The notes under the pieces: model-generated | The model's database searches: none | Seen by the model: the letters and a program-made list of their open reading frames with translations, nothing else | What the model was told of the DNA's origin: nothing | NCBI RefSeq assembly: GCF_028201475.1 | Contig: NZ_CP116383.1 | Location: 2,294,001-2,358,000, forward strand | Length of the DNA stretch: 64,000 nucleotides | Reading direction: 5' to 3' | Source of the DNA: Vibrio sp. SCSIO 43137 | GTDB taxonomy: Bacteria > Pseudomonadota > Gammaproteobacteria > Enterobacterales > Vibrionaceae | Shown: positions 1-64,000 of the stretch, piece after piece | Layout of the letters: each line of letters starts with the position of its first letter | How positions within the stretch are numbered: the first letter of the stretch is position 1 | Made by a program: the position numbers and the translations under genes

Positions 1-789
1 CTGGGCTTCTCAGTCTCTGTGCATATGTCTGCTGACGCAAGAGAATGGAAGAAAAACAAGCTTCGCTCCCATGGTGTTAATGTCGTCGAATATGAACAGG
101 ATTACGGTGTTGCTGTTGCTCAGGGTCGAAAAGAAGCAGAAAGCGATCCAAGCTGCTTTTTTATTGATGATGAAAACTCGAAAACCCTGTTCCTTGGCTA
201 TTCCGTTGCCGGTGAACGGGTGAAAAAGCAGTTTGATGATATGGGCATTGTAGTGAATGCAGATCATCCTCTGTTTGTTTACCTTCCATGTGGTGTTGGT
301 GTCGGCCCAGGTGGCGTTGCGTTTGGCTTGAAAATGGCCTTTGGCGATCATGTTCACTGTATCTTTGCAGAGCCTACCCACTCTCCCTGTATGCTGCTTG
401 GTGTTCATACCAAACTGCATGATGAAATATCGGTTCAGGATATCGGTATTGATAACATTACCGCGGCGGACGGCCTCGCTGTGGGCAGACCTTCCGGCTT
501 TGTCGGCCGGGCAATGGAAAGGCTGTTAGACGGTTACTTCACTGTCACTGATGAAAGGATGTACCGTTTGCTGGGGCAACTTAACAAAGCTGAAGATATC
601 CGCCTTGAACCATCGGCACTGGCCGGCATGATTGGCCCGGTAGTGGTGACTAAAGACGCTGATTACAAAGAGCGGATGCAGTTCAGTGACGCCGTTATGA
701 GTAACGCCACCCATCTGGTTTGGGCTACCGGCGGTGGAATGGTTCCGCAAACCGAAATGGCTTCTTATCTTGAAAAGTCGGGCCTGTAG
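1..789 (+). CDS. dsdA: D-serine dehydratase (D-serine ammonia-lyase), 3' part
   Basis: Converts D-serine to pyruvate and ammonia with pyridoxal phosphate (PLP), in the cytoplasm. The reading frame is open from base 1, so the gene starts outside the window; about 262 C-terminal residues of a family of about 440 are present. The sequence follows the E. coli enzyme closely, including [10 protein letters not shown], the block [10 protein letters not shown], the glycine-rich PLP-phosphate loop, [15 protein letters not shown] and the ending [13 protein letters not shown]. The lysine that binds PLP lies in the missing N-terminal part. The phosphate loop reads CGVGVGPGG where I remember CGVGGGPGG in E. 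coli, a glycine-to-valine change. The gene is convergent with the broken regulator downstream, with only 11 bases between them, and no terminator hairpin is visible. Confidence 0.95.
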
Positions 790-800
790 TTCATAAAAAG

Positions 801-1766
801 TTACTGCCTGAATGATGCACGCCATTGAGTCGGCGAAACATGAAACACCGACTTAAAGTGCTTTCTGAACACGCTCTCTGATCCAAAACCAGCTTGCTCA
901 GCAACCTGAGGAACAAAGAGCAGAGTGGTTTCCAGAATTCGCTGGCTAAGTACCAGTCGTTGGTTCTGCAGCCATTCACCAAATGTACAGCCATAGGCGG
1001 CTTTAAACTGGCGGGTAAATGTGCGCTTACTCATGGCGCAACGCTATGCTACTTTATCCAGTGAGTGTGATTCGTTCAGGCTCTGCTCCACCTGCTCAAT
1101 TACAAGGCTAAGGCTGGTTTCTGTAGGTGCTTTAACGCTGATAGGTGCCGGAATATACTGCTGCTGCCCGCCTGTGCGAAATGGTGCTGTTACCATTTTC
1201 CGTGCTAAATCATTGGCTAGCTCGCTACCACATAACCTACGCACAATATGCAGACAGCAATCAAGGGAAGCCGCGATTCCGGCTGACGTCATAATCGTAT
1301 CGTGTTCGATAAAGAGCGGGTTCGGATCAAACTCCACCTGCGGGAAAGCGTTCTGAAACGGCTCCGCAAATGCCCAGTGTGTCGTCGCCCGTTTCCCGTC
1401 TAACACACCCATGCAGGCCAGCACATATGCACCGAGACAGAGACCTATCAACAACTTTCCCTTTGCGTGATGCCTTTTCAGCGCAGTTAGAAGTTGTTCA
1501 CTTGGTTGTGGTAACTTATTCGGCCAGCTCGGGATAATCACAATATCGGCCTCTTCAATAGCACTCAAATCACTATCAACCACAACACCAAAGCCTGAGC
1601 CGGTTTCAAACTGTGAGCCGTTCTCAGCACAAATGGTCAGGTCAAAATGTGCCGGCTGATCAACAAAGATATCCTGAAACACCATACAGGGAACGGAGAG
1701 GTGAAAAGCGCTGATCCCCTCAAAGGCAACCATAGTGATGTTGATTAGATGGTTTGATTTGCTCAT
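801..1766 (-). pseudogene. GlxA-type AraC-family regulator interrupted by an in-frame amber codon
   Basis: The first part (1044-1766) is a DJ-1/PfpI-like glutamine-amidotransferase fold, with the nucleophile-elbow region GLCLGAYVLA. The second part (801-1034, 77 aa) is the C-terminal AraC helix-turn-helix domain (MSKRTFTRQFKAAYG, then GFGSESVFRKHFK and VSPTQWR). Both parts lie in the same frame. They are separated by a single TAG at 1044-1046, so the text reads SLDKVA-stop-RCAMSKRTF. In this family that position is inside the first DNA-binding helix and is usually a sense residue; a CAG-to-TAG change would explain it. I chose the ATG at 1766 because a longer frame upstream has no family similarity. 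The downstream piece has an ATG at 1034 but no ribosome binding site. It is divergent from the metallo-hydrolase at 1874. The function is probably lost unless the amber codon is suppressed. Confidence 0.8.
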
Positions 1767-1873
1767 ATTTGGCTCGATTTGCGCGAACAATGACTTTCGA
1801 GACAGTATCGCACTGATAACAGACATTGCATACTTATTTATATCGAAAGCCACCAGCCATTTTGAGACAAAAT

Positions 1874-2665
1874 ATGAAAATCCATCACCTTCGTAGCGCA
1901 ACTTTTATAATTGAATCCGGCGATAAATTTATTCTTATTGACCCTATGCTGGGTAAAAAAGGTTCCATGCCTCCTTTTTCTGTTATCAAAGCTAAAGCCG
2001 CGAAAAACCCGACTGTTGAGATGCCGGATAATGCAGATGAACTGCTCAACAAAGTCACCCATACCCTTATTACCCATAGCCAGACGTTTGGTATTAAAGC
2101 CCTGCAACACGGTGACCACCTTGACCCTGCGGGCGAAGCGTTTCTGTCAGGCCGCAGCATTCCGGTTGCAACTCCGGCTAAAGATAAAGCCTATCTGGAG
2201 AAGTACGGTCTCACGGTTAACTGGGGAATTGAAGACTGGCAAACCGTCGATTTTCTGGGTGGAAAACTCACCGCCATTCCTGCTCAGCACGGTCACGGCT
2301 GGATTCATAAAGTGATGGCAAACGGCGTTGGCTTCTTCTTAGAGCTACCAAACGAGCCCTCTATTTTTATCAGCGGTGATACCGTGCTCACTGATGATGT
2401 AAAACGCGCATTAACTGAATTAAAACCTGACATCGCTGTAGTAGCAGCCGGACGCGCACGCATGGATGTCGGTCAGCCATTGTTGATGTCTACGGACGAA
2501 GTGATGGAGTTTATCCGTTTGTCTCCGAATAAGGTGATTGCAAACCATATGGAAGCACTGAACCACTGCGCTGTCACCCGTCCGATGCTGAAACAGTCTG
2601 TCGACAAAAACGGCCTGTCGGAAAAGGTTCTTATTCCTGCTGACGGTGAAACATTAGAAGTGTAA
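1874..2665 (+). CDS. Metallo-beta-lactamase-fold hydrolase
   Basis: A 263-residue cytoplasmic protein of the metallo-beta-lactamase fold, UlaG/YtnP-like branch, substrate unknown. The N-terminus MKIHHLRSATFIIES followed by ILIDPML is the usual first beta-sandwich strand pair and Asp. The metal-binding region is spread as LITHSQ...QHGDHLDPAG, with the second His at AIPAQHGHGW, Asp in FISGDTVLTDD and the last His in VIANHMEALNH. The ATG at 1874 was preferred over one 48 bases upstream because similarity starts there and a weak GAG lies just before it. It is divergent from the broken GlxA-type gene, which in related genomes often regulates such a neighbour (inference). The gene ends just before an 11-bp inverted repeat. 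Confidence 0.85.
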   Translation: MKIHHLRSATFIIESGDKFILIDPMLGKKGSMPPFSVIKAKAAKNPTVEMPDNADELLNKVTHTLITHSQTFGIKALQHGDHLDPAGEAFLSGRSIPVATPAKDKAYLEKYGLTVNWGIEDWQTVDFLGGKLTAIPAQHGHGWIHKVMANGVGFFLELPNEPSIFISGDTVLTDDVKRALTELKPDIAVVAAGRARMDVGQPLLMSTDEVMEFIRLSPNKVIANHMEALNHCAVTRPMLKQSVDKNGLSEKVLIPADGETLEV

Positions 2666-2679
2666 ACCTCAACTTATGC

Positions 2680-2712
2680 CCGCTATGTATCCACTCTTCC
2701 TATACATAGCGG
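2680..2712. terminator. Inverted repeat between convergent genes, probable bidirectional terminator
   Basis: CCGCTATGTAT (2680-2690) is perfectly complementary to ATACATAGCGG (2702-2712) across an 11-base loop. It lies between the hydrolase gene and the convergent binding-protein gene. There is no clear T-run on either side, so it may be a weak terminator or an mRNA 3'-end stabiliser. Confidence 0.55.
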
Positions 2713-2761
2713 ACATGAAGTGAATTTCGCCGCACCAACGGCTCTTCAGTTCAGGTGGCCG

Positions 2762-3520
2762 TTACTCGTTCACATCACTGACAAAGTCGAGGCCGTAATT
2801 TCTATTGAGTTTCAGAATATCTCCATTCTTAATCATTTTTTGAAACTCGCGATCAAACTGAAGGATAAACTTACCCAGCTTCTTTTTTCTTGAGAAGCCG
2901 TAGTAGCCCTTGTTTATGGTAATAGGCGGCAGGACCATTTTTACTTGGTTTTCTATATCCAGCTCTTCGATAAGTACGGAAGTACTGCGGGGATGACTGA
3001 CAAGTACATCAATTCTGCCAACCAGCAGTTTCTGAAAATTAGCTTTCACTGTACTTGCTGTATGAATATCTAACTCTGCCTTGTAGCGATCAAACTCCTC
3101 TCCATAACTCCAGCCTCTGGTAAGGCCTACTCTCAGCCCTTCAAGGGAAGTAAAATCTCGATTCCAGGCTAAAGTTTCATTCGCTTTCACGTAAAACACC
3201 ATAGGGTCCTGATAGAATGCATACTTACTGTAATGCATGAATTTTTCTCTTTCTGCCGTTTTGTAAGGGCCGATAAATGCGTCTGCCTTACCTTCAGCAA
3301 CCATTTTCATCGCTCTTTGAAAAGGGTACACCTCTATTATGATTTCATGTCCCAGCCGGGCAGCAATTCTCTTGGCGATGTCATGGCCTAACCCATAAAC
3401 TTCACCATTTTTCTTTTGCTCTAAAATAGATGGAAATGTCGTTCCGACAAACAGATAGGTTTCGGCAATGGCGGCTTTGGAGATAAAAGAAAACAGGATC
3501 AAAATAAGAATGTTCTTCAT
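2762..3520 (-). CDS. Orphan periplasmic amino-acid-type substrate-binding protein
   Basis: A 252-residue protein of the SBP_bac_3 family, which binds small polar solutes, mostly amino acids, in the periplasm. A signal peptide is visible (MKNILILILFSFISKAAIAE). The mature part has the two-lobe pattern: VYGLGHDIAKRIAARLGHEI early, then PFQRAMKMVAEGKADAFIGP, GLTRGWSYG, and a C-terminal QFDREFQKMIKNGDI. No permease or ATPase gene adjoins it, so it is either an orphan that shares a transporter or a sensor-type binding protein. It is convergent with the metallo-hydrolase. Three intact members of this family and one or two remnants occur in the window. Confidence 0.85.
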   Translation of the reverse strand: MKNILILILFSFISKAAIAETYLFVGTTFPSILEQKKNGEVYGLGHDIAKRIAARLGHEIIIEVYPFQRAMKMVAEGKADAFIGPYKTAEREKFMHYSKYAFYQDPMVFYVKANETLAWNRDFTSLEGLRVGLTRGWSYGEEFDRYKAELDIHTASTVKANFQKLLVGRIDVLVSHPRSTSVLIEELDIENQVKMVLPPITINKGYYGFSRKKKLGKFILQFDREFQKMIKNGDILKLNRNYGLDFVSDVNE

Positions 3521-3702
3521 CTCGTTAACAACTCCGCTTCATAGCCCTTATGTCCAGTGTCTATAGTGTAGTCCATTCTGTCTTTGCTCCTTTTATTACC
3601 CGTAATTAACCATCTCTGATATGAACTTACTTGGTCATATTTTTGTAACTTATATGTTCTAGATTAGTAATTGTACCTGCTTTACACGGAGGCACGATAA
3701 GT

Positions 3703-3885
3703 ATGATTGCTAAAGATATTCTTACTTTAATGTTCTTGGTTTCTGGGGTTTCCTGCTTGTTACTTGGCTTACCTGTTGGTGCCGAAGCTGACGGCATCTC
3801 TTTCATTGCCAGCAGGTTTGTGCTGCTATCTTCTGCAGGGATTTTCTTTCTTCTGAGTTTGTATTCCAGTCAAAGGAAGGAGTAA
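3703..3885 (+). CDS. Small two-helix membrane protein of unknown function
   Basis: A 60-residue open frame with a good ribosome binding site (GGAGG about 13 bases before the ATG). The product has two hydrophobic stretches, about residues 5-28 and 35-53, joined by a short polar loop (GAEADG), and ends SSQRKE, which suggests an inner-membrane protein with a basic cytoplasmic tail. I do not recognise a family. It stands alone between a minus-strand binding-protein gene and a 480-bp gap. The ribosome binding site and hydrophobic pattern argue for a real gene, but no homology was available to test this. Confidence 0.5.
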   Translation: MIAKDILTLMFLVSGVSCLLLGLPVGAEADGISFIASRFVLLSSAGIFFLLSLYSSQRKE

Positions 3886-4301
3886 CTCTATCTGCAAATC
3901 CGTTCTGCCCGTTGCTGCACTTAGATGATAACGGGTCAGATTCTGATCTGCACGTATGAAAAAGGTTCTTATCCACTTAACTGAGCCTGATATTAAGCGA
4001 ACAAGAACCTGAGAGTCTGATAGAAGGGGAGCTGACTTTCCTGATGACACTGCTCGCCTGTGAATTAAGATTAGAGAAATAGTGCTATAAACTGAAATGG
4101 TTTATATTCATCGACGCTATTCTCGTACGGAATACTTGTCTTATATGGAGTACTCAACTTATAGATATTGGTCGCAAAGTCAGACAAGTGCCATCCGTTT
4201 GGGCGAGCAAGCCTTTCATTTCTTATAAAAAAGATAACCCATTAATTCAATTACTTATAGTATCACCTGAAAATTACAATTAATTAACAATTGACTTTAT
4301 T
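3886..4301. other. Intergenic stretch with stem-loops
   Basis: No convincing gene is seen here. There are two inverted repeats: CCCGTT (3908-3913) with AACGGG (3930-3935), and a larger interrupted hairpin pairing AGGTTCTT (3963-3970) with AAGAACCT (4003-4010), with an inner pair CTTAA (3976-3980) and TTAAG (3993-3997). The last part (about 4200-4300) is AT-rich and contains TTGACT at 4291-4296, a plausible -35 element for the regulator gene at 4365. Confidence 0.45.
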
Positions 4302-4337
4302 TTGTTCCTTATATAGAACGTTCTATATATGGAACAA
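4302..4337. promoter_or_regulatory. 36-bp near-perfect palindrome, candidate operator of the XRE-cupin regulator
   Basis: The left half TTGTTCCTTATATAGAAC and right half GTTCTATATATGGAACAA are complementary at 17 of 18 positions; only 4309/4330 mismatch. It lies 27 bases before the start of the regulator gene and overlaps the region where a -10 element would follow TTGACT (4291-4296); TATAGA at 4312-4317 is 15 bases away. The position suggests autoregulation of the regulator-azlCD operon by a dimer or tetramer (inference). Confidence 0.7.
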
Positions 4338-4364
4338 GTTCACATCTGTTATTGAGGCGATACT

Positions 4365-4907
4365 TTGGACAAATCAATGTTAATTACCTTAGGGCAAAAC
4401 CTGCAGAAACTTCGTCTTGAGCGGGGGCTTTCTTTGTCCAAACTCGCTGCTGATGCCGGTATTGCCAAGTCAAACTTGTCGCGGCTGGAACAAGGTGTTG
4501 GTAATCCCACCGTGGATACCATCTGGCGCCTTGCGGTGCAGATGAATGTGCCCTTCGGCAGCTTAGTGGCCTCTGTCACCACACCTTTTGGCAGCGATGA
4601 GATACAGTTCAAATTGATCGAGCAGGGAACCGATAATCCTCAGGTCGATGCTTACTGGATGTCAATGGCACCGGAAAGCGAACGGGTTGCCGAGCCACAT
4701 TCACCGGGAACCCGAGAATCTGTTACCGTAATCAGTGGTGAACTGGAAATAAATACCGGCGGTAAGGTTAACACCCTGAAAGCGGGTGATCAGTTCACCT
4801 TTGCAGCAGATAACATCCATGAATATCGCAATGGTGAGCGTTGGTCTACCTTGCTGATGACCATCACCTACGCAGAGGAGGAGGCGGACAATGAATACAC
4901 AGATTGA
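4365..4907 (+). CDS. XRE-family transcriptional regulator with C-terminal cupin domain
   Basis: A 180-residue cytoplasmic regulator. Residues about 8-62 form a lambda-repressor-type helix-turn-helix (GQNLQKLRLERGLSLSKLA, then KSNLSRLEQGVGNP). Residues about 105-175 form a small-molecule-binding cupin barrel (PHSPGTRESVTVISGELE, then LKAGDQFTFAADNIHEYRN). The start is TTG at 4365: GAGG at 4354-4357 lies 7 bases before it, while the next ATG (4377) would be too far from that site. The gene overlaps azlC by 17 bases and azlC overlaps azlD by 8, so the three form one operon. Such regulators commonly control the adjacent AzlCD exporter; the 36-bp palindrome upstream is the probable operator. Confidence 0.9.
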   Translation: MDKSMLITLGQNLQKLRLERGLSLSKLAADAGIAKSNLSRLEQGVGNPTVDTIWRLAVQMNVPFGSLVASVTTPFGSDEIQFKLIEQGTDNPQVDAYWMSMAPESERVAEPHSPGTRESVTVISGELEINTGGKVNTLKAGDQFTFAADNIHEYRNGERWSTLLMTITYAEEEADNEYTD

Positions 4908-5622
4908 TACAGCCAACACTTCTCCGTGGATTGCCGGTATTAAAGATGCCCTGCCCCTTATGGGCAGTTATATCTCGGTAGCGGTTTCGTTCGGCGTTAT
5001 CTCTCTGCAATCGGGCTTTAGCATCTGGGAAACCATTGCTATTTCTGCTCTGGTGTATGCGGGAGCCTCTCAGTTTATCTTTGTCGCTATGGTTGCTTCG
5101 GGCGCACCGGTCTGGCTGGTTCTTGCGTTGACCATACTGATCAATGCCCGCCACTTGGTTTATGGCCCCAATCTGGCGCCTTATATCACCAATAGCCCGT
5201 GGTGGAAGGTTCTGATGCACGGCCTTACCGATCAGATTTTCGCCCTCGCCCTTACCCGGCTGCCACAACTGGTCGCCGAACATCGTATCGGCTGGTTTAC
5301 CGGCGCAAGCATAACCGCATGGTTAAGTTGGGTTGGCGGTACGGCATTAGGTGCTTATATGGGCGAAGAGGTGATCAGTCAATGGCCGTTGCTGGGTGAA
5401 ATGCTTCCCTTTGCCCTTCCGGCGCTATTTCTTGTCCTGCTGGCACCACGTTTTGATTCAATAGCATGGGGCATTACTTTAACTGTGACCATTGTTATGG
5501 CTTTGCTACTTAAGCTTATTGGTTACCCTAACGCCGCAATTCCTATGGCAGCAGTTTGCGGTACTGTGCTGTACTACTTTGTCCATAAGCCGAAAACAGA
5601 AACAGGAGAGCAACATGGGTGA
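4891..5622 (+). CDS. azlC: AzlC-family branched-chain amino acid exporter, large subunit
   Basis: A 243-residue inner-membrane protein that, with AzlD, exports branched-chain amino acids or their analogues. The family hallmarks are clear: GIKDALPLMGSYISVAVSFG near the N-terminus, ALVYAGASQFIFVAM, and NARHLVYGPNLAPYI. Hydrophobic segments cover most of the chain and the C-terminus ends polar (HKPKTETGEQHG). The start at 4891 overlaps the end of the regulator gene and has GAGGAGG just upstream. The end overlaps azlD by 8 bases, suggesting translational coupling. The substrate cannot be fixed from sequence. Confidence 0.92.
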   Translation: MNTQIDTANTSPWIAGIKDALPLMGSYISVAVSFGVISLQSGFSIWETIAISALVYAGASQFIFVAMVASGAPVWLVLALTILINARHLVYGPNLAPYITNSPWWKVLMHGLTDQIFALALTRLPQLVAEHRIGWFTGASITAWLSWVGGTALGAYMGEEVISQWPLLGEMLPFALPALFLVLLAPRFDSIAWGITLTVTIVMALLLKLIGYPNAAIPMAAVCGTVLYYFVHKPKTETGEQHG

Positions 5623-5950
5623 ACTAACCTGGTTAACACTGGGCCTCATCGCGCTGGCCACATTTTTGATGCGCACCGCTCCACTGTTCTGGATGTCGCG
5701 ACGATTAAAGCGTAGTGAGAACGGAAGTTCACTGGCCGATATTCCGTTATGGCTCAGGGTAATGGGCCCAATGATGATTGCCGCTATGTTCGGCACCTCG
5801 CTGATCCCGCCGACCTTGTCTTTCAATGCCTGGCTGGCTACGGGGCTGGGCGTTATTGCAACGCTACTGGCATGGTATAAAACACGCACTTTAGGAGTGC
5901 CGGTTCTGGCTGGTGTAGTGGTGTATGGTTTACTGGTGTCGTTACTTTAA
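5615..5950 (+). CDS. azlD: AzlD-family branched-chain amino acid exporter, small subunit
   Basis: A 111-residue membrane protein with about four hydrophobic segments, the partner of AzlC. Family features include LATFLMRTAPLFW and PLWLRVMGPMMIAAMFG. The ATG at 5615 follows AGGAGAG by 5 bases and overlaps the azlC stop. The last codons and stop (TTA CTT TAA) fall inside the 50-bp direct repeat at 5943-5992, so this gene's 3' end lies exactly at the left edge of the alpha-galactoside islet. Confidence 0.9.
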   Translation: MGELTWLTLGLIALATFLMRTAPLFWMSRRLKRSENGSSLADIPLWLRVMGPMMIAAMFGTSLIPPTLSFNAWLATGLGVIATLLAWYKTRTLGVPVLAGVVVYGLLVSLL

Positions 5951-5992
5951 TCCGGCATCAGCAACTATTCTGTCGAACTCACCTTTGGACTT
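5943..5992. repeat. 50-bp direct repeat, left copy (3' end of a binding-protein gene)
   Basis: Identical at all 50 positions to 15047-15096 and in the same orientation. Read on the minus strand it encodes KSKGEFDRIVADAGLK and a stop, the C-terminus of the binding protein at 15046-15795. Just beyond the repeat the minus strand still reads DSVIIK before a stop codon, so this may be a slightly longer remnant of a related gene. Identity ends at 5942/15046 and 5993/15097. The rest of the gap to 6183 holds no gene. It has two similar TTTTTTGTC tracts and a GACGCC/GGCGTC inverted repeat of unknown meaning. Confidence 0.9.
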
Positions 5993-6183
5993 GATAATAA
6001 CTGAATCCAACTAGCCGTCCGCCAATTTTTTGTCCCCCTTGCTTTCGCAGTTAAATCGACGCCCGGCCTCCCTGAAGCTTGGTAAATCAGATCATACCTA
6101 GGCGTCAATAACCCATTTTTTGTCACCGTAATTAAGGGGGGATGGATAGAAGAAACATTCCGTTAGATATAACACAGCAACAA

Positions 6184-7542
6184 CTACTGCATTTGAGCCC
6201 ACTGAGGCAGCCATTCGCCGTGAGCTTCACGCATTTGATCCACTAACGCCCAGATCTGCTCCAGATCCAGCTCAGCACCAGTATGTGGATCCATCATCGC
6301 AGCATGGTAGATATGTTGCGGATTTTCAGTCATCAGAGCTTCTACAGTCAGAGATTGCGTATTAATGGAAGAACGCATGATCGCGGCAAGTTGTGGTGGT
6401 AGCTCCCCAATATATGTAGGCTGGATTCCATTGCGGTTAACTAGGCAAGGTACTTCTACAGCGCAACCGTCAGGCAGAGAAGTAATTAGACCTGTGTTAA
6501 CAACATTTCCATAGATGACAGCGGGCTCATCGGTCCATACTGCGTTGATTATTTCAGAAGCGTACTCATCACTCTTGGTTATTTCAATATCCGCTGTACC
6601 TTGCAACTCTGCTGATTGTTCATTCCAGCCTACAATCTGTTCAACACAACGTATTGGGTACTCATCGAGCGGTACAGCGAACTTTTCGAGAAGGTCTTCA
6701 CGTCCCTGCTTGATAAACCATGGCGTATATTCAGCGAAATGTTCTGAGCTTTCTGTTACATAATAACCAGTTCGCTTCATCATTTCGTAGCGAATGATAT
6801 TCTTACACCGCTCAGATTCCTGACTTATCGCTTTCGGCAACACACCCTCAGCATAGCCTTGATGCAGTTGCGGATATAGATCGCGGTAGCTACCATCTTC
6901 CAGCCGTTCTTCATATTTGAGGAAGAATGCCTGATGGTTAATACCAGCACAGTAATAACGAATATTGTTGGCTGGAATATCCAGCTCTTTCGCAAGTAAT
7001 TCAGCAGTATGCTGCACAGAATGACAAAGACCAACCTGTTTAATAGTTGGATATTTTTTAGCAATTGCCCAGGTATTAATTGCCATGGGATTCACATATT
7101 GGATCATCAGCGCATCCGGACATACTTCTAACATATCCTCACACACTGACCATAGGTGCGGTACGGTACGCAGGCCACGCATAATACCGCCGATACCGAG
7201 TGTGTCAGCAATAGTCTGACGTATGCCAAACTCTTTTGGGATTTCGAAATCTATGATAGTACAGGGGTCATATCCCCCGATCTGGAAAGCGACAATAACA
7301 AAATCAGCGCCTTCCAAAGCTTCTCTTTGAATCTGATGTGTTGAAATTTTTGCTTCAACACCAAGTTTATCTACCATTCGGTTAGCGACAACTTTTGACT
7401 CATCGAGCCGGACCGGGTCAATATCCATTAGCGCTACTTCAGCACCACTCAGCGCATCACGCTGAAGAATATCACCAATAATGTTTTTCATGAACCCCGT
7501 TGAACCGGCACCAATAAACGCAATCTTTGGACATTTTTTCAT
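6184..7542 (-). CDS. melA: Alpha-galactosidase, glycoside hydrolase family 4
   Basis: A 452-residue cytoplasmic enzyme that hydrolyses melibiose and related alpha-galactosides. Family 4 enzymes need NAD+, a divalent metal and reducing conditions. The NAD-binding loop is GAGSTGF at residues 10-16. The metal site is formed by the Cys of LCHSVQ and the His of AGINHQAFF. Long blocks match E. coli MelA, for example ADFVIVAFQIGGYDPCT, ESSEHFAEYTPWFIK and YHAAMMDPHTGAEL, and the length is nearly the same (451). The gene is transcribed towards the left repeat and away from the 511-bp region with TTCCGG repeats. The ABC importer genes follow upstream on the same strand, so imported oligosaccharide would be cleaved inside the cell. 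Confidence 0.93.
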   Translation of the reverse strand: MKKCPKIAFIGAGSTGFMKNIIGDILQRDALSGAEVALMDIDPVRLDESKVVANRMVDKLGVEAKISTHQIQREALEGADFVIVAFQIGGYDPCTIIDFEIPKEFGIRQTIADTLGIGGIMRGLRTVPHLWSVCEDMLEVCPDALMIQYVNPMAINTWAIAKKYPTIKQVGLCHSVQHTAELLAKELDIPANNIRYYCAGINHQAFFLKYEERLEDGSYRDLYPQLHQGYAEGVLPKAISQESERCKNIIRYEMMKRTGYYVTESSEHFAEYTPWFIKQGREDLLEKFAVPLDEYPIRCVEQIVGWNEQSAELQGTADIEITKSDEYASEIINAVWTDEPAVIYGNVVNTGLITSLPDGCAVEVPCLVNRNGIQPTYIGELPPQLAAIMRSSINTQSLTVEALMTENPQHIYHAAMMDPHTGAELDLEQIWALVDQMREAHGEWLPQWAQMQ

Positions 7543-8053
7543 GACTATCTTCTTCCTTCATACCATAGCGAAATACAATTTCGGCTTTCCTCTTCATTGG
7601 AAATTTGATTTAAATATATCTAACTTGGCTTTTCTTCCGGATAACAGTATTAATCTTCCGGAAAATAATTAAATTTTCCGGACAGTTTTTTATAAATAGC
7701 AGCGTAACCATAAAACACCACGAGCTCACTTGCGGACGAATGAGCCGGAACGAAAACGGAAGCACATATCCCACTATATGGTCTATATAAATTTTAAATA
7801 TTTAGTAACCTAAATAACTGTTCCTAAATACGCGTCACTTTGGAAAATATCGAACAGTTACTTAATTGCCGGCTACATTTATGAAAAATGTAGGGTTAGG
7901 CGGGCACAATATGGAACTATGTTGAGTTCAAAATTGGAAAGATACAAAACTGCGCCATCTGAGGCTGTAACAAATAGAGCCTTGGCTATACTCAGGGAGT
8001 CTATATAAAGTCCGAACATCAACATAAGTACAATTGATATCCGGGCAAGATAG
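7543..8053. other. Intergenic region between melA and the ABC importer operon
   Basis: No gene is seen. The part next to melA carries the three TTCCGG repeats described separately and would hold the melA promoter. A perfect 8-bp hairpin (CTACATTT 7873-7880 with AAATGTAG 7886-7893) sits in the middle without a T-run. The right end is the 3' flank of the ATPase gene; I see no clear intrinsic terminator for it. Confidence 0.5.
7635..7681. promoter_or_regulatory. Three TTCCGG repeats at 20-21 bp spacing upstream of melA
   Basis: TTCCGG occurs at 7635-7640, 7656-7661 and 7676-7681, always in the same orientation and two helical turns apart, 93-140 bases upstream of the melA start. The same hexamer occurs twice at 21-bp spacing upstream of the importer operon. 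Direct repeats in helical phase are typical of AraC-family operators, and a MelR-like AraC gene lies in the same block. Confidence 0.65.
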
Positions 8054-9664
8054 TTACGCTATAACATCAAACGCTGCTTTGACCAGACGCTGGGTATAAG
8101 CAGTTTTAGGTTGTTCCATCACATCCTGAGTAGAACCGGCCTCTACCACTATTCCGTTACGCATTACCAACACATTATGACAAAGCGCCCGTACAACTTT
8201 CAGGTCGTGGCTGATAAACATATAACTGAGGTTATGCTTTTTCTGCAGATCTCTCAAAAGGTCAATAATTTGCGCCTGAATGGATAAATCTAATGCCGAT
8301 GTTGGTTCATCAAGCAGAATAAACTCCGGCTTAAGGATCACCGCACGTGCAATCGCAAGACGCTGCCTCTGCCCTCCGGAAAACTCGTGAGGGAACCGAT
8401 CAAGTGAATCGGCAGGCATCTGAACATCTTCTAATGCTTGTAGGATCAACTTTTTCCGTTCTTCTGACGTCTTACCAATTCCGTTCACAATCAACCCCTC
8501 CTCAAGGATCTGACGGATAATCATGCGCGGGTTCAATGAGGAAAATGGATCTTGAAATACCACCTGCATCCGGGTACGCAAAGGCTGTAACCCTTTCCTG
8601 TCAAGATTATGTATTTCTTTATTTTGAAATATGATGGTTCCGGACTGAATACTACTGAGACGAAGTAACGACATACCTAGTGTAGACTTCCCTGAACCTG
8701 ACTCTCCTACAATACCCAGAGTTTCGCCCTTTCTGATCCTTGTAGATACATCGTTTACCGCCACAACTTCTGTCTGTTTTCGGTTAAAGAAACCACCGTG
8801 TTTAATATTGAAAACTACTCGCAGATCTTCTCCGATAAGAATGGAGTCACTTCCGGCACTCAATGGCTCCGGTAACCCTTTCGGCTCTGAGTTAATCAGA
8901 TGTCGCGTATATGGGTGCCGGGGGTTGTTAAATACTTCTTGAGTCTTTCCTCTTTCCACAACCTCTCCATACCGCATAACGACCACTGAATCTGATATGT
9001 GACGTACTACGGTCAGGTCATGGGTAATAAGGATAATGCCCATATTATGCCTAGCCTGTAAATTTTTTAGCAGTGACAAGATCTCAGCCTGCACTGTCAC
9101 ATCTAGTGCTGTTGTGGGTTCATCGGCTATCAACAAGTCTGGCTTGTTTGCCAGTGCCATTGCAATCATTACCCGCTGGCGCTGCCCGCCAGACATTTCA
9201 TGGGGGTACTGTGCATAACGGGCTTCCGGGTCTGGTAACTGCACTTCATTCAATAGCTTAATCACTTCCGTTTTCAGTTCATCTTTGGCCATTTGACGAT
9301 GAGAGGTGACAATCTCAGCTATCTGATCGCCAATTCGGTATATTGGGTTTAGGCTGGTAAGCGGCTCTTGAAAGATCATGGATATCCGATTGCCTCGAAT
9401 TGCCTGCATCTGTAATTGTGAATATTTGGCCAGATCATCTCCCATAAACTGGATTTTCGTCTGTTTTCCCACAATGGCATTGGTCGCCAGCATGCCCATG
9501 ACGGCCCGGGCAGTCACCGATTTTCCTGAGCCAGACTCACCAACAACCGCCAGGGTTTCTCCTTTGTTTACGGCATAGCTGACGTTCCTGACTGCCTCTT
9601 TGACACCTGTCGTGGTGCGGAAAGAGACTTCGACATTGTCAATTTTTAATAGTTGTTCAGTCAT
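8054..9664 (-). CDS. ABC importer ATPase with two fused nucleotide-binding domains (OppD-OppF type)
   Basis: A 536-residue inner-membrane-associated ATPase that powers the peptide-family importer encoded just upstream. Domain 1 has Walker A GESGSGKS, signature MSGGQRQRV and Walker B LLIADEP, followed by the HPYTRHLI motif typical of oligopeptide/dipeptide ATPases. Domain 2 repeats GESGSGKST, FSGGQRQRL and FILLDEP. The ATG at 9664 was chosen because it overlaps the preceding permease stop by 8 bases; a longer frame upstream would run into the permease gene. Being last in the operon agrees with agp-type alpha-galactoside transporters, which use peptide-family components (established for Sinorhizobium). 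The substrate is inferred from the melA neighbour. Confidence 0.9.
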   Translation of the reverse strand: MTEQLLKIDNVEVSFRTTTGVKEAVRNVSYAVNKGETLAVVGESGSGKSVTARAVMGMLATNAIVGKQTKIQFMGDDLAKYSQLQMQAIRGNRISMIFQEPLTSLNPIYRIGDQIAEIVTSHRQMAKDELKTEVIKLLNEVQLPDPEARYAQYPHEMSGGQRQRVMIAMALANKPDLLIADEPTTALDVTVQAEILSLLKNLQARHNMGIILITHDLTVVRHISDSVVVMRYGEVVERGKTQEVFNNPRHPYTRHLINSEPKGLPEPLSAGSDSILIGEDLRVVFNIKHGGFFNRKQTEVVAVNDVSTRIRKGETLGIVGESGSGKSTLGMSLLRLSSIQSGTIIFQNKEIHNLDRKGLQPLRTRMQVVFQDPFSSLNPRMIIRQILEEGLIVNGIGKTSEERKKLILQALEDVQMPADSLDRFPHEFSGGQRQRLAIARAVILKPEFILLDEPTSALDLSIQAQIIDLLRDLQKKHNLSYMFISHDLKVVRALCHNVLVMRNGIVVEAGSTQDVMEQPKTAYTQRLVKAAFDVIA

Positions 9665-10802
9665 TAGCATATGGGTCCATTGCATCGCGCAGGCCATCAC
9701 CCAGCGCATTGAAAGAAAGGACGGAGATCACTACCATACCAACCGGTGCCATCAACCAAGGCGCGGCAGAGAATGATTGGAAGTCGCGGATTTGGTTAAG
9801 CATTACTCCCCAAGAGACCATAGGAGCCTGAACACCAACACCAAGAAATGAAAGAAAACTTTCCAGCAGAATAACTTCTGGCAAGAAGTAGGTCACCCAG
9901 ACAATAATGTGAGAGGACATATTAGGTACAATATGACGGGTAATAATTCGACGGTCTGAAGCACCTATCGCCACGGCGGCACGAACGTACTCCATTGATC
10001 GAACAGCGATGACTTTACCACGCAACTCACGGGACAAGTCAGTCCATTTCAGCAGGACCATAATCAGTGCGAACAGAATAAAAATAGTAACCGGCTCTGC
10101 CCGTTTGGGTAAAATCGCCACAAGAGCAAGAATAAGAGGCAGATCCGGAAATGCTTTGAGAAATTCTACGATACGCTGGGTAACAACATCAAAAACACCA
10201 CCAAAATATCCTGAAGCCACACCGACCAAAGTGCCAATTACCCCGGCAGCACTGACTACTAACAGCCCCATTAACAGGGTAATCTGAGTACCAAAAATCA
10301 TGCGGCTGAAAACATCACGCCCCAGATTATCCGTACCTAATAAGTGTATCGATTTGCCATTTTCTCCACCAAACAGATGTCGGTTGAATGTCATTCCCAT
10401 CCATTTCCAATCATCTCCTTCGGGAAAAAGAGTCAAATACACTGGGTTAGCAAGATCAGGTTTAAAGGTAATCTCGAAGGTTTCCATATCCATCTCTTCC
10501 AGATAAGGATAGACAAACGGCATAGAGATTCCTTTTCCCTCTTGCCAGATTTTTACTAACTGAGGTGGCGAATAAAGGGCGGCAGAATTCTTAGTATGGG
10601 CTGAGTATGGCGCAATAAACCCCGAGAGCACTGCACTCAGGAATACCAATAAACACCCAACAAGCCCCATCATTCCATAACGGTTATGACGGAATCTGGC
10701 ACGAACCAACTGCCAATAAGTCAGGGATTTGTCAGTGACAATTTCTGCATTCATTGCGAAAGAGTTGTCTGTATTCAATTTGGTGTGACTTTCCATGATC
10801 AC
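9657..10802 (-). CDS. ABC importer permease, DppC/OppC type
   Basis: A 381-residue inner-membrane permease. An N-terminal cytoplasmic stretch leads to a first membrane helix (about 41-65), then a long periplasmic insert (about 66-160), longer than in typical dipeptide permeases. The core carries LLGTDNLGRDVFSRMIFG, characteristic of the family, and the ATPase-contacting loop with EYVRAAVAIGASD and RHIVPN. The gene overlaps the upstream permease by 4 bases and the ATPase gene downstream by 8, so it is the middle of a tight operon. The extended insert resembles importers for large solutes, including sugar oligomers. Confidence 0.9.
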   Translation of the reverse strand: MIMESHTKLNTDNSFAMNAEIVTDKSLTYWQLVRARFRHNRYGMMGLVGCLLVFLSAVLSGFIAPYSAHTKNSAALYSPPQLVKIWQEGKGISMPFVYPYLEEMDMETFEITFKPDLANPVYLTLFPEGDDWKWMGMTFNRHLFGGENGKSIHLLGTDNLGRDVFSRMIFGTQITLLMGLLVVSAAGVIGTLVGVASGYFGGVFDVVTQRIVEFLKAFPDLPLILALVAILPKRAEPVTIFILFALIMVLLKWTDLSRELRGKVIAVRSMEYVRAAVAIGASDRRIITRHIVPNMSSHIIVWVTYFLPEVILLESFLSFLGVGVQAPMVSWGVMLNQIRDFQSFSAAPWLMAPVGMVVISVLSFNALGDGLRDAMDPYAND

Positions 10803-11821
10803 TTCCTTGTCATTGTAGCGTTACGGATACGCGGATCGAGTACAGCCAACAGTAAATCTGCAATTAGGTTACCGATTACCAGCAGCATAGCGACAAGCAT
10901 GAAAATGGCAGACACTACATACATATCCCGATCACTTACCGAACTCAGAATCAATGGACCTAGCGTAGGAATACCCAGCACAATGGCAATCTCTATTTCC
11001 CCTTTGATCATGTAGTCAAAACGGGAGCCCAAGTTCATGATCACTGGATGAAGTGCATTGGGAACAGCATGCTTAAACAGTACTCTATTATTGGTAAGCC
11101 CTTTTGCCCTGGCCGTTTCGATATACTGCATTTTCATCACATCCAACAGGTTGCCCCGCATCATACGTGTGGTGTAAGCCTGCCCAGCCCAAATTGAAAT
11201 AAGTAGTATTGGCCAGGTGTGTAGAAAGAAATCCCATAACTTACCAAAAGAAAAGTGTTCCTGAAGCATATACTCGGGTGAGTAGAGGGAGCCTATATAC
11301 GGTGAATGCCAGACAAAGGCCAAAAAGTATAGAATAATCAGTGACATCACGAATTTAGGGATCACAATACCGAGAAACGCGATGAGTGTCGCCAAGGTGT
11401 CCCCTAATTTGTACTGATAAACAGCGGCATAGATCCCCAGCACAATACCTACGCCCTGTCCGACAATCAAAGTAATCATCGCCAGACCGATTGTGCGTGG
11501 CAAACGGAGACCGATCACTTCCGTTACCGGGCGGTTTTGTGCGAAAGAAAGCCCAAAATCTCCATGAAAGATAATGCCTTTAATCCAATACAGATATTGT
11601 ACTGGCAGAGATTTGTCTAACCCCAGCTCCTTGCGCATCGCTTCCGCTTGTGGTTGAAGCTCTTCATAAGATTGCCCTGTCACAGACATGGCCTGCCCCA
11701 CCCAAGCATCAACATAATCTCCGGGAACGGCAACGATAATGGCAAATGAAGCAATTGATATGGCAAATAATAGCGGTATGGTGGCTAGGGTGCGTTTGAC
11801 TATAAAGAAGAGAACGTTCAT
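10799..11821 (-). CDS. ABC importer permease, DppB/OppB type
   Basis: A 340-residue inner-membrane permease, partner of the DppC-type protein. It has an N-terminal helix (about 9-31), the family's periplasmic segment with PVQYLYWIKGIIFHGDFGLSF, and the ATPase-docking loop YIETARAKGLTNNRVLFKHAVPNA. It overlaps the next permease by 4 bases (ATGA). Between it and the binding-protein gene upstream lies a strong hairpin (11855-11875) that probably sets the ratio of binding protein to membrane components. Confidence 0.92.
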   Translation of the reverse strand: MNVLFFIVKRTLATIPLLFAISIASFAIIVAVPGDYVDAWVGQAMSVTGQSYEELQPQAEAMRKELGLDKSLPVQYLYWIKGIIFHGDFGLSFAQNRPVTEVIGLRLPRTIGLAMITLIVGQGVGIVLGIYAAVYQYKLGDTLATLIAFLGIVIPKFVMSLIILYFLAFVWHSPYIGSLYSPEYMLQEHFSFGKLWDFFLHTWPILLISIWAGQAYTTRMMRGNLLDVMKMQYIETARAKGLTNNRVLFKHAVPNALHPVIMNLGSRFDYMIKGEIEIAIVLGIPTLGPLILSSVSDRDMYVVSAIFMLVAMLLVIGNLIADLLLAVLDPRIRNATMTRK

Positions 11822-11854
11822 CCCTAATCCTCCTTTTATTGCTTTATTTTGAAA

Positions 11855-11875
11855 GCCAGCCCGTTATGGGCTGGC
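11855..11875 (-). terminator. Mid-operon hairpin between binding-protein and permease genes
   Basis: GCCAGCCC (11855-11862) pairs with GGGCTGGC (11868-11875) over a 5-base loop. On the minus strand the stem is followed by only TTT, so it is likely a partial terminator or 3' stabiliser that keeps the binding protein more abundant than the permeases. Confidence 0.65.
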
Positions 11876-11893
11876 AAGAGCATAGATTGAGTA

Positions 11894-13912
11894 CTAATAC
11901 TCTGCAATTACCCCAGGTAAGAGCTCAGTCTGCTGTTCTTCTTTCGCTACCCATAGACGCTCACGAATGATCCCATCCTCTGCCCACTCAAACATAAAGG
12001 TCGGGGTTCCGGGGTGAGCATTTTTCACCCGCTTATTAACCAACAGAGCCCCCGGTGCCTGAACGGTACCAATAACATAGGCATTTTCTGTAATTATGGT
12101 TTGCATATCCAAAATGGCCTTCAACTTGACATTTGCATCACTCGAAGAAACAAAGGTGTTGTACCGTTCAATCAGTTCCTTCTCAAACGGCATCAAATTC
12201 CGTTCTCCATTATTGGCCTGATGGTAGTATGGACACTTCTCACTAACCGGAAGTTGATCACATACTTCGCGGGTGGGCCGTACAAAGTTGGTACGTTGGA
12301 ACAAGGCATTAGCGCTACCCCCAGCTCTTATTCGTTCAAAACTGGACTCATCGAGGCCTTTAGGAAGTAGTCTGATACCTACATCGGCAAGCTGAGAGGT
12401 CATGGCATCTACTTGTTTACGAGCATCGTTACGGCTGGAAATGAAAACCAGATCAATCACCAGATCTTCACCTGTTTTAGGCATATTTCTGATCCCGTTA
12501 CCGTCGATATCCTTCAAGCCCAAAGAATCCAGCAACTTTTTAGCTTTCTTAATATCGTATGGTTGATACACAGTACTTGAGTAGTCAAAGTAAGGAGAAC
12601 CACTTAAGAAACCACCAGTGTATGGGTATGTGAACGGGCCGCGAACGACCGACTGGCCAATCGATTTTCGGTCAAGAGCATGACTAAAAGCGATTCGGAA
12701 ATCTTTATTGCGGAATAAGCGCCGGAGCTCGCTATCAATATCATCTTTTATGCCAATATTGGAAAAGTTCAGATTAACTCGCCAGCCTTGAATGCGGGGA
12801 CCAAACTTAACTTCTATCGGAGAATCCGGGGTGCGGGACTGTTTCACAGCTTCAACGAAGTTACCTGGGTTCTCCATATTCGAAAAATCTCCCGTACCCG
12901 CTATGGCTTGTGTAGTACGGTCATCCCATGTAGAAAGTTTGAAGTGAAGTTCGTTTAAGTAGGGAAGTTGTTGCCCTTTTTCATCTACTTTCCAGTAATA
13001 AGGGTTACGACGCAGAATGACTAGTTCATCAGGCTTATGCAGAACCGGAACCCAGGCTCCCATTACTGGAATCGGCAATGCATCCGCAGGCATTGCCGCA
13101 GAATAAGAACTGTAAGTTGCTTCGCTATTGTATTTCGGGTGGTATTTCTTCAGCACATGACTCGGGCCAGGACAACCCTGAAGAAAAGCAAAGTTTTCAA
13201 CAATGCTTTCGTTTTTTTGCTCGGCGAAAGTAAAACGGATTGTGTAAGCATCTACGACATCAAGTTTGGTTCCTTCTCCCAGTGTGCCGGCTCTCATAAA
13301 AGAAGCGACATTTGCATCTTCAACATTATCTTCCCACCAGAATTTTATGTCATCGCTATCAAAAGTATCACCATCTGACCATTTAGCTCCTTCAATTAGA
13401 TGCATCGTTAATTGTGTATTATCTTGATTCCATTCCCAAGATTTCGCCAGGTTTGGAAGTGGACCGGTTTGTCCAGCGGGTTTAATCTGCCAACGAGGGC
13501 CTTGCCGGACAAGGCACTCCTGAAGCGCCATATTGATGCCACCCCACCCCTGAGTTTGACCGGCAAGCCAATTAAACCCTTGTGGCCTTCCGCCTATAAC
13601 GTGTCTGAAGACACCACCATATTCGCCAACCCCGTCAGACATGGCAGCAGTTTTGAATACAAGTGGTTCTTTTGGCAGGCGTTTTTCCAGAGGGGGAAGT
13701 TTACCAGCAGTCACTAACTGCTTCAAAAAAGGCGCTTCACTGTATGAGGGTAATGAGCGGTAATTATAAATTTCATTACGACCAATTAGCTCATACTCCA
13801 AACCAGACAGATGTTTTTCAGGTGGTAGCTTATCTGCCATTGCAGCAGCAGAAAACAGGATACTACTTACAATAGCTAGGGTTAAAGGTAGGGGTTTTCT
13901 TATACGTAACAT
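11894..13912 (-). CDS. Periplasmic oligosaccharide/oligopeptide-family binding protein (AgpA-like)
   Basis: A 672-residue SBP_bac_5 protein, longer than ordinary peptide-binding proteins (about 530-550) and close in size to alpha-galactoside-binding AgpA of rhizobia. It has a signal peptide (ending SAAAMA, about residue 26). Family features include LAKSWEWNQDNTQLTMHLIE, GAKWSDGDTFDSDDIKFWWED and RIAFSHALDRKSIG. It is the first gene of the importer operon. Its start faces the divergent MelR-like gene across a 143-bp region with two TTCCGG sites, and melA lies at the other end. I infer that it binds alpha-galactosides such as melibiose or raffinose; a peptide substrate is the alternative. Confidence 0.85.
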   Translation of the reverse strand: MLRIRKPLPLTLAIVSSILFSAAAMADKLPPEKHLSGLEYELIGRNEIYNYRSLPSYSEAPFLKQLVTAGKLPPLEKRLPKEPLVFKTAAMSDGVGEYGGVFRHVIGGRPQGFNWLAGQTQGWGGINMALQECLVRQGPRWQIKPAGQTGPLPNLAKSWEWNQDNTQLTMHLIEGAKWSDGDTFDSDDIKFWWEDNVEDANVASFMRAGTLGEGTKLDVVDAYTIRFTFAEQKNESIVENFAFLQGCPGPSHVLKKYHPKYNSEATYSSYSAAMPADALPIPVMGAWVPVLHKPDELVILRRNPYYWKVDEKGQQLPYLNELHFKLSTWDDRTTQAIAGTGDFSNMENPGNFVEAVKQSRTPDSPIEVKFGPRIQGWRVNLNFSNIGIKDDIDSELRRLFRNKDFRIAFSHALDRKSIGQSVVRGPFTYPYTGGFLSGSPYFDYSSTVYQPYDIKKAKKLLDSLGLKDIDGNGIRNMPKTGEDLVIDLVFISSRNDARKQVDAMTSQLADVGIRLLPKGLDESSFERIRAGGSANALFQRTNFVRPTREVCDQLPVSEKCPYYHQANNGERNLMPFEKELIERYNTFVSSSDANVKLKAILDMQTIITENAYVIGTVQAPGALLVNKRVKNAHPGTPTFMFEWAEDGIIRERLWVAKEEQQTELLPGVIAEY

Positions 13913-13970
13913 AGCATTATCTCCATGTTTTTAGTTCAGGAGATAATGAATGTTATTACGAGGTTAAGTC

Positions 13971-13997
13971 TTCCGGTATTTACTATAGAGATTCCGG
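13971..13997. promoter_or_regulatory. Two TTCCGG repeats between importer operon and MelR-like gene
   Basis: TTCCGG at 13971-13976 and 13992-13997, same orientation, 21 bases apart, about 60-85 bases from both the importer start (13912) and the regulator start (14056). The spacing matches the repeats upstream of melA, so both promoters probably answer to the same AraC-family protein. Confidence 0.65.
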
Positions 13998-14055
13998 AAA
14001 TAAACAATAAAGCCAAAGCATCGATCAAAGTCACGTCGAAATTGAAGGGTAAGTA

Positions 14056-14966
14056 ATGCTTAGAAGTATTGATGAAGAGAAGTTAATACATGCCATTGAT
14101 ATTGAACCCATCAATGCGACATCCCAAAGTACCATTTTATTGGAGCATCATCAGCCAGTAGCTTGGGAACAGGCTTACCACCACCATGCTTCTATAGAAA
14201 TTAATTTTCTTAGTAACTGTGACATGTCTTACTCATTTTCTGACCGTAATGTGAAGCTGTACGACGGGTTTCTGACGCTTTTTTGGGGTGCCTATCCTCA
14301 CCGGGTTATCGATGTGAAAGGCAAAGGCACTGTTACCAATGTATACATTGCTTTGTCACAATTTCTGCAATGGCCACTACCACAACCCTTTATCAATGCT
14401 GTCCTCTCTGGTGCAGTTATCTCAACTAAAAGGCGGTGTACGGAAGATGACCACCTTACAAAACGTTGGGTAGAAGAACTCAGCAAAAAAGAGAGTGTAT
14501 GGGAGCACCTCCACATACTTGAGTTAGAAGCTCGTCTTTACCGTTTAGCGGTGGAAGGGTGGAAGGGTGGAATGAGCTTATTCCCTCTCGTCAGAAAGAC
14601 GACCTGAAAGTTGTCGGTGGAAAAGCTATCCTACACTTTGAGCGTATGCTCCGTTATATGTCAAAGAACTTTTCAAACCCTATTTCAGTTGGGCATATTG
14701 CTGACGATTCAGGGGTTTCAGTAAGCTATGCAGTGATGTTGTTTCGAAGGTTCCTGGGTCGTACCGCTAAGGAACACTTGACTGATTTAAGGTTACAACA
14801 TGCCAAGATGCTATTGAGCGAGTCCGATGCAAAGGTCGTGACTGTTGCAATTGAAAGTGGTTTTACGTCACTTTCCAGCTTTTACGATACCTTCCAAAAG
14901 AACGTGAATACCTCTCCGGCAGAGTACCGAAAAATCACAAATCAAAAGAAAATTTCTTCTCGTTAA
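14056..14966 (+). pseudogene. MelR-like AraC-family regulator, frameshifted by an 8-bp tandem duplication
   Basis: The first part (14056-14562) resembles the sugar-sensing N-terminal domain of MelR, with FLTLFWGAYPHRVIDV where E. coli MelR has a similar LFWACTPHQ block. The rest (14559-14966), in another frame, is the two-motif AraC DNA-binding domain (HIADDSGVSVSYAVMLFRR, then AIESGFTSLSSFY and SPAEYRK). GTGGAAGG occurs twice in tandem at 14551-14566 and is followed by GTGGAA. Removing one copy gives ...VEGWNELIPSRQ... and a 300-residue protein, against 302 for MelR. As written, translation ends soon after residue 170. The gene may be phase-variable by slippage, recently broken, or an assembly error. 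Confidence 0.85.
14551..14566 (+). repeat. 8-bp tandem duplication causing the frameshift in the MelR-like gene
   Basis: Two exact copies of GTGGAAGG (14551-14558 and 14559-14566), followed by a partial third copy GTGGAA (14567-14572). One extra unit shifts the frame by two; deleting one unit restores a full-length regulator. Confidence 0.9.
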
Positions 14967-15045
14967 ATCGCAAATATTCATAGTTCTATACTCAAAACGA
15001 GATGGGATTATTCCGGATTACCGGGCAAGATTAGCTTACAAACAC

Positions 15046-15795
15046 CTACTTTAATCCGGCATCAGCAACTATTCTGTCGAACTCACCTTTGGACTTAAGT
15101 AGTTGTATACCTCTGTTGAAATCCTGAGTCAAGGTTTTGTACTCAGGATTTGCTTTAGAAAAGGCAACATACATATCGTATACCTTATATGGCGTATCAA
15201 GTCTTCTGGCTTCTATCTTCTTACCTTCAGTCGCCAGCAGGCTTAACTTATAACGTAAAACAGCGTCAGGAATTATCATGGCGTCAATGCGTCCTGCTGC
15301 CAGCTTAAGTATATTTTGAGTATGGTCGAGGACATCCTGAGTCGTTATCCCTTCACTGGTAAGGTGTTTAGAGACAACGGAACCACTAACTACCCCAATG
15401 GTGTACCCCCTGAAATCTGAAACCTTTCCGGAATAAGTTATGAGCTGATTCGGCAGGACAGCGACTACAACAGTCACTTTCCAGACAACATCAGGATACT
15501 CCAGATACTCAGCACTGCTTTTTTCCCAGTATGCCGTCATTACACCATCTACAGATCCTGTTTTCGCTTCCTGAAGAGCACGCCGCCAAGGCCGGTACTG
15601 ATATTCCACCTTATAGCCGGCCTCGGCAAAGGCACGAGTTACAATCTGACTGAAAAAACCGTGTTCCGGAAGTTGTTCACCTGTGTAGGGAGGAAGGTTT
15701 ATGCTGGAAAGCAGAACTTTTTTCTCGGCGAGGGCTTGGCCAGACATAAACAAAGAGCTGATCAGTAGCATCAGAATAAGGCAATATTTTTTCAT
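15046..15795 (-). CDS. Orphan periplasmic amino-acid-type substrate-binding protein
   Basis: A 249-residue SBP_bac_3 family protein with a signal peptide (MKKYCLILMLLISSLFMSG, cleaved about ALA). It has family features such as GFFSQIVTRAFAEAGYKVEY, YRPWRRALQEAKTGSVDGVM and GVVSGSVVSKHL, and ends KSKGEFDRIVADAGLK. The ATG at 15795 has GGAGAG 9 bases before it. No permease adjoins. The last 50 bases of the gene region are duplicated at 5943-5992 next to azlD, which makes this gene the right boundary of the alpha-galactoside islet. It is convergent with the MelR-like gene. Confidence 0.87.
   Translation of the reverse strand: MKKYCLILMLLISSLFMSGQALAEKKVLLSSINLPPYTGEQLPEHGFFSQIVTRAFAEAGYKVEYQYRPWRRALQEAKTGSVDGVMTAYWEKSSAEYLEYPDVVWKVTVVVAVLPNQLITYSGKVSDFRGYTIGVVSGSVVSKHLTSEGITTQDVLDHTQNILKLAAGRIDAMIIPDAVLRYKLSLLATEGKKIEARRLDTPYKVYDMYVAFSKANPEYKTLTQDFNRGIQLLKSKGEFDRIVADAGLK
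15047..15096. repeat. 50-bp direct repeat, right copy
   Basis: Exact match to 5943-5992. Here it is the functional 3' end of the binding-protein gene (15 sense codons plus part of the stop). Together the two copies bracket melA, the importer operon and the MelR-like gene. Confidence 0.9.
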
Positions 15796-15911
15796 GCAAC
15801 TGCTCTCCAATGCTACTCAGTGTCGGTTTAGGTCATGGTTATAGTTTAACCGTGAGTGACTAAAAGGATATCACTATTGAGCAATTACTGGTTAAGAATT
15901 TATACCCGGCT

Positions 15912-16136
15912 TTAATTGCGTGCCTTAGCCTGTTTTTCATTACCACGTTTATAGTTGCCAGTTTTCTTCGCCATAAGTCGCTGTTGCTGTTCTTCAGTCA
16001 TGCTGGTTATCTGAGTAACAAAACTACTGGCGGCTTTGCCGGTTAATGTTGTGATATAACGGCCATCGCGGCTAATATGCACTTTGTCCGCGCTTTCCTG
16101 AAAGGTGAATCCAAGGGATTCTTGTCGGTACGTCAC
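15912..16136 (-). CDS. Small hypothetical protein, Lys/Arg-rich C-terminus
   Basis: A 74-residue protein starting at GTG 16136, chosen because AAGGAGAG lies just before it; the longer frame upstream has no such site. The product starts TYRQESLGFTFQES, contains the beta-like segment KVHISRDGRYITTLTG, and ends with a polar basic tail (KKTGNYKRGNEKQAKARN). It may be a small cytoplasmic or nucleic-acid-associated protein. I recognise no named family. It lies between the binding-protein gene and the EamA exporter on the same strand. Confidence 0.6.
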   Translation of the reverse strand: MTYRQESLGFTFQESADKVHISRDGRYITTLTGKAASSFVTQITSMTEEQQQRLMAKKTGNYKRGNEKQAKARN

Positions 16137-16244
16137 TGTACTCTCCTTAAAAAGGTCATTTATTACCTTACTTGATAGTAGCACTCTCCTGTTTATTGCC
16201 AAAAGTATCGCCCCTGATGAGGCGATCACTTAATGCTAAAGCAG

Positions 16245-17135
16245 CTAATTAACTAAAGGCTTTGGTTCTATCCTGCTTGATTTTACAGCCGGTTTTACAA
16301 TGAAACCAATCCCGGTTAGAAACAGCACGAAAGCAACAACTTGTGCCGTACTCAGCAGTTCATCATACATAAAGTATCCGGAGATCAGGGCAAATACCGG
16401 AACTAAAAGAGTCAGCGGGGCGGTGATACTCAGCGGGTAACGAATTAACATCCGGTTCCAGACCCAATAGCCAAACAGTGTGGTCGGGTAGGCTTGAAAC
16501 ACAACCGCGATAGTGGTGTTCATATCCCATACTTCCAGTGCATGCCAGACGATTTCCGGACCATAAAGGGTTATGGCAAACAGCTCCAGCGGGACAGGAG
16601 CAAACAACATTCCCCACACATTAAAGGCAAAGGCCTGAGTGGTTTTTGATGCTTTTACTATCATCCCCATTACTGTCCAGCAGGCAGCAGCGATCATAAT
16701 AAACATTAAACCCAACGGGGTGATATTGCCGTTGGTTGCTGATACCAGTACCAATAGCGCCGCAAGCGCGGCCACAGCACCAATAAGTTTGCGCTTTGAC
16801 GCCGCTTCTTTATGAATAAATACGCCGACCGCCATACTAATTAGCGCATTGGATGAAAGCAGAACTGAAGACATACCCGATGATAAACCAGCTGTGATGG
16901 ACCAGGACGCCATGCCCCATATACCGACACCAAACACCAATCCGTAACCAAGTAAATAGCGCCATGCAACAGCTGGTTTACGGATAAAAAATATCGCCGG
17001 TATTACCGCCAGTGTAAAACGCGCCGCGGTGGCCAGAAGAGGGTGCACTTGCGTAATCCCCATCTTGATCATCGAGAAATTAAAACCCCAAATGACCATA
17101 ACAAATATAGCCAAAACCAGATCGTTTCTTTTCAT
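16245..17135 (-). CDS. EamA/DMT-family inner-membrane transporter
   Basis: A 296-residue drug/metabolite-type transporter with about ten membrane helices in two EamA repeats (first about 5-130, second about 145-280). It starts KRNDLVLAIFVMVIWGFNFS, typical of the family's first helix, and ends with a short cytoplasmic tail. Members export amino acids or small metabolites; the substrate here is unknown. It is divergent from a MocR-type regulator across a short region with three AGTACAG repeats, so the regulator probably controls it. Confidence 0.88.
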   Translation of the reverse strand: MKRNDLVLAIFVMVIWGFNFSMIKMGITQVHPLLATAARFTLAVIPAIFFIRKPAVAWRYLLGYGLVFGVGIWGMASWSITAGLSSGMSSVLLSSNALISMAVGVFIHKEAASKRKLIGAVAALAALLVLVSATNGNITPLGLMFIMIAAACWTVMGMIVKASKTTQAFAFNVWGMLFAPVPLELFAITLYGPEIVWHALEVWDMNTTIAVVFQAYPTTLFGYWVWNRMLIRYPLSITAPLTLLVPVFALISGYFMYDELLSTAQVVAFVLFLTGIGFIVKPAVKSSRIEPKPLVN

Positions 17136-17172
17136 AACTGTACTCCTTGAAATTTTTATTGAGTATTGCTTG

Positions 17173-17225
17173 AGTACAGATACCAGTACAGATACAATTT
17201 TTTGATCAAAAACCAGTACAGTGAC
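17173..17225. promoter_or_regulatory. AGTACAG direct repeats, candidate MocR operator
   Basis: AGTACAGATAC at 17173-17183 and 17185-17195 (12-bp period), and AGTACAGTGAC at 17215-17225, all in the same orientation between the divergent EamA and MocR genes. MocR regulators such as GabR bind direct repeats, so this is a good candidate site; the last copy sits just before the regulator's start codon. Confidence 0.65.
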
Positions 17226-17230
17226 AACTT

Positions 17231-18613
17231 ATGAGCATCTACCAAACGATGGCGAGTCAGTTTATCCGTGAAATTGAGAGCGGAAAACTGACAGAAGGAA
17301 GCCGCATGCCTTCATTACGTCAGCTCTCCAAACAAAGAGCTGTCAGTATGTCTACTGCCGTTAGTTGTTATCAGGAGCTAGAATCTCAGGGCTGGATTCA
17401 TGCCCGTCCTCAGGCGGGATATTATGTATCCCCGCGACAGAGCAGACACAATACTCCGGAATGGGCTCAGTTTGTCAGTAAAGTATCGCAAGTAAAGCAG
17501 AGCTTCTCTGTACACTCTCCCCTGAATGGCCCCCTTGGGGTTTCAGGTACCGATATTGACGAAGCTGCTCTGAACGAGCTTGAACGAAGTTTCCGCAGAG
17601 CCAGTAAAAGGCTTGGCAGCAGGCTGAATCAATATCCGGATACTCAGGGAGAACCATCACTGCGCAATGCCTTAAGTGTTCACTTTACAAAACTCGGCCT
17701 GTCGTTAAATCCCGATGAAATGGTGATTACTTCCGGATGTATGCCCGCCATTAAAGCCGCTCTGGAAGCCTGTACTCAGGTCGGTGATGCCATTGCTATC
17801 AGCTCTCCCTGTTTTAGCGGCATCTTAGATCTGCTGGGGAAAATGGGGCGGAATATTGTAGAAATCCCTTCACTGGATGACGGGATAGATTTAAATCAAC
17901 TGGAAATGCACCTCAGTCAGGGCAGTGTTCAAGGCGCGGTTTTCTGCACCTCTCATATGAACCCGCAGGGGATCACTATGTCTGCCCGGCAGAAACAGAA
18001 ACTGGCCGAGCTTGCTAACCGCTATCAAACACCCGTGATAGAAGATGATGTTTATCTGGAACTCTCTTACGCGGAGCATACGCCATTGCCAACAAAATAT
18101 TATGATAAAGGCGGATATGTTCTCTGGTGTGGTTCCGTATCAAAAAGCCTCTCTCCAAGTTACCGGCTGGGCTGGTGTCTGCCGGGACGATATACGCAGC
18201 TATATACTCAGCAGCACACCGCTTCCTGCTTTGGTGTGTCACTGCCCATTCAGTTAGCTGTGGCCGATTTTATTGAATCTGGACATTACACAAAACAACT
18301 AAAACAGCGCCGCAGTAAGCTGCTAAGGCAAAGGCAATCCTATCTTAGTTTCCTTAGTGAACGCCTGCCGGACAAAGTAAAAATCAGTAACCCACAGGGT
18401 GGTATGGTGCTGTGGCTACAGGTTCCTGATCTCAAATTAACCAGATTCTCTGAGCTTGTGGAAAAGCATAAGATTGATATTCGTTTAGGGCAATTGTTCA
18501 GTACCCTTTCACTCTACGATGACTGCCTGAGAATCAATATCGGATTTGAGCTTACCAAACCGGTGCAGGACGAACTGGATCTTTTGGTCAACGCGATAGC
18601 AGAGTCCATTTAG
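17231..18613 (+). CDS. MocR-family regulator (GntR helix-turn-helix fused to aminotransferase fold)
   Basis: A 460-residue PLP-dependent transcription factor. Residues about 3-70 are a GntR winged helix (IREIESGKLTEGSRMPSLRQ, LSKQRAVSMSTAVSCYQELE). Residues about 105-455 are a fold-type I aminotransferase domain, with NQYPDTQGEPSLRNAL, the PLP-stacking region and VIEDDVYLEL, and the PLP-binding Lys in WCGSVSKSLSPSYRLGW. It probably senses an amino compound and controls the divergent exporter. Its 3' end overlaps the ada gene by 4 bases, convergently. Confidence 0.92.
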   Translation: MSIYQTMASQFIREIESGKLTEGSRMPSLRQLSKQRAVSMSTAVSCYQELESQGWIHARPQAGYYVSPRQSRHNTPEWAQFVSKVSQVKQSFSVHSPLNGPLGVSGTDIDEAALNELERSFRRASKRLGSRLNQYPDTQGEPSLRNALSVHFTKLGLSLNPDEMVITSGCMPAIKAALEACTQVGDAIAISSPCFSGILDLLGKMGRNIVEIPSLDDGIDLNQLEMHLSQGSVQGAVFCTSHMNPQGITMSARQKQKLAELANRYQTPVIEDDVYLELSYAEHTPLPTKYYDKGGYVLWCGSVSKSLSPSYRLGWCLPGRYTQLYTQQHTASCFGVSLPIQLAVADFIESGHYTKQLKQRRSKLLRQRQSYLSFLSERLPDKVKISNPQGGMVLWLQVPDLKLTRFSELVEKHKIDIRLGQLFSTLSLYDDCLRINIGFELTKPVQDELDLLVNAIAESI

Positions 18614-19671
18614 CGGGGCTTATTTCGTTCCATATCCAACAGGGTACGCTTACGTTCCAGCCCCCATCGGTAGCCGCCTAACGCCCCGTCACTTCTTAAC
18701 ACGCGGTGGCAGGGAATAAGAACACCGACCGGGTTTTTGCCACAGGCGGTTCCGACGGCGCGAACCGCTTTCGGCTTGTCAATCAGCTCAGCGACTTCAC
18801 CATAACTCATAATATCCCCCTCTTTGATGCTGAGCAGGCACTGCCACACCTTAATCTGAAAGGCCGTTCCCCGTATATCAAGGGGCACATCAGGTCTTGG
18901 TGCCCCGCGGCTGATATGCTCATCTAAAGCGATCATCCAGCTATCCAGTTCCGGTGCATCCTGAGCAGCCGAAGCGATCAGTTCAGCATTTGGAAACTCA
19001 TGGCGAAGGTGTGTAAGCAGTACCTGTTTGTCATCATCAAACTGTACGGAGCACACGCCCTTTTCCGTTGCCGCCATTATCATATGGCCGAGAGCTGTTT
19101 CGCGGATAGCGTAATAAATGACTTCTCCCTTGCCACCAGCCCGATAGGCTTTCGGCGACATACCGATATTGCGGCTCGCTTCTCCATACACCCGGCTTAT
19201 AGAACCAAAACCAGAAGCGTAGATTGCCTCTGTAACACCATCCCCCTCTTTCAGGCTATTCTTAAACTTGCCCATACGCACAGCATCCTGATACTGCTTT
19301 GGAGAGACCCCAAATATCTCTTTAAAAGCCCGTTGCAGGCGAGAGGGTGAAAGCTGAGCAATAGCACTTAACTGATCCAGCGTCAGTTTCTCTTCTGCCT
19401 TCTGCTCAATATAACGGGCAACATTTATCAGCTTGCCAGTACGTTTATCTTTTCCGGTGGGGTGGCACCTTTGACAGGGGCGAAACCCTGCCTGCATAGC
19501 CGATTCAATATCTGAAAAGAACCTCAGATTTTCGCGATTTGCCGCTTTTGCGGGACAGGAAGGCTGGCAGAAAATACCCGTTGTAACAACGCCATAATAA
19601 AAGCGTCCGTTATAACGGGCGTCTCTGCTCTCTACCGCTTTCTGCATTTCATATTCAGCTAACTCAGGCAT
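18610..19671 (-). CDS. ada: Ada: methyl-DNA repair protein and transcriptional activator
   Basis: A 353-residue bifunctional protein, almost the length of E. coli Ada (354). The N-terminal zinc domain has Cys35, Cys39, Cys66 and Cys69 (FCQPSC and RPCQRC), which repairs methylphosphotriesters and converts the protein to an activator. An AraC helix-turn-helix follows (about 85-180: LSAIAQLSPSRLQRAFKEIF). The C-terminal methyltransferase domain has the active-site PCHR with Cys about 321, which takes the O6-methyl group from guanine. It is a single gene, convergent with the MocR regulator. Confidence 0.95.
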   Translation of the reverse strand: MPELAEYEMQKAVESRDARYNGRFYYGVVTTGIFCQPSCPAKAANRENLRFFSDIESAMQAGFRPCQRCHPTGKDKRTGKLINVARYIEQKAEEKLTLDQLSAIAQLSPSRLQRAFKEIFGVSPKQYQDAVRMGKFKNSLKEGDGVTEAIYASGFGSISRVYGEASRNIGMSPKAYRAGGKGEVIYYAIRETALGHMIMAATEKGVCSVQFDDDKQVLLTHLRHEFPNAELIASAAQDAPELDSWMIALDEHISRGAPRPDVPLDIRGTAFQIKVWQCLLSIKEGDIMSYGEVAELIDKPKAVRAVGTACGKNPVGVLIPCHRVLRSDGALGGYRWGLERKRTLLDMERNKPR

Positions 19672-19863
19672 AATTCAGGCTCTCTGTCTGATCAATGGTT
19701 GCTTAATATCACCACAACGGCGAGACAGATAACATCCGTTTCTTGCAGGAGAATCTTTCCATATAGAAAAACGAAATTGCCACTATTAAGGTGATAACGA
19801 ATTACCCTTTCACTTTTATAAAGAGTATTATCAAACCCATTATGTCAACAAAAAGGCGATCAC

Positions 19864-20574
19864 ATGAAGTTAGATGCTATTCTCTGGGACTATGATGGTA
19901 CATTAGTAAATTCTGTTCCTAAAAACATAGACATTACCAAAACCATACTTTCCATCGTCGCCCCGCATCTGACCGGTGATAACCTGCCTAAATATCTACT
20001 TAGTGAAGACTTATATCATGAAGCAAACCATGGTGCGAAAAACTGGCAGGAACTGTATGTTGACTACTACGGGCTAACTCATGATGAAATGCTGATTGCC
20101 GGCGGGATGTGGGCGGAACATCAGGAAAAAAACCAAACCGAAGTTTCTCTGTTTAGTGGTATCACTGACGTTGTATATCAGTTTTCTCATATTAGTCACG
20201 GGGTTTGTTCTCAGAACTCTCAGGCGAATATTCGCAATGTGCTCAGCCGCAATGGCATCGAAGGGCCGTTCAAAGCGATTGTAGGTTACGATGATGTTTC
20301 CAGTGGTCAGCAAAAGCCTCACCCTTACAGCGGGATAAAATGCCTTCAGTCAATATTTGGCCATACTGATAATGAGCGGGTGATCTATATAGGCGATCAT
20401 GAAGCAGATACAAAGTTTGCCCGTAATTTACAGCAAGAGCTTGGAAGTAGTGCAGAGGTTATTTCAATAGCAGCCGCCTACAGTCGTTCAGAACCCGATA
20501 GCTGGAACACAAAACCCGATTATGTGGCTCATAATGTAGATGATCTCCTATCCATAATAGGTAAGTATGCTTAG
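19864..20574 (+). CDS. HAD-superfamily phosphatase-like hydrolase
   Basis: A 236-residue cytoplasmic protein. Motif I is DYDGTLVNS with the nucleophile Asp9 and Asp11; motif III/IV are seen as KPHPYSG and YIGDHEADTKFARN. A helical cap occupies about residues 18-90. It looks like the phosphoglycolate phosphatase/beta-phosphoglucomutase branch, but the substrate cannot be told. It has its own promoter region upstream (192 bp) and is convergent with fecE. Confidence 0.82.
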   Translation: MKLDAILWDYDGTLVNSVPKNIDITKTILSIVAPHLTGDNLPKYLLSEDLYHEANHGAKNWQELYVDYYGLTHDEMLIAGGMWAEHQEKNQTEVSLFSGITDVVYQFSHISHGVCSQNSQANIRNVLSRNGIEGPFKAIVGYDDVSSGQQKPHPYSGIKCLQSIFGHTDNERVIYIGDHEADTKFARNLQQELGSSAEVISIAAAYSRSEPDSWNTKPDYVAHNVDDLLSIIGKYA

Positions 20575-20641
20575 GCTACTTAAATTGTCAGAGTTGATAT
20601 TGAGAACATAAGTCAGCCCTCAGCTTATACCCGTTTGACCT

Positions 20642-21406
20642 TTACAAACTGATACACATTGGGCGGTTTGATACAGGATCAGGTTTAACTACCGCATCCA
20701 GATCAAATACATTTTTCAGAAGTGACTCTGTAAAAACCTCTTCAGGAGAACCCTTTGCCGCTATTTCTCCAGATTTAAGCACAACTAAATGGTCGCAGTA
20801 CCGGCACGCCTGATTTAAATCATGTAAAACAACGATAACCGTTTTGCCTTTGTCGTTAAGCTTCTGAATCAGCTTCATTAGCTCAACCTGATGGGATAAA
20901 TCCAGATATGTGGTCGGCTCATCTAACATCACAACCGGAGTATCCTGCGCCAATACCATCGCAATCCAGACTCGCTGACGTTGACCACCCGACAAAACAT
21001 CTACTTTTTTATCAACCAGTGACTGAATCTGCGTCTCTTTGATAGCCTGCTCAACTTTCTGATGATCTTGCTGAGAAAGAGCCCCCCAATAGGACAAATA
21101 GGGAGAACGCCCATACTCGACAAGTCGACGGACAGTGATATCTTCCGGCGTGGTAAGAACTTGCGGCAGTAGCGATATATATTTTGCCAGTTCTTTATCC
21201 GGGTAGCATTTGATCGGTTTATCTATAACAGACAGTTCACCTGAAAAGTGTTTGTTTATTCTGCAAAGGGTTTTTAAAAGCGTCGACTTTCCGCTGCCAT
21301 TAGGACCGATAAGTGCCGTGATTTTTCCCTCAGGTATCTCAAGATCTAACTCACGGATAATAGTCTCTTTACCAAATGAAACCGATAGATTCTTAGTTTT
21401 AATCAT
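20642..21406 (-). CDS. fecE: Ferric citrate ABC importer ATPase
   Basis: A 254-residue cytoplasmic ATPase of the siderophore/B12 import family. It has Walker A GPNGSGKST, Q-loop LLPQ, signature LSGGQRQRV, Walker B VVMLDEP and H-loop LHDLNQA. The ATG at 21406 overlaps the fecD stop by one base (TAATG). It is the last gene of fecBCDE. Assignment to ferric citrate rests on the strong FecB similarity of the binding protein; other hydroxycarboxylate-iron complexes are possible. Confidence 0.88.
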   Translation of the reverse strand: MIKTKNLSVSFGKETIIRELDLEIPEGKITALIGPNGSGKSTLLKTLCRINKHFSGELSVIDKPIKCYPDKELAKYISLLPQVLTTPEDITVRRLVEYGRSPYLSYWGALSQQDHQKVEQAIKETQIQSLVDKKVDVLSGGQRQRVWIAMVLAQDTPVVMLDEPTTYLDLSHQVELMKLIQKLNDKGKTVIVVLHDLNQACRYCDHLVVLKSGEIAAKGSPEEVFTESLLKNVFDLDAVVKPDPVSNRPMCISL

Positions 21407-22377
21407 TATTTCCAACCTTGGTAACGCTGCAGTAAAAAGATAAAGTACGGCGCGCCAATCAGTGATGTCAGCACTCCCGCAGGAAGCTCAAGTGGCGGGT
21501 CAATACCGCGGGCTAATGTATCAGCAACGACAACAAGCAGAGCACCAATAACACCCGACATAGGCAATAAAAGCTTATGGTTATGTCCGAAAAGTAAGCG
21601 GGCTAAATGTGGGGAAAGCAATCCGACAAAACTAATGGTTCCGCACACGGCGACACTGATGCTTGCCAGAAGTGTCGATAAAACCAGTGCCAGCAAACGG
21701 GTACGCTGAGGCTGGGCTCCGACTGATATCGCGGTTTCTTCGCCTAAACCCATAAGATCCAATCGCCAGGCCAGATACATTGCCCATGGAACAATGCAAA
21801 TCAGACTGATCCAGATAAGCGGAACCTGAGACCAGTTTCTTCCCCACAGGCTTCCTGTCAGCCATACCATGGCTGTATTAATCTCAATCGGATTGACAAT
21901 AAGTAAGAAATCTATACCACTGGAAATAAACGCACTAATGGCTATTCCGATAAGTGCAAGACGTGCCGGCGTAGGGTTACACTTATATGCCAGCAGAGAA
22001 ATAATAAGGGCTGCACCTATACCTCCGGATACAGCAACACTTGCTAATAAAGGCAATGACGCGTCCGGCACATAGATAAGTAATAGAGTGGCCGCAAACC
22101 CTGTACCGGCGCTTATTCCCATTAAATCAGGAGAAGCTAACGGGTTACGCAGAACACCCTGGATCAATGCGCCGGAAATTCCCAAACCGGCACCAACACC
22201 AATTGCCAGAATAAAACGCGGCAAACGATATTGATTAACAATAAAATCTAACTCACCACCATTCAACAGTGTTTGTATCACAGCCATCGCATTTAATGGT
22301 GCACCACCAATAAACAGACTGCCTGCGGCACAAAACAGCAAAGAGGCCAATAACACTGATACTTTGACCTGATTCAT
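21406..22377 (-). CDS. fecD: Ferric citrate ABC importer permease FecD
   Basis: A 323-residue inner-membrane protein of the FecCD family with about nine or ten helices. It has the typical YRLPRFILAIGVGAGLGISGALIQ-type start region (a short part is YRLPRFILAIGVG), NPLASPDLMGIS, and the ATPase-contact segment FVGLLSPHLARLLFG. It overlaps fecC by 4 bases and fecE by 1. With FecC it forms the heterodimeric channel. Confidence 0.9.
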   Translation of the reverse strand: MNQVKVSVLLASLLFCAAGSLFIGGAPLNAMAVIQTLLNGGELDFIVNQYRLPRFILAIGVGAGLGISGALIQGVLRNPLASPDLMGISAGTGFAATLLLIYVPDASLPLLASVAVSGGIGAALIISLLAYKCNPTPARLALIGIAISAFISSGIDFLLIVNPIEINTAMVWLTGSLWGRNWSQVPLIWISLICIVPWAMYLAWRLDLMGLGEETAISVGAQPQRTRLLALVLSTLLASISVAVCGTISFVGLLSPHLARLLFGHNHKLLLPMSGVIGALLVVVADTLARGIDPPLELPAGVLTSLIGAPYFIFLLQRYQGWK

Positions 22378-23390
22378 GACATTTTGCTCTTAATGGCAAG
22401 AAAGATAAAAAAGGGTGAGCCGATCAAGGCCGTAATGATCCCTACCGGCGTTTCCGCGGGAAAAGCGACCATTCTGGAAACAACATCAGACCACAACAGC
22501 AGGCTAGCCCCTAACAACGCTGAAACGGGAATTAGAATAAAATGATTGTTACCCACTATTTTGCGGGCAATATGCGGAACTAACAGCCCGACAAATGCGA
22601 TAGGGCCGGCAATCGCCACACTTGAAGTAGTGAGTAACAATATCGCCACGCAGGAAAACAATCGGGTTCTTGTGGTGTTAACCCCCAGACCAGTAGCAAT
22701 ATCATCCCCCAAAGCAAGCAAGTTCAGACTGCGGGATAAAAACATCGTCATAATGATAGCTACTAGGCTAACAGGCCAGAACGCCAACCAATCCTGCCAG
22801 GTGATATTTGAAACTGAACCGGCCAGCCAGGTCAGAACGCTGTAGGCCATGTCATCAGCCAGAATCAGGGCACTTCGGGTGACACCGACTAATAATGCGT
22901 TAACAGCAATGCCAGCAAGAATAAGTTTTACCGGGTGTGAGCGGGCAGAGAAATACCCTCCTAAAGACAGCACCAGCAAACCACTAAATGCTCCTCCCAA
23001 AAAGGCACTTACCGATACAGAGACTTGTGGAAGAAACGCTATGTTCAATGACGATAATGCAATAAAGCAAGATGCCCCTGCATTTACACCCAATATGCTG
23101 GGCGCGGCTAACGGGTTTGCCGTAAGCCCCTGCATAAGAGTGCCTGATATCGCAAGGTTAATCCCGATAAGCATTGAGGTGAGAACTCGAGGAGCCCTTA
23201 GCGTCGCCAGGATCTGATGTTCCATATTAGAACTATCGAAATCCGACAGGTAACTCCAGAGGTGTGCCAGTGAAAGGTCAAACGACGAGTAGCTCACCAT
23301 GGAGAAAACAACTCCGGCGGCAAATACCAGACCGCCGGATAAGCCCCACATCAGCATTTGCCAGCGAGAGGCCGGTAACGTCTGAGACAT
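22374..23390 (-). CDS. fecC: Ferric citrate ABC importer permease FecC
   Basis: A 338-residue FecCD-family inner-membrane permease. Characteristic segments are LRAPRVLTSMLIGINLAISG, NPLAAPSILGVNAGA and AFVGLLVPHIARKIVG. It follows fecB after 2 bases and overlaps fecD by 4, so the four genes are one transcription unit driven from the Fur-box promoter at about 24.35 kb. Confidence 0.9.
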   Translation of the reverse strand: MSQTLPASRWQMLMWGLSGGLVFAAGVVFSMVSYSSFDLSLAHLWSYLSDFDSSNMEHQILATLRAPRVLTSMLIGINLAISGTLMQGLTANPLAAPSILGVNAGASCFIALSSLNIAFLPQVSVSVSAFLGGAFSGLLVLSLGGYFSARSHPVKLILAGIAVNALLVGVTRSALILADDMAYSVLTWLAGSVSNITWQDWLAFWPVSLVAIIMTMFLSRSLNLLALGDDIATGLGVNTTRTRLFSCVAILLLTTSSVAIAGPIAFVGLLVPHIARKIVGNNHFILIPVSALLGASLLLWSDVVSRMVAFPAETPVGIITALIGSPFFIFLAIKSKMS

Positions 23391-23392
23391 AG

Positions 23393-24286
23393 TTAGTTTA
23401 GTATTGTATCTAGGTTTTGAGCTATCTCTTCAGCCGCATTCATGCCACGATTTAACGACCAGACTTGCGGTGAAACGGTTATGATTTGCTGGTTCTTTTT
23501 AGACTTTAACAAATTGAATAGCGGGTTTTTCTGCCAGGTATCTGCAATGGTTTTTTCACCATATGGCCCAATAAGTAACCAATCGGGATTGACCTTTAGC
23601 AGCTGCTCCAGACTTACCTCTATATAAGCCTTCTCTGTATCTTCAGGTAGCGGCCCCTTAATGCCAAGACTATGCAGGACACTGCCGGCATAAGATTCCG
23701 GGCCATGCATCCACATCCCTTTGGCATTAACAACGGCAAACTGCATTGTTTGCTGGCTCGAAAACTTGGCTTTGTAATCTGCCATTATTGACTTGTGTTT
23801 GCTGATACGTTGTTTCATCTCTGATTCTTTATTAACAACAATACCAATCTTTAATGCCGCCTCTAAATTCTCCTGATAGTTTTCACCACGACTTTTCAGA
23901 ATCAAAGTAGGGGCAATTTTTGATAAATCATCATAGGCCGGAGAATGGCGCTGAATATCAGCAATAATAAGGTCAGGCTTTAGTTGAGCAATAATTTCCA
24001 GACTAGGCTGAGGGCGCATGCCTACCGATGTCCAGGGTTCAATTTGATCTCGAATGGTTTTCAGAATTCGGTTTACATTTTTATCATCTGCCACGCCAAC
24101 TGGTGACACACCTGCAGCGGCAAGGGCATCCACAAACGAATACTCAAGAGCAACAATCCGGGTAGGGGTCCCGGTAATAGTAAATGTTCCTTTTTCATCT
24201 TCAACGGAGCGTTGCTCTTGGGCCGAGACAGCAAAGCTTATCGATGCAGAGATAGCCAACAGCGACAGTAATTTTGTAAGTTTCAT
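23393..24286 (-). CDS. fecB: Ferric dicitrate-type periplasmic binding protein
   Basis: A 297-residue class III binding protein with a signal peptide ([18 protein letters not shown], cleaved about VSAQ). It follows E. coli FecB through much of its length: [55 protein letters not shown], and [17 protein letters not shown]. The ATG at 24286 was chosen over one 54 bases upstream because the signal peptide starts there and a GAG precedes it. No fecA receptor or fecIR sensor genes are seen beside it, unlike the E. coli fec locus. Confidence 0.9.
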
Positions 24287-24350
24287 AAGCGACTCTTTCA
24301 GGTTCTGACCGGTAATTAGAAAATCATTAATAAGGCGCAACTATAGATCA

Positions 24351-24369
24351 AATGATAATCATTATCAAT
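24351..24369. promoter_or_regulatory. Fur box upstream of fecBCDE
   Basis: AATGATAATCATTATCAAT matches 15 of the 16 specified positions of AATGANAATNATTNTCATT and contains the perfect 7-1-7 core TGATAAT-C-ATTATCA. It is 65 bases upstream of the fecB start, so iron repression by Fur is very likely. Confidence 0.88.
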
Positions 24370-24461
24370 CTCAAGTAAATAAATATGTCACTGAAACTTA
24401 AACAATTAAAGGAAAGGAAAATCGTATTAAGAACCCCACAGATTGATAAATTAATCAGCTA

Positions 24462-24497
24462 GTAACGTCACCCTGAACCTCATCTGGGTGACGTTAC
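24462..24497. terminator. Perfect 12-bp inverted repeat downstream of the rhodanese gene
   Basis: GTAACGTCACCC (24462-24473) pairs with GGGTGACGTTAC (24486-24497) around a 12-base loop. It lies 30 bases beyond the rhodanese stop on the minus strand. Without a T-run it may be a Rho-assisted end, a stabilising hairpin or a protein-binding palindrome. Confidence 0.5.
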
Positions 24498-24526
24498 CAG
24501 CCTACAAATAAAGTATCATTAGACGG

Positions 24527-25825
24527 TTAACGAAGTTTATCCGGGGTAACCTCACCAGACGCGACAGGGTTGCTGCTGTCCATGCTCCATTCAAACCAGC
24601 CACCGTCAAATACGCTGATGTTTTTCCACCCCATCAGATAAGCGTAAAAGAAGGCTTCCGACGCCCGCCACCCTGTCCCACAGTGGAAAGCAACCTTCTG
24701 GTTCTTATGGATGTTCCACTCCTGCCAATTTTGAGTAATCAGTTCCTGACTCAGCATAGTGCCATCCGGGTTATGAAAATCTTCCATATGGTAAGAGTCA
24801 CTACCTGCACGCCCCCAGCGTGCACCGGCAATTCTCCCCTTTGGTTTTATATAGCTGTAACCACTGGTTTCACCAATAAACTCAGGCCAGGTTCTGATAC
24901 TGACTAGCGAATGGCTTACGGGGTTAGCGAGATAGGATTCTGCCTGAGGGATATCAATAACAAATTCAGGCATAGACGGAACCTTTTTGCCAAACTCAAC
25001 GGCGTCTGCATGTTGCAAGAAAGCCTCTGTCGGGTAAGGCTTTTTCTCCCACCCTTGCCAGCCACCATCCAGCAGACGCACATCCTCTACTCCTGCATAC
25101 ATAAACAGATTTGCTGCACGAGCCGCTGCCATTGTGCTATCACTATATAAAATCACTGTTGTGTCGTAGCGAACGCCTAATGACTCCAGTACCTGCTTCA
25201 GCTCTTTTGCCAAAACCCGGTTCCAGTGGTTTTGCTCCGTTTCTATGCGGTTAGTATTGAGGTATAACGCCCCCGGAATATGAGAAACCAAATAGCGGGT
25301 TGGCTCACCCCAGGCCACTTCGATAACCTTGTAATCTTTCGCTGGTTTGTGCATTGGCTGTTTATTATCGATCAACGCCTTAAGCCACTTTGCCGACACC
25401 AATTGCTGATATCGTTCCAGTGCAGTAAGTTCTCCATGATATTGGGACAAAGGCTGGCTGATTACATCAATCTTCTTGTAGCCTAATTGCTTAAACTTTG
25501 CTTTTAGTCGATCTGCATTCTTGCCGTACAAATAAGATGGCTTGTCTGATTCAATACCTCTTTCAGACAGCAAGGTAATGATTTCAGAATCAGAAAGGCT
25601 ATCCAGCCACCCGGCAGGAAAATTTATTGCAGCAGGATAATGGCCTCCTCTCTTCATACCTTCATCCGGCCAGCCGTTAAACAGATCACTGGTTCTGGTA
25701 TCGATCACTTGATAAGAAGAGGGATTCAGTCTGTCAATTTCGTCAAAAGTCATTGCCAGGCTGACCGATGAAAAGAAGGCAGCCAGAGAGAAAAGAGTTA
25801 TGCGTTGCAGGAAGTTCTTTAACAT
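24527..25825 (-). CDS. Periplasmic rhodanese (thiosulfate sulfurtransferase-like), three rhodanese domains
   Basis: A 432-residue exported protein; the signal peptide is MLKNFLQRITLFSLAAFFSS, cleaved about LAM. Three rhodanese-like domains are visible at about 25-130, 140-275 and 280-425. Only the last has a catalytic Cys (HCGTGWRAS, about residue 382); the middle one has YSDSTMAAARA, as in the inactive halves of tandem rhodaneses. The general reaction is transfer of sulfane sulfur from thiosulfate to an acceptor. Its start lacks a strong ribosome binding site. It stands alone, with a hairpin after it. Confidence 0.85.
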   Translation of the reverse strand: MLKNFLQRITLFSLAAFFSSVSLAMTFDEIDRLNPSSYQVIDTRTSDLFNGWPDEGMKRGGHYPAAINFPAGWLDSLSDSEIITLLSERGIESDKPSYLYGKNADRLKAKFKQLGYKKIDVISQPLSQYHGELTALERYQQLVSAKWLKALIDNKQPMHKPAKDYKVIEVAWGEPTRYLVSHIPGALYLNTNRIETEQNHWNRVLAKELKQVLESLGVRYDTTVILYSDSTMAAARAANLFMYAGVEDVRLLDGGWQGWEKKPYPTEAFLQHADAVEFGKKVPSMPEFVIDIPQAESYLANPVSHSLVSIRTWPEFIGETSGYSYIKPKGRIAGARWGRAGSDSYHMEDFHNPDGTMLSQELITQNWQEWNIHKNQKVAFHCGTGWRASEAFFYAYLMGWKNISVFDGGWFEWSMDSSNPVASGEVTPDKLR

Positions 25826-25943
25826 ATCTATAGATCCCGTCACCTGAATAATTCCACATCATTAGAAATAACACTAAATTATTGACGAAAAAAGGTAAAT
25901 TTTTAAAATTGCTGGCTATGCATCATATTCAACAGTAATAACT

Positions 25944-26744
25944 CTAGTCAGAATATCTTGCGTAAATAAGATCGATAGTACCGTCAATACGCATATGCTC
26001 CATCGCGGCATCTATCTTGTCAATGATATCTAAAGGAACAGATTTCTTATTAAACAATAGGTAGGTAGGCCAGGTCAAAACCGTTAAATTTTGCTGAGGT
26101 TGCTCGCTATTTTTTACAATATCAATCAGGCTTTCAAGCCCATTCTTTTTTATAAAATCCATGGTTGGAAGGTAATCACCAACAAAGGTATCTATTCTGC
26201 CTCCCAAAAGCATATCAATGCTCATCTTAGTTGATTTAGTCAGCTCTACACGCAAAAAACGTCCTTCATCAATCGCCTGCCTGAATACTCCGGAACCGTA
26301 GAGATAACCTAGCCGAATTCCTATCGATAACTCTCCTGTTTCTGTGATTTCAGGGTCAAGCATAAAATTGGACGACTTCCTTTTAAAAAGGTAATAGGTT
26401 TGGTCAATCAGTATATTTTTGCCGTAATTTCCCCACTGCTTACGCTCATTATTTACCCCGGCATTAAACAAAACATCAGCCTCACCTTCTTTCGTTTTAT
26501 GTACCGCCCTACTCCATGGTAAAAACTCAAAGTTTACATCCACACCGTCAACCCGCCTGGCTGCCTCTTTGATTATATCGACGGCAATACCCTTTGCTTC
26601 TCCGTCATCTGGATATTCATAAGGTGCGTAATCCAGTGTCACAGCCCTTAATGTTATCTCAGAACCAGAAACAATAGATGAGTAAACAATAGCGGTGGTA
26701 TATAGGATGAAAGCAAAAAGCTTCAGATAACTTTCAATCTTCAA
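25944..26744 (-). CDS. Orphan periplasmic amino-acid-type substrate-binding protein
   Basis: A 266-residue SBP_bac_3 family protein with an N-terminal hydrophobic signal (about 8-26). Family features are LDYAPYEYPDDGEAKGIAVD, FEFLPWSRAVHKTKEGEADV, LGYLYGSGVF and a C-terminal IDAAMEHMRIDGTIDLIY. No transport partners adjoin. It lies between the rhodanese and the BCCT transporter, both on the same strand but separated by gaps. Confidence 0.83.
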   Translation of the reverse strand: MKIESYLKLFAFILYTTAIVYSSIVSGSEITLRAVTLDYAPYEYPDDGEAKGIAVDIIKEAARRVDGVDVNFEFLPWSRAVHKTKEGEADVLFNAGVNNERKQWGNYGKNILIDQTYYLFKRKSSNFMLDPEITETGELSIGIRLGYLYGSGVFRQAIDEGRFLRVELTKSTKMSIDMLLGGRIDTFVGDYLPTMDFIKKNGLESLIDIVKNSEQPQQNLTVLTWPTYLLFNKKSVPLDIIDKIDAAMEHMRIDGTIDLIYARYSD

Positions 26745-26821
26745 TATGGATTCAGCTTAAATGGGAATAATTATTACTAAGATTAGTCTGATATTGCTAA
26801 CTGAGCAAAATCATCGGAAAC

Positions 26822-26850
26822 AAAAAATGCCAGAGGGCTAACCTCTGGCA
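26822..26850 (-). terminator. Intrinsic terminator of the BCCT gene
   Basis: On the minus strand a 9-bp stem (TGCCAGAGG / CCTCTGGCA, 5-base loop) is followed by TTTTTTG, 35 bases after the transporter stop codon. It is a textbook intrinsic terminator. Confidence 0.9.
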
Positions 26851-26884
26851 TTCTCGATTAAAATATCAGCAAAAAAATATCTAT

Positions 26885-28489
26885 TTACTTATAAGATTCC
26901 GTTATTGCTTCTGGTTGCTCTACTTCGGTCAGCAAGCCTTTCAGCAGGCTGACACAGCCAAGCAGCAGAATAACCGTGAATGGTAGTGCAGCAATTATGG
27001 TTATGGACTGAAGCGCCTGAATAGACTGAGTGCCGCCAATCCATAGCATCACCATAGCAATTACGCCGGAGATAACTGCCCAGATAACCTTCTGTTTTAT
27101 CGGCACTTCCAGTTTACCACCGGCCGTCATGCTATCGATAACAATGGAACCTGAATCCAGCGTTGTTACAAAGAAAACGATAATCAGTGCAACTGCAATA
27201 ACAGACAGAATATTGCCGATAGGATAGGCGTCCAGCATATAGAACAGACTTAGGGATACATTAGTAATACCCTGCTCCAACCCCAGCAAACCGACTTTAT
27301 CCATAATTTGTTGAATGGCAACGCCGCCAAATACCGACATCCACGCCGTGGTTACCAGAGTAGGGATAATCATTACACAGACAAGAAACTCACGTACGGT
27401 ACGCCCCTTAGAAATACGCGCCACAAACATACCAAAGAATGGTGCATAAGCTACCCACCACGCCCAGTAGAATACCGTCCAGCCATGTAGCCATGTGGTG
27501 TCATCACGTCCGCTTGTCTGGCTTAACGGCAGAATATTCTTCACATAACCAGTAACGGCTGTCGCAACCGAATCCAGCACAGTAGTAAAGTTAAGAACGG
27601 CGATAAAACCAAGGAAAACAAAAGCAATGATCATATTCAGGTTACTGAGCAGCTTAACGCCACCATCCATACCCCGGATAACTGAGACAATTGCCAGCCC
27701 CATAATCAGCACAATAATAAATTGCTGTAGATATAAGCTATTTTCTAAGCCGAAAACATGGCTGATACCACTTGCCGCCTGAGTACCACCTAGGCCCAGC
27801 GAGGTGGCCAAACCAAACAGGGTTACCAGAACCGTCATTACGTCGATAACGTCACCAATACGACCCCAGACTCTGTCACCCAATAACGGATAAAACACAG
27901 AACGCATAGAGAGTGGCAGACCTTTGTTATAAACGAAATAGGCCAGACAAAGTGCGGTCATGCCATAAATAGCCCAGGCGTGTAAGCCCCAGTGAAATAC
28001 CGTTGCACCTAATGCAACTTCACGTCCTTCTGCGGTGTAGGCTTCCGCGTTCAGCGGGGTTCCGTACCAATCGGTGAAGAAAGCGGTCGGTTCAGCTACG
28101 CCCCAGAAAATAAGCCCGATACCCATGCCTGCGGCAAATAACATTGCAATCCATGACATGGTTGAGTATTCGGTTTTTGCTTTGCTGCCGCCCAAGCGTA
28201 TTTTCCCCAGCGGAGAGAAAGCAACAGCAATAGAAAAGAGTAATAATATGTTTGCTCCCCACATAAAGAGGAAGTCGAAATTAGAGAGAACGGCAGCTTT
28301 AATTGAATCGATGGCTGCTTTGGCATCTGCCGGAGAAAGTGCTAGTAAAGTGACGATAAAGAGAATGGATAAACCTGCGGAAGCAGTAAAAACTGTGTTG
28401 TGGACATCCATGCCCCATTTATTAACGTTGTCCTGACCAACCTGATAATCTGTAGAATCAATACTGTATTTTTTTGATTTAAAACTCAT
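26885..28489 (-). CDS. BCCT-family betaine/choline/carnitine-type transporter
   Basis: A 534-residue inner-membrane protein with twelve membrane helices. The family signatures are seen: GMGIGLIFWGVAEP, FHWGLHAWAIYGMTALCLAY and the aromatic substrate box YWAWWVAYAPFFGMFVARIS. These carriers import glycine betaine, choline or related compatible solutes, often at high osmolarity, coupled to Na+ or H+. It is a single gene with its own terminator and a 292-bp upstream gap in which I see no distinct motif. The exact substrate cannot be read from the sequence. Confidence 0.92.
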   Translation of the reverse strand: MSFKSKKYSIDSTDYQVGQDNVNKWGMDVHNTVFTASAGLSILFIVTLLALSPADAKAAIDSIKAAVLSNFDFLFMWGANILLLFSIAVAFSPLGKIRLGGSKAKTEYSTMSWIAMLFAAGMGIGLIFWGVAEPTAFFTDWYGTPLNAEAYTAEGREVALGATVFHWGLHAWAIYGMTALCLAYFVYNKGLPLSMRSVFYPLLGDRVWGRIGDVIDVMTVLVTLFGLATSLGLGGTQAASGISHVFGLENSLYLQQFIIVLIMGLAIVSVIRGMDGGVKLLSNLNMIIAFVFLGFIAVLNFTTVLDSVATAVTGYVKNILPLSQTSGRDDTTWLHGWTVFYWAWWVAYAPFFGMFVARISKGRTVREFLVCVMIIPTLVTTAWMSVFGGVAIQQIMDKVGLLGLEQGITNVSLSLFYMLDAYPIGNILSVIAVALIIVFFVTTLDSGSIVIDSMTAGGKLEVPIKQKVIWAVISGVIAMVMLWIGGTQSIQALQSITIIAALPFTVILLLGCVSLLKGLLTEVEQPEAITESYK

Positions 28490-28781
28490 TAAATTTTGAT
28501 TTTGATGTATTCGCTATTTCGAATAAAAAAGACCAACTCCATAGTCGCTTATAGTTCGATTAACCGGCTCATACCATTAAAATTAACGGCAAGAAATGCA
28601 CTGTTTTAAAGATGATTTCTGGCTCACGGCTAATCCCGAAGCGCGGAGTCTATCACAAAAACGCGCCTCCTGCTTTGCCACTCCACACTGACAGCTTCAG
28701 GCAATCCTGCTAAGTCTGTGTTATATAACTTTCTATTTCGCTATGCTAAAGCCCGATAAAACAACTAATCAGGGAAGAATC

Positions 28782-29249
28782 ATGTCACAACATGTCGCAA
28801 CGGTGCGCTGGACGCGCAGTAAAGGTGAAGTGTTCACCGACAGTAAATATAACCGGGTTCATCAATGGGAGTTTGACGGAGGAGTAACGGTTCCCGCTTC
28901 ACCGTCACCCCATGTGGTCCCACTACCTTACTCATCGGAAGAAAATGTAGATCCGGAAGAGGCATTTATCGCCGCCCTTTCCAGTTGCCATATGTTGGTG
29001 TTCCTGGCTATCGCCGCCAAACGCAATTATGTGGTGGAGAGTTATACGGATAAGGCAACTGGCATACTGGCCAAAGATGAATCGGGCAAAACCGCAGTCA
29101 CAAAAGTAACCCTGAAGCCGCATATTGTATTTTCCGGTGAACGAATACCAGAGACTAAACAACTGGAGAAGATGCACCATCTCTCCCATGAAAACTGCTT
29201 TATTGCTAACTCGGTGAAAACTGAAGTGGTTACCGAAATAGTAACTTGA
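28782..29249 (+). CDS. OsmC-family peroxiredoxin-like protein
   Basis: A 155-residue cytoplasmic protein of the OsmC/Ohr fold, thiol-dependent peroxidases of organic hydroperoxides. The two redox Cys are seen in AALSSCHMLVFLAIA and HENCFIANSV. The ATG at 28782 has AGGGAAG just upstream and was preferred to one 39 bases earlier. It stands alone and is followed by the LysR remnant. Confidence 0.88.
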   Translation: MSQHVATVRWTRSKGEVFTDSKYNRVHQWEFDGGVTVPASPSPHVVPLPYSSEENVDPEEAFIAALSSCHMLVFLAIAAKRNYVVESYTDKATGILAKDESGKTAVTKVTLKPHIVFSGERIPETKQLEKMHHLSHENCFIANSVKTEVVTEIVT

Positions 29250-29280
29250 TTTAAGCAGTTATCTGTAAAACTGTTATCTA

Positions 29281-29499
29281 CTAAGTGCTGTAATGGCCGG
29301 GCACGGTGTTTGCGCAGGAACGGACAGTCTCGCCGGAGACTTTATTGAAAGAGGATTACTGGTCAAGCCATTCGATATTGAGATAACGCCCGGTGTGGAA
29401 TATTCTGCAACTTACCACCGTGACTCTATCCGTAAAGCTCGCATCTCTGTGTTTGTTAACTGGCTGAAAAAAGAGGCGAAAGCTCATCAGCCAGTTTAA
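29281..29499 (+). pseudogene. Remnant of a LysR-family regulator (C-terminal end only)
   Basis: The frame reads LSAVMAGHGVCAGTDSL, then FIERGLLVKPF and ISVFVNWLKKEAKAHQ, which is the end of a GcvA-type LysR substrate-binding domain (usual pattern: GxGV...L..D.L..G.LV..F, ending F..WL..E). About 73 residues of a family of about 300 remain. The DNA-binding half is missing: only 30 bases separate the OsmC stop from the start of similarity. There is no ribosome binding site. Confidence 0.75.
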
Positions 29500-29582
29500 C
29501 CTTTGGCGCTCGCCGATTATGAACTTACGGAAAGAAAAGCCATTGCAAATCTGTTTTCGACATGTAATATTTGCCAACTGCA

Positions 29583-29601
29583 AATGAGATAAGTTTTCAT
29601 T
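29583..29601. promoter_or_regulatory. Candidate Fur box upstream of the TonB2 operon
   Basis: AATGAGATAAGTTTTCATT matches 13 of 16 specified positions of AATGANAATNATTNTCATT, about 29 bases before the first start codon of the operon. It fits iron regulation of the TonB system. Confidence 0.65.
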
Positions 29602-29629
29602 TACATAAGTAACGGATAGTACAAATCTG

Positions 29630-30394
29630 ATGAATTTATTTAAACATTTCCTCTGTATCACCACGCTAATCGCATTGTCTGGCAATGTTTCAGCGTCAGA
29701 TGTAGACAGTGCATTAGCAGTGAAAAGTACAACCAACGCTGCTTCGGCCTCCAGCCAGAAACGCATTGATAAAAGTGCTGAAAAATCACTACAAATTCAG
29801 GCCGAGCTGGAACAGCTTCAGCAAGAGGTGGATAACCTGCGTGTCTATCAAGACCATCTGAATGGACTGGTTAACAGCCAGCAGCAGGAAGTGACCAGCC
29901 TTGAGACACAAATAGAAGAGATCAAGTCTACCCGTCAGGGCATTGTTCCCCTTATGTACCAGATGATAGCCAGTCTGAAGAGCAATCTGGCCGGTGATAT
30001 CCCGCTAAAAACAGAGCAGCGTACGGCACGTATAGCTAAGCTGGAAGCCATGATGAAGCGGGCTGATGTCAGTGACGCAGAAAAGTACCGCCGTATTCTG
30101 GAGGCTTACCAGATCGAGCTCGATTACGGAACCAAGCTTGGCTTGTATCAGGGGCAGATCAGCGCACAAGGAAAAACCCTTGAAGCCGACATCCTGCATC
30201 TTGGACGTATTTCTCTTGTTGCCCGCAGCCTGAACGGTCTTCATTACTGGTCATGGGATGCCAATAACCGACAATGGAATACGCTGGATACCTCTCTGAA
30301 AGGTAACCTTGATAAAGCCTACAGTATCGCAGCCAAACAAGCAGCACCGGCGCTGGTTACCCTTCCCCTCTCTCTTATCCCGGAGGGCAAGTAA
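29630..30394 (+). CDS. DUF3450 periplasmic coiled-coil protein of the TonB2 operon
   Basis: A 254-residue exported protein (signal peptide MNLFKHFLCITTLIALSGNV, cleaved about SAS). A coiled coil covers about residues 50-110 (LQIQAELEQLQQEVDNLRVY, ending SLETQIEEIKSTR). The C-terminal part has HYWSWDANNRQWNTLD. The family always lies before TtpC/ExbB-type genes in Vibrio TonB2 clusters; its biochemical role is not established. It is followed after one base by ttpC, with GGAGG at its own 3' end serving that gene. Confidence 0.87.
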   Translation: MNLFKHFLCITTLIALSGNVSASDVDSALAVKSTTNAASASSQKRIDKSAEKSLQIQAELEQLQQEVDNLRVYQDHLNGLVNSQQQEVTSLETQIEEIKSTRQGIVPLMYQMIASLKSNLAGDIPLKTEQRTARIAKLEAMMKRADVSDAEKYRRILEAYQIELDYGTKLGLYQGQISAQGKTLEADILHLGRISLVARSLNGLHYWSWDANNRQWNTLDTSLKGNLDKAYSIAAKQAAPALVTLPLSLIPEGK

Positions 30395-30395
30395 T

Positions 30396-31760
30396 ATGAA
30401 AGCTTCCGTTTTATCCTCTCTACTACTTAGCCTGACTCTGACAGGTCTGTCAGTTCCGGCAACGGCAGACAGCGCTCTGTCTGATAAAGCACTGGCAGAA
30501 AAACAGACCCAGCAACAACATAACAAAGTACGTGAAGCCCGCTTTAGGATGACAGAGTCAGAGCTTAAAGCCCTGAAAGCGCAGCTAATTAAACAGCGAA
30601 ATTCACTGCAAAAACAGAACGATAAGCTGGCGGCCACTTTCAGCAGTAATGAAGATAAACTTGCCCGGCTGGAAGAGAAGCTTCGGCTGGAAACCGGCAG
30701 CCTTGGGGAAGTATTCGGTGTAGTACGCCAGAACGCCAAAGAGCTTCAGTCGGAACTGAAAACCTCCGTTACCAGTGCCGGAGCTCAATCTTTCAATATG
30801 CAGATTGACGACATTGTTGCCGCCACTAAACTGCCTTCCATGCCCCAACTTGAAAGCATGTGGAAAGCGCTGGAGCAGCAAATTCAGGCTTCCGGTCAGA
30901 TAGGCAAAACCCAGCTTCGTTATATCAACGGTGAAGGCGAGAGTGAACAAACAGATGCCTTGCGCCTAGGCGCTTTTGCACTGGTATCTGACAAAGGCTA
31001 CCTAAACTGGAATGGCATTAAACAAGAGGCCAGAGCCTTTACCAGACAACCGGAACAAGGCGCAACCTCGCAAAGTCTCGTGCCACTTCTGGCTGGTGAA
31101 ACACAAGCAATCATTATTGATCCTTCGCGAGGAATTATGATGGAGCAACTGGCACTTGCACCCAGTCTGATGGATCGTTTTCAGGCTGGCGGAGTGGTCG
31201 GTAAGATTATTGTGGGACTTCTGGCTATCGGTATGCTTATCGCACTGGTTCGGGGCATTAGTTTATCCGTAACCCGACAGAAAATCCGTAGCCAGCTGAA
31301 AAAGCCACAGCAACCGGGTAACAACCCTCTTGGCAGAATCCTCTCTGTTTATGAACCAGATAAAAACCGTACGGTAGAAGCGCTGGAACTGCGCCTGCTG
31401 GAATCTGTGGTTGACGAACAAGCCAGCCTTGAGCGCGGTCTCTCTATGCTGAAATTGCTGGCAGCACTTGCTCCGATGCTCGGCCTGCTGGGAACCGTAA
31501 CCGGAATGATAGAGACGTTTCAGGTTATCACCCAGTTTGGTAACAGCGACCCTAAAGTAATGGCAGGTGGTATTTCAATGGCGCTGGTCACTACGGTTCT
31601 TGGGTTAATAGCCGCAATGCCACTGCTTCTGGCGCACAATATCCTCAGTTCTCAGGCGGAGGCTATCCGCAACATTCTTGAGAAACAGGGAATCGCCATT
31701 GTTGCTGAACAGGCAGAAAAAGTTCTGCCTTCAGATCAATCTGCAGCAAGTGTCGCCTGA
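30396..31760 (+). CDS. ttpC: TtpC, MotA/TolQ/ExbB-family component of the TonB2 system
   Basis: A 454-residue protein. It has a signal peptide (about 1-24), a periplasmic coiled-coil region (about 30-110), and a C-terminal ExbB-like domain with three membrane helices (about 265-285, 365-390, 400-425), containing LAALAPMLGLLGTVTGMIET and MAGGISMALVTTVLGLIAAM. TtpC is required with ExbB2, ExbD2 and TonB2 for siderophore uptake in vibrios (established). GGAGG lies at 30382-30386. The gene overlaps exbB by one base. Confidence 0.9.
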   Translation: MKASVLSSLLLSLTLTGLSVPATADSALSDKALAEKQTQQQHNKVREARFRMTESELKALKAQLIKQRNSLQKQNDKLAATFSSNEDKLARLEEKLRLETGSLGEVFGVVRQNAKELQSELKTSVTSAGAQSFNMQIDDIVAATKLPSMPQLESMWKALEQQIQASGQIGKTQLRYINGEGESEQTDALRLGAFALVSDKGYLNWNGIKQEARAFTRQPEQGATSQSLVPLLAGETQAIIIDPSRGIMMEQLALAPSLMDRFQAGGVVGKIIVGLLAIGMLIALVRGISLSVTRQKIRSQLKKPQQPGNNPLGRILSVYEPDKNRTVEALELRLLESVVDEQASLERGLSMLKLLAALAPMLGLLGTVTGMIETFQVITQFGNSDPKVMAGGISMALVTTVLGLIAAMPLLLAHNILSSQAEAIRNILEKQGIAIVAEQAEKVLPSDQSAASVA

Positions 31761-32317
31761 TGAGTAGTCTGTTTGACTATCTGCCAACTGCCCTTTCAGC
31801 CAGCGACTGGATACTGGCGCTTCAGAGTTTTATGCAGCAGGGTGGCCAGATCCTCTGGTGGCTCTCTGGCGTAGTGGCTCTCTGCTGGCTGCTGATTACG
31901 GAAAGAGTCATCTTCCTCTGGATTCAGTTTCCCGCACAGCAAAGAGAGTGGCAGCAAGTGTGGCAGGCACGCTCCGATCAGGCTTCATGGTACGCCTTGT
32001 CCATACGTGACGGCTGGCTGGCCAGTGCCCATGAAAACCTGTTTAAACATCTGAACTTTATTAAAGTACTTGTCGCTATTTGCCCTATGCTTGGCCTGCT
32101 TGGCACGGTAACCGGTATGATTTCCGTGTTCGATATTATGGCCAGTCAGGGCAGCAGTAACCCTAAGCTGATGGCATCGGGGATCTCGCTAGCAACCCTT
32201 CCCACCATGGCTGGCATGGTGGCAGCATTAACCGGTATGTTTTTCCATGCCCGGCTGGTTAAAGCCTGCCAACGTAGAGAAATGAAACTTGAAAAGTCGT
32301 TAAGGAGCCACCAATGA
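31760..32317 (+). CDS. exbB: ExbB-type proton channel subunit of the TonB2 system
   Basis: A 185-residue inner-membrane protein with three helices (about 30-50, 95-115, 140-162). It has the family block AICPMLGLLGTVTGMISVFD and MASGISLATLPTMAGMVAAL. With ExbD it uses the proton gradient to energise TonB. It overlaps ttpC by 1 base and exbD by 4. Confidence 0.92.
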   Translation: MSSLFDYLPTALSASDWILALQSFMQQGGQILWWLSGVVALCWLLITERVIFLWIQFPAQQREWQQVWQARSDQASWYALSIRDGWLASAHENLFKHLNFIKVLVAICPMLGLLGTVTGMISVFDIMASQGSSNPKLMASGISLATLPTMAGMVAALTGMFFHARLVKACQRREMKLEKSLRSHQ

Positions 32318-32721
32318 GACTTGGCCGACGCCAGCATAAAGCAGAAGAGGCACAGGTGGATCTCACCCCTATGCTGGATATTGTCTTTATCATGCTGATA
32401 TTTTTTATTGTCACCAGCTCTTTTGTGCGCGAATCAGGTGTAGAGGTCAACAGGCCTCAGGCGTCTAACGTGGTCAGCCAGAAAGAGGCCGGTATTTTCA
32501 TTGCCATTACCTCAGCTAACGATATATACATAGACAAACGCGTAGTCGATGCCGAACGTGTTCAAGCCACCCTTGAGCACCTACTGTTGGATAAACCCGG
32601 CGCGTCATTGGTGATTCAGGCTGACGAACACGCTTATAACGGCACGGTTGTTAAAGTGATGGATGCCGCCAAAAGCGCCGGCGTCGTTAACATCGCTCTG
32701 GCAGCGGAGAAACGTCTGTGA
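32314..32721 (+). CDS. exbD: ExbD-type subunit of the TonB2 system
   Basis: A 135-residue protein with one membrane helix (about 20-42): VDLTPMLDIVFIMLIFFIVT, in which Asp22 corresponds to the proton-carrying Asp of ExbD. The rest is the periplasmic domain ending DAAKSAGVVNIALAAEKRL. It overlaps exbB and tonB by 4 bases each. Confidence 0.93.
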   Translation: MRLGRRQHKAEEAQVDLTPMLDIVFIMLIFFIVTSSFVRESGVEVNRPQASNVVSQKEAGIFIAITSANDIYIDKRVVDAERVQATLEHLLLDKPGASLVIQADEHAYNGTVVKVMDAAKSAGVVNIALAAEKRL

Positions 32722-33335
32722 TCCGTCTGCTTGTGGCAACACCTGTGGCGCTTTTCTGCGCTCTGGCACTGTTTAGTTTTATGGCTTATATGGTCGATAC
32801 CCGTCAGCGTCCTGAGCCGGAACAAACTCAGGCACTCAGCGTTAATATGGTGATGACGGAAAATGAACAGCAGCTTCAGCGCCGCAAACGTTCTGTACCA
32901 GAACAACCAGAAACGCCACAAGTACCGCAGCAGACTCCTGTCTCCAGAGTTAATAGTCAGCAGACACAACTTTCACCAATGTCACAACCGGCTTTGGGCT
33001 TAAACAGTTCTATCGATGGGATCGCCATCAGTGCACCGGCGTTTGGCGATTTTGGCGTCAATCAGCAGATTGTTCCCCTCTACCGGGTTAAACCTAACTA
33101 TCCGGCACGGGCAAAAAAGCGGGGCATTCAGGGTTACGTTGTGATGAGGTTCACCATAGACCCGACCGGAAAACCGGTCGATATCGAGGTGATAGAATCA
33201 GAACCTAAGCGTATCTTTGACCGCGATGCCGTACGTGCATTGGCTAAATGGAAATACCAGCCAAAAACCGAACAGGGGCGTTCCGTTGCCCAGTATGGTG
33301 AGATGATTAAACTGGAGTTCGAGCTGGAAAAATGA
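32718..33335 (+). CDS. tonB2: TonB-type energy transducer (TonB2)
   Basis: A 205-residue protein with an N-terminal membrane anchor (about 1-23), a proline/glutamine-rich spacer (about 55-85) shorter than in E. coli TonB, and the C-terminal receptor-binding domain: YRVKPNYPARAKKRGIQGYV, RFTIDPTGKPVDIEVIES and the ending ALAKWKYQPKTEQG. It transmits energy to outer-membrane receptors such as the one at 36.5 kb. It overlaps both neighbours by 4 bases. Confidence 0.92.
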   Translation: MIRLLVATPVALFCALALFSFMAYMVDTRQRPEPEQTQALSVNMVMTENEQQLQRRKRSVPEQPETPQVPQQTPVSRVNSQQTQLSPMSQPALGLNSSIDGIAISAPAFGDFGVNQQIVPLYRVKPNYPARAKKRGIQGYVVMRFTIDPTGKPVDIEVIESEPKRIFDRDAVRALAKWKYQPKTEQGRSVAQYGEMIKLEFELEK

Positions 33336-34489
33336 TCAGACTTTGCTTAGCACTTAGCCTGCTGATTGCAGCACTACCGTCAACGGCAGAACAACTTAGC
33401 CGGCAAAATGCTATACGCGTTCAGAAGGCTCATCAATTGTCTCAGGAAGGTCAGTTGTCTCAGGCGATTGAAAACCTCAGACAGATAGAAACGGGCAAAA
33501 AATATGACAAAGCCTTTATTGCCCGTATGCTGGGCGTATTTTACTGGCAAAATGAACAGATTGATCCCGCCATTTCCCAGCTTAAAATTGCCGTTGAAAG
33601 CGGTCAGCTCAAAGACGATACTGCCTGGGTAACCGAACGTATGCTGGCAGATCTCTATCTGACACAGCAGTCATTCGAAAATGCGCTAACGCATTATTAT
33701 GCTCTGCAGAAGAGAGCAGCTCCTGTATCCGAAAAAAAACATGATCTTTGGTTTCGTATCGCTCAGGCACATTATCAGCTTGAGCAATGGCGCGAGGTTA
33801 TTCCGGCTACGCAACACTATCTTGCTCTCAAACCGGATAACCTGATTAACCCCCTCTCCCTTAAGCTTGGCGCCCAACTGCAGTTAAAACAGTGGAAGGG
33901 AGCAATTCCGACATTAAAGCAACTTATCGACCTCAACCCGGAAAAGCTCAGTTGGTGGAGACAGCTAGCAGGCCTGTATATGCAAGTCGAGAACCACCGT
34001 GCCGCATTAGATACGCTGGCACTGGCAAAGCTGAACGGGTTACCCCTGAGTCAGCAGGACAGACGTTTACTGGCGCAGCTTTATGCCAAAAGAGGCATTC
34101 CCGAACGTGCGGCCCTTGAGATTAGTGAGCTGAAAGCAGCAACTTCAGATATCACCCTACTGGCTGAACAGGCCGGCTACTGGCAGATGGCTAAAGAGTG
34201 GCAGAAATCTTTACAACATTGGCAACTAGCTGCGGAACTAGATGCTAAATATCACTGGCAGGCAGCACAAATTTTGCTTCAGCAGCGTAACTATCAGCAG
34301 GCACTGACAACACTAAACAAAGTGGAAGGAAGACAACAACAGGTTGCGCTGGCAAAGGTTCGTGCCCTGTTTAAGCTGGGTGAGCTGGAGAAGGCACTTA
34401 TCCAAGCTAAGAACGCCAACGCAATGAAACCTTCGAAACAAGCAATGGACTGGATAACCTATCTGAGCCAGCTACGCAGCGCTTCTTAA
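33332..34489 (+). CDS. Tetratricopeptide-repeat periplasmic protein ending the TonB2 operon
   Basis: A 385-residue exported protein (signal peptide MIRLCLALSLLIAALPSTAE) made of TPR-like helical pairs, for example AIENLRQIETGKKYDKAFIA, WREVIPATQHYLALKPDNLI and AIPTLKQLIDLNPEKLSWWR. TPR genes occur at this place in Vibrio TonB2 operons; they are thought to support TonB2-dependent uptake, but the mechanism is not known to me. It overlaps tonB by 4 bases and the convergent reductase gene by 4. Confidence 0.88.
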   Translation: MIRLCLALSLLIAALPSTAEQLSRQNAIRVQKAHQLSQEGQLSQAIENLRQIETGKKYDKAFIARMLGVFYWQNEQIDPAISQLKIAVESGQLKDDTAWVTERMLADLYLTQQSFENALTHYYALQKRAAPVSEKKHDLWFRIAQAHYQLEQWREVIPATQHYLALKPDNLINPLSLKLGAQLQLKQWKGAIPTLKQLIDLNPEKLSWWRQLAGLYMQVENHRAALDTLALAKLNGLPLSQQDRRLLAQLYAKRGIPERAALEISELKAATSDITLLAEQAGYWQMAKEWQKSLQHWQLAAELDAKYHWQAAQILLQQRNYQQALTTLNKVEGRQQQVALAKVRALFKLGELEKALIQAKNANAMKPSKQAMDWITYLSQLRSAS

Positions 34490-35241
34490 TCGCACGTGCT
34501 CTTACCCGCTTTTGGGCAATCATCACAATAGTTGCCCTTTTCACACTTATAAGCCAGACAGCAACTGATTCTTGTCAGTTTCAGTTGTCCGCTTTTTCCA
34601 TCTTCAGCCAGACAATCGAGATGGTATAAAGGTAAATCACACTCCATCAACCAGAGTCTGGCTTGCCGGCGGATATATTCATTGGACAGGCTAGTATCAT
34701 GTTGCTGCAACTTAACCAGACAACCCAACAGCAGATCGGCAAACAAATGACGGGTAAATCCGGGGCGGATTCTGCTCCATTCATTGATTTGCTGCCGGTA
34801 AAAATCCATCAAAGCCATTAGTGCCCGTGCGGCATGGGGGATTAACTCTTCCGGCTCGCCATGGCGGTGGGCACCATCGGGAAAACGATAGCCGGCAATA
34901 TACGAACCGAAACGATATTGACCAATGCTTCCCATATCCGGCAGAGATTTAAGACCATAAATAGCAATAAAAGAGACGTAGACCGGCTGCCAGCAGACAA
35001 GGTCCCAGGTGCGGGTCAGCCAGTAAGCTTTTCCAGCATTAGGTTCTGCCTTAGCAACGCCTTTGTACACCTGTTCAAGCTGGTTCGCGCTATTCGGGTG
35101 ACCGATAGCGATACAGTCTGAGTGTAGAGCGCCATAACTCCCTTTCAGGTAAGGAGTAATCTGTTTTGAATAGAGGAAAACCTGCCGGTGAAGAGCGGGC
35201 GCTCTCCTTTGTGTTACGAGTTTATGCAGCCATTGCATCAT
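34486..35241 (-). CDS. Siderophore ferric-iron reductase, FhuF-like (2Fe-2S)
   Basis: A 251-residue cytoplasmic protein. The C-terminus has the cysteine cluster SCCLAYKCEKGNYCDDCP, as in FhuF-type reductases, where CC-x(n)-C-x(2)-C ligates a 2Fe-2S centre that reduces siderophore-bound Fe(III). The middle part has GQYRFGSYIAGYRFPDGAHR. It belongs to the branch named after Aeromonas AHA_1954, which accompanies siderophore receptors. It is divergent from an AraC regulator, with a Fur box between them. Confidence 0.82.
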   Translation of the reverse strand: MMQWLHKLVTQRRAPALHRQVFLYSKQITPYLKGSYGALHSDCIAIGHPNSANQLEQVYKGVAKAEPNAGKAYWLTRTWDLVCWQPVYVSFIAIYGLKSLPDMGSIGQYRFGSYIAGYRFPDGAHRHGEPEELIPHAARALMALMDFYRQQINEWSRIRPGFTRHLFADLLLGCLVKLQQHDTSLSNEYIRRQARLWLMECDLPLYHLDCLAEDGKSGQLKLTRISCCLAYKCEKGNYCDDCPKAGKSTCD

Positions 35242-35259
35242 TATTTACTTACAATAGTT

Positions 35260-35278
35260 ATTAAGAATGATTATTATT
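35260..35278. promoter_or_regulatory. Candidate Fur box between reductase and AraC genes
   Basis: On the minus strand, AATAATAATCATTCTTAAT matches 13 of 16 specified positions of AATGANAATNATTNTCATT. It lies 19 bases upstream of the reductase start and 138 bases before the AraC start, so the reductase is the more likely target. Confidence 0.6.
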
Positions 35279-35415
35279 ACCTACCGAACAGCATACCTAA
35301 CTGACACCAGAGAAACCAAGCAAATTGGTGCAATCTTTGCTGACAACAATCGCGTGACCAAACCAGCGACTAATGATACAAATAACTCCAGCTCTCTTAT
35401 TGATGATTTCAGGTT

Positions 35416-36351
35416 ATGGAAAACGGCCAGTCTAACACTCAGAACTCACCTGCTTTTGAACGTATCAGCAAGGTACTCAGCTATATACATTCCAACCTCA
35501 ATGCCCAACTGTCCTTAGAGGAGATTGCTGAGCAGAGCTGCTGGTCACGCTGGCAGTTACAACGGGTGTTCCAGTCTGAAACCGGGCTGACCGTTGCAAA
35601 CTATGTGAGGGATCTAAAGCTTAGCGTTGCCGCTGAGCGACTACTTGACTCTAAAGAGCGGATCATTGATATCTCACTGGATCTCGGTTTTAACTCTGAA
35701 GTCAGCTTTAGCCGCGCATTTAAACAGGTTTTCGGGGTCAGCCCCGGCCAGTACAGAAAAAGAGCGCAAAGAGTTGGCCTGAAAAAGCCCATTGAGATTT
35801 CGCATATAACCGCCATCACTTCCCGCAATAGTGCTAACTTTGTTTCCGTACGCATCGATAGCCGTGACTCATTTATCGTTAAAGGGTTAAACACACAAAT
35901 TAACGGCCTGTTTTCCCTGTCACCAGATTTTTCTGCAAAAGTACCCCAGCTCTGGCATCAACTTGAGCAACAAACACCAACTGAACACGCAGATGTTTCC
36001 GGAGCTATCGGTGTGATCGACGTTACCAATGCAGAATTTGATGGCAGCAATATAACCTACTGGGCTGGCGTGGAACTGAATCAGAAGATTGATCTTCCTC
36101 TGCTACCGAGCCTTATTTCTGATAAATTTGAGCTTCTTACCGTTCCGGCTCAGACCTATGCTGTAGTCACTCATAAAGGACAAATTCAACATCTGCCTGC
36201 CACCTTGCAATGGTTTATTCTTAACTGGCTGCCTGACTCTGGCTATCGTGGTAAGGATGGTTATGAGCTGGAAGTTTACCCGCCCGGCTATCAGTCAAGT
36301 TCAGAGCAAGCGACCATGGAGTATTGGATTCCAATCACCAAAGCCAGTTAA
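35416..36351 (+). CDS. AraC-family regulator with GyrI-like effector domain (Rob type)
   Basis: A 311-residue cytoplasmic regulator. The AraC DNA-binding domain comes first (about 10-115: SLEEIAEQSCWSRWQLQRVF, then DISLDLGFNSEVSFSRAFK and VSPGQYRKR). It is followed by a GyrI-like ligand-binding domain (about 150-311) ending GKDGYELEVYPPGYQS and MEYWIPITKA. The order is as in E. coli Rob. From its place between reductase and receptor genes it may activate siderophore uptake, perhaps with the ferrisiderophore as ligand (inference). Confidence 0.88.
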   Translation: MENGQSNTQNSPAFERISKVLSYIHSNLNAQLSLEEIAEQSCWSRWQLQRVFQSETGLTVANYVRDLKLSVAAERLLDSKERIIDISLDLGFNSEVSFSRAFKQVFGVSPGQYRKRAQRVGLKKPIEISHITAITSRNSANFVSVRIDSRDSFIVKGLNTQINGLFSLSPDFSAKVPQLWHQLEQQTPTEHADVSGAIGVIDVTNAEFDGSNITYWAGVELNQKIDLPLLPSLISDKFELLTVPAQTYAVVTHKGQIQHLPATLQWFILNWLPDSGYRGKDGYELEVYPPGYQSSSEQATMEYWIPITKAS

Positions 36352-36473
36352 CTTTTCCCGACAGCAAGCGGGGAATGCTGGCAGGCTGCCCCCTGATCTG
36401 GTCATTATTTGTTCAATCAGAAAGAGTTGCACCAAATTGTTAACTTTCTGTGTCTCCATGCCTATATAATGCA

Positions 36474-36492
36474 AATGATATTTATTCGCATT
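36474..36492. promoter_or_regulatory. Fur box upstream of the TonB-dependent receptor
   Basis: AATGATATTTATTCGCATT matches 14 of 16 specified positions of AATGANAATNATTNTCATT and ends 28 bases before the receptor start codon. Confidence 0.78.
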
Positions 36493-36520
36493 TGTGGAAA
36501 ACATAGGTACTGAGGAACAC

Positions 36521-38650
36521 ATGGACACTAATACCAACTTTAAGCCGTCGGCTCTGACTCTGGCCTTACTGGCTGCATTTTCACTTCCCGCTCTCGCAGA
36601 GGATACCTCTCAGTCCGGAAATTCAGAAATAGAAACTGTTACGGTTCTGGGCAAAACTTACCGCAACACAGCCACTAAAACGGTTCTTGAGCCGGGTGAA
36701 ACTCCGCAAACGCTTAATATTATTGACAGTGAACAACTTGAGCAACGCGGAGTTAAATCCGTTATGCAGGCGTTGCGTTATGCTCCGGGTGTCTCTACAG
36801 AAAACAAAGGTGGTGCTGTTGTACTTTCCGACTGGATTAACATTCGTGGTTTCAGCTCTGCCAATAACTACTACGATGGTCTGATGTTACCAGCCCTTCC
36901 GGGATGGAACGTGGTGCCTCAGATCGATCCAATAGCGATGGAGCGTCTGGAAATCTTTAAAGGCCCGACTTCTGTTCTGTATGGCACCATGCCTCCGGGC
37001 GGAATGGTCAACATTATTGCCAAATCACCGCAGCTGGAACAAGCGACTAAACTTGGGCTGGCGACAGGCAGCGGAAATCTCAGGGAAGCGTCTATCGATA
37101 CAACCGGTGCGCTGGCTGACAATGTCGCTTATCGCCTGATTGCACTGGGGCGGGTTAAAGATACCCATGTCGATGAAGTCAAAGAAGAGCGTTTTCTTAT
37201 CGCACCATCTGTTGACTGGTATGTGTCTGATAAAACTTTTGTAAACTTTAATCTCTACTATCAGAAAGACCCTGAACTGGGACAAAACGTCACCTTACCA
37301 TTGGCAGCCATTAAATCAGGCAAGGTCTCACCTTCCACTTTCTCCGGTGACAAAAATTTTAACGCCATTGAGAGAGATTTCCTGATCGCAGGCTATAAGT
37401 TCAATCACGAGTTCAACAGTGACTGGGCATTCCTGCAGAATTTCCGCTACATGAAAGCCGATCTTGATCAGAAAAGTACAGCCAGCGGAGCATTTAATGC
37501 CACCAGCGGCGAACTATCCAGAACAGCATACACAACCAAGGAAGATTCAAAGGGCATCAGTGTTGATAACCAAATCTCCGGATTTGTACAGACAGGAGAT
37601 TTAGAGCATTACCTTCTGTTCGGATTGGACTACCGCTCTATTGAAGGGACGGCAGACTATGATGCCTTTGGTGGTGTCGCCAGCGTTAACCTATACAATC
37701 CGAATAACAACAAACTCAACCCTGCCGGTTTTACCAAAACCTATTTCCAGAGTGTTGATGTGACAATGTCTCAGTTCGGAGGTTATTTTCAGGATCAGAT
37801 CCTGATGGACAACTGGGTATTTATCGCCGGCGGACGCTTTGACTCGGTCAGAACCAAAACCGACACCTCAGTGGGTGGCGGCGCGGCAAAAGAAGCGAAA
37901 AACAGAGATAACAAGTTATCTTACCGTCTGGGTGCCTTGTACAAATTCGATAACGGTCTTGCACCATTTGCTAACTTTGCCACCAGCTTTGAACCAAACG
38001 CCAAGCTGGACGCACAAGGCAAAAACTTAGATCCGGAAACTGGCGAACAAATCGAGTTGGGTGTTAAGTATGAATCCTTCGACGGAGCATTGGCCGGTAC
38101 TGCCTCCCTGTTCCAGATTAAGAAAAAGAACCTTGGTGTTCGTCCGGACGGTGCTTCTCCCTACCGTGCCGTTGGTGAAGTCCGCTCTCAGGGTATTGAG
38201 TTAGAAGGCCGTGCCATAATCAACGACAATCTTGATCTGAAGGCAAACTATACCTACACGGATATGGAGATCACTGAAGATCAGAACAAAACCAATATCG
38301 GCGAAACACCGGTATTTGTACCTGACCACACGGCCAGCCTCTGGGCGAATTACGCTTTCCATCAGGGCGCAGCCAGCGGCCTGAAAATCGGTACCGGGGT
38401 GCGCTATGTTGGTGAAACCGTTAAGAACAACAGTTCCGACAAGAATAACGGTAAGATCTCCTCTTATACCCTGGTTGATGCTTCAGTCAGTTACGATCTT
38501 GGTCAGGTGGACAGCCAGCTAAGCGGCGCTTCCGCCAACCTTATCGCTAACAACCTGTTTAACAAAGAGTATTACACCTGCTGGAACGAAAGCCACTGCT
38601 GGTACGGACAGGAACAAACTATCGAATTTAACGTGAAGTACGAGTTCTGA
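36521..38650 (+). CDS. TonB-dependent siderophore receptor
   Basis: A 709-residue outer-membrane protein. It has a signal peptide (cleaved about ALAED), a TonB-box-like ETVTVLG just after it, a plug domain (about 45-160: GETPQTLNIIDSEQLEQRG, LEIFKGPTSVLYGTMPPGG), and a 22-strand barrel ending in Phe (EFNVKYEF). The ATG at 36521 follows TGAGGAAC. The sequence is of the FhuA/FoxA-like hydroxamate branch; near the C-terminus it has a Cys pair (YTCWNESHCW). It is followed by an intrinsic terminator and then the periplasmic importer genes. The ligand is inferred to be a hydroxamate siderophore. Confidence 0.9.
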   Translation: MDTNTNFKPSALTLALLAAFSLPALAEDTSQSGNSEIETVTVLGKTYRNTATKTVLEPGETPQTLNIIDSEQLEQRGVKSVMQALRYAPGVSTENKGGAVVLSDWINIRGFSSANNYYDGLMLPALPGWNVVPQIDPIAMERLEIFKGPTSVLYGTMPPGGMVNIIAKSPQLEQATKLGLATGSGNLREASIDTTGALADNVAYRLIALGRVKDTHVDEVKEERFLIAPSVDWYVSDKTFVNFNLYYQKDPELGQNVTLPLAAIKSGKVSPSTFSGDKNFNAIERDFLIAGYKFNHEFNSDWAFLQNFRYMKADLDQKSTASGAFNATSGELSRTAYTTKEDSKGISVDNQISGFVQTGDLEHYLLFGLDYRSIEGTADYDAFGGVASVNLYNPNNNKLNPAGFTKTYFQSVDVTMSQFGGYFQDQILMDNWVFIAGGRFDSVRTKTDTSVGGGAAKEAKNRDNKLSYRLGALYKFDNGLAPFANFATSFEPNAKLDAQGKNLDPETGEQIELGVKYESFDGALAGTASLFQIKKKNLGVRPDGASPYRAVGEVRSQGIELEGRAIINDNLDLKANYTYTDMEITEDQNKTNIGETPVFVPDHTASLWANYAFHQGAASGLKIGTGVRYVGETVKNNSSDKNNGKISSYTLVDASVSYDLGQVDSQLSGASANLIANNLFNKEYYTCWNESHCWYGQEQTIEFNVKYEF

Positions 38651-38672
38651 TAGCGAGTTGTGTCTCATTAAG

Positions 38673-38697
38673 GCAGCCTCATTTTGAGGCTGCTTTT
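38673..38697 (+). terminator. Intrinsic terminator after the receptor gene
   Basis: GCAGCCTCA (38673-38681) pairs with TGAGGCTGC (38685-38693), followed by TTTT. Because the FhuD-like gene starts only 49 bases on, this probably lowers rather than abolishes transcription of the importer genes. Confidence 0.85.
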
Positions 38698-38745
38698 GTC
38701 ATTTAAAAAAACTGATAAATCACCAGAGAACAAGGAAGACCATTG

Positions 38746-39681
38746 ATGTTTTCAACCATTAAACTTAAAGCCTTACCGCTGTTTATCGCCTCTGCAGCTT
38801 TGGCAGTACTGCTCTCAACTTCCGCCTACGCTAAACATAGAATTCAGGACAGTGACGGAGAAAAAATATTGGCTGAGATCCCGCAGCGTGTCGCTGCGCT
38901 CAACTGGGATATCGCCGAACAGGTTATCGAACTGGGTATCACTCCCGTTGCCGTTCCGGATATTAAAGGATATAACGAATGGGTTGTGCAGCCGGCAATC
39001 CCTGAGGGAGCAAAAGATATCGGTACACGTACGGAACCAAATTTTTCTGCATTACGCAAACTGAACCCGGATGTAATCCTAATCGCTTCTCCGCAGAAAG
39101 ATCTTGAAAAACGCCTGTCTGATATTGCCCCGGTACTTTACTACCAGACTTACAGTGAAGACCATAATAATGCTGAAGCCGCGATGGAAAACTTCAGACG
39201 CATAGGTCAGGCTCTGGGCAGAGAAGCGGTAGCAGAAGAGAAACTGAGCCAGATGGAAAGCCGTTTTGCAGAACTGAACAAGCTGCTGGACAAAGCTTAT
39301 CCGGATGGCCGTCCGGAAGTGACTTCTTTCCGCTTTGCCAGTACCAGTTCAGTCTATCTCTATGGCGACAATTCTATACCTCAATATGCGCTGGAAAAGC
39401 TAGGCTTAAAAAACGCCATGCCTCAGCCGGTAACACAGTGGGGTATTTCTCAGCAGCGCATTACTAAGCTCAGTAAAATAGGTGATGGTGTAGCTCTTTA
39501 TTTTGAACCTTTCCCTTACACCAAAAAACTTAAGAAGCTGGCTGCATGGAATAGTATGCCGTTTGTAAAGGCAAAAAGAGTGAACTCTGTAGCACCAAGC
39601 TGGAGTTACGGCGGGGCCATGTCCATCTTGTACAACGGTGAAGCATTAGCTGAAGCCATGTTGGAACTGGCAGAAAAGTAA
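38746..39681 (+). CDS. fhuD: Periplasmic ferrisiderophore-binding protein, FhuD-like
   Basis: A 311-residue class III binding protein with a signal peptide (cleaved about AYAK). Typical segments are PQRVAALNWDIAEQVIELGI, TPVAVPDIKGYNEWV and LRKLNPDVILIASPQ, as in FhuD. The ATG at 38746 follows AAGGAAG by 7 bases. It overlaps fhuB by 1 base (TAATG). It delivers the ferrisiderophore brought in by the upstream receptor to FhuB. Confidence 0.87.
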   Translation: MFSTIKLKALPLFIASAALAVLLSTSAYAKHRIQDSDGEKILAEIPQRVAALNWDIAEQVIELGITPVAVPDIKGYNEWVVQPAIPEGAKDIGTRTEPNFSALRKLNPDVILIASPQKDLEKRLSDIAPVLYYQTYSEDHNNAEAAMENFRRIGQALGREAVAEEKLSQMESRFAELNKLLDKAYPDGRPEVTSFRFASTSSVYLYGDNSIPQYALEKLGLKNAMPQPVTQWGISQQRITKLSKIGDGVALYFEPFPYTKKLKKLAAWNSMPFVKAKRVNSVAPSWSYGGAMSILYNGEALAEAMLELAEK

Positions 39682-41666
39682 TGGCTTCACGCTGGTCTAT
39701 ATTATGGGCGGCCGTGATATTTGCTGCCCTTACTCACTTATGGTTTAACCAGATACAGATCGGTTCTGTCAGCGAACTGCTTGCCATTATCCGGCAACAG
39801 GGGTTTGTAAACAGTGAAGCCTTTGAAGCGATCGCCTTGCGGGAAATCACTCTGCCACGCCTTGCTATGGCGCTGCTGGTCGGCGCTACTCTGGGTTGCT
39901 GCGGTAGCTTGTTTCAGCAACTGACTCAGAACCGCATGATCTCTCCCCTTACTCTGGGCACCTCTTCCGGTGCATGGCTTGGGCTGGTTCTGCTCAACCT
40001 AATCGCTCCCGGATTAGTGGCTGGTTATTCATTGATTACTGCCATGCTGGGTGCTCTGTTTGCTATGGGCATCGTTATTTCTATCGTTGGTATACGCAAC
40101 TTAAACGGTCTTCCCGTTATTCTGGCGGGAATGGCTATCAATCTTCTTCTGGGAGCGATCGCAACGGCTATAATTCTGCTAAATGACAGGTATGCTGAAA
40201 ATCTGTTTATCTGGGGAGCCGGCGATCTGGGACAAAACGGCTGGCAACAGGTGATCTGGCTGATGCCCAAATTACTTCCCATTGTGGCTATATGGTTACT
40301 TGCTCCGCGGGTGTTAACTTTACTTAGCATAGGTTCCGATGCTGCCAGAGCAAGAGGGCTCAACCTCGGTACGACTTTTTCGCTTCTGTTCTGTGCCGGT
40401 ATCTGGTTGGTTTCCGCCTCTATTACTTCAGTCGGCGTTATCAGCTTTATCGCCCTTATTGCCCCAAATATTGCCCGCTATCTTGGCTTTATAAAGTCCG
40501 GTCAGGAGCTTTATGCGTCTTCCGTTCTGGGCGCTGCCCTACTCTGTTTTACCGATACGATTGCGACTGTTGTTGGGCAATGGTCGCTGGATATGATCCC
40601 AACCGGGACAGCAACGGCTTTAATCGGCGCACCTGCGCTGATTATTATCGCCCGCAAACAGATACAGGCTCAGGATCAGCTATTTTTTACCCTACCCAAA
40701 GGCACAGACCAAATCAGCAAATGGACTTACCCCGTCATGGCTACATCCGCTGTCGCCCTGATTGCTCTGACTCTGTTCTCACAACCATCATCGGATAGCG
40801 GTTATTTTGTTTTACCTGATCAGTTTGAGTGGTCCCTGAAATACCCCAGAATAGTCACCGCAATATTCGCGGGAGCTGGCCTTTCCGTGGCCGGTGTTGT
40901 ACTGCAAAGGCTGGTTTATAACCCCCTTGCCAGCCCCGATATTCTGGGGGTTTCAGCAGGGGCAGTTCTGGCGCTGATTGCAGGCAGTCTTTTTATGGGT
41001 CACTCCATTCATCAGGCCAGTCCATGGCTGGCAATCACTGGTAGCACGATTACTCTGGCGGTATTGCTATTGCTGGGGAGAAAACACCGCTTCGCGCCAT
41101 CGATGCTTATCCTGACAGGTATTTCGTTAACCGCCATTCTGGATGCACTGGTTCAGTTTTCCCTGACCCGGATGGGTGATGAAAAATACCAGCTTCTGAG
41201 TTGGCTATCAGGTTCAACCTACCGGGCAGACGCGAGCTCAGCATTGACACTTGTTGTCGTTATTTCCCTTTGTGTCTCAATAGCCCTGCTGCTAAACCGG
41301 TGGGTGACGCTCATCGCAACCGGTCATCAGTTCGCCATTGCCAGAGGGCTGAATCTGCCCGTTGCTTATACATTTTTGCTCTCTATTGTTGCTGTGCTCT
41401 GCGCTACGGTGACAGCCACAATGGGACCTGTCGCTTTTGTTGGTCTGCTGGCTCCCCATATCGCCGTTATGCTGGGTGCACGACTGGTTAAGCAGCAAAT
41501 CACCATGTCAGTATTTCTCGGAGCGATACTGATGCTGTTCGCTGACTGGCTGGGACAAATTCTGGTTTATCCCGCTCAGCTTTCTGCCGGTACTCTGGTC
41601 TCCGTTATCGGTGGTAGCTACTTTATCTACCTGCTGCTCAAAGCACGCCCTGCTAACGCATCCTAA
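39681..41666 (+). CDS. fhuB: Ferrisiderophore ABC importer permease FhuB (two fused FecCD halves)
   Basis: A 661-residue inner-membrane protein with two homologous halves of about 325 residues and about 20 helices, as E. coli FhuB (660). Each half repeats the family motifs: LPRLAMALLVGATLGCCGSL and SFIALIAPNIARYLGF in the first, and PRIVTAIFAGAGLSVAGVVL, NPLASPDILGVSAGA and FVGLLAPHIAVMLGA in the second. It lies between the binding protein and ATPase genes. Confidence 0.93.
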   Translation: MASRWSILWAAVIFAALTHLWFNQIQIGSVSELLAIIRQQGFVNSEAFEAIALREITLPRLAMALLVGATLGCCGSLFQQLTQNRMISPLTLGTSSGAWLGLVLLNLIAPGLVAGYSLITAMLGALFAMGIVISIVGIRNLNGLPVILAGMAINLLLGAIATAIILLNDRYAENLFIWGAGDLGQNGWQQVIWLMPKLLPIVAIWLLAPRVLTLLSIGSDAARARGLNLGTTFSLLFCAGIWLVSASITSVGVISFIALIAPNIARYLGFIKSGQELYASSVLGAALLCFTDTIATVVGQWSLDMIPTGTATALIGAPALIIIARKQIQAQDQLFFTLPKGTDQISKWTYPVMATSAVALIALTLFSQPSSDSGYFVLPDQFEWSLKYPRIVTAIFAGAGLSVAGVVLQRLVYNPLASPDILGVSAGAVLALIAGSLFMGHSIHQASPWLAITGSTITLAVLLLLGRKHRFAPSMLILTGISLTAILDALVQFSLTRMGDEKYQLLSWLSGSTYRADASSALTLVVVISLCVSIALLLNRWVTLIATGHQFAIARGLNLPVAYTFLLSIVAVLCATVTATMGPVAFVGLLAPHIAVMLGARLVKQQITMSVFLGAILMLFADWLGQILVYPAQLSAGTLVSVIGGSYFIYLLLKARPANAS

Positions 41667-41671
41667 AGAAT

Positions 41672-42469
41672 ATGAATAAGTGTATGTTTGAACTAAGAAA
41701 TATAAACATTGTACGCGACGAAAGAGACATTCTTTCCATAGATAGGCTGAACATTCCGACAGACGGTTTTACGGTTATTCTAGGCCATAACGGCTCCGGA
41801 AAATCTACTCTGGTTAACTTGCTGTCAGGACAAACACAAGCGGATAAGGGAACTATTACTCTGAACGGGAATACTCTGTCTGATTACAGGCCAAAGCAAC
41901 TGGCAAAACAGCTTGCCTATCTTCCGCAAAAACTGCCTGTCTCTGCCGGACTTACCGTCAGGGAGCTTGTCCGGCTTGGTCGCTTTCCATGGCGCGGGGC
42001 ACTGGGCAGATGGAACAGGGAAGATAACTCCGTCATTGACGATGCCATGGCAAAAACCCAAATAACCCCTTTTGCCGATAAACTGGCCGATCAGCTATCA
42101 GGCGGAGAACGGCAAAGGGCATGGATTTCCATGTTACTCGCTCAGCAGTCCCCGATTTTGGTTCTGGATGAACCGACCTCGGCTCTGGATGTACACCATC
42201 AATTTCAGATTATGCAGCTACTGTCGCAGCTTAACCGTGATGAGGGCGTTGGCATTATCGTTATTCTGCATGATCTTAATCTGGCGCTCAGATACGCCAG
42301 CCATGTGATAGCGCTGAAACAAGGAACCATTGCCTTTGAAGGTAATGCTGAGTTGTTATTGGATGAAGCTCGTTTAAGCGAGCTGTATCACTCTCCGATA
42401 AAATTGATTGATCATCCAAATCCGGGAGACTCTCTATGCTCTCAAAAGGTAGCGGTTGTATGTGATTAA
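41672..42469 (+). CDS. fhuC: Ferrisiderophore ABC importer ATPase FhuC
   Basis: A 265-residue ATPase with Walker A GHNGSGKST, signature LSGGERQRA, Walker B ILVLDEP and H-loop LHDLNLA, highly typical of FhuC. It follows fhuB after 5 bases; the ribosome binding site is weak, so translation is probably coupled. A start at 41684 (MFELRN) is also possible. Confidence 0.9.
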   Translation: MNKCMFELRNINIVRDERDILSIDRLNIPTDGFTVILGHNGSGKSTLVNLLSGQTQADKGTITLNGNTLSDYRPKQLAKQLAYLPQKLPVSAGLTVRELVRLGRFPWRGALGRWNREDNSVIDDAMAKTQITPFADKLADQLSGGERQRAWISMLLAQQSPILVLDEPTSALDVHHQFQIMQLLSQLNRDEGVGIIVILHDLNLALRYASHVIALKQGTIAFEGNAELLLDEARLSELYHSPIKLIDHPNPGDSLCSQKVAVVCD

Positions 42470-42572
42470 CCGTGTGGGCAGGAAACATTGGCCAATTCCC
42501 TTATTTACTTGTGGTTTACCCTACAATTTCAACTTGATAGTATGCAGCACAAATTCAGATGTCAGCCCTATT

Positions 42573-43334
42573 ATGAATCAACTAAAACAGCAACAGCCCT
42601 TAGCGGACAGTAACGCAACCACAATCTGGTTAGACAATGTCTGTCTGGATATTCAGGGCAAGCGGGTACTCGATAACCTCTCACTGCAAACCAACACCAG
42701 ACGCCTTGGTGTTATTGGCCGTAACGGTTCGGGGAAGTCGACCCTGTCGCGTGCTTTATCCGGACTGATTGAAGTTGAGTCCGGTAAGCTTGAAGTAGCA
42801 GGAATCAATCCCTTTAAAGATCGTAAAGCCGCACTGAAAGAGATAGGGCTGCTGTTCCAAAACCCGGATCATCAAATCATTTTCCCCACCGTGCTGGAAG
42901 AGGTGGTATTCGGGTTGCGTCAACTTGGACAGAAGAAACCGGTCGCAGAGCAAAATGCCCTGAACACGCTGGAAACATTTGGTAAAAGCCACTGGAGAGA
43001 TGTTCACACTTCAGCTCTGTCTCAGGGACAAAAACATCTGGTCTGCCTGATGGCTGTCGTTGCTATGCAACCCAACCTGATTATTCTGGACGAGCCTTTT
43101 GCCGGTCTGGATATTCCGACTAAAAAACAGTTACAGCGCTATCTGGAAAGATTCCCCGGTACTTTAATCCATATCAGCCATGATCCTGCTGATCTACAAC
43201 ATTACCACCAGCTGCTCTGGCTGGAAGACGGACAAGTTGCCGCTTTAGGTACAGCTGAAGAAGTAATGCCGGAATATCTGGAGCAGATGCATAAAATCGG
43301 AGAGAGCGATGATATCTCTGACCTCGCCGGTTGA
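42573..43334 (+). CDS. bioM: Biotin ECF transporter ATPase BioM
   Basis: A 253-residue ATPase of the energy-coupling-factor group. It has Walker A GRNGSGKST, Q-loop LLFQNPDHQIIFPTV (the NPDxQ form is typical of ECF ATPases), Walker B LIILDEPFAGLD and H-loop HISHD. The signature motif reads LSQGQ instead of LSGGQ. The start at 42573 is uncertain, because no good ribosome binding site precedes it and the frame is open further upstream. It overlaps bioN by 26 bases. With BioN and BioY it would import biotin. Confidence 0.88.
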   Translation: MNQLKQQQPLADSNATTIWLDNVCLDIQGKRVLDNLSLQTNTRRLGVIGRNGSGKSTLSRALSGLIEVESGKLEVAGINPFKDRKAALKEIGLLFQNPDHQIIFPTVLEEVVFGLRQLGQKKPVAEQNALNTLETFGKSHWRDVHTSALSQGQKHLVCLMAVVAMQPNLIILDEPFAGLDIPTKKQLQRYLERFPGTLIHISHDPADLQHYHQLLWLEDGQVAALGTAEEVMPEYLEQMHKIGESDDISDLAG

Positions 43335-43923
43335 GACAAAAGCGCACCATTGGAGCGCCGGACTGAAACTCACCCTGTTATGTGTTACCACACTGGGGCT
43401 GTTTTTTACCGATAACCTGATTTTCCATAGCCTGTTTCTGGCCAGTGTAATAGCTCTGTACGCCCTGCCGGGTAAAGCCTTCTTTAAATGCGGCTTTCAG
43501 CATCTGAAAATACTCTGGCCCTTTATCGCTATAGTGGCTGTCTGGCACCTCTGGACAGGGGAAGCAGAACAAGGGGCTACTATTATTGTACGAATGATAT
43601 CAGCGGTAGGTCTGGCCAATCTGGTTACCATGACTACCCGCCTTTCTGACATGATTGATGTGGTTCATTTTATTACCCGTCCACTCCAGCGACTCGGGCT
43701 TAACACCCGCGCACTGGAACTTGCTATCGCACTGGTGATCAGGATGACGCCGGTACTGGTCGCCAAAGGCAGCAGCCTGTCATGGGCATGGCGTGCCCGC
43801 TCTAACCGCCGTGCCGGCTGGAGAATTATTTTACCTTTTACGGTTCTGGCACTCGACGATGCCGACCACGTTGCTGAAGCCCTGAAAGCCCGCGGCGGAA
43901 TTATTAACACGGAGAATGATTAA
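43309..43923 (+). CDS. bioN: Biotin ECF transporter transmembrane subunit BioN
   Basis: A 204-residue inner-membrane T-component with about five helices. The coupling helices carry the ECF signatures around ALELAIALVIRMTPVLVAKG and SWAWRARSNRRAGWRIILP (the A-R-x type ATPase-docking motif), followed by DADHVAEALKARG. The ATG lies within the end of bioM with GGAGAG before it. bioY follows after 3 bases. Confidence 0.88.
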   Translation: MISLTSPVETKAHHWSAGLKLTLLCVTTLGLFFTDNLIFHSLFLASVIALYALPGKAFFKCGFQHLKILWPFIAIVAVWHLWTGEAEQGATIIVRMISAVGLANLVTMTTRLSDMIDVVHFITRPLQRLGLNTRALELAIALVIRMTPVLVAKGSSLSWAWRARSNRRAGWRIILPFTVLALDDADHVAEALKARGGIINTEND

Positions 43924-43926
43924 GAA

Positions 43927-44475
43927 ATGGAAAAAAATATTGCCTACACGGCCCTGTTTGCAGCCCTGATTGCCGCACTGGGGCTGGTACCTAAAATTAC
44001 ACTGGCCTTTGGTGTACCGATCACAGCGCAAAGCCTTGGGGTTATGCTGTGCGGTACTATTTTGGGTGCCCGTCGTGGTGGTCTGGCGGTACTGCTATTT
44101 TTACTGTTAGTAGCGATCGGGCTACCACTATTGTCCGGCGGTCGCGGCGGCCTTGGCCTGTTTGTATCGGCCTCAGGTGGCTTCCTTATCGGCTGGCCTG
44201 TGTCTGCTTTTGTTACCGGCCTGATTGTTGAAAAATGGCGTAAAGGTTCTCTGGCACTGGTTGCGGCAGTCGCATCCGTGATTGGTTGTATACTGGTTAT
44301 GTATGCATTCGGTATTGTCGGTATGTCTATTGTGCTGAAGAAAACGCTATTGGAATCTGCCGCACTGGTTACCGCCTTTATTCCCGGTGACATTATTAAA
44401 GCGGTTATTGCCGGTCTGCTGACATCTGCCATTGCTAAAGCCCGTCCGGCCAGCCTGCTGTCACGGGCAAAGTAA
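43927..44475 (+). CDS. bioY: Biotin-binding S-component BioY
   Basis: A 182-residue membrane protein with six hydrophobic segments, the biotin-specific subunit. Family features are ITAQSLGVMLCGTILGARRG, LLVAIGLPLLSGGRGGLGLF, SASGGFLIGWPVSAFVTG and FIPGDIIKAVIAG. Complete bioMNY operons are less common than lone bioY. There is no obvious BirA-type operator upstream of bioM. Confidence 0.93.
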   Translation: MEKNIAYTALFAALIAALGLVPKITLAFGVPITAQSLGVMLCGTILGARRGGLAVLLFLLLVAIGLPLLSGGRGGLGLFVSASGGFLIGWPVSAFVTGLIVEKWRKGSLALVAAVASVIGCILVMYAFGIVGMSIVLKKTLLESAALVTAFIPGDIIKAVIAGLLTSAIAKARPASLLSRAK

Positions 44476-44492
44476 TCTCACACGGAGCGAAA

Positions 44493-45227
44493 ATGAATAT
44501 TCTTATCTATTCCGACAATGTCTCGGCCAACCATATTCTTTACTATGCACTTGGCCGTCTGCGCGGAAAAAAGGGTATTTATTTTGTTAACTCAGCAGAG
44601 ATTCTCGATGGTGCTTTAACCGCTGACATTGACCTATTTGTTATGCCGGGCGGTGCCAGCCGATATAAAGCCGCCAAGCTGAACGGCAAAGCAAACCAGT
44701 TGATCAAACAGTACGTCGCCAACGGAGGGCGTTATCTGGGTATCTGCGCCGGAGCCTATATGGCCTGCGAACAAACGGAATGGGCTAAGGGGCAAGCTCA
44801 TGAAATTATCACGGAAAACGAACTGGCTTTCTTTCCCGGCATAGCACAGGGGCCGGTTGAAACCTTCGGCAAAGGTGATAACTACAATTGCACCCGTCCC
44901 CGTCTGGTGGCCTTAGATATCAATGGTCAGCAAAGCCGTTCTCTCTATATCGGCGGCTGTACTTTTCACGCTTCAGTCAACTCTGGATATCAGGTATTAG
45001 CCCGTTACTCTGAGGTGGCTGATAAGCCGGCGGCTATTGTCAGTGGTAATCATGGTGACGGAAAATGGCTACTCTGCTCAACTCACCCGGAATACGATCA
45101 GCAAGCTCTGGAATTAATGGCGTTTGATGTCGTTGGCAATGATTATGAGGACTTTGCCCAAATTCCTGCTGATTCAGAACTGGATCTGTCGCTGCTGGAC
45201 TCACTGCTAAACCACCTTCAAGCTTAA
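44493..45227 (+). CDS. BPL_N-domain protein (class I glutamine-amidotransferase-like)
   Basis: A 244-residue cytoplasmic protein like the N-terminal domain of eukaryotic biotin-protein ligase. The nucleophile elbow is YLGICAGAYMACE, with a Cys in the amidotransferase position, and MPGGASRYKAAKLNG comes before it. A His typical of the triad may be in LCSTHPEYDQQ. It follows bioY after 17 bases on the same strand, so it is probably linked to biotin use, but no reaction is known to me. Confidence 0.82.
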   Translation: MNILIYSDNVSANHILYYALGRLRGKKGIYFVNSAEILDGALTADIDLFVMPGGASRYKAAKLNGKANQLIKQYVANGGRYLGICAGAYMACEQTEWAKGQAHEIITENELAFFPGIAQGPVETFGKGDNYNCTRPRLVALDINGQQSRSLYIGGCTFHASVNSGYQVLARYSEVADKPAAIVSGNHGDGKWLLCSTHPEYDQQALELMAFDVVGNDYEDFAQIPADSELDLSLLDSLLNHLQA

Positions 45228-45229
45228 AT

Positions 45230-45721
45230 ATGAAAAGATCATCAAATAGTGAAACCATCTATCTGGCCGGCGGGTGCCTGTGGGGTGTACAAGAGTATAT
45301 CCGTCACCTGCCCGGAGTGATTGCAACTCAGGCCGGCCGCGCCAACGGTAGTTCAGAGAATACTAAATCAGATTACGACGGCTACACTGAATGTGTGCGT
45401 ACAGAGTTTGATAGCGACCAGCTGCCACTGAAACAACTGCTGGACTATTTTTTTGAAATTATTGATCCCTATAGTGTTAACAAACAGGGTGACGATATCG
45501 GGGAAAAGTACCGTACCGGCATTTATAGCAATCTTAAACATCACCTTGATCAGGCGAAAGAATATATCGGCAACAGGCCCGATGCAGACAAGGTGGTTGT
45601 TGAAGTCCTGCCTTTATCAAACTATGTCAGAAGTGATGATGAACATCAGGACAGACTGACCCGCTGCCCCGATGATTACTGTCATATTCCTCAGCATCTG
45701 CTGCATAAGTACAAAGCCTAG
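45230..45721 (+). CDS. msrA: MsrA-like peptide-methionine (S)-S-oxide reductase
   Basis: A 163-residue protein, short for MsrA (about 170-215). The active-site block is AGGCLWGVQEY, where most MsrA have GCFWGxE; Cys16 is the nucleophile, with Leu and Gln replacing the usual Phe and Glu. Other family parts are present: YDGYTECVRTEFD, QLLDYFFEIIDPYSVNKQGD and KYRTGIYS. The C-terminus has CPDDYCHIPQ with two further Cys that could serve as resolving residues. It reduces methionine-S-sulfoxide. It starts 3 bases after the BPL_N gene and is convergent with the broken EamA gene. Confidence 0.82.
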   Translation: MKRSSNSETIYLAGGCLWGVQEYIRHLPGVIATQAGRANGSSENTKSDYDGYTECVRTEFDSDQLPLKQLLDYFFEIIDPYSVNKQGDDIGEKYRTGIYSNLKHHLDQAKEYIGNRPDADKVVVEVLPLSNYVRSDDEHQDRLTRCPDDYCHIPQHLLHKYKA

Positions 45722-46598
45722 GGCTGCTTTCTTGCCACAAATACCAAGGCAATTCCGGCCAATATCAGTAGTGTTGCCACAGCTTCTGACAGAGAAATAC
45801 TCTCTCTCATAAAAAGCCAGCCTCCCAGTCCGGCCAGAGCCGGAACCGATAACTGAACGACAGACGCACTCAGCATTGTCAGGCCGGGAAGAACCGAATA
45901 CCAGATGGCATACCCCATTGCAGAAGTCACTGCTCCTGACGCTATTGCCAGCCAGACTCCTTTTGCTGACAACTGAAACTGTCCAAAGGCAAATGGTGTA
46001 AATAACACCGCTATCAATCCCGCCAGCATAAATGCCATACACATTCCCGCCAGAGCACTTCTGTTCTGTGGCTGCTTTCCGAGAATAGTAAAAATCGCCC
46101 AACATAAGCCAGCAACAGCCATTAGTGCCGCTGCAAGCAGATCCGGCCGAACGGCCGAACGGCAGAAGGCCCCATAAGAAAAACAAAGCCGGCAATGGAG
46201 AGCGCAAGGCCTGCCCATTCACGGAAAAACATCTTGTTACCACTCAGCAGGTAAAAGCCGATCATGCTGAACTGCACCACAGCAAATAAGATTAAGGCAC
46301 CGGTACCTGTCGCTATATCGACATAGGAGTAGGAAAAGCAAATCGCATAACCAAACAGCATAAATGCGGCAAGCAGATCGGTTTTATTTGGCTTTAGAGA
46401 AACCTTACGCCACTCACTCTGGTTCAATCTTAAGATAATCAACAGCGCAACAGCTCCTGACAAGAGCCGGATAAGAGTATATCCCGCCGGATCAATCGCA
46501 CTCTCTGCTAATGCCAACCTGCCAAGAATGGAATTTCCTGCAAAGGCCAGCATTGCGCAGGTAACCAGTAGTACAGTTCTAAAAAGAGTATTTTTCAA
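45718..46598 (-). pseudogene. EamA/DMT-family transporter frameshifted by an 8-bp tandem duplication
   Basis: The N-terminal half (46598 down to about 46155) reads MKNTLFRTVLLVTCAMLAFA and gives five membrane helices up to FVFLMGPSAVRP. The C-terminal half continues in another frame from RPDLLAAALMAVAGLCWAIF to the stop at 45718, with five further helices. At the junction GTTCGGCC (minus strand) occurs twice in tandem (46145-46160). Removing one copy joins the halves as SAVRPDLLAAA and gives a 290-residue transporter of normal length. The substrate is unknown. Confidence 0.85.
46145..46160 (-). repeat. 8-bp tandem duplication causing the frameshift in the EamA gene
   Basis: Plus-strand GGCCGAAC occurs at 46145-46152 and 46153-46160, followed by GGC. 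One extra unit shifts the frame by two bases, the same kind of lesion as in the MelR-like gene at 14.55 kb. Confidence 0.9.
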
Positions 46599-46917
46599 AA
46601 GTAATCGGCTTATACGGAGAACAGTAAATCTAATAGTGCGCTCTTCTCACTAAAGCTTCCAGCTTATAAAAGAAGAAGCTAGCTGATTTAGTTATATAAA
46701 AGCGGAGTCCGTACAAAAATGTTATCTATGAAAATCAGATAAAAACGGCATTTAAAACCAAACTAATCACTCTTTAGGGTGAGTTAGGCTAATTACTCTA
46801 ATCTTGTGAAGCAAATCAAACTCAATGCATATGCTATTGCTATGCTGAATCTATAAGAAAAATCTATGAATTGTAATTTGTTGCTTAGTTAAGCATATAG
46901 CCCGGAAGGTATAACTT
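46599..46917. other. Intergenic region upstream of the chemotaxis receptor gene
   Basis: AT-rich, no gene seen. It contains a short imperfect hairpin (TCACTC...GGGTGA near 46770) and, at its right end, GGAAGGT as ribosome binding site for the receptor gene. I can name no other site. Confidence 0.4.
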
Positions 46918-48867
46918 ATGTATAAGGATATTAGATTAGGTTTAAAAATCGGCCTTGGTTTCGGCATAGTGCTGATACTTCTCACCATAGTATTAAGTGT
47001 CGGCATATTAGCTCTGCAAAAAGCAGATAAGGGCATAGAAGATTACAGAGGACTGGCGCGCGATACCAATTTATCAGGAAGATTACAGGCTAATATGCTG
47101 ATGGTCCGGATGAACGTAAAAGACTTCCTTATCACTAAAAGCGATACTGATTTAAAGCAGTATCAGGACTATCTGTCAAAAATGGAGAGCTTTCTCGCAC
47201 AAGCGAAGCAAGAGATACATAAACCGGAAAGAGCAGCATTAATAGACTCCGTTGAACAGGCAATTAATTCTTATCAGAGTGCTTTTGATGACGTGGTCGG
47301 GTTAGTTAACCAGCAAGATATTATTGCTCAGTCACAGCTGGTTCCTGACGGGGAAGCCATGAGAAAGACCATAGAGAAGATTCTGGAGTCTGCCTATCAG
47401 GACGGAGATGCAGAAGCCGCCTATCACGCCGCTCATGTTCAGGAGAAAATGTTAGTAGGCCGGCTGTTTGTGGCTAAATTTCTTCAGTCCAACCAGAGTG
47501 GCGATTTTGAAATGGCCGTTCAGAATATGGAGCTCACCCTGAATAACGAAATTGCTGATATGCATAAGAATTTGCAGAACCCGGGCAGAATTAAGCTACT
47601 GGAACAGTTTGAAACGGCACATAAAAGTTATGTGCAGGCAATGAAGGATATCCATGGCCTGATCGTTAAGAGTAATGCCATTATCAGCGGCACACTGGAT
47701 GTATTGGGTCCGCAGGTTGCTAAAGAGGTGGAAGAAGTAAAACTATCGGTTATGCATGATCAGGACACCCTGGGGCCGGAACTGAAACAGAGCACCGACA
47801 ACAGTATTCAGCTGACTCTTATTCTCGCCGTCGTAGCAATAGTATTGGGTTTGATTTTCGCCTATATACTTACCGTTGCCATTACACGGCCGATTCAGAA
47901 AGCAGTCGATGCAGCCAACCAACTGGCGCAAGGCGATCTCTCTGTAAATGTAGGGGTAACCGGAAAAGACGAAACAGGTCGTCTGCTAAGTGCCGTGCAA
48001 AACACAGCAGATAACCTCAAGCAGATGATCTCCACCATCTCCAATGCCAGCAGCGAGTTGGCTTCCGCTTCAGAAGAGTTAGCAGTAGTGACAGAGCAGA
48101 CTTCCAAAGGAATTAGCCAGCAGGAGAGCGAGACCGAAATGGTCGCTGCCGCCATGAATGAGATGTCTACCACCGTTCATGATGTTGCTGATAACGCGGC
48201 TAAAGCCTCTGACGCCGCCAATGATGCTGACAAACAAGCCAGTTCCGGAGCCAGAGTAGTAGAACAGACTATCTCCTCTATTAACTCACTCTCCGGCAGT
48301 GTAAACCAATCTTCAGACAGGTTAAATGAAGTGCAGCAACAGGTAGAAAACATTAGCAATATTTTAAAAATCATTCTGGAAATCGCTGAGCAAACCAACC
48401 TGCTGGCACTAAATGCCGCTATTGAAGCCGCCCGGGCAGGAGAACAAGGCAGAGGCTTTGCTGTTGTGGCCGATGAAGTGCGTTCACTGGCGGAACGGAC
48501 GCAAGGTTCAACCTCTGAGATACAGGGAATAATCGAGCAGTTGCAGCAAGGAACCAGGCTCACCGTTGAAGCGATGGGTGAAGGAAAAGATCAAGCAGAC
48601 AAATGTGTGGAACAAGCACAGGATGCCAGTTCTGCCCTACACGCAATCACAAACTCCATCAGTATTATTAATGATATGAATATGCAGATAGCCAGCGCAT
48701 CGGAACAACAGAGCGCCGTTGCTGAAGAGATCAACAAGAATGTGGACAATGTGAAGCAGGTGGCGGAAGAGAACTCTGTTGCCGCCAACCAGACCAGCAG
48801 CTCAAGTGCTGAAATCGCCCGCCTTGCAGAAGGACTAGGACAGCTTGTCTCACAATTTAAAGTATAA
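46918..48867 (+). CDS. Methyl-accepting chemotaxis protein with large periplasmic helical (HBM-like) sensor
   Basis: A 649-residue inner-membrane receptor. Membrane helix 1 is at about 11-33 and helix 2 at about 296-320. The 260-residue periplasmic part is all helical and long enough for a two-bundle HBM sensor, as in receptors of TCA intermediates (length-based inference). A HAMP domain follows ([20 protein letters not shown]), then the cytoplasmic coiled coil with the conserved tip (about 485-530: [20 protein letters not shown] and [20 protein letters not shown]). No CheR-binding pentapeptide is seen at the C-terminus. It is a single gene with its own terminator. Confidence 0.92.
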
Positions 48868-48884
48868 CTCCCGCTTCGCCGTTA

Positions 48885-48911
48885 AAGCCTGCTTATTAAG
48901 CAGGCTTTTTT
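48885..48911 (+). terminator. Intrinsic terminator of the chemotaxis receptor gene
   Basis: AAGCCTGCTT (48885-48894) pairs with AAGCAGGCTT (48898-48907) over a 3-base loop, followed by TTTT. Confidence 0.92.
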
Positions 48912-49019
48912 AATCATCAAATCCCGAATATAAAACCAGTATCTTATTTTGTATCATATTGATATTATGTGAATTTACTCATTTCACCACAATTCACACT
49001 TTAAGCCGGAGCCTGAGAT

Positions 49020-49421
49020 ATGTTGTTTAGAAAACCGCTTACTGAAAAAGATTTCCGGATAACAGACAACGAACTGATAGTGAGAAAAACCTCATTTACC
49101 CTTTACCGGATTCAAAAACTTGAATGCAAAAAGCGCACTCTGAAGGATAACCTTATAAATATTCTGGCTCTGGCACTTATGTTGTCGGCCGCTACGTGGG
49201 CTTTTGTTCCGATTGCAGGCCCGTATGTATTGCTAATCACACTACTGCTTGGTTTTTTGGGCGTTAAAAAATATGAGTTTCGTGCTGAGTATGCCGCAAC
49301 CGATGAGAGCGGAGATTACTGGGTTACCTTAGCCAACGGATGTTCCGAAGCAGAACTTAAAGTAATGCAGCAGCAACAACAGCAACTAAGCCACTTTCTG
49401 TGTCTCAGCGAATCACAATGA
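49020..49421 (+). CDS. Small membrane protein, DUF6232-like
   Basis: A 133-residue protein starting at ATG 49020 after a GGAG-containing leader. The N-terminus (FRITDNELIVRKTSFTLYRI) is a short beta-rich segment, followed by two adjacent membrane helices (about 46-82) and a second polar region (FRAEYAATDESGDYWVTLAN). This order resembles DUF6232 proteins, but that is from memory. A run of Gln codons (EAELKVMQQQQQQLSHF) lies near the end. Function unknown. Confidence 0.6.
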   Translation: MLFRKPLTEKDFRITDNELIVRKTSFTLYRIQKLECKKRTLKDNLINILALALMLSAATWAFVPIAGPYVLLITLLLGFLGVKKYEFRAEYAATDESGDYWVTLANGCSEAELKVMQQQQQQLSHFLCLSESQ

Positions 49422-49491
49422 AAAGAGCAAAACTATCCCCCTAGCTGTTTTTCATGTACTAATATTAGAGTAATCAGTTAAGGGAGTGTTT

Positions 49492-49890
49492 ATGCTGGAG
49501 CATGGTATCTATTCTGTTCATATTGAAGGAAATATTATCATTGGCAGAGTGGTTGGTTCGCACAATGAGTACGATGTTCTAGCGGCAACCAATGCCTTTA
49601 AAAAGGCCATTGCAACATTTAAAGGTGAACCGTTTGGTGAAATCATCGATGCCAGAGATCTGGATGGTGTCACTCCGGAAGGTTTTGCGGAAATAGAAAA
49701 ATACAATAGCTGGTTAGTAGAACATGGCATTAAAGCAAGAGCCTTTGTCGTCTCAAACACTGTTATGCCCGCAATAGTAAAAAACCGAATAAAAGATCTC
49801 AACGGTCTGAAAACTAAAGAGTTCATGGATGTAGAGCAGGCCAAAATCTGGCTAGAGCAGGAATTGGCCAACTCTTCACTCTGCTCATAA
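49492..49890 (+). CDS. STAS/SpoIIAA-like small cytoplasmic protein
   Basis: A 132-residue protein. The ATG at 49492 follows AAGGGAG by 6 bases and was preferred over a GTG 6 bases earlier. The fold signs are alternating strands and helices: YSVHIEGNIIIGRVVG, FGEIIDARDLDGVTPEGFAE, ARAFVVSNTVMPAIVKNRI and a final KEFMDVEQAKIWLEQEL, as in SpoIIAA-like or STAS-like single-domain proteins. It may bind a lipid or act as a regulator partner; no function is known. A small CTCATAA/TTATGAG hairpin overlaps the stop codon. Confidence 0.6.
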   Translation: MLEHGIYSVHIEGNIIIGRVVGSHNEYDVLAATNAFKKAIATFKGEPFGEIIDARDLDGVTPEGFAEIEKYNSWLVEHGIKARAFVVSNTVMPAIVKNRIKDLNGLKTKEFMDVEQAKIWLEQELANSSLCS

Positions 49891-49926
49891 ATCGCTTATG
49901 AGTTTCAGTCAGACCCCCAACTGGTC

Positions 49927-50811
49927 CTATCTTCGGTTAGCCATCCGCTTATATTGATGTCGTCTTCCACGCAACGTGATTCCCAGACGAACAATATTTT
50001 CAGGCAGCGCTAAACCAGAATAACCACTATCCCCTATATGGACAATATCGGCACCCGCTGCTTTCGATTCCATTGCAACACGCTCAATGTAGCTCTCGCT
50101 ACTTCCTTCCTGAGACGTACCTATCGCCAGCATTCCAAGCAAACCAACCCGATGAACTTCTTCCATCATACGCGCAGCCAGTTCAGGTGATACACCCGGA
50201 GTAGTATAGGGAGCCGGAAACAATACAATATCGGCTCCGGCCTGTTTAAACAGAGAAATAACCGACAAGTCATAATCATTACCAACACCAGAACCATGCA
50301 TTTTTCCGGCAATAATAATAATATCTTCAGAGACACTACGCGCTTCCCTTATGCCTTCAACAATGGTTTGCTGAGTGACTTTCATTCCCGGGTTTCCGGT
50401 AATCATTATATAGTTCATGCCAAGATCAACGGCTCTGCGGACAGTCTGACGTGATAAAACCCTGCCGCTGTTCACCTGCCCGGCCATCTCTGCAGGCACA
50501 GGTTCCAAATTACAACCCAGCAGACGTCCCGTATAATCCCTGACATGCTCAATTGAGATCTCGGAAGGAGCATCATGTTGATTAACAACAGCAAAAGGAT
50601 TGTTTAAGTCCAGTAAGTTCAAGGTTATCATATCCGCACCAAAGCAAGCTGCCAGTTCAGCATTACTAACTACATCAACAGACGGCACTGCTGTGACTAT
50701 GGTCTCAGCCATAATCGTCCGCCCTTCTGAGCGTTCGATGGCATTCAAAATCTGCTCCCTGCCGGCATTCCGGATATCTTCACTGGTAAAATCAAAAATT
50801 CTCTTATTCAT
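49927..50811 (-). CDS. TIM-barrel-like protein of unknown function
   Basis: A 294-residue cytoplasmic protein. ATG 50811 follows GGAGAAAAG. The chain has regular beta-alpha repeats: FGADMITLNLLDLNNPF, MNYIMITGNPGMKVTQQTIV, SEDIIIIAGKMHGSGVGND, AGADIVLFPAPYTTPGVSPE, GLLGMLAIGTSQEGSSESY and GADIVHIGDSGYSGLALPEN. The last Gly-rich turns suggest a phosphate-binding site. I know this kind of protein only as an uncharacterised family. The divergent AraC regulator and the AGTACT repeats between them suggest inducible catabolism of some sugar-like compound (inference). Confidence 0.65.
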   Translation of the reverse strand: MNKRIFDFTSEDIRNAGREQILNAIERSEGRTIMAETIVTAVPSVDVVSNAELAACFGADMITLNLLDLNNPFAVVNQHDAPSEISIEHVRDYTGRLLGCNLEPVPAEMAGQVNSGRVLSRQTVRRAVDLGMNYIMITGNPGMKVTQQTIVEGIREARSVSEDIIIIAGKMHGSGVGNDYDLSVISLFKQAGADIVLFPAPYTTPGVSPELAARMMEEVHRVGLLGMLAIGTSQEGSSESYIERVAMESKAAGADIVHIGDSGYSGLALPENIVRLGITLRGRRHQYKRMANRR

Positions 50812-50870
50812 CTTTTCTCCGATTAACACATTCAGCTTTATTCAGATTAGCTTTCAATGACCTGACGATT

Positions 50871-50937
50871 AGTACTAATTCACCAATAAACAGTACTTTA
50901 TTTCCATATTCTGTTTTTCAACGTTGATTTCAGTACT
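50871..50937. promoter_or_regulatory. Three AGTACT repeats between divergent AraC and TIM-barrel genes
   Basis: AGTACT at 50871-50876, 50892-50897 and 50932-50937, with spacings of 21 and 40 bases (about two and four helical turns). The 163-bp divergent promoter region contains all three, so they are candidate AraC-family operator half-sites. Confidence 0.55.
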
Positions 50938-50974
50938 ATATTGTCAGTTATTAATTTATTTTTTTCAGGATGCC

Positions 50975-51838
50975 ATGAAGAGCAAATTAGAGAGAATCCC
51001 CCTGCGACCGGGCATGTCCTGGCGTTATAAAATGGAGACTGAACTTAATCACACTGGGACAATGCACCACCATCAGGAGTTTGAGCTCTCTCTACACATA
51101 CTTCGAAACGGCACACTAACCATTAATCAACATACAGAGGAGCAGCAAGAGGCAAGCTTGTACCTGCTGCCTCCCAGCCAAGCACACCTGTTTGATTTTC
51201 GTCAGTCAACAAACCTTCCCCCCGGCGAAAGCCATTACATCTGGTTTAGTCGTGACTGGATTGCCAACATGACTTATAGCTGTGCCGAGTTCAGAAAGAT
51301 CAATGAGCGATTGACTAGTGTCCCCTACGGACTGAAGTTTAGTCAGGAGACTACGGGCAGAGTCCGACAATTGCTGACGCAGTTAGACTGTAATAGCCCT
51401 AAGCTCAGTCAGTTATCTCTGTTGATAGAGATTTTGAGCGAACTCTGCATAGATAAAGCAGCCACAACCGTTAGTTCCAGCAATCAGCGCCTCGTTTGTG
51501 ACCTGTTTGATAAAGATAAGAAAATCAATAAGCTTGCTCTCTATCTGGAACAGAACTATAACTGCCAGATATCATTAAAAAGCACCGCCGAACATATGAA
51601 CATGAGCCAGAGCTCATTGCATCGCCTGTTTATCTTGCATTTTGGTGAATCCTTCTCCCTGAGATTACGCAAAATAAGACTCAGCTATGCGGCACAATGG
51701 CTGGCAAATACCGACATGCCCATAACCGTTATCTGCCATCAGGCCGGGTACCAAAACCAATCAAACTTTAACCGGCAATTCCGGCAATACAAAGGAGCAA
51801 CACCGAGCGAGTATCGCCGGAAGTTTAGCTCATTTTAG
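50975..51838 (+). CDS. AraC-family transcriptional regulator
   Basis: A 287-residue regulator. The N-terminal cupin-like sensor (about 20-110) has MHHHQEFELSLHILRNGTLT; the C-terminal AraC domain (about 185-285) has TAEHMNMSQSSLHRLFILHF, then VICHQAGYQNQSNFNRQFR and TPSEYRRKF. The ATG at 50975 has AGGA upstream; an earlier ATG at 50924 would add an unrelated hydrophobic stretch. It is divergent from the TIM-barrel-like gene, its probable target. A decayed binding-protein remnant follows directly. Confidence 0.88.
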   Translation: MKSKLERIPLRPGMSWRYKMETELNHTGTMHHHQEFELSLHILRNGTLTINQHTEEQQEASLYLLPPSQAHLFDFRQSTNLPPGESHYIWFSRDWIANMTYSCAEFRKINERLTSVPYGLKFSQETTGRVRQLLTQLDCNSPKLSQLSLLIEILSELCIDKAATTVSSSNQRLVCDLFDKDKKINKLALYLEQNYNCQISLKSTAEHMNMSQSSLHRLFILHFGESFSLRLRKIRLSYAAQWLANTDMPITVICHQAGYQNQSNFNRQFRQYKGATPSEYRRKFSSF

Positions 51839-51841
51839 TCA

Positions 51842-52108
51842 GACAACCGGATTGACTGTTACTACGTAATTATATTTGAGCGAAATGCCCTCATACGGGC
51901 AAAGAAATTCTCCCTCTCAGTAGAGGTCATCGCGCTTCCTAAACCAGTTAACACTGAGAAAGAGTATGCTACATTTTCCAACCATTCACCGTACCTGTCT
52001 TATCTCCCACAATTTAACCAGAAGCTAAAGCAGATGGTTGAAAGCAGTGAAGTGGAAAGGCTTATTGAAAAGAATATTAATAAAGCATCCGGGAATTCTC
52101 ACTTTTAA
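51842..52108 (+). pseudogene. Remnant of a periplasmic amino-acid-type binding protein (C-terminal end)
   Basis: An open frame without a start codon reads NRIDCYY, then RNALIRAKKFSLSVEVIALP and KPVNTEKEYATFSNHSPYLS, then YLPQFNQKLKQMVESSEVER, ending at a stop at 52106-52108. This is the usual C-terminal quarter of SBP_bac_3 proteins (pattern: small residue-D-Y, then a helix, then FSK..P, then FN..L..M...G...RI). The N-terminal three quarters are gone, replaced by the AraC gene. It is a degraded copy with no promoter of its own. Confidence 0.7.
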
Positions 52109-52415
52109 CACCAAATCTGATCTACAGTTTCAAGATATACAGATTTACCTGTATATTCTTTTTGAGTAATCTATTAATAGTTTTTATTCGATTGGTGAAT
52201 ATGTATGAAACAGCTGTCAGATATCGCCCGTTTTCTCGATGTACTTGGTGACGTCAAAAGTTCTTCTGACATTATTTATACCAGTCCCGCCTGCACACAG
52301 CTATATTGCTATCCACTCAGCAACTAACATAAGCTCGAGAGGTTAATGGCGGATAAATTCACAAAAAATTCAATAATTAAAACAGTAAAGCTAATTCAGC
52401 CCAAGGAAGTAAAGT
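52109..52415. other. Intergenic region upstream of the EAL-HDOD gene
   Basis: Mostly AT-rich. A 40-codon frame (52205-52327) starts MKQLSDIARFLDVLGDVKSS but has no ribosome binding site of note and no recognised family, so it is not called a gene. The last bases before 52416 carry AAGGAAG, the ribosome binding site of the next gene. Confidence 0.4.
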
Positions 52416-53624
52416 ATGTACTCTTATGTAGCAAGACAACCCATCACCGACAGACAACTTAACGTTGTCGGTTTTGAGTTGCTCTACAGGGACGGCGATC
52501 AAAACGCCTTTCCCAATATGGACGCCTCCATTGCCACCAAAGAGCTGTTAGTAGAGCAATGCCTTGTTCAGCAAGGTCGTGTTATCGGTGATAAAAAAGG
52601 GTTTATCAACTTCGGCTACGATACCATCATCCAGAAAGTCCCGATGGATTTTCCCATTCAGAAATATGTTATTGAGGTTCTTGAAACCTGTCGTCCGACC
52701 GAAGAACTGTATGAGGCAATTAAAGAGCTAAGTGAAAAAGGCTACACCATTGCACTCGATGACTTTATGTTGAGGGATGAGTGGAAGCGCTTTCTGCCTT
52801 TTGTCGATATTATCAAGTTTGATCTTAAAGCCAGCCCGCTGGATAAAGTTGCGGCCTATATGGAAGAGGTAAACAACTTTGACCTGAAATTTCTCGCAGA
52901 AAAAGTAGAAACCTATCAAGACTATGAACAGGCCAAACAGTATGGCTTTCACTATTTTCAGGGCTTTTTCTATAGTCACCCTCAGGTGATCAAAAACCGT
53001 ACTATTGACTCTTCCCTTTCAGTTAATATTCAGCTTTGTCGTGCCGTTTCAGGCCACACTATAGATTACAAAGAGGTGGAGAGAATCATCACCAGCAACA
53101 CCTCACTGTCGTTTAAACTGCTGAACTTTGTAAACGCCTGTTATGCTGTAAGAAGTCCTATCACCTCCTTTCATCAGGCTCTTGTTTATCTGGGTGAAGA
53201 CAGGCTACGCAAATTTGTCTCCTATGTAGCACTCGCCGATATGGGAGATGAGAAGCCCGGTATTCTTTCCGTTACTTCTTTGCACCGGGCTAAATTTATG
53301 CAAGCAATGCTAAGCAGGTTGGGACACCGCCACCTGATGAATGCCGGTTACCTATGCGGCATGCTATCACTTATCGACGCGGTGTTAGATATGGATATGC
53401 CTTATATTATCGAACCGCTGAAAATCGATAGTGAAGTGAAAGATGCATTGTTAATGAAGAAAGGCTTATTAGGCACCCTATTACGACTTATCGAGGCAAT
53501 AGAACAGTCTGACTGGGATACCATCTACGAAACAGAAAAAGAGCTGCAACTAAGCAAAGAGACCATCACTGTCTGTGATCTCGACGCGGCCTTCTGGGTA
53601 GGTGAGCTTGGTGTTTATTATTAG
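52416..53624 (+). CDS. EAL-HDOD signalling protein (YuxH type)
   Basis: A 402-residue cytoplasmic protein. The first part (about 1-200) is an EAL-like domain whose signature reads FELLYR, without the glutamate-alanine-leucine motif, so c-di-GMP hydrolysis is doubtful; ALDDF and FHYFQGFFYSHP are retained. The second part (about 205-395) is an HDOD domain (IITSNTSLSFKLLNFVNACY, SFHQALVYLGEDRLRKFVSY). Such proteins act in chemotaxis, attachment or motility signalling in vibrios by binding partners rather than by catalysis. It lies near two chemotaxis receptor genes. Confidence 0.88.
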   Translation: MYSYVARQPITDRQLNVVGFELLYRDGDQNAFPNMDASIATKELLVEQCLVQQGRVIGDKKGFINFGYDTIIQKVPMDFPIQKYVIEVLETCRPTEELYEAIKELSEKGYTIALDDFMLRDEWKRFLPFVDIIKFDLKASPLDKVAAYMEEVNNFDLKFLAEKVETYQDYEQAKQYGFHYFQGFFYSHPQVIKNRTIDSSLSVNIQLCRAVSGHTIDYKEVERIITSNTSLSFKLLNFVNACYAVRSPITSFHQALVYLGEDRLRKFVSYVALADMGDEKPGILSVTSLHRAKFMQAMLSRLGHRHLMNAGYLCGMLSLIDAVLDMDMPYIIEPLKIDSEVKDALLMKKGLLGTLLRLIEAIEQSDWDTIYETEKELQLSKETITVCDLDAAFWVGELGVYY

Positions 53625-53659
53625 CTGCTGACCTGGCTGTGTATTAATCAAACTCCTCT

Positions 53660-55141
53660 CTACAGTGTAAGCTTAATGATTACTTCAAGCATTTCACCGA
53701 AGCATGGAGCAAGGGCGTCTGCATCGACGGCATGACAATAGACGCCCTGTAATTGATCCGCTTTATAGTCAGAAGCAAGGTTGGCATCCTTAAGCAGAAT
53801 CACATCATTGGCCATACGCTTTAGCATATCTTCACCATATTCGCTGTCCGGCCCCGACGCTTCCTGCAATCTCGATCCCAGCCCCAAAGTGAACACATAG
53901 ATCCCCTCTTTTCGTGCCACTTCAGCCATTTCTTCAGCAAGATTGCGTGATATCCGGCTTACTTTATCAAACAGATCATAGCGGGAGTCAGTAAACCGAT
54001 TGAACTGGGTGACCGGGCGATGACCCAGAACAGGGTCATAAGGGCCGTCGCTGATGGTACTGTTTACTACCAGCAGTTTATCCGAATCAGCACTCGGATA
54101 GTTCGGATCAACAGAAGGATTATCGATATAACGGGGAACATATCCTTCAGCGTCGGAAGAGTAGCCTGATGCATGCATATTGTAGTATTCAGGTAGTTCT
54201 GTCAGGTTATTATTGATTCCGTTACTTCTCCACGCCAGACCGGGAGCAGTCTGATAAATTTTGTCATGCCGATACAATCCGCTGGGGGTCCCGCTAGTGC
54301 TACTTGATGCCCGAATTGAGCCACTATAAGTATTACCGTTAACATACCTGAACTTAGCGGAAAAGGTGTTGGGTGCGCCATCGGTAAAAAACACGATTAC
54401 CCGTAAATCTGCCGGATTGCTTGTTTCTCTTAACTGCTTCAGCGCCCGGTAAAAGCCTTCCGAAGGGTTGGTAAATCCATCAAATTCAAAGGAATCAATA
54501 GCACTGTTAAGGGTGTTTCGGTTAAATCCCCTGCTAACACCAATCTCCGCCGATGTTTCTGCGCCATGGCCATAGGCAACAAGAGAGACACGATCAAAGT
54601 TCTCATGAAATTTACTGATAAACTCTTTCGACCTCTGTTTCACATCACCCGTTACATCTCCCAGAGAGCCCGTTTGCAGAGATGAGGAGTTATCTACAAC
54701 AAAAGCAATATCTACCGGCCGTCTTGTTGCCTGTGCGACGGCAGATAAAGGAATAGAATCGAAACCAAACATATGCAGCAGAACCGTCGGCATAACAGCA
54801 GTAGCACTAAGATCTATGCTGATATTTCCGGCAGCATCACTAGGATAGCTGTCCGGCAGTGTCAGGGTTGGATTGCTGTTAAAGTAATCGGCCGGAATAT
54901 TGGCCCTGAAATAGGCAAGGGCGTCTGCGTTGGCGGCATCTTGACCTTCTTCAATTCCCCTTGCAGCCGCAATAGCAGCAGCATCAACCGCAGCGAACAG
55001 TTTTGCCTTCACCAGATAAGCTCTTCCTACATCAAAGGCAAATCCCGTCAGCAATAACAGAAACGGAATGGCAATAATCGTCACCAGCTCAACTAAGCCG
55101 GACTCTTTATGACGGGGGGAAGAGTAGTAAATGGCAGACAT
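53660..55141 (-). CDS. TadG-like protein with von Willebrand A domain
   Basis: A 493-residue protein with an N-terminal membrane helix (about 20-42: TIIAIPFLLLLTGFAFDVGR) that marks TadE/TadG pseudopilin-like proteins. A von Willebrand factor A domain follows (about 150-480), with the metal-ion-dependent adhesion site FVVDNSSSLQTG and IVFFTDGAPNTFS. The last residues have two Cys (YCHAVDADALAPCFGEM). It probably sits at the outer face of the membrane in Tad pilus assembly or adhesion. It is the last of three consecutive tad-type genes. Confidence 0.85.
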   Translation of the reverse strand: MSAIYYSSPRHKESGLVELVTIIAIPFLLLLTGFAFDVGRAYLVKAKLFAAVDAAAIAAARGIEEGQDAANADALAYFRANIPADYFNSNPTLTLPDSYPSDAAGNISIDLSATAVMPTVLLHMFGFDSIPLSAVAQATRRPVDIAFVVDNSSSLQTGSLGDVTGDVKQRSKEFISKFHENFDRVSLVAYGHGAETSAEIGVSRGFNRNTLNSAIDSFEFDGFTNPSEGFYRALKQLRETSNPADLRVIVFFTDGAPNTFSAKFRYVNGNTYSGSIRASSSTSGTPSGLYRHDKIYQTAPGLAWRSNGINNNLTELPEYYNMHASGYSSDAEGYVPRYIDNPSVDPNYPSADSDKLLVVNSTISDGPYDPVLGHRPVTQFNRFTDSRYDLFDKVSRISRNLAEEMAEVARKEGIYVFTLGLGSRLQEASGPDSEYGEDMLKRMANDVILLKDANLASDYKADQLQGVYCHAVDADALAPCFGEMLEVIIKLTL

Positions 55142-55150
55142 AACATTTTC

Positions 55151-55705
55151 CTAAAGATAGGTTCGCTGACTCAGCAAAATGTCATCGAAACCGATCAGGC
55201 CGAAAAACGGGCTGTAGCGATAAAATACTTCTACAACATAAGCGCTATCATTTTGTTCAAGATTCAGAGGAAAATCCGTTAACTCCCTGATATCAGTCTC
55301 ATCGGGCATCTGACACTCTCCCGTCTGCCATTGAACACAACCAGACCACAAATCACTTTCGTCGTTGATACCAGCCTGTAACCACCTATGCTGATCTGCC
55401 ACAAATGGTTGGTCGTCTTCCTGCCCGGACACATGGCTGATGTAGATAATTCCGTTCTCCCCCATGTCCACCACCTTTGAGGTAGTAGCAACAATATCCA
55501 TAATCTCCTGCACCGTATAATCGGCCGTACGGGAAACAAGGTGAGAGCTCTCTCTGGCCAGGTTCACCATCACGCTGTTGGCGTGAAGCAGACGAACAAT
55601 TTCATACAAACCCGAGATAAAAAGCAGCAATAAAGGGAGAGTCAAAGTAAAAGTTACCGCTGCGTAGCCTTTCTGGTGTGTATTTGTCAGCGCCATTCCT
55701 TTCAT
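55151..55705 (-). CDS. TadE/TadF-like pseudopilin protein
   Basis: A 184-residue protein with the N-terminal basic stretch and membrane helix of TadE-like proteins (QKGYAAVTFTLTLPLLLLF, continuing ISGLYEIVRLLHANS). The rest is a periplasmic domain with one Cys pair (WSGCVQWQTGECQMP). AGGAGG lies 4 bases before the ATG at 55705, so a start codon slightly downstream (55696) is also possible. It lies between the TadE and TadG genes, separated by 8 and 9 bases. Confidence 0.8.
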   Translation of the reverse strand: MKGMALTNTHQKGYAAVTFTLTLPLLLLFISGLYEIVRLLHANSVMVNLARESSHLVSRTADYTVQEIMDIVATTSKVVDMGENGIIYISHVSGQEDDQPFVADQHRWLQAGINDESDLWSGCVQWQTGECQMPDETDIRELTDFPLNLEQNDSAYVVEVFYRYSPFFGLIGFDDILLSQRTYL

Positions 55706-55713
55706 CACGCCTC

Positions 55714-56214
55714 CTAGAAGTTCTCATTCTTCATCGTTGCGCTCACGGTAAAGTGATACCTGCCATGATCGGTAAACGGATAGAGAAAAGGGCTGCTAAC
55801 CGGCCATGTGCAATCTAAATAGATGGCGATTAACTCTCCCGGCTGACCAAACCCAGCCAGTGGATTGCCATTCAGGTCGAGCACTCTGATATCTTCGACC
55901 TTCATGACCTTGTTAAACAGACCTTCAGAAGACTGGCTGATTTTTTCGATAACGGCTTGTTTACGATCTGCTCCGTCCGTTAAATCAGGATCCAGATCGG
56001 CTAATCCGGTAATGGCATAGCGGGCACCTTCGCTGACCGCATGTTGCATGGTGAGTTTGGCGTATCCATAAACACCAAGGTCAATAATGGTAAATAGCAG
56101 AAAGAAAAACAACGAAGCCACCACACTAAACTCAATCAGTACGGTTCCTTTTATCTTATTAATTATCAATCGATTACGTTTGTAATCATAATTGCTGCTT
56201 TGCTTATTAGTCAT
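55714..56214 (-). CDS. TadE-like pseudopilin protein
   Basis: A 166-residue protein. The membrane segment (about 25-47: GTVLIEFSVVASLFFFLLFT, with the Glu typical of pseudopilins) is followed by YAKLTMQHAVSEGARYAITG, the TadE signature. The ATG at 56214 has GGGAG 8 bases before it; a longer frame upstream is not coding by any sign. It is first in a three-gene operon with the TadF-like and TadG-like genes; the Tad ATPase, secretin and prepilin peptidase are not in this window. Confidence 0.85.
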   Translation of the reverse strand: MTNKQSSNYDYKRNRLIINKIKGTVLIEFSVVASLFFFLLFTIIDLGVYGYAKLTMQHAVSEGARYAITGLADLDPDLTDGADRKQAVIEKISQSSEGLFNKVMKVEDIRVLDLNGNPLAGFGQPGELIAIYLDCTWPVSSPFLYPFTDHGRYHFTVSATMKNENF

Positions 56215-56556
56215 TATGCAGCTCCCTAGCAAATAACCGGATTTAGGGAAAACACCCAGCCAACTGACAGATTTATCACCTGAAATATTAGAACAAATAT
56301 TGAGCAAATTGATAATTTTCACACTTAGATAGATAGAGTAAATACTAAAACAGGAACGGTGTTCAAAAAATAACCAGATTATGCAAACATCTGACTCACT
56401 GTGCGAATATGGATCGGGTTTTATAAGGATGACCACTACATCTGTCTATCCATTCTGAGATATGTGCCAAAGCTCAAAGATTCATCAAAGCCATTTGAAT
56501 CGATAGATCAATAACTACACTGCCTCTTTATTAGAAACACTAATGGTAATTACTCT
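56215..56556. other. Intergenic region between divergent tad and chemotaxis-receptor genes
   Basis: No gene, terminator or clear repeated site is seen in these 342 bases. It must hold both promoters; the sequence is AT-rich, and no confident -35/-10 pair stands out. Confidence 0.4.
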
Positions 56557-58176
56557 ATGGGCATAATCAGTCACATATCTATTAAAAATCGTTTAATTAT
56601 CGGATTTTCAGGAATTTTACTGATTATCATCGCTTTGAGCAGTGTCTCATATATAAGGTTAAGTAAGTTTGCCGAACACAGCCAAATCAATTCAGAGCTC
56701 TCCCTGCAGAAAACCCGGGCAGCAATGAATGCCAGTCAGGGAATCACCACCATCGTCAGCCTGTTAAAAGAGAGCCCGCTGTTATTTGATATAGCTGACA
56801 TAGAAGCCACTAAGCAGCGTATTGAAGAGGAAGACCAGTTTGTTATTCAGCAGCTAAATGACATTATCCAATTAAGCAAAGATGAAAAGATCAGGGCAGC
56901 AGCAAATGATATCAACCAACGCTTTTCCGGCTGGCCGCAGGTAAGGGAGAAGTATATCAATGCTTACTTTCAGGGCTCACAGCCCTCTATCGAAGTTATT
57001 GAGTACCAGCAAAACCTGACAGAAGATATCGAGAAGTTAGTACTTACCATCAATACATACGCGGATAAATTTAATCAGCAATCTAAACAACAAACGGAGC
57101 AAACCCTATTGACCACGCTTGTTCTTATCGCGGTCTCTGTTGTTATGGTTATTGCACTGGCGGCAATTTTGCTGGCAAGCATACTACCGCCACTGCAAAT
57201 ACTGCTGTCTACTATCACCTCAGTGGCCAGAAGTTCAGATCTAACCCGCAGAGTGGAATTTCGCTCCGGATGTGAAATAGGTGCTATCTCTAAAGCAGTT
57301 AATCAGATGCTAAGTACCTTTCAGGGCAGCCTGAAAACTGTCTCTGAGTCAACCAATATGCTGGCGGTTACCGCCAACAAAACCTCGGAAGTTACCCGCT
57401 CAACGACAAAGTCCATCAATATGCAGAACCTACAGTCGGTTCAGGTGGCAGATGCCATTATGCAAATTGATGATTCGGTCCACGAAATAGCCAACAGTAG
57501 CAAAGATTCTGCCGCCAATATGGATCAAATCTATAAGCAAACCGAACTTGGCCAATCGGCAATGACCTCGACACTGGACAATATCAGCCAACATAAACAG
57601 GAGATTGATCTCACCTACCGGGCGATTAATGATGTCGATAAGCAGTGCCTGCAGATAGACAAAATATTAGAAGTGATTCAAAACGTAGCCGAGCAAACCA
57701 ACCTTCTGGCGCTCAATGCCGCCATTGAGGCAGCAAGAGCAGGCGAGCACGGGCGCGGCTTTTCGGTGGTCGCCGATGAGGTAAGAACTCTGGCGGCAAA
57801 AACCCATAAGTCGACTGAAGAGATTAATCAGCTTATCGCCAATCTGCAAAACTCGTCCAAAACTGCAGTTAACAATATGGAGAAAAGCCGTCACTGGGTT
57901 AACTCCCTTAGTAAACAGGCCAACTCCACTCATAAGCGCCTTAGCGCTATAGCGGAAAACGTGGCAAACGGACAACAGTTAGGTGAACGAATTGCCTGTG
58001 CAGCCAACCAGCAAAGTGAACTCACCGGTAGCATAAGAGAAAGTATCAGCCAGATTAATATAATGGCACAAGAGACCTCTTCCGGTATTGAAAGCACGGA
58101 ACAAACCAGTCAGGAGCTAAAGAGACTTGCTGATAACCTCGACTCCCTTACTTCTGAATTTACCGTGAGCCGTTAA
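56557..58176 (+). CDS. Methyl-accepting chemotaxis protein
   Basis: A 539-residue receptor with membrane helix 1 at about 12-33 and helix 2 at about 181-212 ([20 protein letters not shown]), enclosing a periplasmic helical sensor of about 150 residues. A HAMP domain ([20 protein letters not shown]) leads to the signalling coiled coil with the conserved tip at about 372-415 ([20 protein letters not shown] and [20 protein letters not shown]). Ligand unknown. The C-terminus lacks the NWETF-type pentapeptide. Confidence 0.92.
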
Positions 58177-58194
58177 GTTCTGTTAGCCTGACAA

Positions 58195-58226
58195 CAAAAA
58201 AGCCGGTCATTGTTACTGACCGGCTT
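58195..58226 (-). terminator. Intrinsic terminator of allB (minus strand), between convergent genes
   Basis: AAGCCGGTCA (58200-58209) pairs with TGACCGGCTT (58217-58226). On the minus strand the stem is followed by a run of Ts (58195-58200 read as TTTTTT), so it ends allB. On the plus strand the T-run is missing, so it may act weakly there. Confidence 0.85.
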
Positions 58227-58249
58227 GGCAAGACTTTTAACGTCAAATG

Positions 58250-59611
58250 TTAAACGGTAATAAACTCACCTGTAGAAGGAGTAATAGTCGCACTCTCCAG
58301 ATCATAAACCACTTCACCTCTTAGCAGAGTCTTAGCAACCTGAGCACCAATTTCACGGCCTTCATAAGCACTAAATTTATTGCGATATTCAAGATCCGAT
58401 GAAGTCAGAGTGTATGAAGAGTCCGGCTTAATCATAACGATATCGGCATCTTTGCCAACTGCGATACGGCCCTTCTGAGTCAGACCAAAACGATCGGCAG
58501 GGTTGCTGGCCATCACTTTAGCAAACTGTGTCAGAGGCATGCCACGTTTCTGAACCGCTTCATCGAACATAATATCTACGCTGTTCTGAAGGGAAGAGAT
58601 ACCGCCCCACGCATCAAAGATACCACCCTCTTTAAGATCAGGCGTACAAGGAGAGTGGTCAGAGGTAATAAAGTCAATTTCACCACCAAGCAGTTTAGCC
58701 CACAAACGTTCCTGATTATCTTTGTCGCGAATCGGCGGTGAACATTTCGCTTTAGTACCGATCTCGGTAAATTGATCATCGTCTAAAGCGAAGTAGTGAC
58801 CACAAGACTCACAAGTCACATCTTGTCCTTCCTGACGTGCTCTGGTGACCTCTTCAATTGCTTCAGGGCTGCTAAGGTGACAAAGGTGCAGACTACAACC
58901 TGTCTCTTTAGCCAGATAAATCGCACGGCGAACCGCTTCTACTTCAGTAAATACCGGGCGTGAAGCAATATAGTCTTTGGCAGTTAAGCGTCCTTCAGCC
59001 ACAGCTTTCTTACCCAGTCCGTCACAGATTTCTGCGTTTTCAGCGTGCATAAGAAGAAGTTTATCCAGACGAGCCAGCTCACGCATACCTTCATAAAGCT
59101 GGTAGTTATCAACGTTACAGAAATCACCAGATTCAGGATCCGGGTTGCCGCAAGTCGAGACAAAACACTTGTAGCCGACAACTCCCTCTTCTGCCAGCTC
59201 ATGCAGGCGGTCAATATTATGAGGAACCAAGCCACCCAGTGAAGCAACATCTACCGACAATTTACCTTTACCCGCTTCATATTTGATATGCAGGGTTTCA
59301 CGGTCGATAGTCGCCGGCACCTGATTCAATGGCATCTCAACGCAAGTTGTTACCCCACCCTTAGCCGCAGCTCTGGTTGCGGTCAGATAGCCTTCCCATT
59401 CGCTGCGCGGGCCACCCGGATCAGTGATGTGCACGTGACCATCAACCATACCGGGAGAAACGATCAACCCCTTGGCGTCGATAACGTCATCGGCTGTACC
59501 CAGATTGTCGCCAATGGCAGCGATTACACCATCTTTGATGGCAATATCGGTTTTAACTGCATCGTTCTCTAAGATAACAGTTCCGTTTTTGATTATCTTT
59601 TCGTAGGACAT
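58250..59611 (-). CDS. allB: Allantoinase
   Basis: A 453-residue metal-dependent amidohydrolase, the same length as E. coli AllB, which opens allantoin to allantoate. Metal ligands are the DGHVHI motif, the carbamylated-Lys site [21 protein letters not shown] and the final SDHSPCTP. Long blocks match AllB ([54 protein letters not shown]). It is transcribed away from aceA, and its leader contains a candidate attenuator. Confidence 0.94.
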
Positions 59612-59667
59612 GTTTCACTCCAATATTATTGGTTATATTAATAATCGATCAGATGATCCCGGTAAGC

Positions 59668-59762
59668 AAAAAACCCGACGCGAACAGCACCGGGTTACTA
59701 CTACCTGACCAATACTTTTGTCTCTGATGTACGTTTAAACATGGTTAACTACCCGGGTCAGA
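59668..59762 (-). promoter_or_regulatory. Candidate transcription-attenuation leader of allB
   Basis: Read on the minus strand, a stem closing at CTGACC (59761-59756) and GGTCAG (59710-59705) encloses two small hairpins (GGT/ACC and ATGT/ACAT). About 9 bases later comes a terminator: AACCCG (59696-59691) pairs with CGGGTT (59677-59672), followed by TTTTTT (to 59668). CCGGGT (59756-59751) of the first structure is exactly complementary to ACCCGG (59695-59690) of the terminator, so it could act as an antiterminator. The gene starts 56 bases beyond. I match it to no riboswitch class. Confidence 0.55.
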
Positions 59763-60205
59763 CTTAAAGGAGTCTCAATCAACTTCTACATTTCTGAAAA
59801 ACTGGAAAAGCATAAACGTACATTTGAAAATAGGTTGGGTTGCGGTTAAGAATAAAGGAGAAAATAAAATCCGATAACACCTTATTTAATCCCCTAAACT
59901 TAACCCCCAAAATCAACAAGCCATTGTTGATAGACTATTAAATGCAAATAGTTAAATATCGATAAAATATCAAATTCCCTACAAATCAATAATTTACACA
60001 ATACACAATTAAGCTGCATTAATAGTTTAACCACCAGTAAACCGGCAGTTAAAGCATAATTATTTGTAAACTCATTACGCTTAAATTAAGAAAAATATTG
60101 CCCTGTCATGACTAGTAATCAATATATCCCTTATAGAGAGAGTCACCTTAATAACCCACTTTATAAGAGCACTCCGAGATCAATCTCTATCTACATGCCC
60201 TGTTT

Positions 60206-60250
60206 TAAAAAAGAGGCTCCCGGAGGGTAACTTAAATCTTGGAAGCCTCT
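60206..60250 (-). terminator. Intrinsic terminator of aceA
   Basis: On the minus strand AGAGGCTTCC and GGGAGCCTCT form a stem with one mismatch and a long loop, followed by a run of Ts. It lies about 34 bases after the aceA stop. Confidence 0.75.
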
Positions 60251-60283
60251 GGACAAATCGATATAGCTAAGTAATTCAGTTAA

Positions 60284-61588
60284 TTAAAACTGATCTTCTT
60301 CAGTAGACCCCGTTAGTGCGGTAACTGATGACTCGCCACCCTGAATAATGTTGGTCATCTTATCGAAGTAACCTGTACCTACTTCCTGCTGGTGAGCCAC
60401 AAAGGTATAACCGCGCTCAGCTGCTGCAAATTCAGGACGTTGAACTTTCTCAACATAATGGCGCATGCCTTCACCCTGAGCGTAAGCATGGGACAGTTCG
60501 AACATGTTGTACCACATGTTATGAATACCGGCTAAAGTGATGAACTGGTACTTAAAGCCCATATCAGACAGCTTCTGCTGGAATTCAGCGATGGTTTTCG
60601 CATCCAGGTTCTTCTCCCAGTTAAATGAAGGAGAACAGTTATAAGCCAGTAGCTGATCCGGATATTCTGCATGGATAGCGTCAGCAAATTTCTTCGCTTC
60701 TTCCAGACAAGGAGTTGCTGTTTCACACCAAATAAGATCTGCGTATGGAGCATAAGCAAGACCACGTGCAATCGCCTGATCGATACCAGCACGAACGCGG
60801 TAGAAACCTTCAGAAGTACGTTCACCTTCAATAAAGTCTTTATCGTATGGGTCAACATCTGATGTCAGCAGGTCCGCTGCGTTAGCATCAGTACGCGCAA
60901 TAACCAGAGTTGTTGTGCCTGCAACGTCCGCTGCCAGACGAGCAGCAGTCAGTTTCTGTACCGCTTCCTGAGTAGGAACAAGTACTTTACCGCCCATATG
61001 GCCACACTTCTTAACAGACGCCAGCTGGTCTTCGAAGTGAACACCGGCAGCTCCCGCTTCAATCATGCCGCGCATCAGTTCATAAGCGTTCAGAACGCCA
61101 CCGAAACCAGCTTCAGCATCGGCTACGATAGGCAGGAAGTAGTCGATACCTTCTTCAGGAGTACCACCGTTTGCCCACTGAATCTGGTCTGCGCGACGGA
61201 ATGAATTGTTGATGCGTTTAACCACTGCCGGTACTGAATCGGCAGGATACAGAGACTGATCCGGATACATGGTAGATGCAGTGTTGTTGTCTGCTGCTAC
61301 CTGCCAGCCTGACAGATAAATCGCTTCCATACCCGCTTTAGCCTGCTGAACAGCCTGACCACCTGTCAGTGCACCAAGGCAGTTCACATAACCTTTTTTA
61401 GCAGAACCATTTACCAGATCCCACAACTTATCTGCACCGCGCTGAGCGATGGTATTTGCCGGCGCGAAAGAGCCACGCAGATTAATCACTTCTTCTGCTG
61501 TGTAGGTGCGTTTTACGTTTTTCCAACGCGGATTTTCTGCCCAATCTTTCTCTAGCGCTTCGATTTGCTGCTGACGACTTAGTGTCAT
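60284..61588 (-). CDS. aceA: Isocitrate lyase
   Basis: A 434-residue enzyme, the same length as E. coli AceA. It cleaves isocitrate to succinate and glyoxylate, the first step of the glyoxylate shunt. The catalytic motif [10 protein letters not shown] is present, with the surrounding [13 protein letters not shown], and the C-terminus has [17 protein letters not shown] lies before the ATG. No malate synthase (aceB) adjoins in this window; instead it sits between the allantoin genes allB and allE. Glyoxylate is also the end product of ureide catabolism, so the location may tie both sources to one pathway (inference). Confidence 0.96.
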
Positions 61589-62004
61589 ACCAGTTTCCCT
61601 CGTATCATTAGTGATAAATAGATTAACGTGTTCGTTAATGTATGCTTGCTTTGGCAGTCAATCGTGACTCTTATGGTTCACTGCCTTTCCTTCGGTTATT
61701 TTTCCCTGCTGAATGTTGCCCTTTAACATGAGCTGCTTATAAAACTAAGCTAATATCTTCAGGCAATACGCAGCCTTAGCATTTCTATATAAGAAATAGC
61801 TTTTGTATTAGAGACAACATCAAAAAAACTTTCTCAATCAACAGTTAGAGACGGTAATGCATCGAAACAAATAACTTATATTAAGACAATTAAAAATCGA
61901 ATTACTTACTGATTTAAATAGATCCAAACATAGACATTAAAATAAAACTAAGTCTCTGACCCTCTGTCGTTGTGATAATATTCTCAAAGAAAAAATAACG
62001 GTTA

Positions 62005-62021
62005 TCAGTGAAGTTGGTCAC
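62005..62021 (-). promoter_or_regulatory. 17-bp operator-like motif, copy 1 (inverted)
   Basis: On the minus strand it reads GTGACCAACTTCACTGA, identical to copy 4 at 62578. It is the only copy in opposite orientation and the one nearest to aceA. Confidence 0.65.
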
Positions 62022-62375
62022 GTTTTCCCGGCAGTTAATAAAAATAAGATCTTAATCACATTAAGTGACGTTACATTAAATATGAGATAACAATGCAAAG
62101 AAATAGTTATAAAAATTCTAATCTATATGGCTTTTATATTATACAACCATTAAAATAAGAGCTTGATGGGGGGGGAACTCAAGAAAAGTGTAAGAAAATA
62201 TTAAATTAGAGCTTTTATCATGTTTTACAAGCAATAACGGCGTTTAATGAAATCTCATTTTCTGCGAATGGCAGGCATATCACCTTATTTAATATGCACT
62301 CTTACACACTCATTCAGTGATAAAGTGAATAATTTCTAAGATAATGCTCACATTTATTCGATTTTTTACCATAAA

Positions 62376-62594
62376 GTGACCTACTTCACTGACACCACCT
62401 CAAAAACACACAGAAACCACAATGTCAATTTAATTTTGTGACTCCTAATCATTTTTAGAAAATTAGTTATATATGTGTGATGAGCTTCACTGACAAGCAC
62501 ATATCACTCATAGATTTATTTTTATGTCAAATCAATAAAGAGATCTAATTCACAAATATTCAATTATAAGAAAAAGCGTGACCAACTTCACTGA
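62376..62594 (+). promoter_or_regulatory. 17-bp operator-like motif, copies 2-4 at exact 101-bp period
   Basis: Copies are GTGACCTACTTCACTGA (62376-62392), GTGATGAGCTTCACTGA (62477-62493) and GTGACCAACTTCACTGA (62578-62594). All share TTCACTGA and an outer GTGA-N6-TCAC inverted repeat. The start-to-start distances are 101 and 101 bases. The outer arms resemble a CRP site core, but the conserved inside and the trailing TGA are not CRP features. Confidence 0.65.
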
Positions 62595-62893
62595 TTACCC
62601 CCCTTGATTATCTCAATATTAGCCCATCACATTTACTTAGACAGGTTGGCGTTAATTTGAATAAACAATATTAGTTCCACTCTATTTATTAAGAGGTATT
62701 TAATTACCTATAAATATTTCTATTAATTTAGACGAATTAGTTTTGCTTTTTTATTTGTCATACTTTGGGTGTTCTTTACTCAGTCGTATCCGTATGTCAA
62801 AAATAAACGATAACCCTATTTCTAATTAAATTTTCCGAATGCAGATTTTTATCTGTACGAACTTCTTTTACTTAAATTAGCAGGTGGAGTCAT

Positions 62894-63676
62894 ATGTTTC
62901 CAGAATTAAAGACCAGGTCTAAAATCAGACTAAATGAATACGCAGTTATTCCTACAGAGGGACGTGTAATTAATGTTATCCCGGGAATCGAAAACTGCGA
63001 ATTGACCATTGTTGGCTCCCCTCAACTTACTTGTCCGTTTGTTCAGTTAGTAGGTCTGGTTAAACCTGACGGCTATACAAGCCGCCCTTATGCCGCTGAA
63101 GAAGGTGTTGAGTCCTTTATCTATGTAATGGACGGCGAAGGAAAACTAAAAGTAACTGTTGAAGAAGAAGAGCAGGTACTGACTCCTGGCGGTTACGCTT
63201 ATGCTCCTCCGGGTGCCGGCATCCAGTTCTCTAACGAGACTGACGCAGGCGTTCGCGTTCTTATCTATAAGCAGAAATATCAGGAAGCAGAAGGTTGCCA
63301 GCCATACCGTGTATTCGGCAACGTAAACAACTCTGACTACATCCAGTATATGGACCTTCCGGGTATCTGGGTTAAAGACCTGCTACCGACTGACATCAAC
63401 TTCGATATGAACTTCCACGTACTGTCGTTCGAACCAGGCCGTTGCCATCCATTTATCGAAACTCATCAGCAGAACCATGGCGCTTACGTTCTTGAAGGTC
63501 AGGGTATCTACCTTCTGGGCGAAGACTGGATTCAGATCATGCCTGAAGATTTCATCTATTTCGCACCATTCCAGCAGCAGTGTTCTTACGCCGTTGGTGA
63601 TTCTTATATGGGCGAGAAGATGCCGAACTTTACTTACATATATTCAAAAGATTGCAACCGCGATCCGATTTTATAA
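62894..63676 (+). CDS. allE: (S)-ureidoglycine aminohydrolase
   Basis: A 260-residue bicupin, close in length to E. coli AllE/YlbA (261), which releases ammonia from (S)-ureidoglycine to give (S)-ureidoglycolate, using Mn2+. It shares NVIPGIENCELTIVGSPQL-type and FDMNFHVLSFEPG segments, the metal-binding FIETHQQNHGAYVLEGQGIY (His and Glu ligands of the second cupin) and the ending YIYSKDCNRDPIL. GGTGGAG precedes the ATG. It is the first gene after the 1.3 kb regulatory region and is followed by a carbamoyltransferase, consistent with ureide breakdown. Confidence 0.92.
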   Translation: MFPELKTRSKIRLNEYAVIPTEGRVINVIPGIENCELTIVGSPQLTCPFVQLVGLVKPDGYTSRPYAAEEGVESFIYVMDGEGKLKVTVEEEEQVLTPGGYAYAPPGAGIQFSNETDAGVRVLIYKQKYQEAEGCQPYRVFGNVNNSDYIQYMDLPGIWVKDLLPTDINFDMNFHVLSFEPGRCHPFIETHQQNHGAYVLEGQGIYLLGEDWIQIMPEDFIYFAPFQQQCSYAVGDSYMGEKMPNFTYIYSKDCNRDPIL

Positions 63677-63784
63677 ACCACTTAATAATCCAATAAAAGA
63701 AACAAAAACATTAACGAAAAGGGTTAGTTAGCAGGCAACAGCGTTAGTTAACCCCAAAAAATAATTAATCCAAGGAGTACCAAA

Positions 63785-64000
63785 ATGGGTCTTACAGCAG
63801 ATTTCAGAACATGGGATATTCGTGAAAACCTACGTGCAACAAACCTGAAGGGCAAAAACCTTGAGTTTGTTGATGATATGACTAAAGGCGAGATTCTTGC
63901 TCTGTTCCGCGCAGCTGAGCAGTTAGAACCTTTCATGAAAACAGGTTGTAACCTGATGGAAGGCAAAACGCTTTATACTCTTTTCTATCAACCATCTACC
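63785..64000 (+). CDS. Aspartate/ornithine carbamoyltransferase-family protein, 5' part
   Basis: The first 72 residues of a protein that continues beyond the window. AAGGAGT precedes the ATG. The sequence contains EFVDDMTKGEILALFRAAEQ and ends LYTLFYQPST, just at the place where the family has the carbamoyl-phosphate loop S-T-R-T-R, which is cut off. From the allantoin context it may act on oxalurate/oxamate or a ureide to make carbamoyl phosphate, but an ornithine- or YgeW-type enzyme cannot be excluded. Confidence 0.8.
   Translation, partial: MGLTADFRTWDIRENLRATNLKGKNLEFVDDMTKGEILALFRAAEQLEPFMKTGCNLMEGKTLYTLFYQPST

Follow-up and report, generated by a model that had tools for sequence, protein, structure and literature searches.

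An alpha-galactoside gene islet flanked by an exact 50-bp direct repeat lies between azlCD and a gene for a periplasmic binding protein (PBP). The window, that is, the whole stretch of DNA analysed, is 64 kb long. The features of the locus are given below with coordinates in the window and strand.

4891–5622, plus: azlC, branched-chain amino acid exporter subunit (PF03591)
5615–5950, plus: azlD (PF05437)
5943–5992, plus: left copy of the 50-bp repeat, overlapping the end of azlD by 8 bases
5993–15046, no strand: islet proper, 9054 bp, the interval between the repeat copies
6184–7542, minus: melA, GH4 alpha-galactosidase (PF02056/PF11975; NF011657 662 bits, cut-off 486)
7635–7661, plus: operator-like TTCCGG-N15-TTCCGG upstream of melA (sequence match)
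8054–9676, minus: double ATPase of an ABC transporter, Opp/Dpp class (PF00005, twice)
9657–10802, minus: permease 2, OppC type (PF00528, PF12911)
10799–11821, minus: permease 1, OppB type (PF00528, PF19300)
11894–13912, minus: family-5 substrate-binding protein, SBP (PF00496)
13971–13997, plus: operator-like TTCCGG-N15-TTCCGG between the regulator and SBP genes (sequence match)
14056–14607, plus: MelR-like regulator, N-terminal piece
14550–14572, plus: 8-bp tandem repeat breaking the regulator frame (TRF; GGTGGAAG, 2.9 copies)
14559–14966, plus: MelR-like regulator, C-terminal DNA-binding piece in another frame (PF12833)
15046–15795, minus: PBP, family-3 periplasmic binding protein (PF00497); the repeat forms the 3' end of its gene
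15047–15096, plus: right copy of the 50-bp repeat, wholly within the PBP 3' end

The sequence-only reading of this DNA had described the two copies as identical and in the same orientation; the match is exact and direct, with a spacing of 9104 bp. As it also stated, azlD (5615–5950) ends in the left copy, and the right copy is the 3' end of an intact gene, being wholly inside PBP (15046–15795, minus strand). The part of azlD in the left copy is 8 bases long. The predicted tail-to-tail overlap of azlD and PBP was reproduced: upon removal of the islet, it amounts to 9 bp, and PBP reads ...ADAGLK-TAA. The left edge of the repeat (5943/15047) coincides with the middle base of the PBP stop codon, whereas the right edge (5992/15096) is in mid-gene. 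An edge at the PBP stop combined with an edge in mid-gene fits recombination anchored in PBP between a donor and a recipient that differed downstream of it.

The whole 4.94-Mb genome was searched for the 50-bp sequence, and only two sites were found within at most three mismatches. The scattering in many copies that the reading had named as contrary evidence therefore did not occur; its suggestion that the same 50 bp might flank other cargo found no instance elsewhere in the genome or in the viral contigs. The background was taken from 20 stretches of 20 kb and the window, counting direct repeats that match exactly over at least 50 nt with a spacing of at least 500 bp. The other repeats of this kind were five pairs in a single duplication of about 5-kb spacing (L163) and a tRNA-Gly pair (L157). 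The pair in L157 is a duplicated tRNA-Gly gene.

The gene content agrees with that proposed in the earlier reading as to melA, the four-gene importer and the MelR-like regulator, but the regulator is not a single open frame: it is split at the 8-bp tandem repeat. In all five congeners with a related cluster, the regulator is one stop-to-stop frame of 314–317 residues. The C-terminal piece scores 98 bits with the MelR model, below its cut-off of 253. Two relatives of the SBP (P0038 and P0100) are named alpha-galactoside binding protein. The two operator-like sites are the only exact matches to TTCCGG-N15-TTCCGG in 64 kb, both in the islet. From these features, the islet is predicted to be a self-contained alpha-galactoside regulon, composed of a GH4 enzyme, a linked importer, a MelR-type regulator and operator-like sites. 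An excess of TTCCGG itself (80 versus 24 in dinucleotide shuffles) was accounted for by shorter words in this CCGG-rich genome. The Rfam scan gave a single match, far under the gathering score. The 191 bp at the left end (5993–6183) had no second copy in the genome and none in plasmids; a 23-nt match in an rbsB-like gene of one congener is probably due to chance.

Orthologues of azlC were found in 12 congeners (58–73% identity), and a relative at 95% (P0144) in metagenome contigs. In the alignment, the C-terminus of AzlD is VSLL* versus VSFLG* in V. hannami. None of the 12 congener azlCD loci, among which there is no close strain, carries the block; a block at the same place in all relatives, the other observation named as contrary, was thus not encountered. 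The genes eamA and mocR are adjacent in all 16 fetched loci (of 150 genomes matched). PBP is in none of the 12 azlCD and 16 eamA-mocR congener loci, and the neighbours differ: the region is a patchwork without a fixed reference order. In the protein search of 227 genomes, none of the 226 congeners had an orthologue of PBP (best other match 113 bits versus 545 for self), so that no empty-site form could be read. At the DNA level, 2 of 100 genomes matched PBP, namely its own genome and one with a 25-nt match. The genome contigs contained only three distant relatives (30–44%), and the viral contigs none. Loci L113 and L114 were rejected as mel clusters, the peptide-ABC matches there being unrelated (24–38%).

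It should be mentioned that PBP itself looks recombinant from the comparison with P0002, its mosaic partner: up to residue 151, 115 of 142 residues match, and beyond this point 96 of 99 do. The breakpoint, which was tested post hoc, lies between residues 156 and 185, and 1 of 2000 permutations was equally strong. This position corresponds to 195–280 bp from the 3' end of the gene, on the side facing the islet. The breakpoint may, however, belong to an event other than the islet insertion.

The tetranucleotide composition of the islet was compared with that of 40 host pieces and 33 congener pieces. The correlation with the host was 0.67, compared with 0.76 ± 0.07 for host pieces (5 of 40 were lower) and 0.46 ± 0.10, with a maximum of 0.63, for congener pieces. 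The frequency of CCGG per kb is 4.75 in the islet, 4.92 in the host and 1.4–1.7 in the congeners. Since its words match the host and not the congeners, the islet is not freshly foreign, and the composition unlike the chromosome that marks genomic islands is not observed.

No recombinase is present among the identified islet genes, and no PF00589 match falls in the range of the 64-kb window, in accordance with the statement that the islet has no integrase. The nearest of the 16 PF00589 matches in the genome is about 33 kb to the left of the islet. Three islands at tRNA ends, 27–55 kb away in the same genome, have repeats of 23–27 bp with an integrase beside each, the frame of which starts 19–70 bp from an att copy. 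The exact 50-bp repeat is within the 8–60 bp given for the ends of tyrosine-recombinase elements in the available text of PMC5704250. There is, however, no integrase near either end, and the 3' end involved is that of an unconserved gene, whereas such elements insert at conserved tRNA or housekeeping genes. A transposon is not indicated either: no inverted-repeat pair joins the islet ends, and the duplication is 50 bp. Of the proposed integrative-island reading, the geometry is retained, with a duplicated gene 3' end and the intact gene on one side. Island-like behaviour is not supported, because PBP is not a conserved att gene, no other cargo is flanked by the 50 bp, the composition is not foreign and the nearby tRNA-end islands are unlike the islet.

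The repeat was most likely left by ordinary DNA recombination, not by the integrase of a mobile element. Our preferred explanation, held tentatively with a probability of roughly 0.45, is that an old and ameliorated operon was recently captured or relocated within the lineage, by homology-anchored recombination in which the end of PBP was duplicated. We infer a recipient in which azlD and PBP met tail to tail, the islet being placed at this junction recently, and incoming DNA in which a PBP gene with a nearly identical 3' end was followed directly by the operon. Two routes might lead to the present structure. A circularised fragment could integrate by a single crossover within the common 50 bp; alternatively, a linear fragment could recombine in PBP, with an illegitimate joint 50 bp inside PBP, as in homology-facilitated illegitimate recombination (HFIR). 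Either route would give the order azlD, 50 bp, islet and intact PBP. One edge of the repeat would then mark the PBP end, and the other, in mid-gene, an arbitrary end of the fragment. The incoming DNA would have come from a close relative or from a different locus of the same lineage.

This PBP-anchored recombination is favoured by the exact two-copy repeat, the positions of its edges and the lack of a recombinase, and further by the difference from the integrase-bearing tRNA-end islands, the unconserved and mosaic PBP and the host-like islet. The suggestion of recombination from a donor strand, made as an alternative in the sequence-only reading, is thereby supported. Against this model, the search for a donor found none in which the operon adjoins PBP. 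The absence of differences over 50 bases implies that the PBP ends of donor and recipient were less than about 6% diverged (95% bound), and hence that the donor was close. Among the best 120 of 2877 SBP relatives, none lies between 67% and the identity of the islet protein with itself; a class-wide search at E ≤ 1e-150 gave only its own genome among 369, and a literature search on melibiose transfer in Vibrio gave nothing to the point among the papers listed. In addition, 50 bp is short for RecA. RecA-dependent integration of a circularised linear fragment by single crossover and HFIR are both described in the available part of PMC3240628. According to the same text, HFIR usually deletes recipient DNA and has 3–10 bp of microhomology at the joint; the duplication observed here counts against this route.

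The main rival, which we consider unlikely, is a decayed, CIME-like or trans-mobilised integrative element. In this case, a tyrosine recombinase would have targeted the PBP 3' end, the copies would be attL and attR, and the integrase would have been lost or would act from elsewhere. The accessible sections of PMC5704250 describe all its components, namely direct repeats of 8–60 bp, elements that enter the 3' end of a gene and restore it, and decayed forms that retain both attL and attR but have lost the genes for integration and transfer. The 16 PF00589 matches in the genome also speak for it. However, the targets named in those sections are tRNA and housekeeping genes, and a gene absent from 226 congeners would be an odd att site. 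No integrase remnant was seen, the four intergenic gaps having no stop-to-stop frame longer than 65 residues. The 50 bp found nowhere else in the genome or in viral contigs and the host-like composition also argue against such an element. At five related Vibrio mel clusters, of which two are wholly inside the fetched stretch, no flanking direct repeats of at least 14 bp were found.

It is rather improbable that the whole arrangement, repeats included, was imported from a sibling strain already having it, by homologous recombination in azlCD and PBP. The PBP breakpoint facing the islet, 195–280 bp from the 3' end, would then be one end of the import, and the original insertion would have taken place elsewhere. 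The host-like signature and the 95% azlC relative in metagenome contigs are consistent with this, but no such donor was found, and the question of origin would be moved without being answered.

Repair of a staggered break or template switching is more doubtful still. The operon, originating at another site in the same genome or lineage, would be copied or ligated into a break, and filling of a 50-nt overhang would duplicate the target. The host signature agrees with such a source. With azlD and PBP overlapping by 9 bp in the islet-free model, a simple insertion would disrupt one of the two genes, and only an insertion that duplicates the overlap would keep both whole; selection would thus explain a repeat spanning both stops. 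However, the left copy itself is the basis for the ancestral overlap, a literature search returned no bacterial precedent among the papers listed, and the genome has neither a second copy of the left-end 191 bp nor a closely related second SBP.

A speculative extension, to which we give very little credence, is that the 3' end of PBP serves as a docking site specific to the lineage. Its 50-bp anchor would allow integrase-free catabolic cassettes to be swapped beside azlD among sister strains, driven by RecA or by a recombinase acting in trans. An artefact of assembly or chance is hardly credible: sequencing error could account for the regulator frameshift, but the copies are exact over 50 bases, join coherent gene ends and are separated by 9.1 kb in a genome of two contigs that is 99.98% complete.

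The locus provides a clean, datable case of a complete sugar-use regulon that came to lie between two genes with no mobility genes of its own and with its neighbours unharmed. If PBP-anchored recombination is correct, gene ends common to donor and recipient would be natural joints for gene gain. Direct repeats at gene ends would then not necessarily imply an integrase, which matters for island-calling programs.

Among the closest known systems are the Sinorhizobium-type agp/mel operons for alpha-galactoside transport and MelA. The islet shares with them a family-5 SBP, two Opp-type permeases, a double ATPase, a GH4 alpha-galactosidase and an AraC-type regulator. The best SBP relatives, among the best 120 of 2877, are from marine alphaproteobacteria (Roseibium, 67%), and the binding proteins of rhizobial plasmids are at about 46%. 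Unlike these operons, the islet is host-like, its regulator is split, and a 50-bp duplication accompanies its position between azlD and PBP. In Vibrio, two mel clusters (G016 and G263) have the gene order of the islet with a divergent regulator, and three others (G039, G044 and G201) are more loosely alike. Their SBPs are 44–46% identical to that of the islet, and they occupy other genomic places, with no common TTCCGG-N15-TTCCGG operator and no flanking repeats seen. Genomic islets, integrative elements and CIMEs, as presented in the available portions of PMC2704930 and PMC5704250, resemble the islet in a size below 10 kb, direct repeats and a rebuilt target gene; the islet differs in having no integrase, conserved target, foreign composition or second site. 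Compared with HFIR in the consulted text of PMC3240628, the 9-kb insert exceeds the roughly 1 kb described, and a duplication replaces the usual deletion. One homologous anchor and one arbitrary joint would be common to both, and integration by a single crossover gives flanking direct repeats, as in the islet.

The 50-bp copies around the islet are exact and in direct orientation, as had been claimed from the sequence. The window occupies 2,294,001-2,358,000 on contig 1 of a two-contig, 4.94-Mb genome, and no third copy at three or fewer mismatches was found in this whole genome: the repeat is not scattered in many copies, which the sequence-only reading had named as evidence against itself. 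The features are as follows.

4891-5622, forward strand, azlC
5615-5950, forward strand, azlD
5943-5992, left 50-bp copy
6184-7542, reverse strand, melA
7635-7661, TTCCGG-N15-TTCCGG upstream of melA, exact match
13971-13997, TTCCGG-N15-TTCCGG between the regulator and the family-5 binding-protein gene, in front of the latter, exact match
14550-14572, GGTGGAAG x2.9, tandem repeat of an 8-bp unit in the regulator
15047-15096, right 50-bp copy
15046-15795, reverse strand, PBP, a family-3 periplasmic binding protein gene

In the window and a background of 20 stretches of 20 kb, further exact repeats of 50 nt or longer were confined to one duplicated stretch (L163) and one duplicated tRNA-Gly (L157). 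L163 is a recent tandem duplication, in which several direct repeats, exact over as much as 293 nt, lie about 5 kb apart. The bracketed islet is a real, non-random feature.

The left copy starts two codons before the end of the azlD stop, and on the opposite strand it would close PBP with TAA. The right copy is inside PBP, whose actual stop is TAG. One repeat edge falls at the PBP stop codon and the other is at no gene feature. An ancestral tail-to-tail overlap of azlD and PBP by 9 bp is plausible, but unproven, because a random base at that position would create a stop in half of all cases. In alignment, AzlD ends in VSLL*, versus VSFLG* in the nearest congener; therefore, the last one or two azlD codons may be supplied by the repeat. 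It should be mentioned that azlD is an outlier in codon usage (z -4.4), although this is a short gene, set against background genes of 200 aa or more.

By Pfam and NCBIfam, the islet encodes MelA (GH4), scoring above the cut-off of the NCBIfam alpha-galactosidase model, a double ATPase, two permeases, a family-5 binding protein and an AraC/MelR-type regulator. The predicted content of melA, importer and regulator was present, with the regulator frame split at 14550-14572, where the repeat unit is no multiple of three; in five related clusters the regulator is in one frame. This break is damage, slippage-prone switching or a sequencing error. TTCCGG-N15-TTCCGG has 2 exact matches in the 64-kb window and 7 at one mismatch or fewer (0.16 expected), and is absent from the other fetched loci, congeners' mel clusters among them. 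The two sites are likely operators for the islet's own regulator. By its predicted parts the islet is thus a complete regulon, whose regulator is damaged or prone to slippage.

Close AzlC proteins (58-73%) occur in 12 congeners, whose azlCD have neither PBP nor a mel cluster nearby; the block in all relatives at this place, which the sequence-only reading had named as evidence against itself, was not seen. No PBP orthologue was found in congeners (227 genomes, own included; 113 of 227 match at E <= 0.001): the best match in another genome scored 113 bits versus 545 for self, with 24-36% identity among the matches listed. A large protein set gave 23 relatives, the closest (88% and 80%) metagenomic. 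Among the best 120 of 2877 relatives, the islet binding protein is closest to that of Roseibium (67%), followed by other marine alphaproteobacteria (60-65%) and V. nigripulchritudo (59%), all above the mel clusters of five congeners (44-46%). No homologue at E <= 1e-150 was found among 368 other sampled gammaproteobacterial genomes. A 23-nt exact match (6105-6127) to an rbsB-like gene of a congener (G125) is probably chance; near it, at 6022-6037, lies another T-rich motif that resembles it.

The composition of the islet, which the sequence-only reading had proposed to compare, was host-like, not foreign. Operon codon usage is ordinary (GC3 0.431 vs 0.455 +- 0.053; 239 genes). The tetranucleotide signature is the host's: the correlation was 0.67, and 5/40 host pieces but 33/33 congener pieces, taken solely from azl, mel and eamA neighbourhoods, were lower. 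The islet has 4.75 CCGG per kb, close to the host's 4.92, whereas congeners have 1.4-1.7; the host (4.9 per kb; window and stretches L148-L167) is about threefold richer in this word than the congener loci read. The copies show 0/50 differences despite 42 non-coding bases in the left one, which limits their divergence to less than about 6% and makes the islet's present placement recent. Host-like composition together with an identical repeat therefore points to an old, ameliorated operon moved recently within the lineage.

PBP matches the metagenome protein P0002 at 115/142 positions in the first 150 residues and 96/99 in the last 99 (97% in the last third, 81% in the rest). P0003, another relative, is about equally far from both throughout (111 and 115/142; 81 and 82/99). 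The best breakpoint lies between residues 156 and 185, with 1/2000 permutations equally strong in a post hoc test (pattern seen first) of three sequences. This pattern shows PBP as a putative recombinant mosaic, with exchange in the part facing the islet. The mosaicism alone gives no date for the islet.

We favour, at a probability of about 0.45, recombination anchored in PBP. A circularised fragment might have entered by single crossover, or a homology-facilitated illegitimate recombination (HFIR)-like event might have been anchored there. Such recombination would account, enzyme-free, for one edge at the shared gene's end and an arbitrary other edge. Short homology and the deletion that usually accompanies HFIR (PMC3240628) count against it, as does the failure to find a donor. 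A CIME-like element (decayed, cis-mobilisable, keeping attL and attR; outlined in PMC5704250) or a trans-mobilised one is unlikely: the gene-end direct repeat supports the suggested integrative-island geometry, but recombinase and conserved target gene are lacking. Somewhat less probable still is that the arrangement came ready-made from a sibling, for which the host-like signature speaks. Break repair with fill-in, selection filtering for intact overlapping genes, is the least probable of these four accounts.

Compared with the mel islet, the site-specific islands of the same host are different. Three tRNA-end blocks (tRNA-Pro, tRNA-Ser twice) lie 27-55 kb left of the left copy, with 23-27 bp repeats and a PF00589 integrase frame beginning 19-70 bp from an att copy. 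They form a tandem array (L187-L188, contig 1, about 2245163-2273338), with five PF00589 matches in or at it. These islands have an integrase and a tRNA target, whereas the mel islet, as initially read, has no recombinase, nor a conserved target gene. With islands and islets defined after PMC2704930, it is an integrase-less catabolic islet, of a kind already known.
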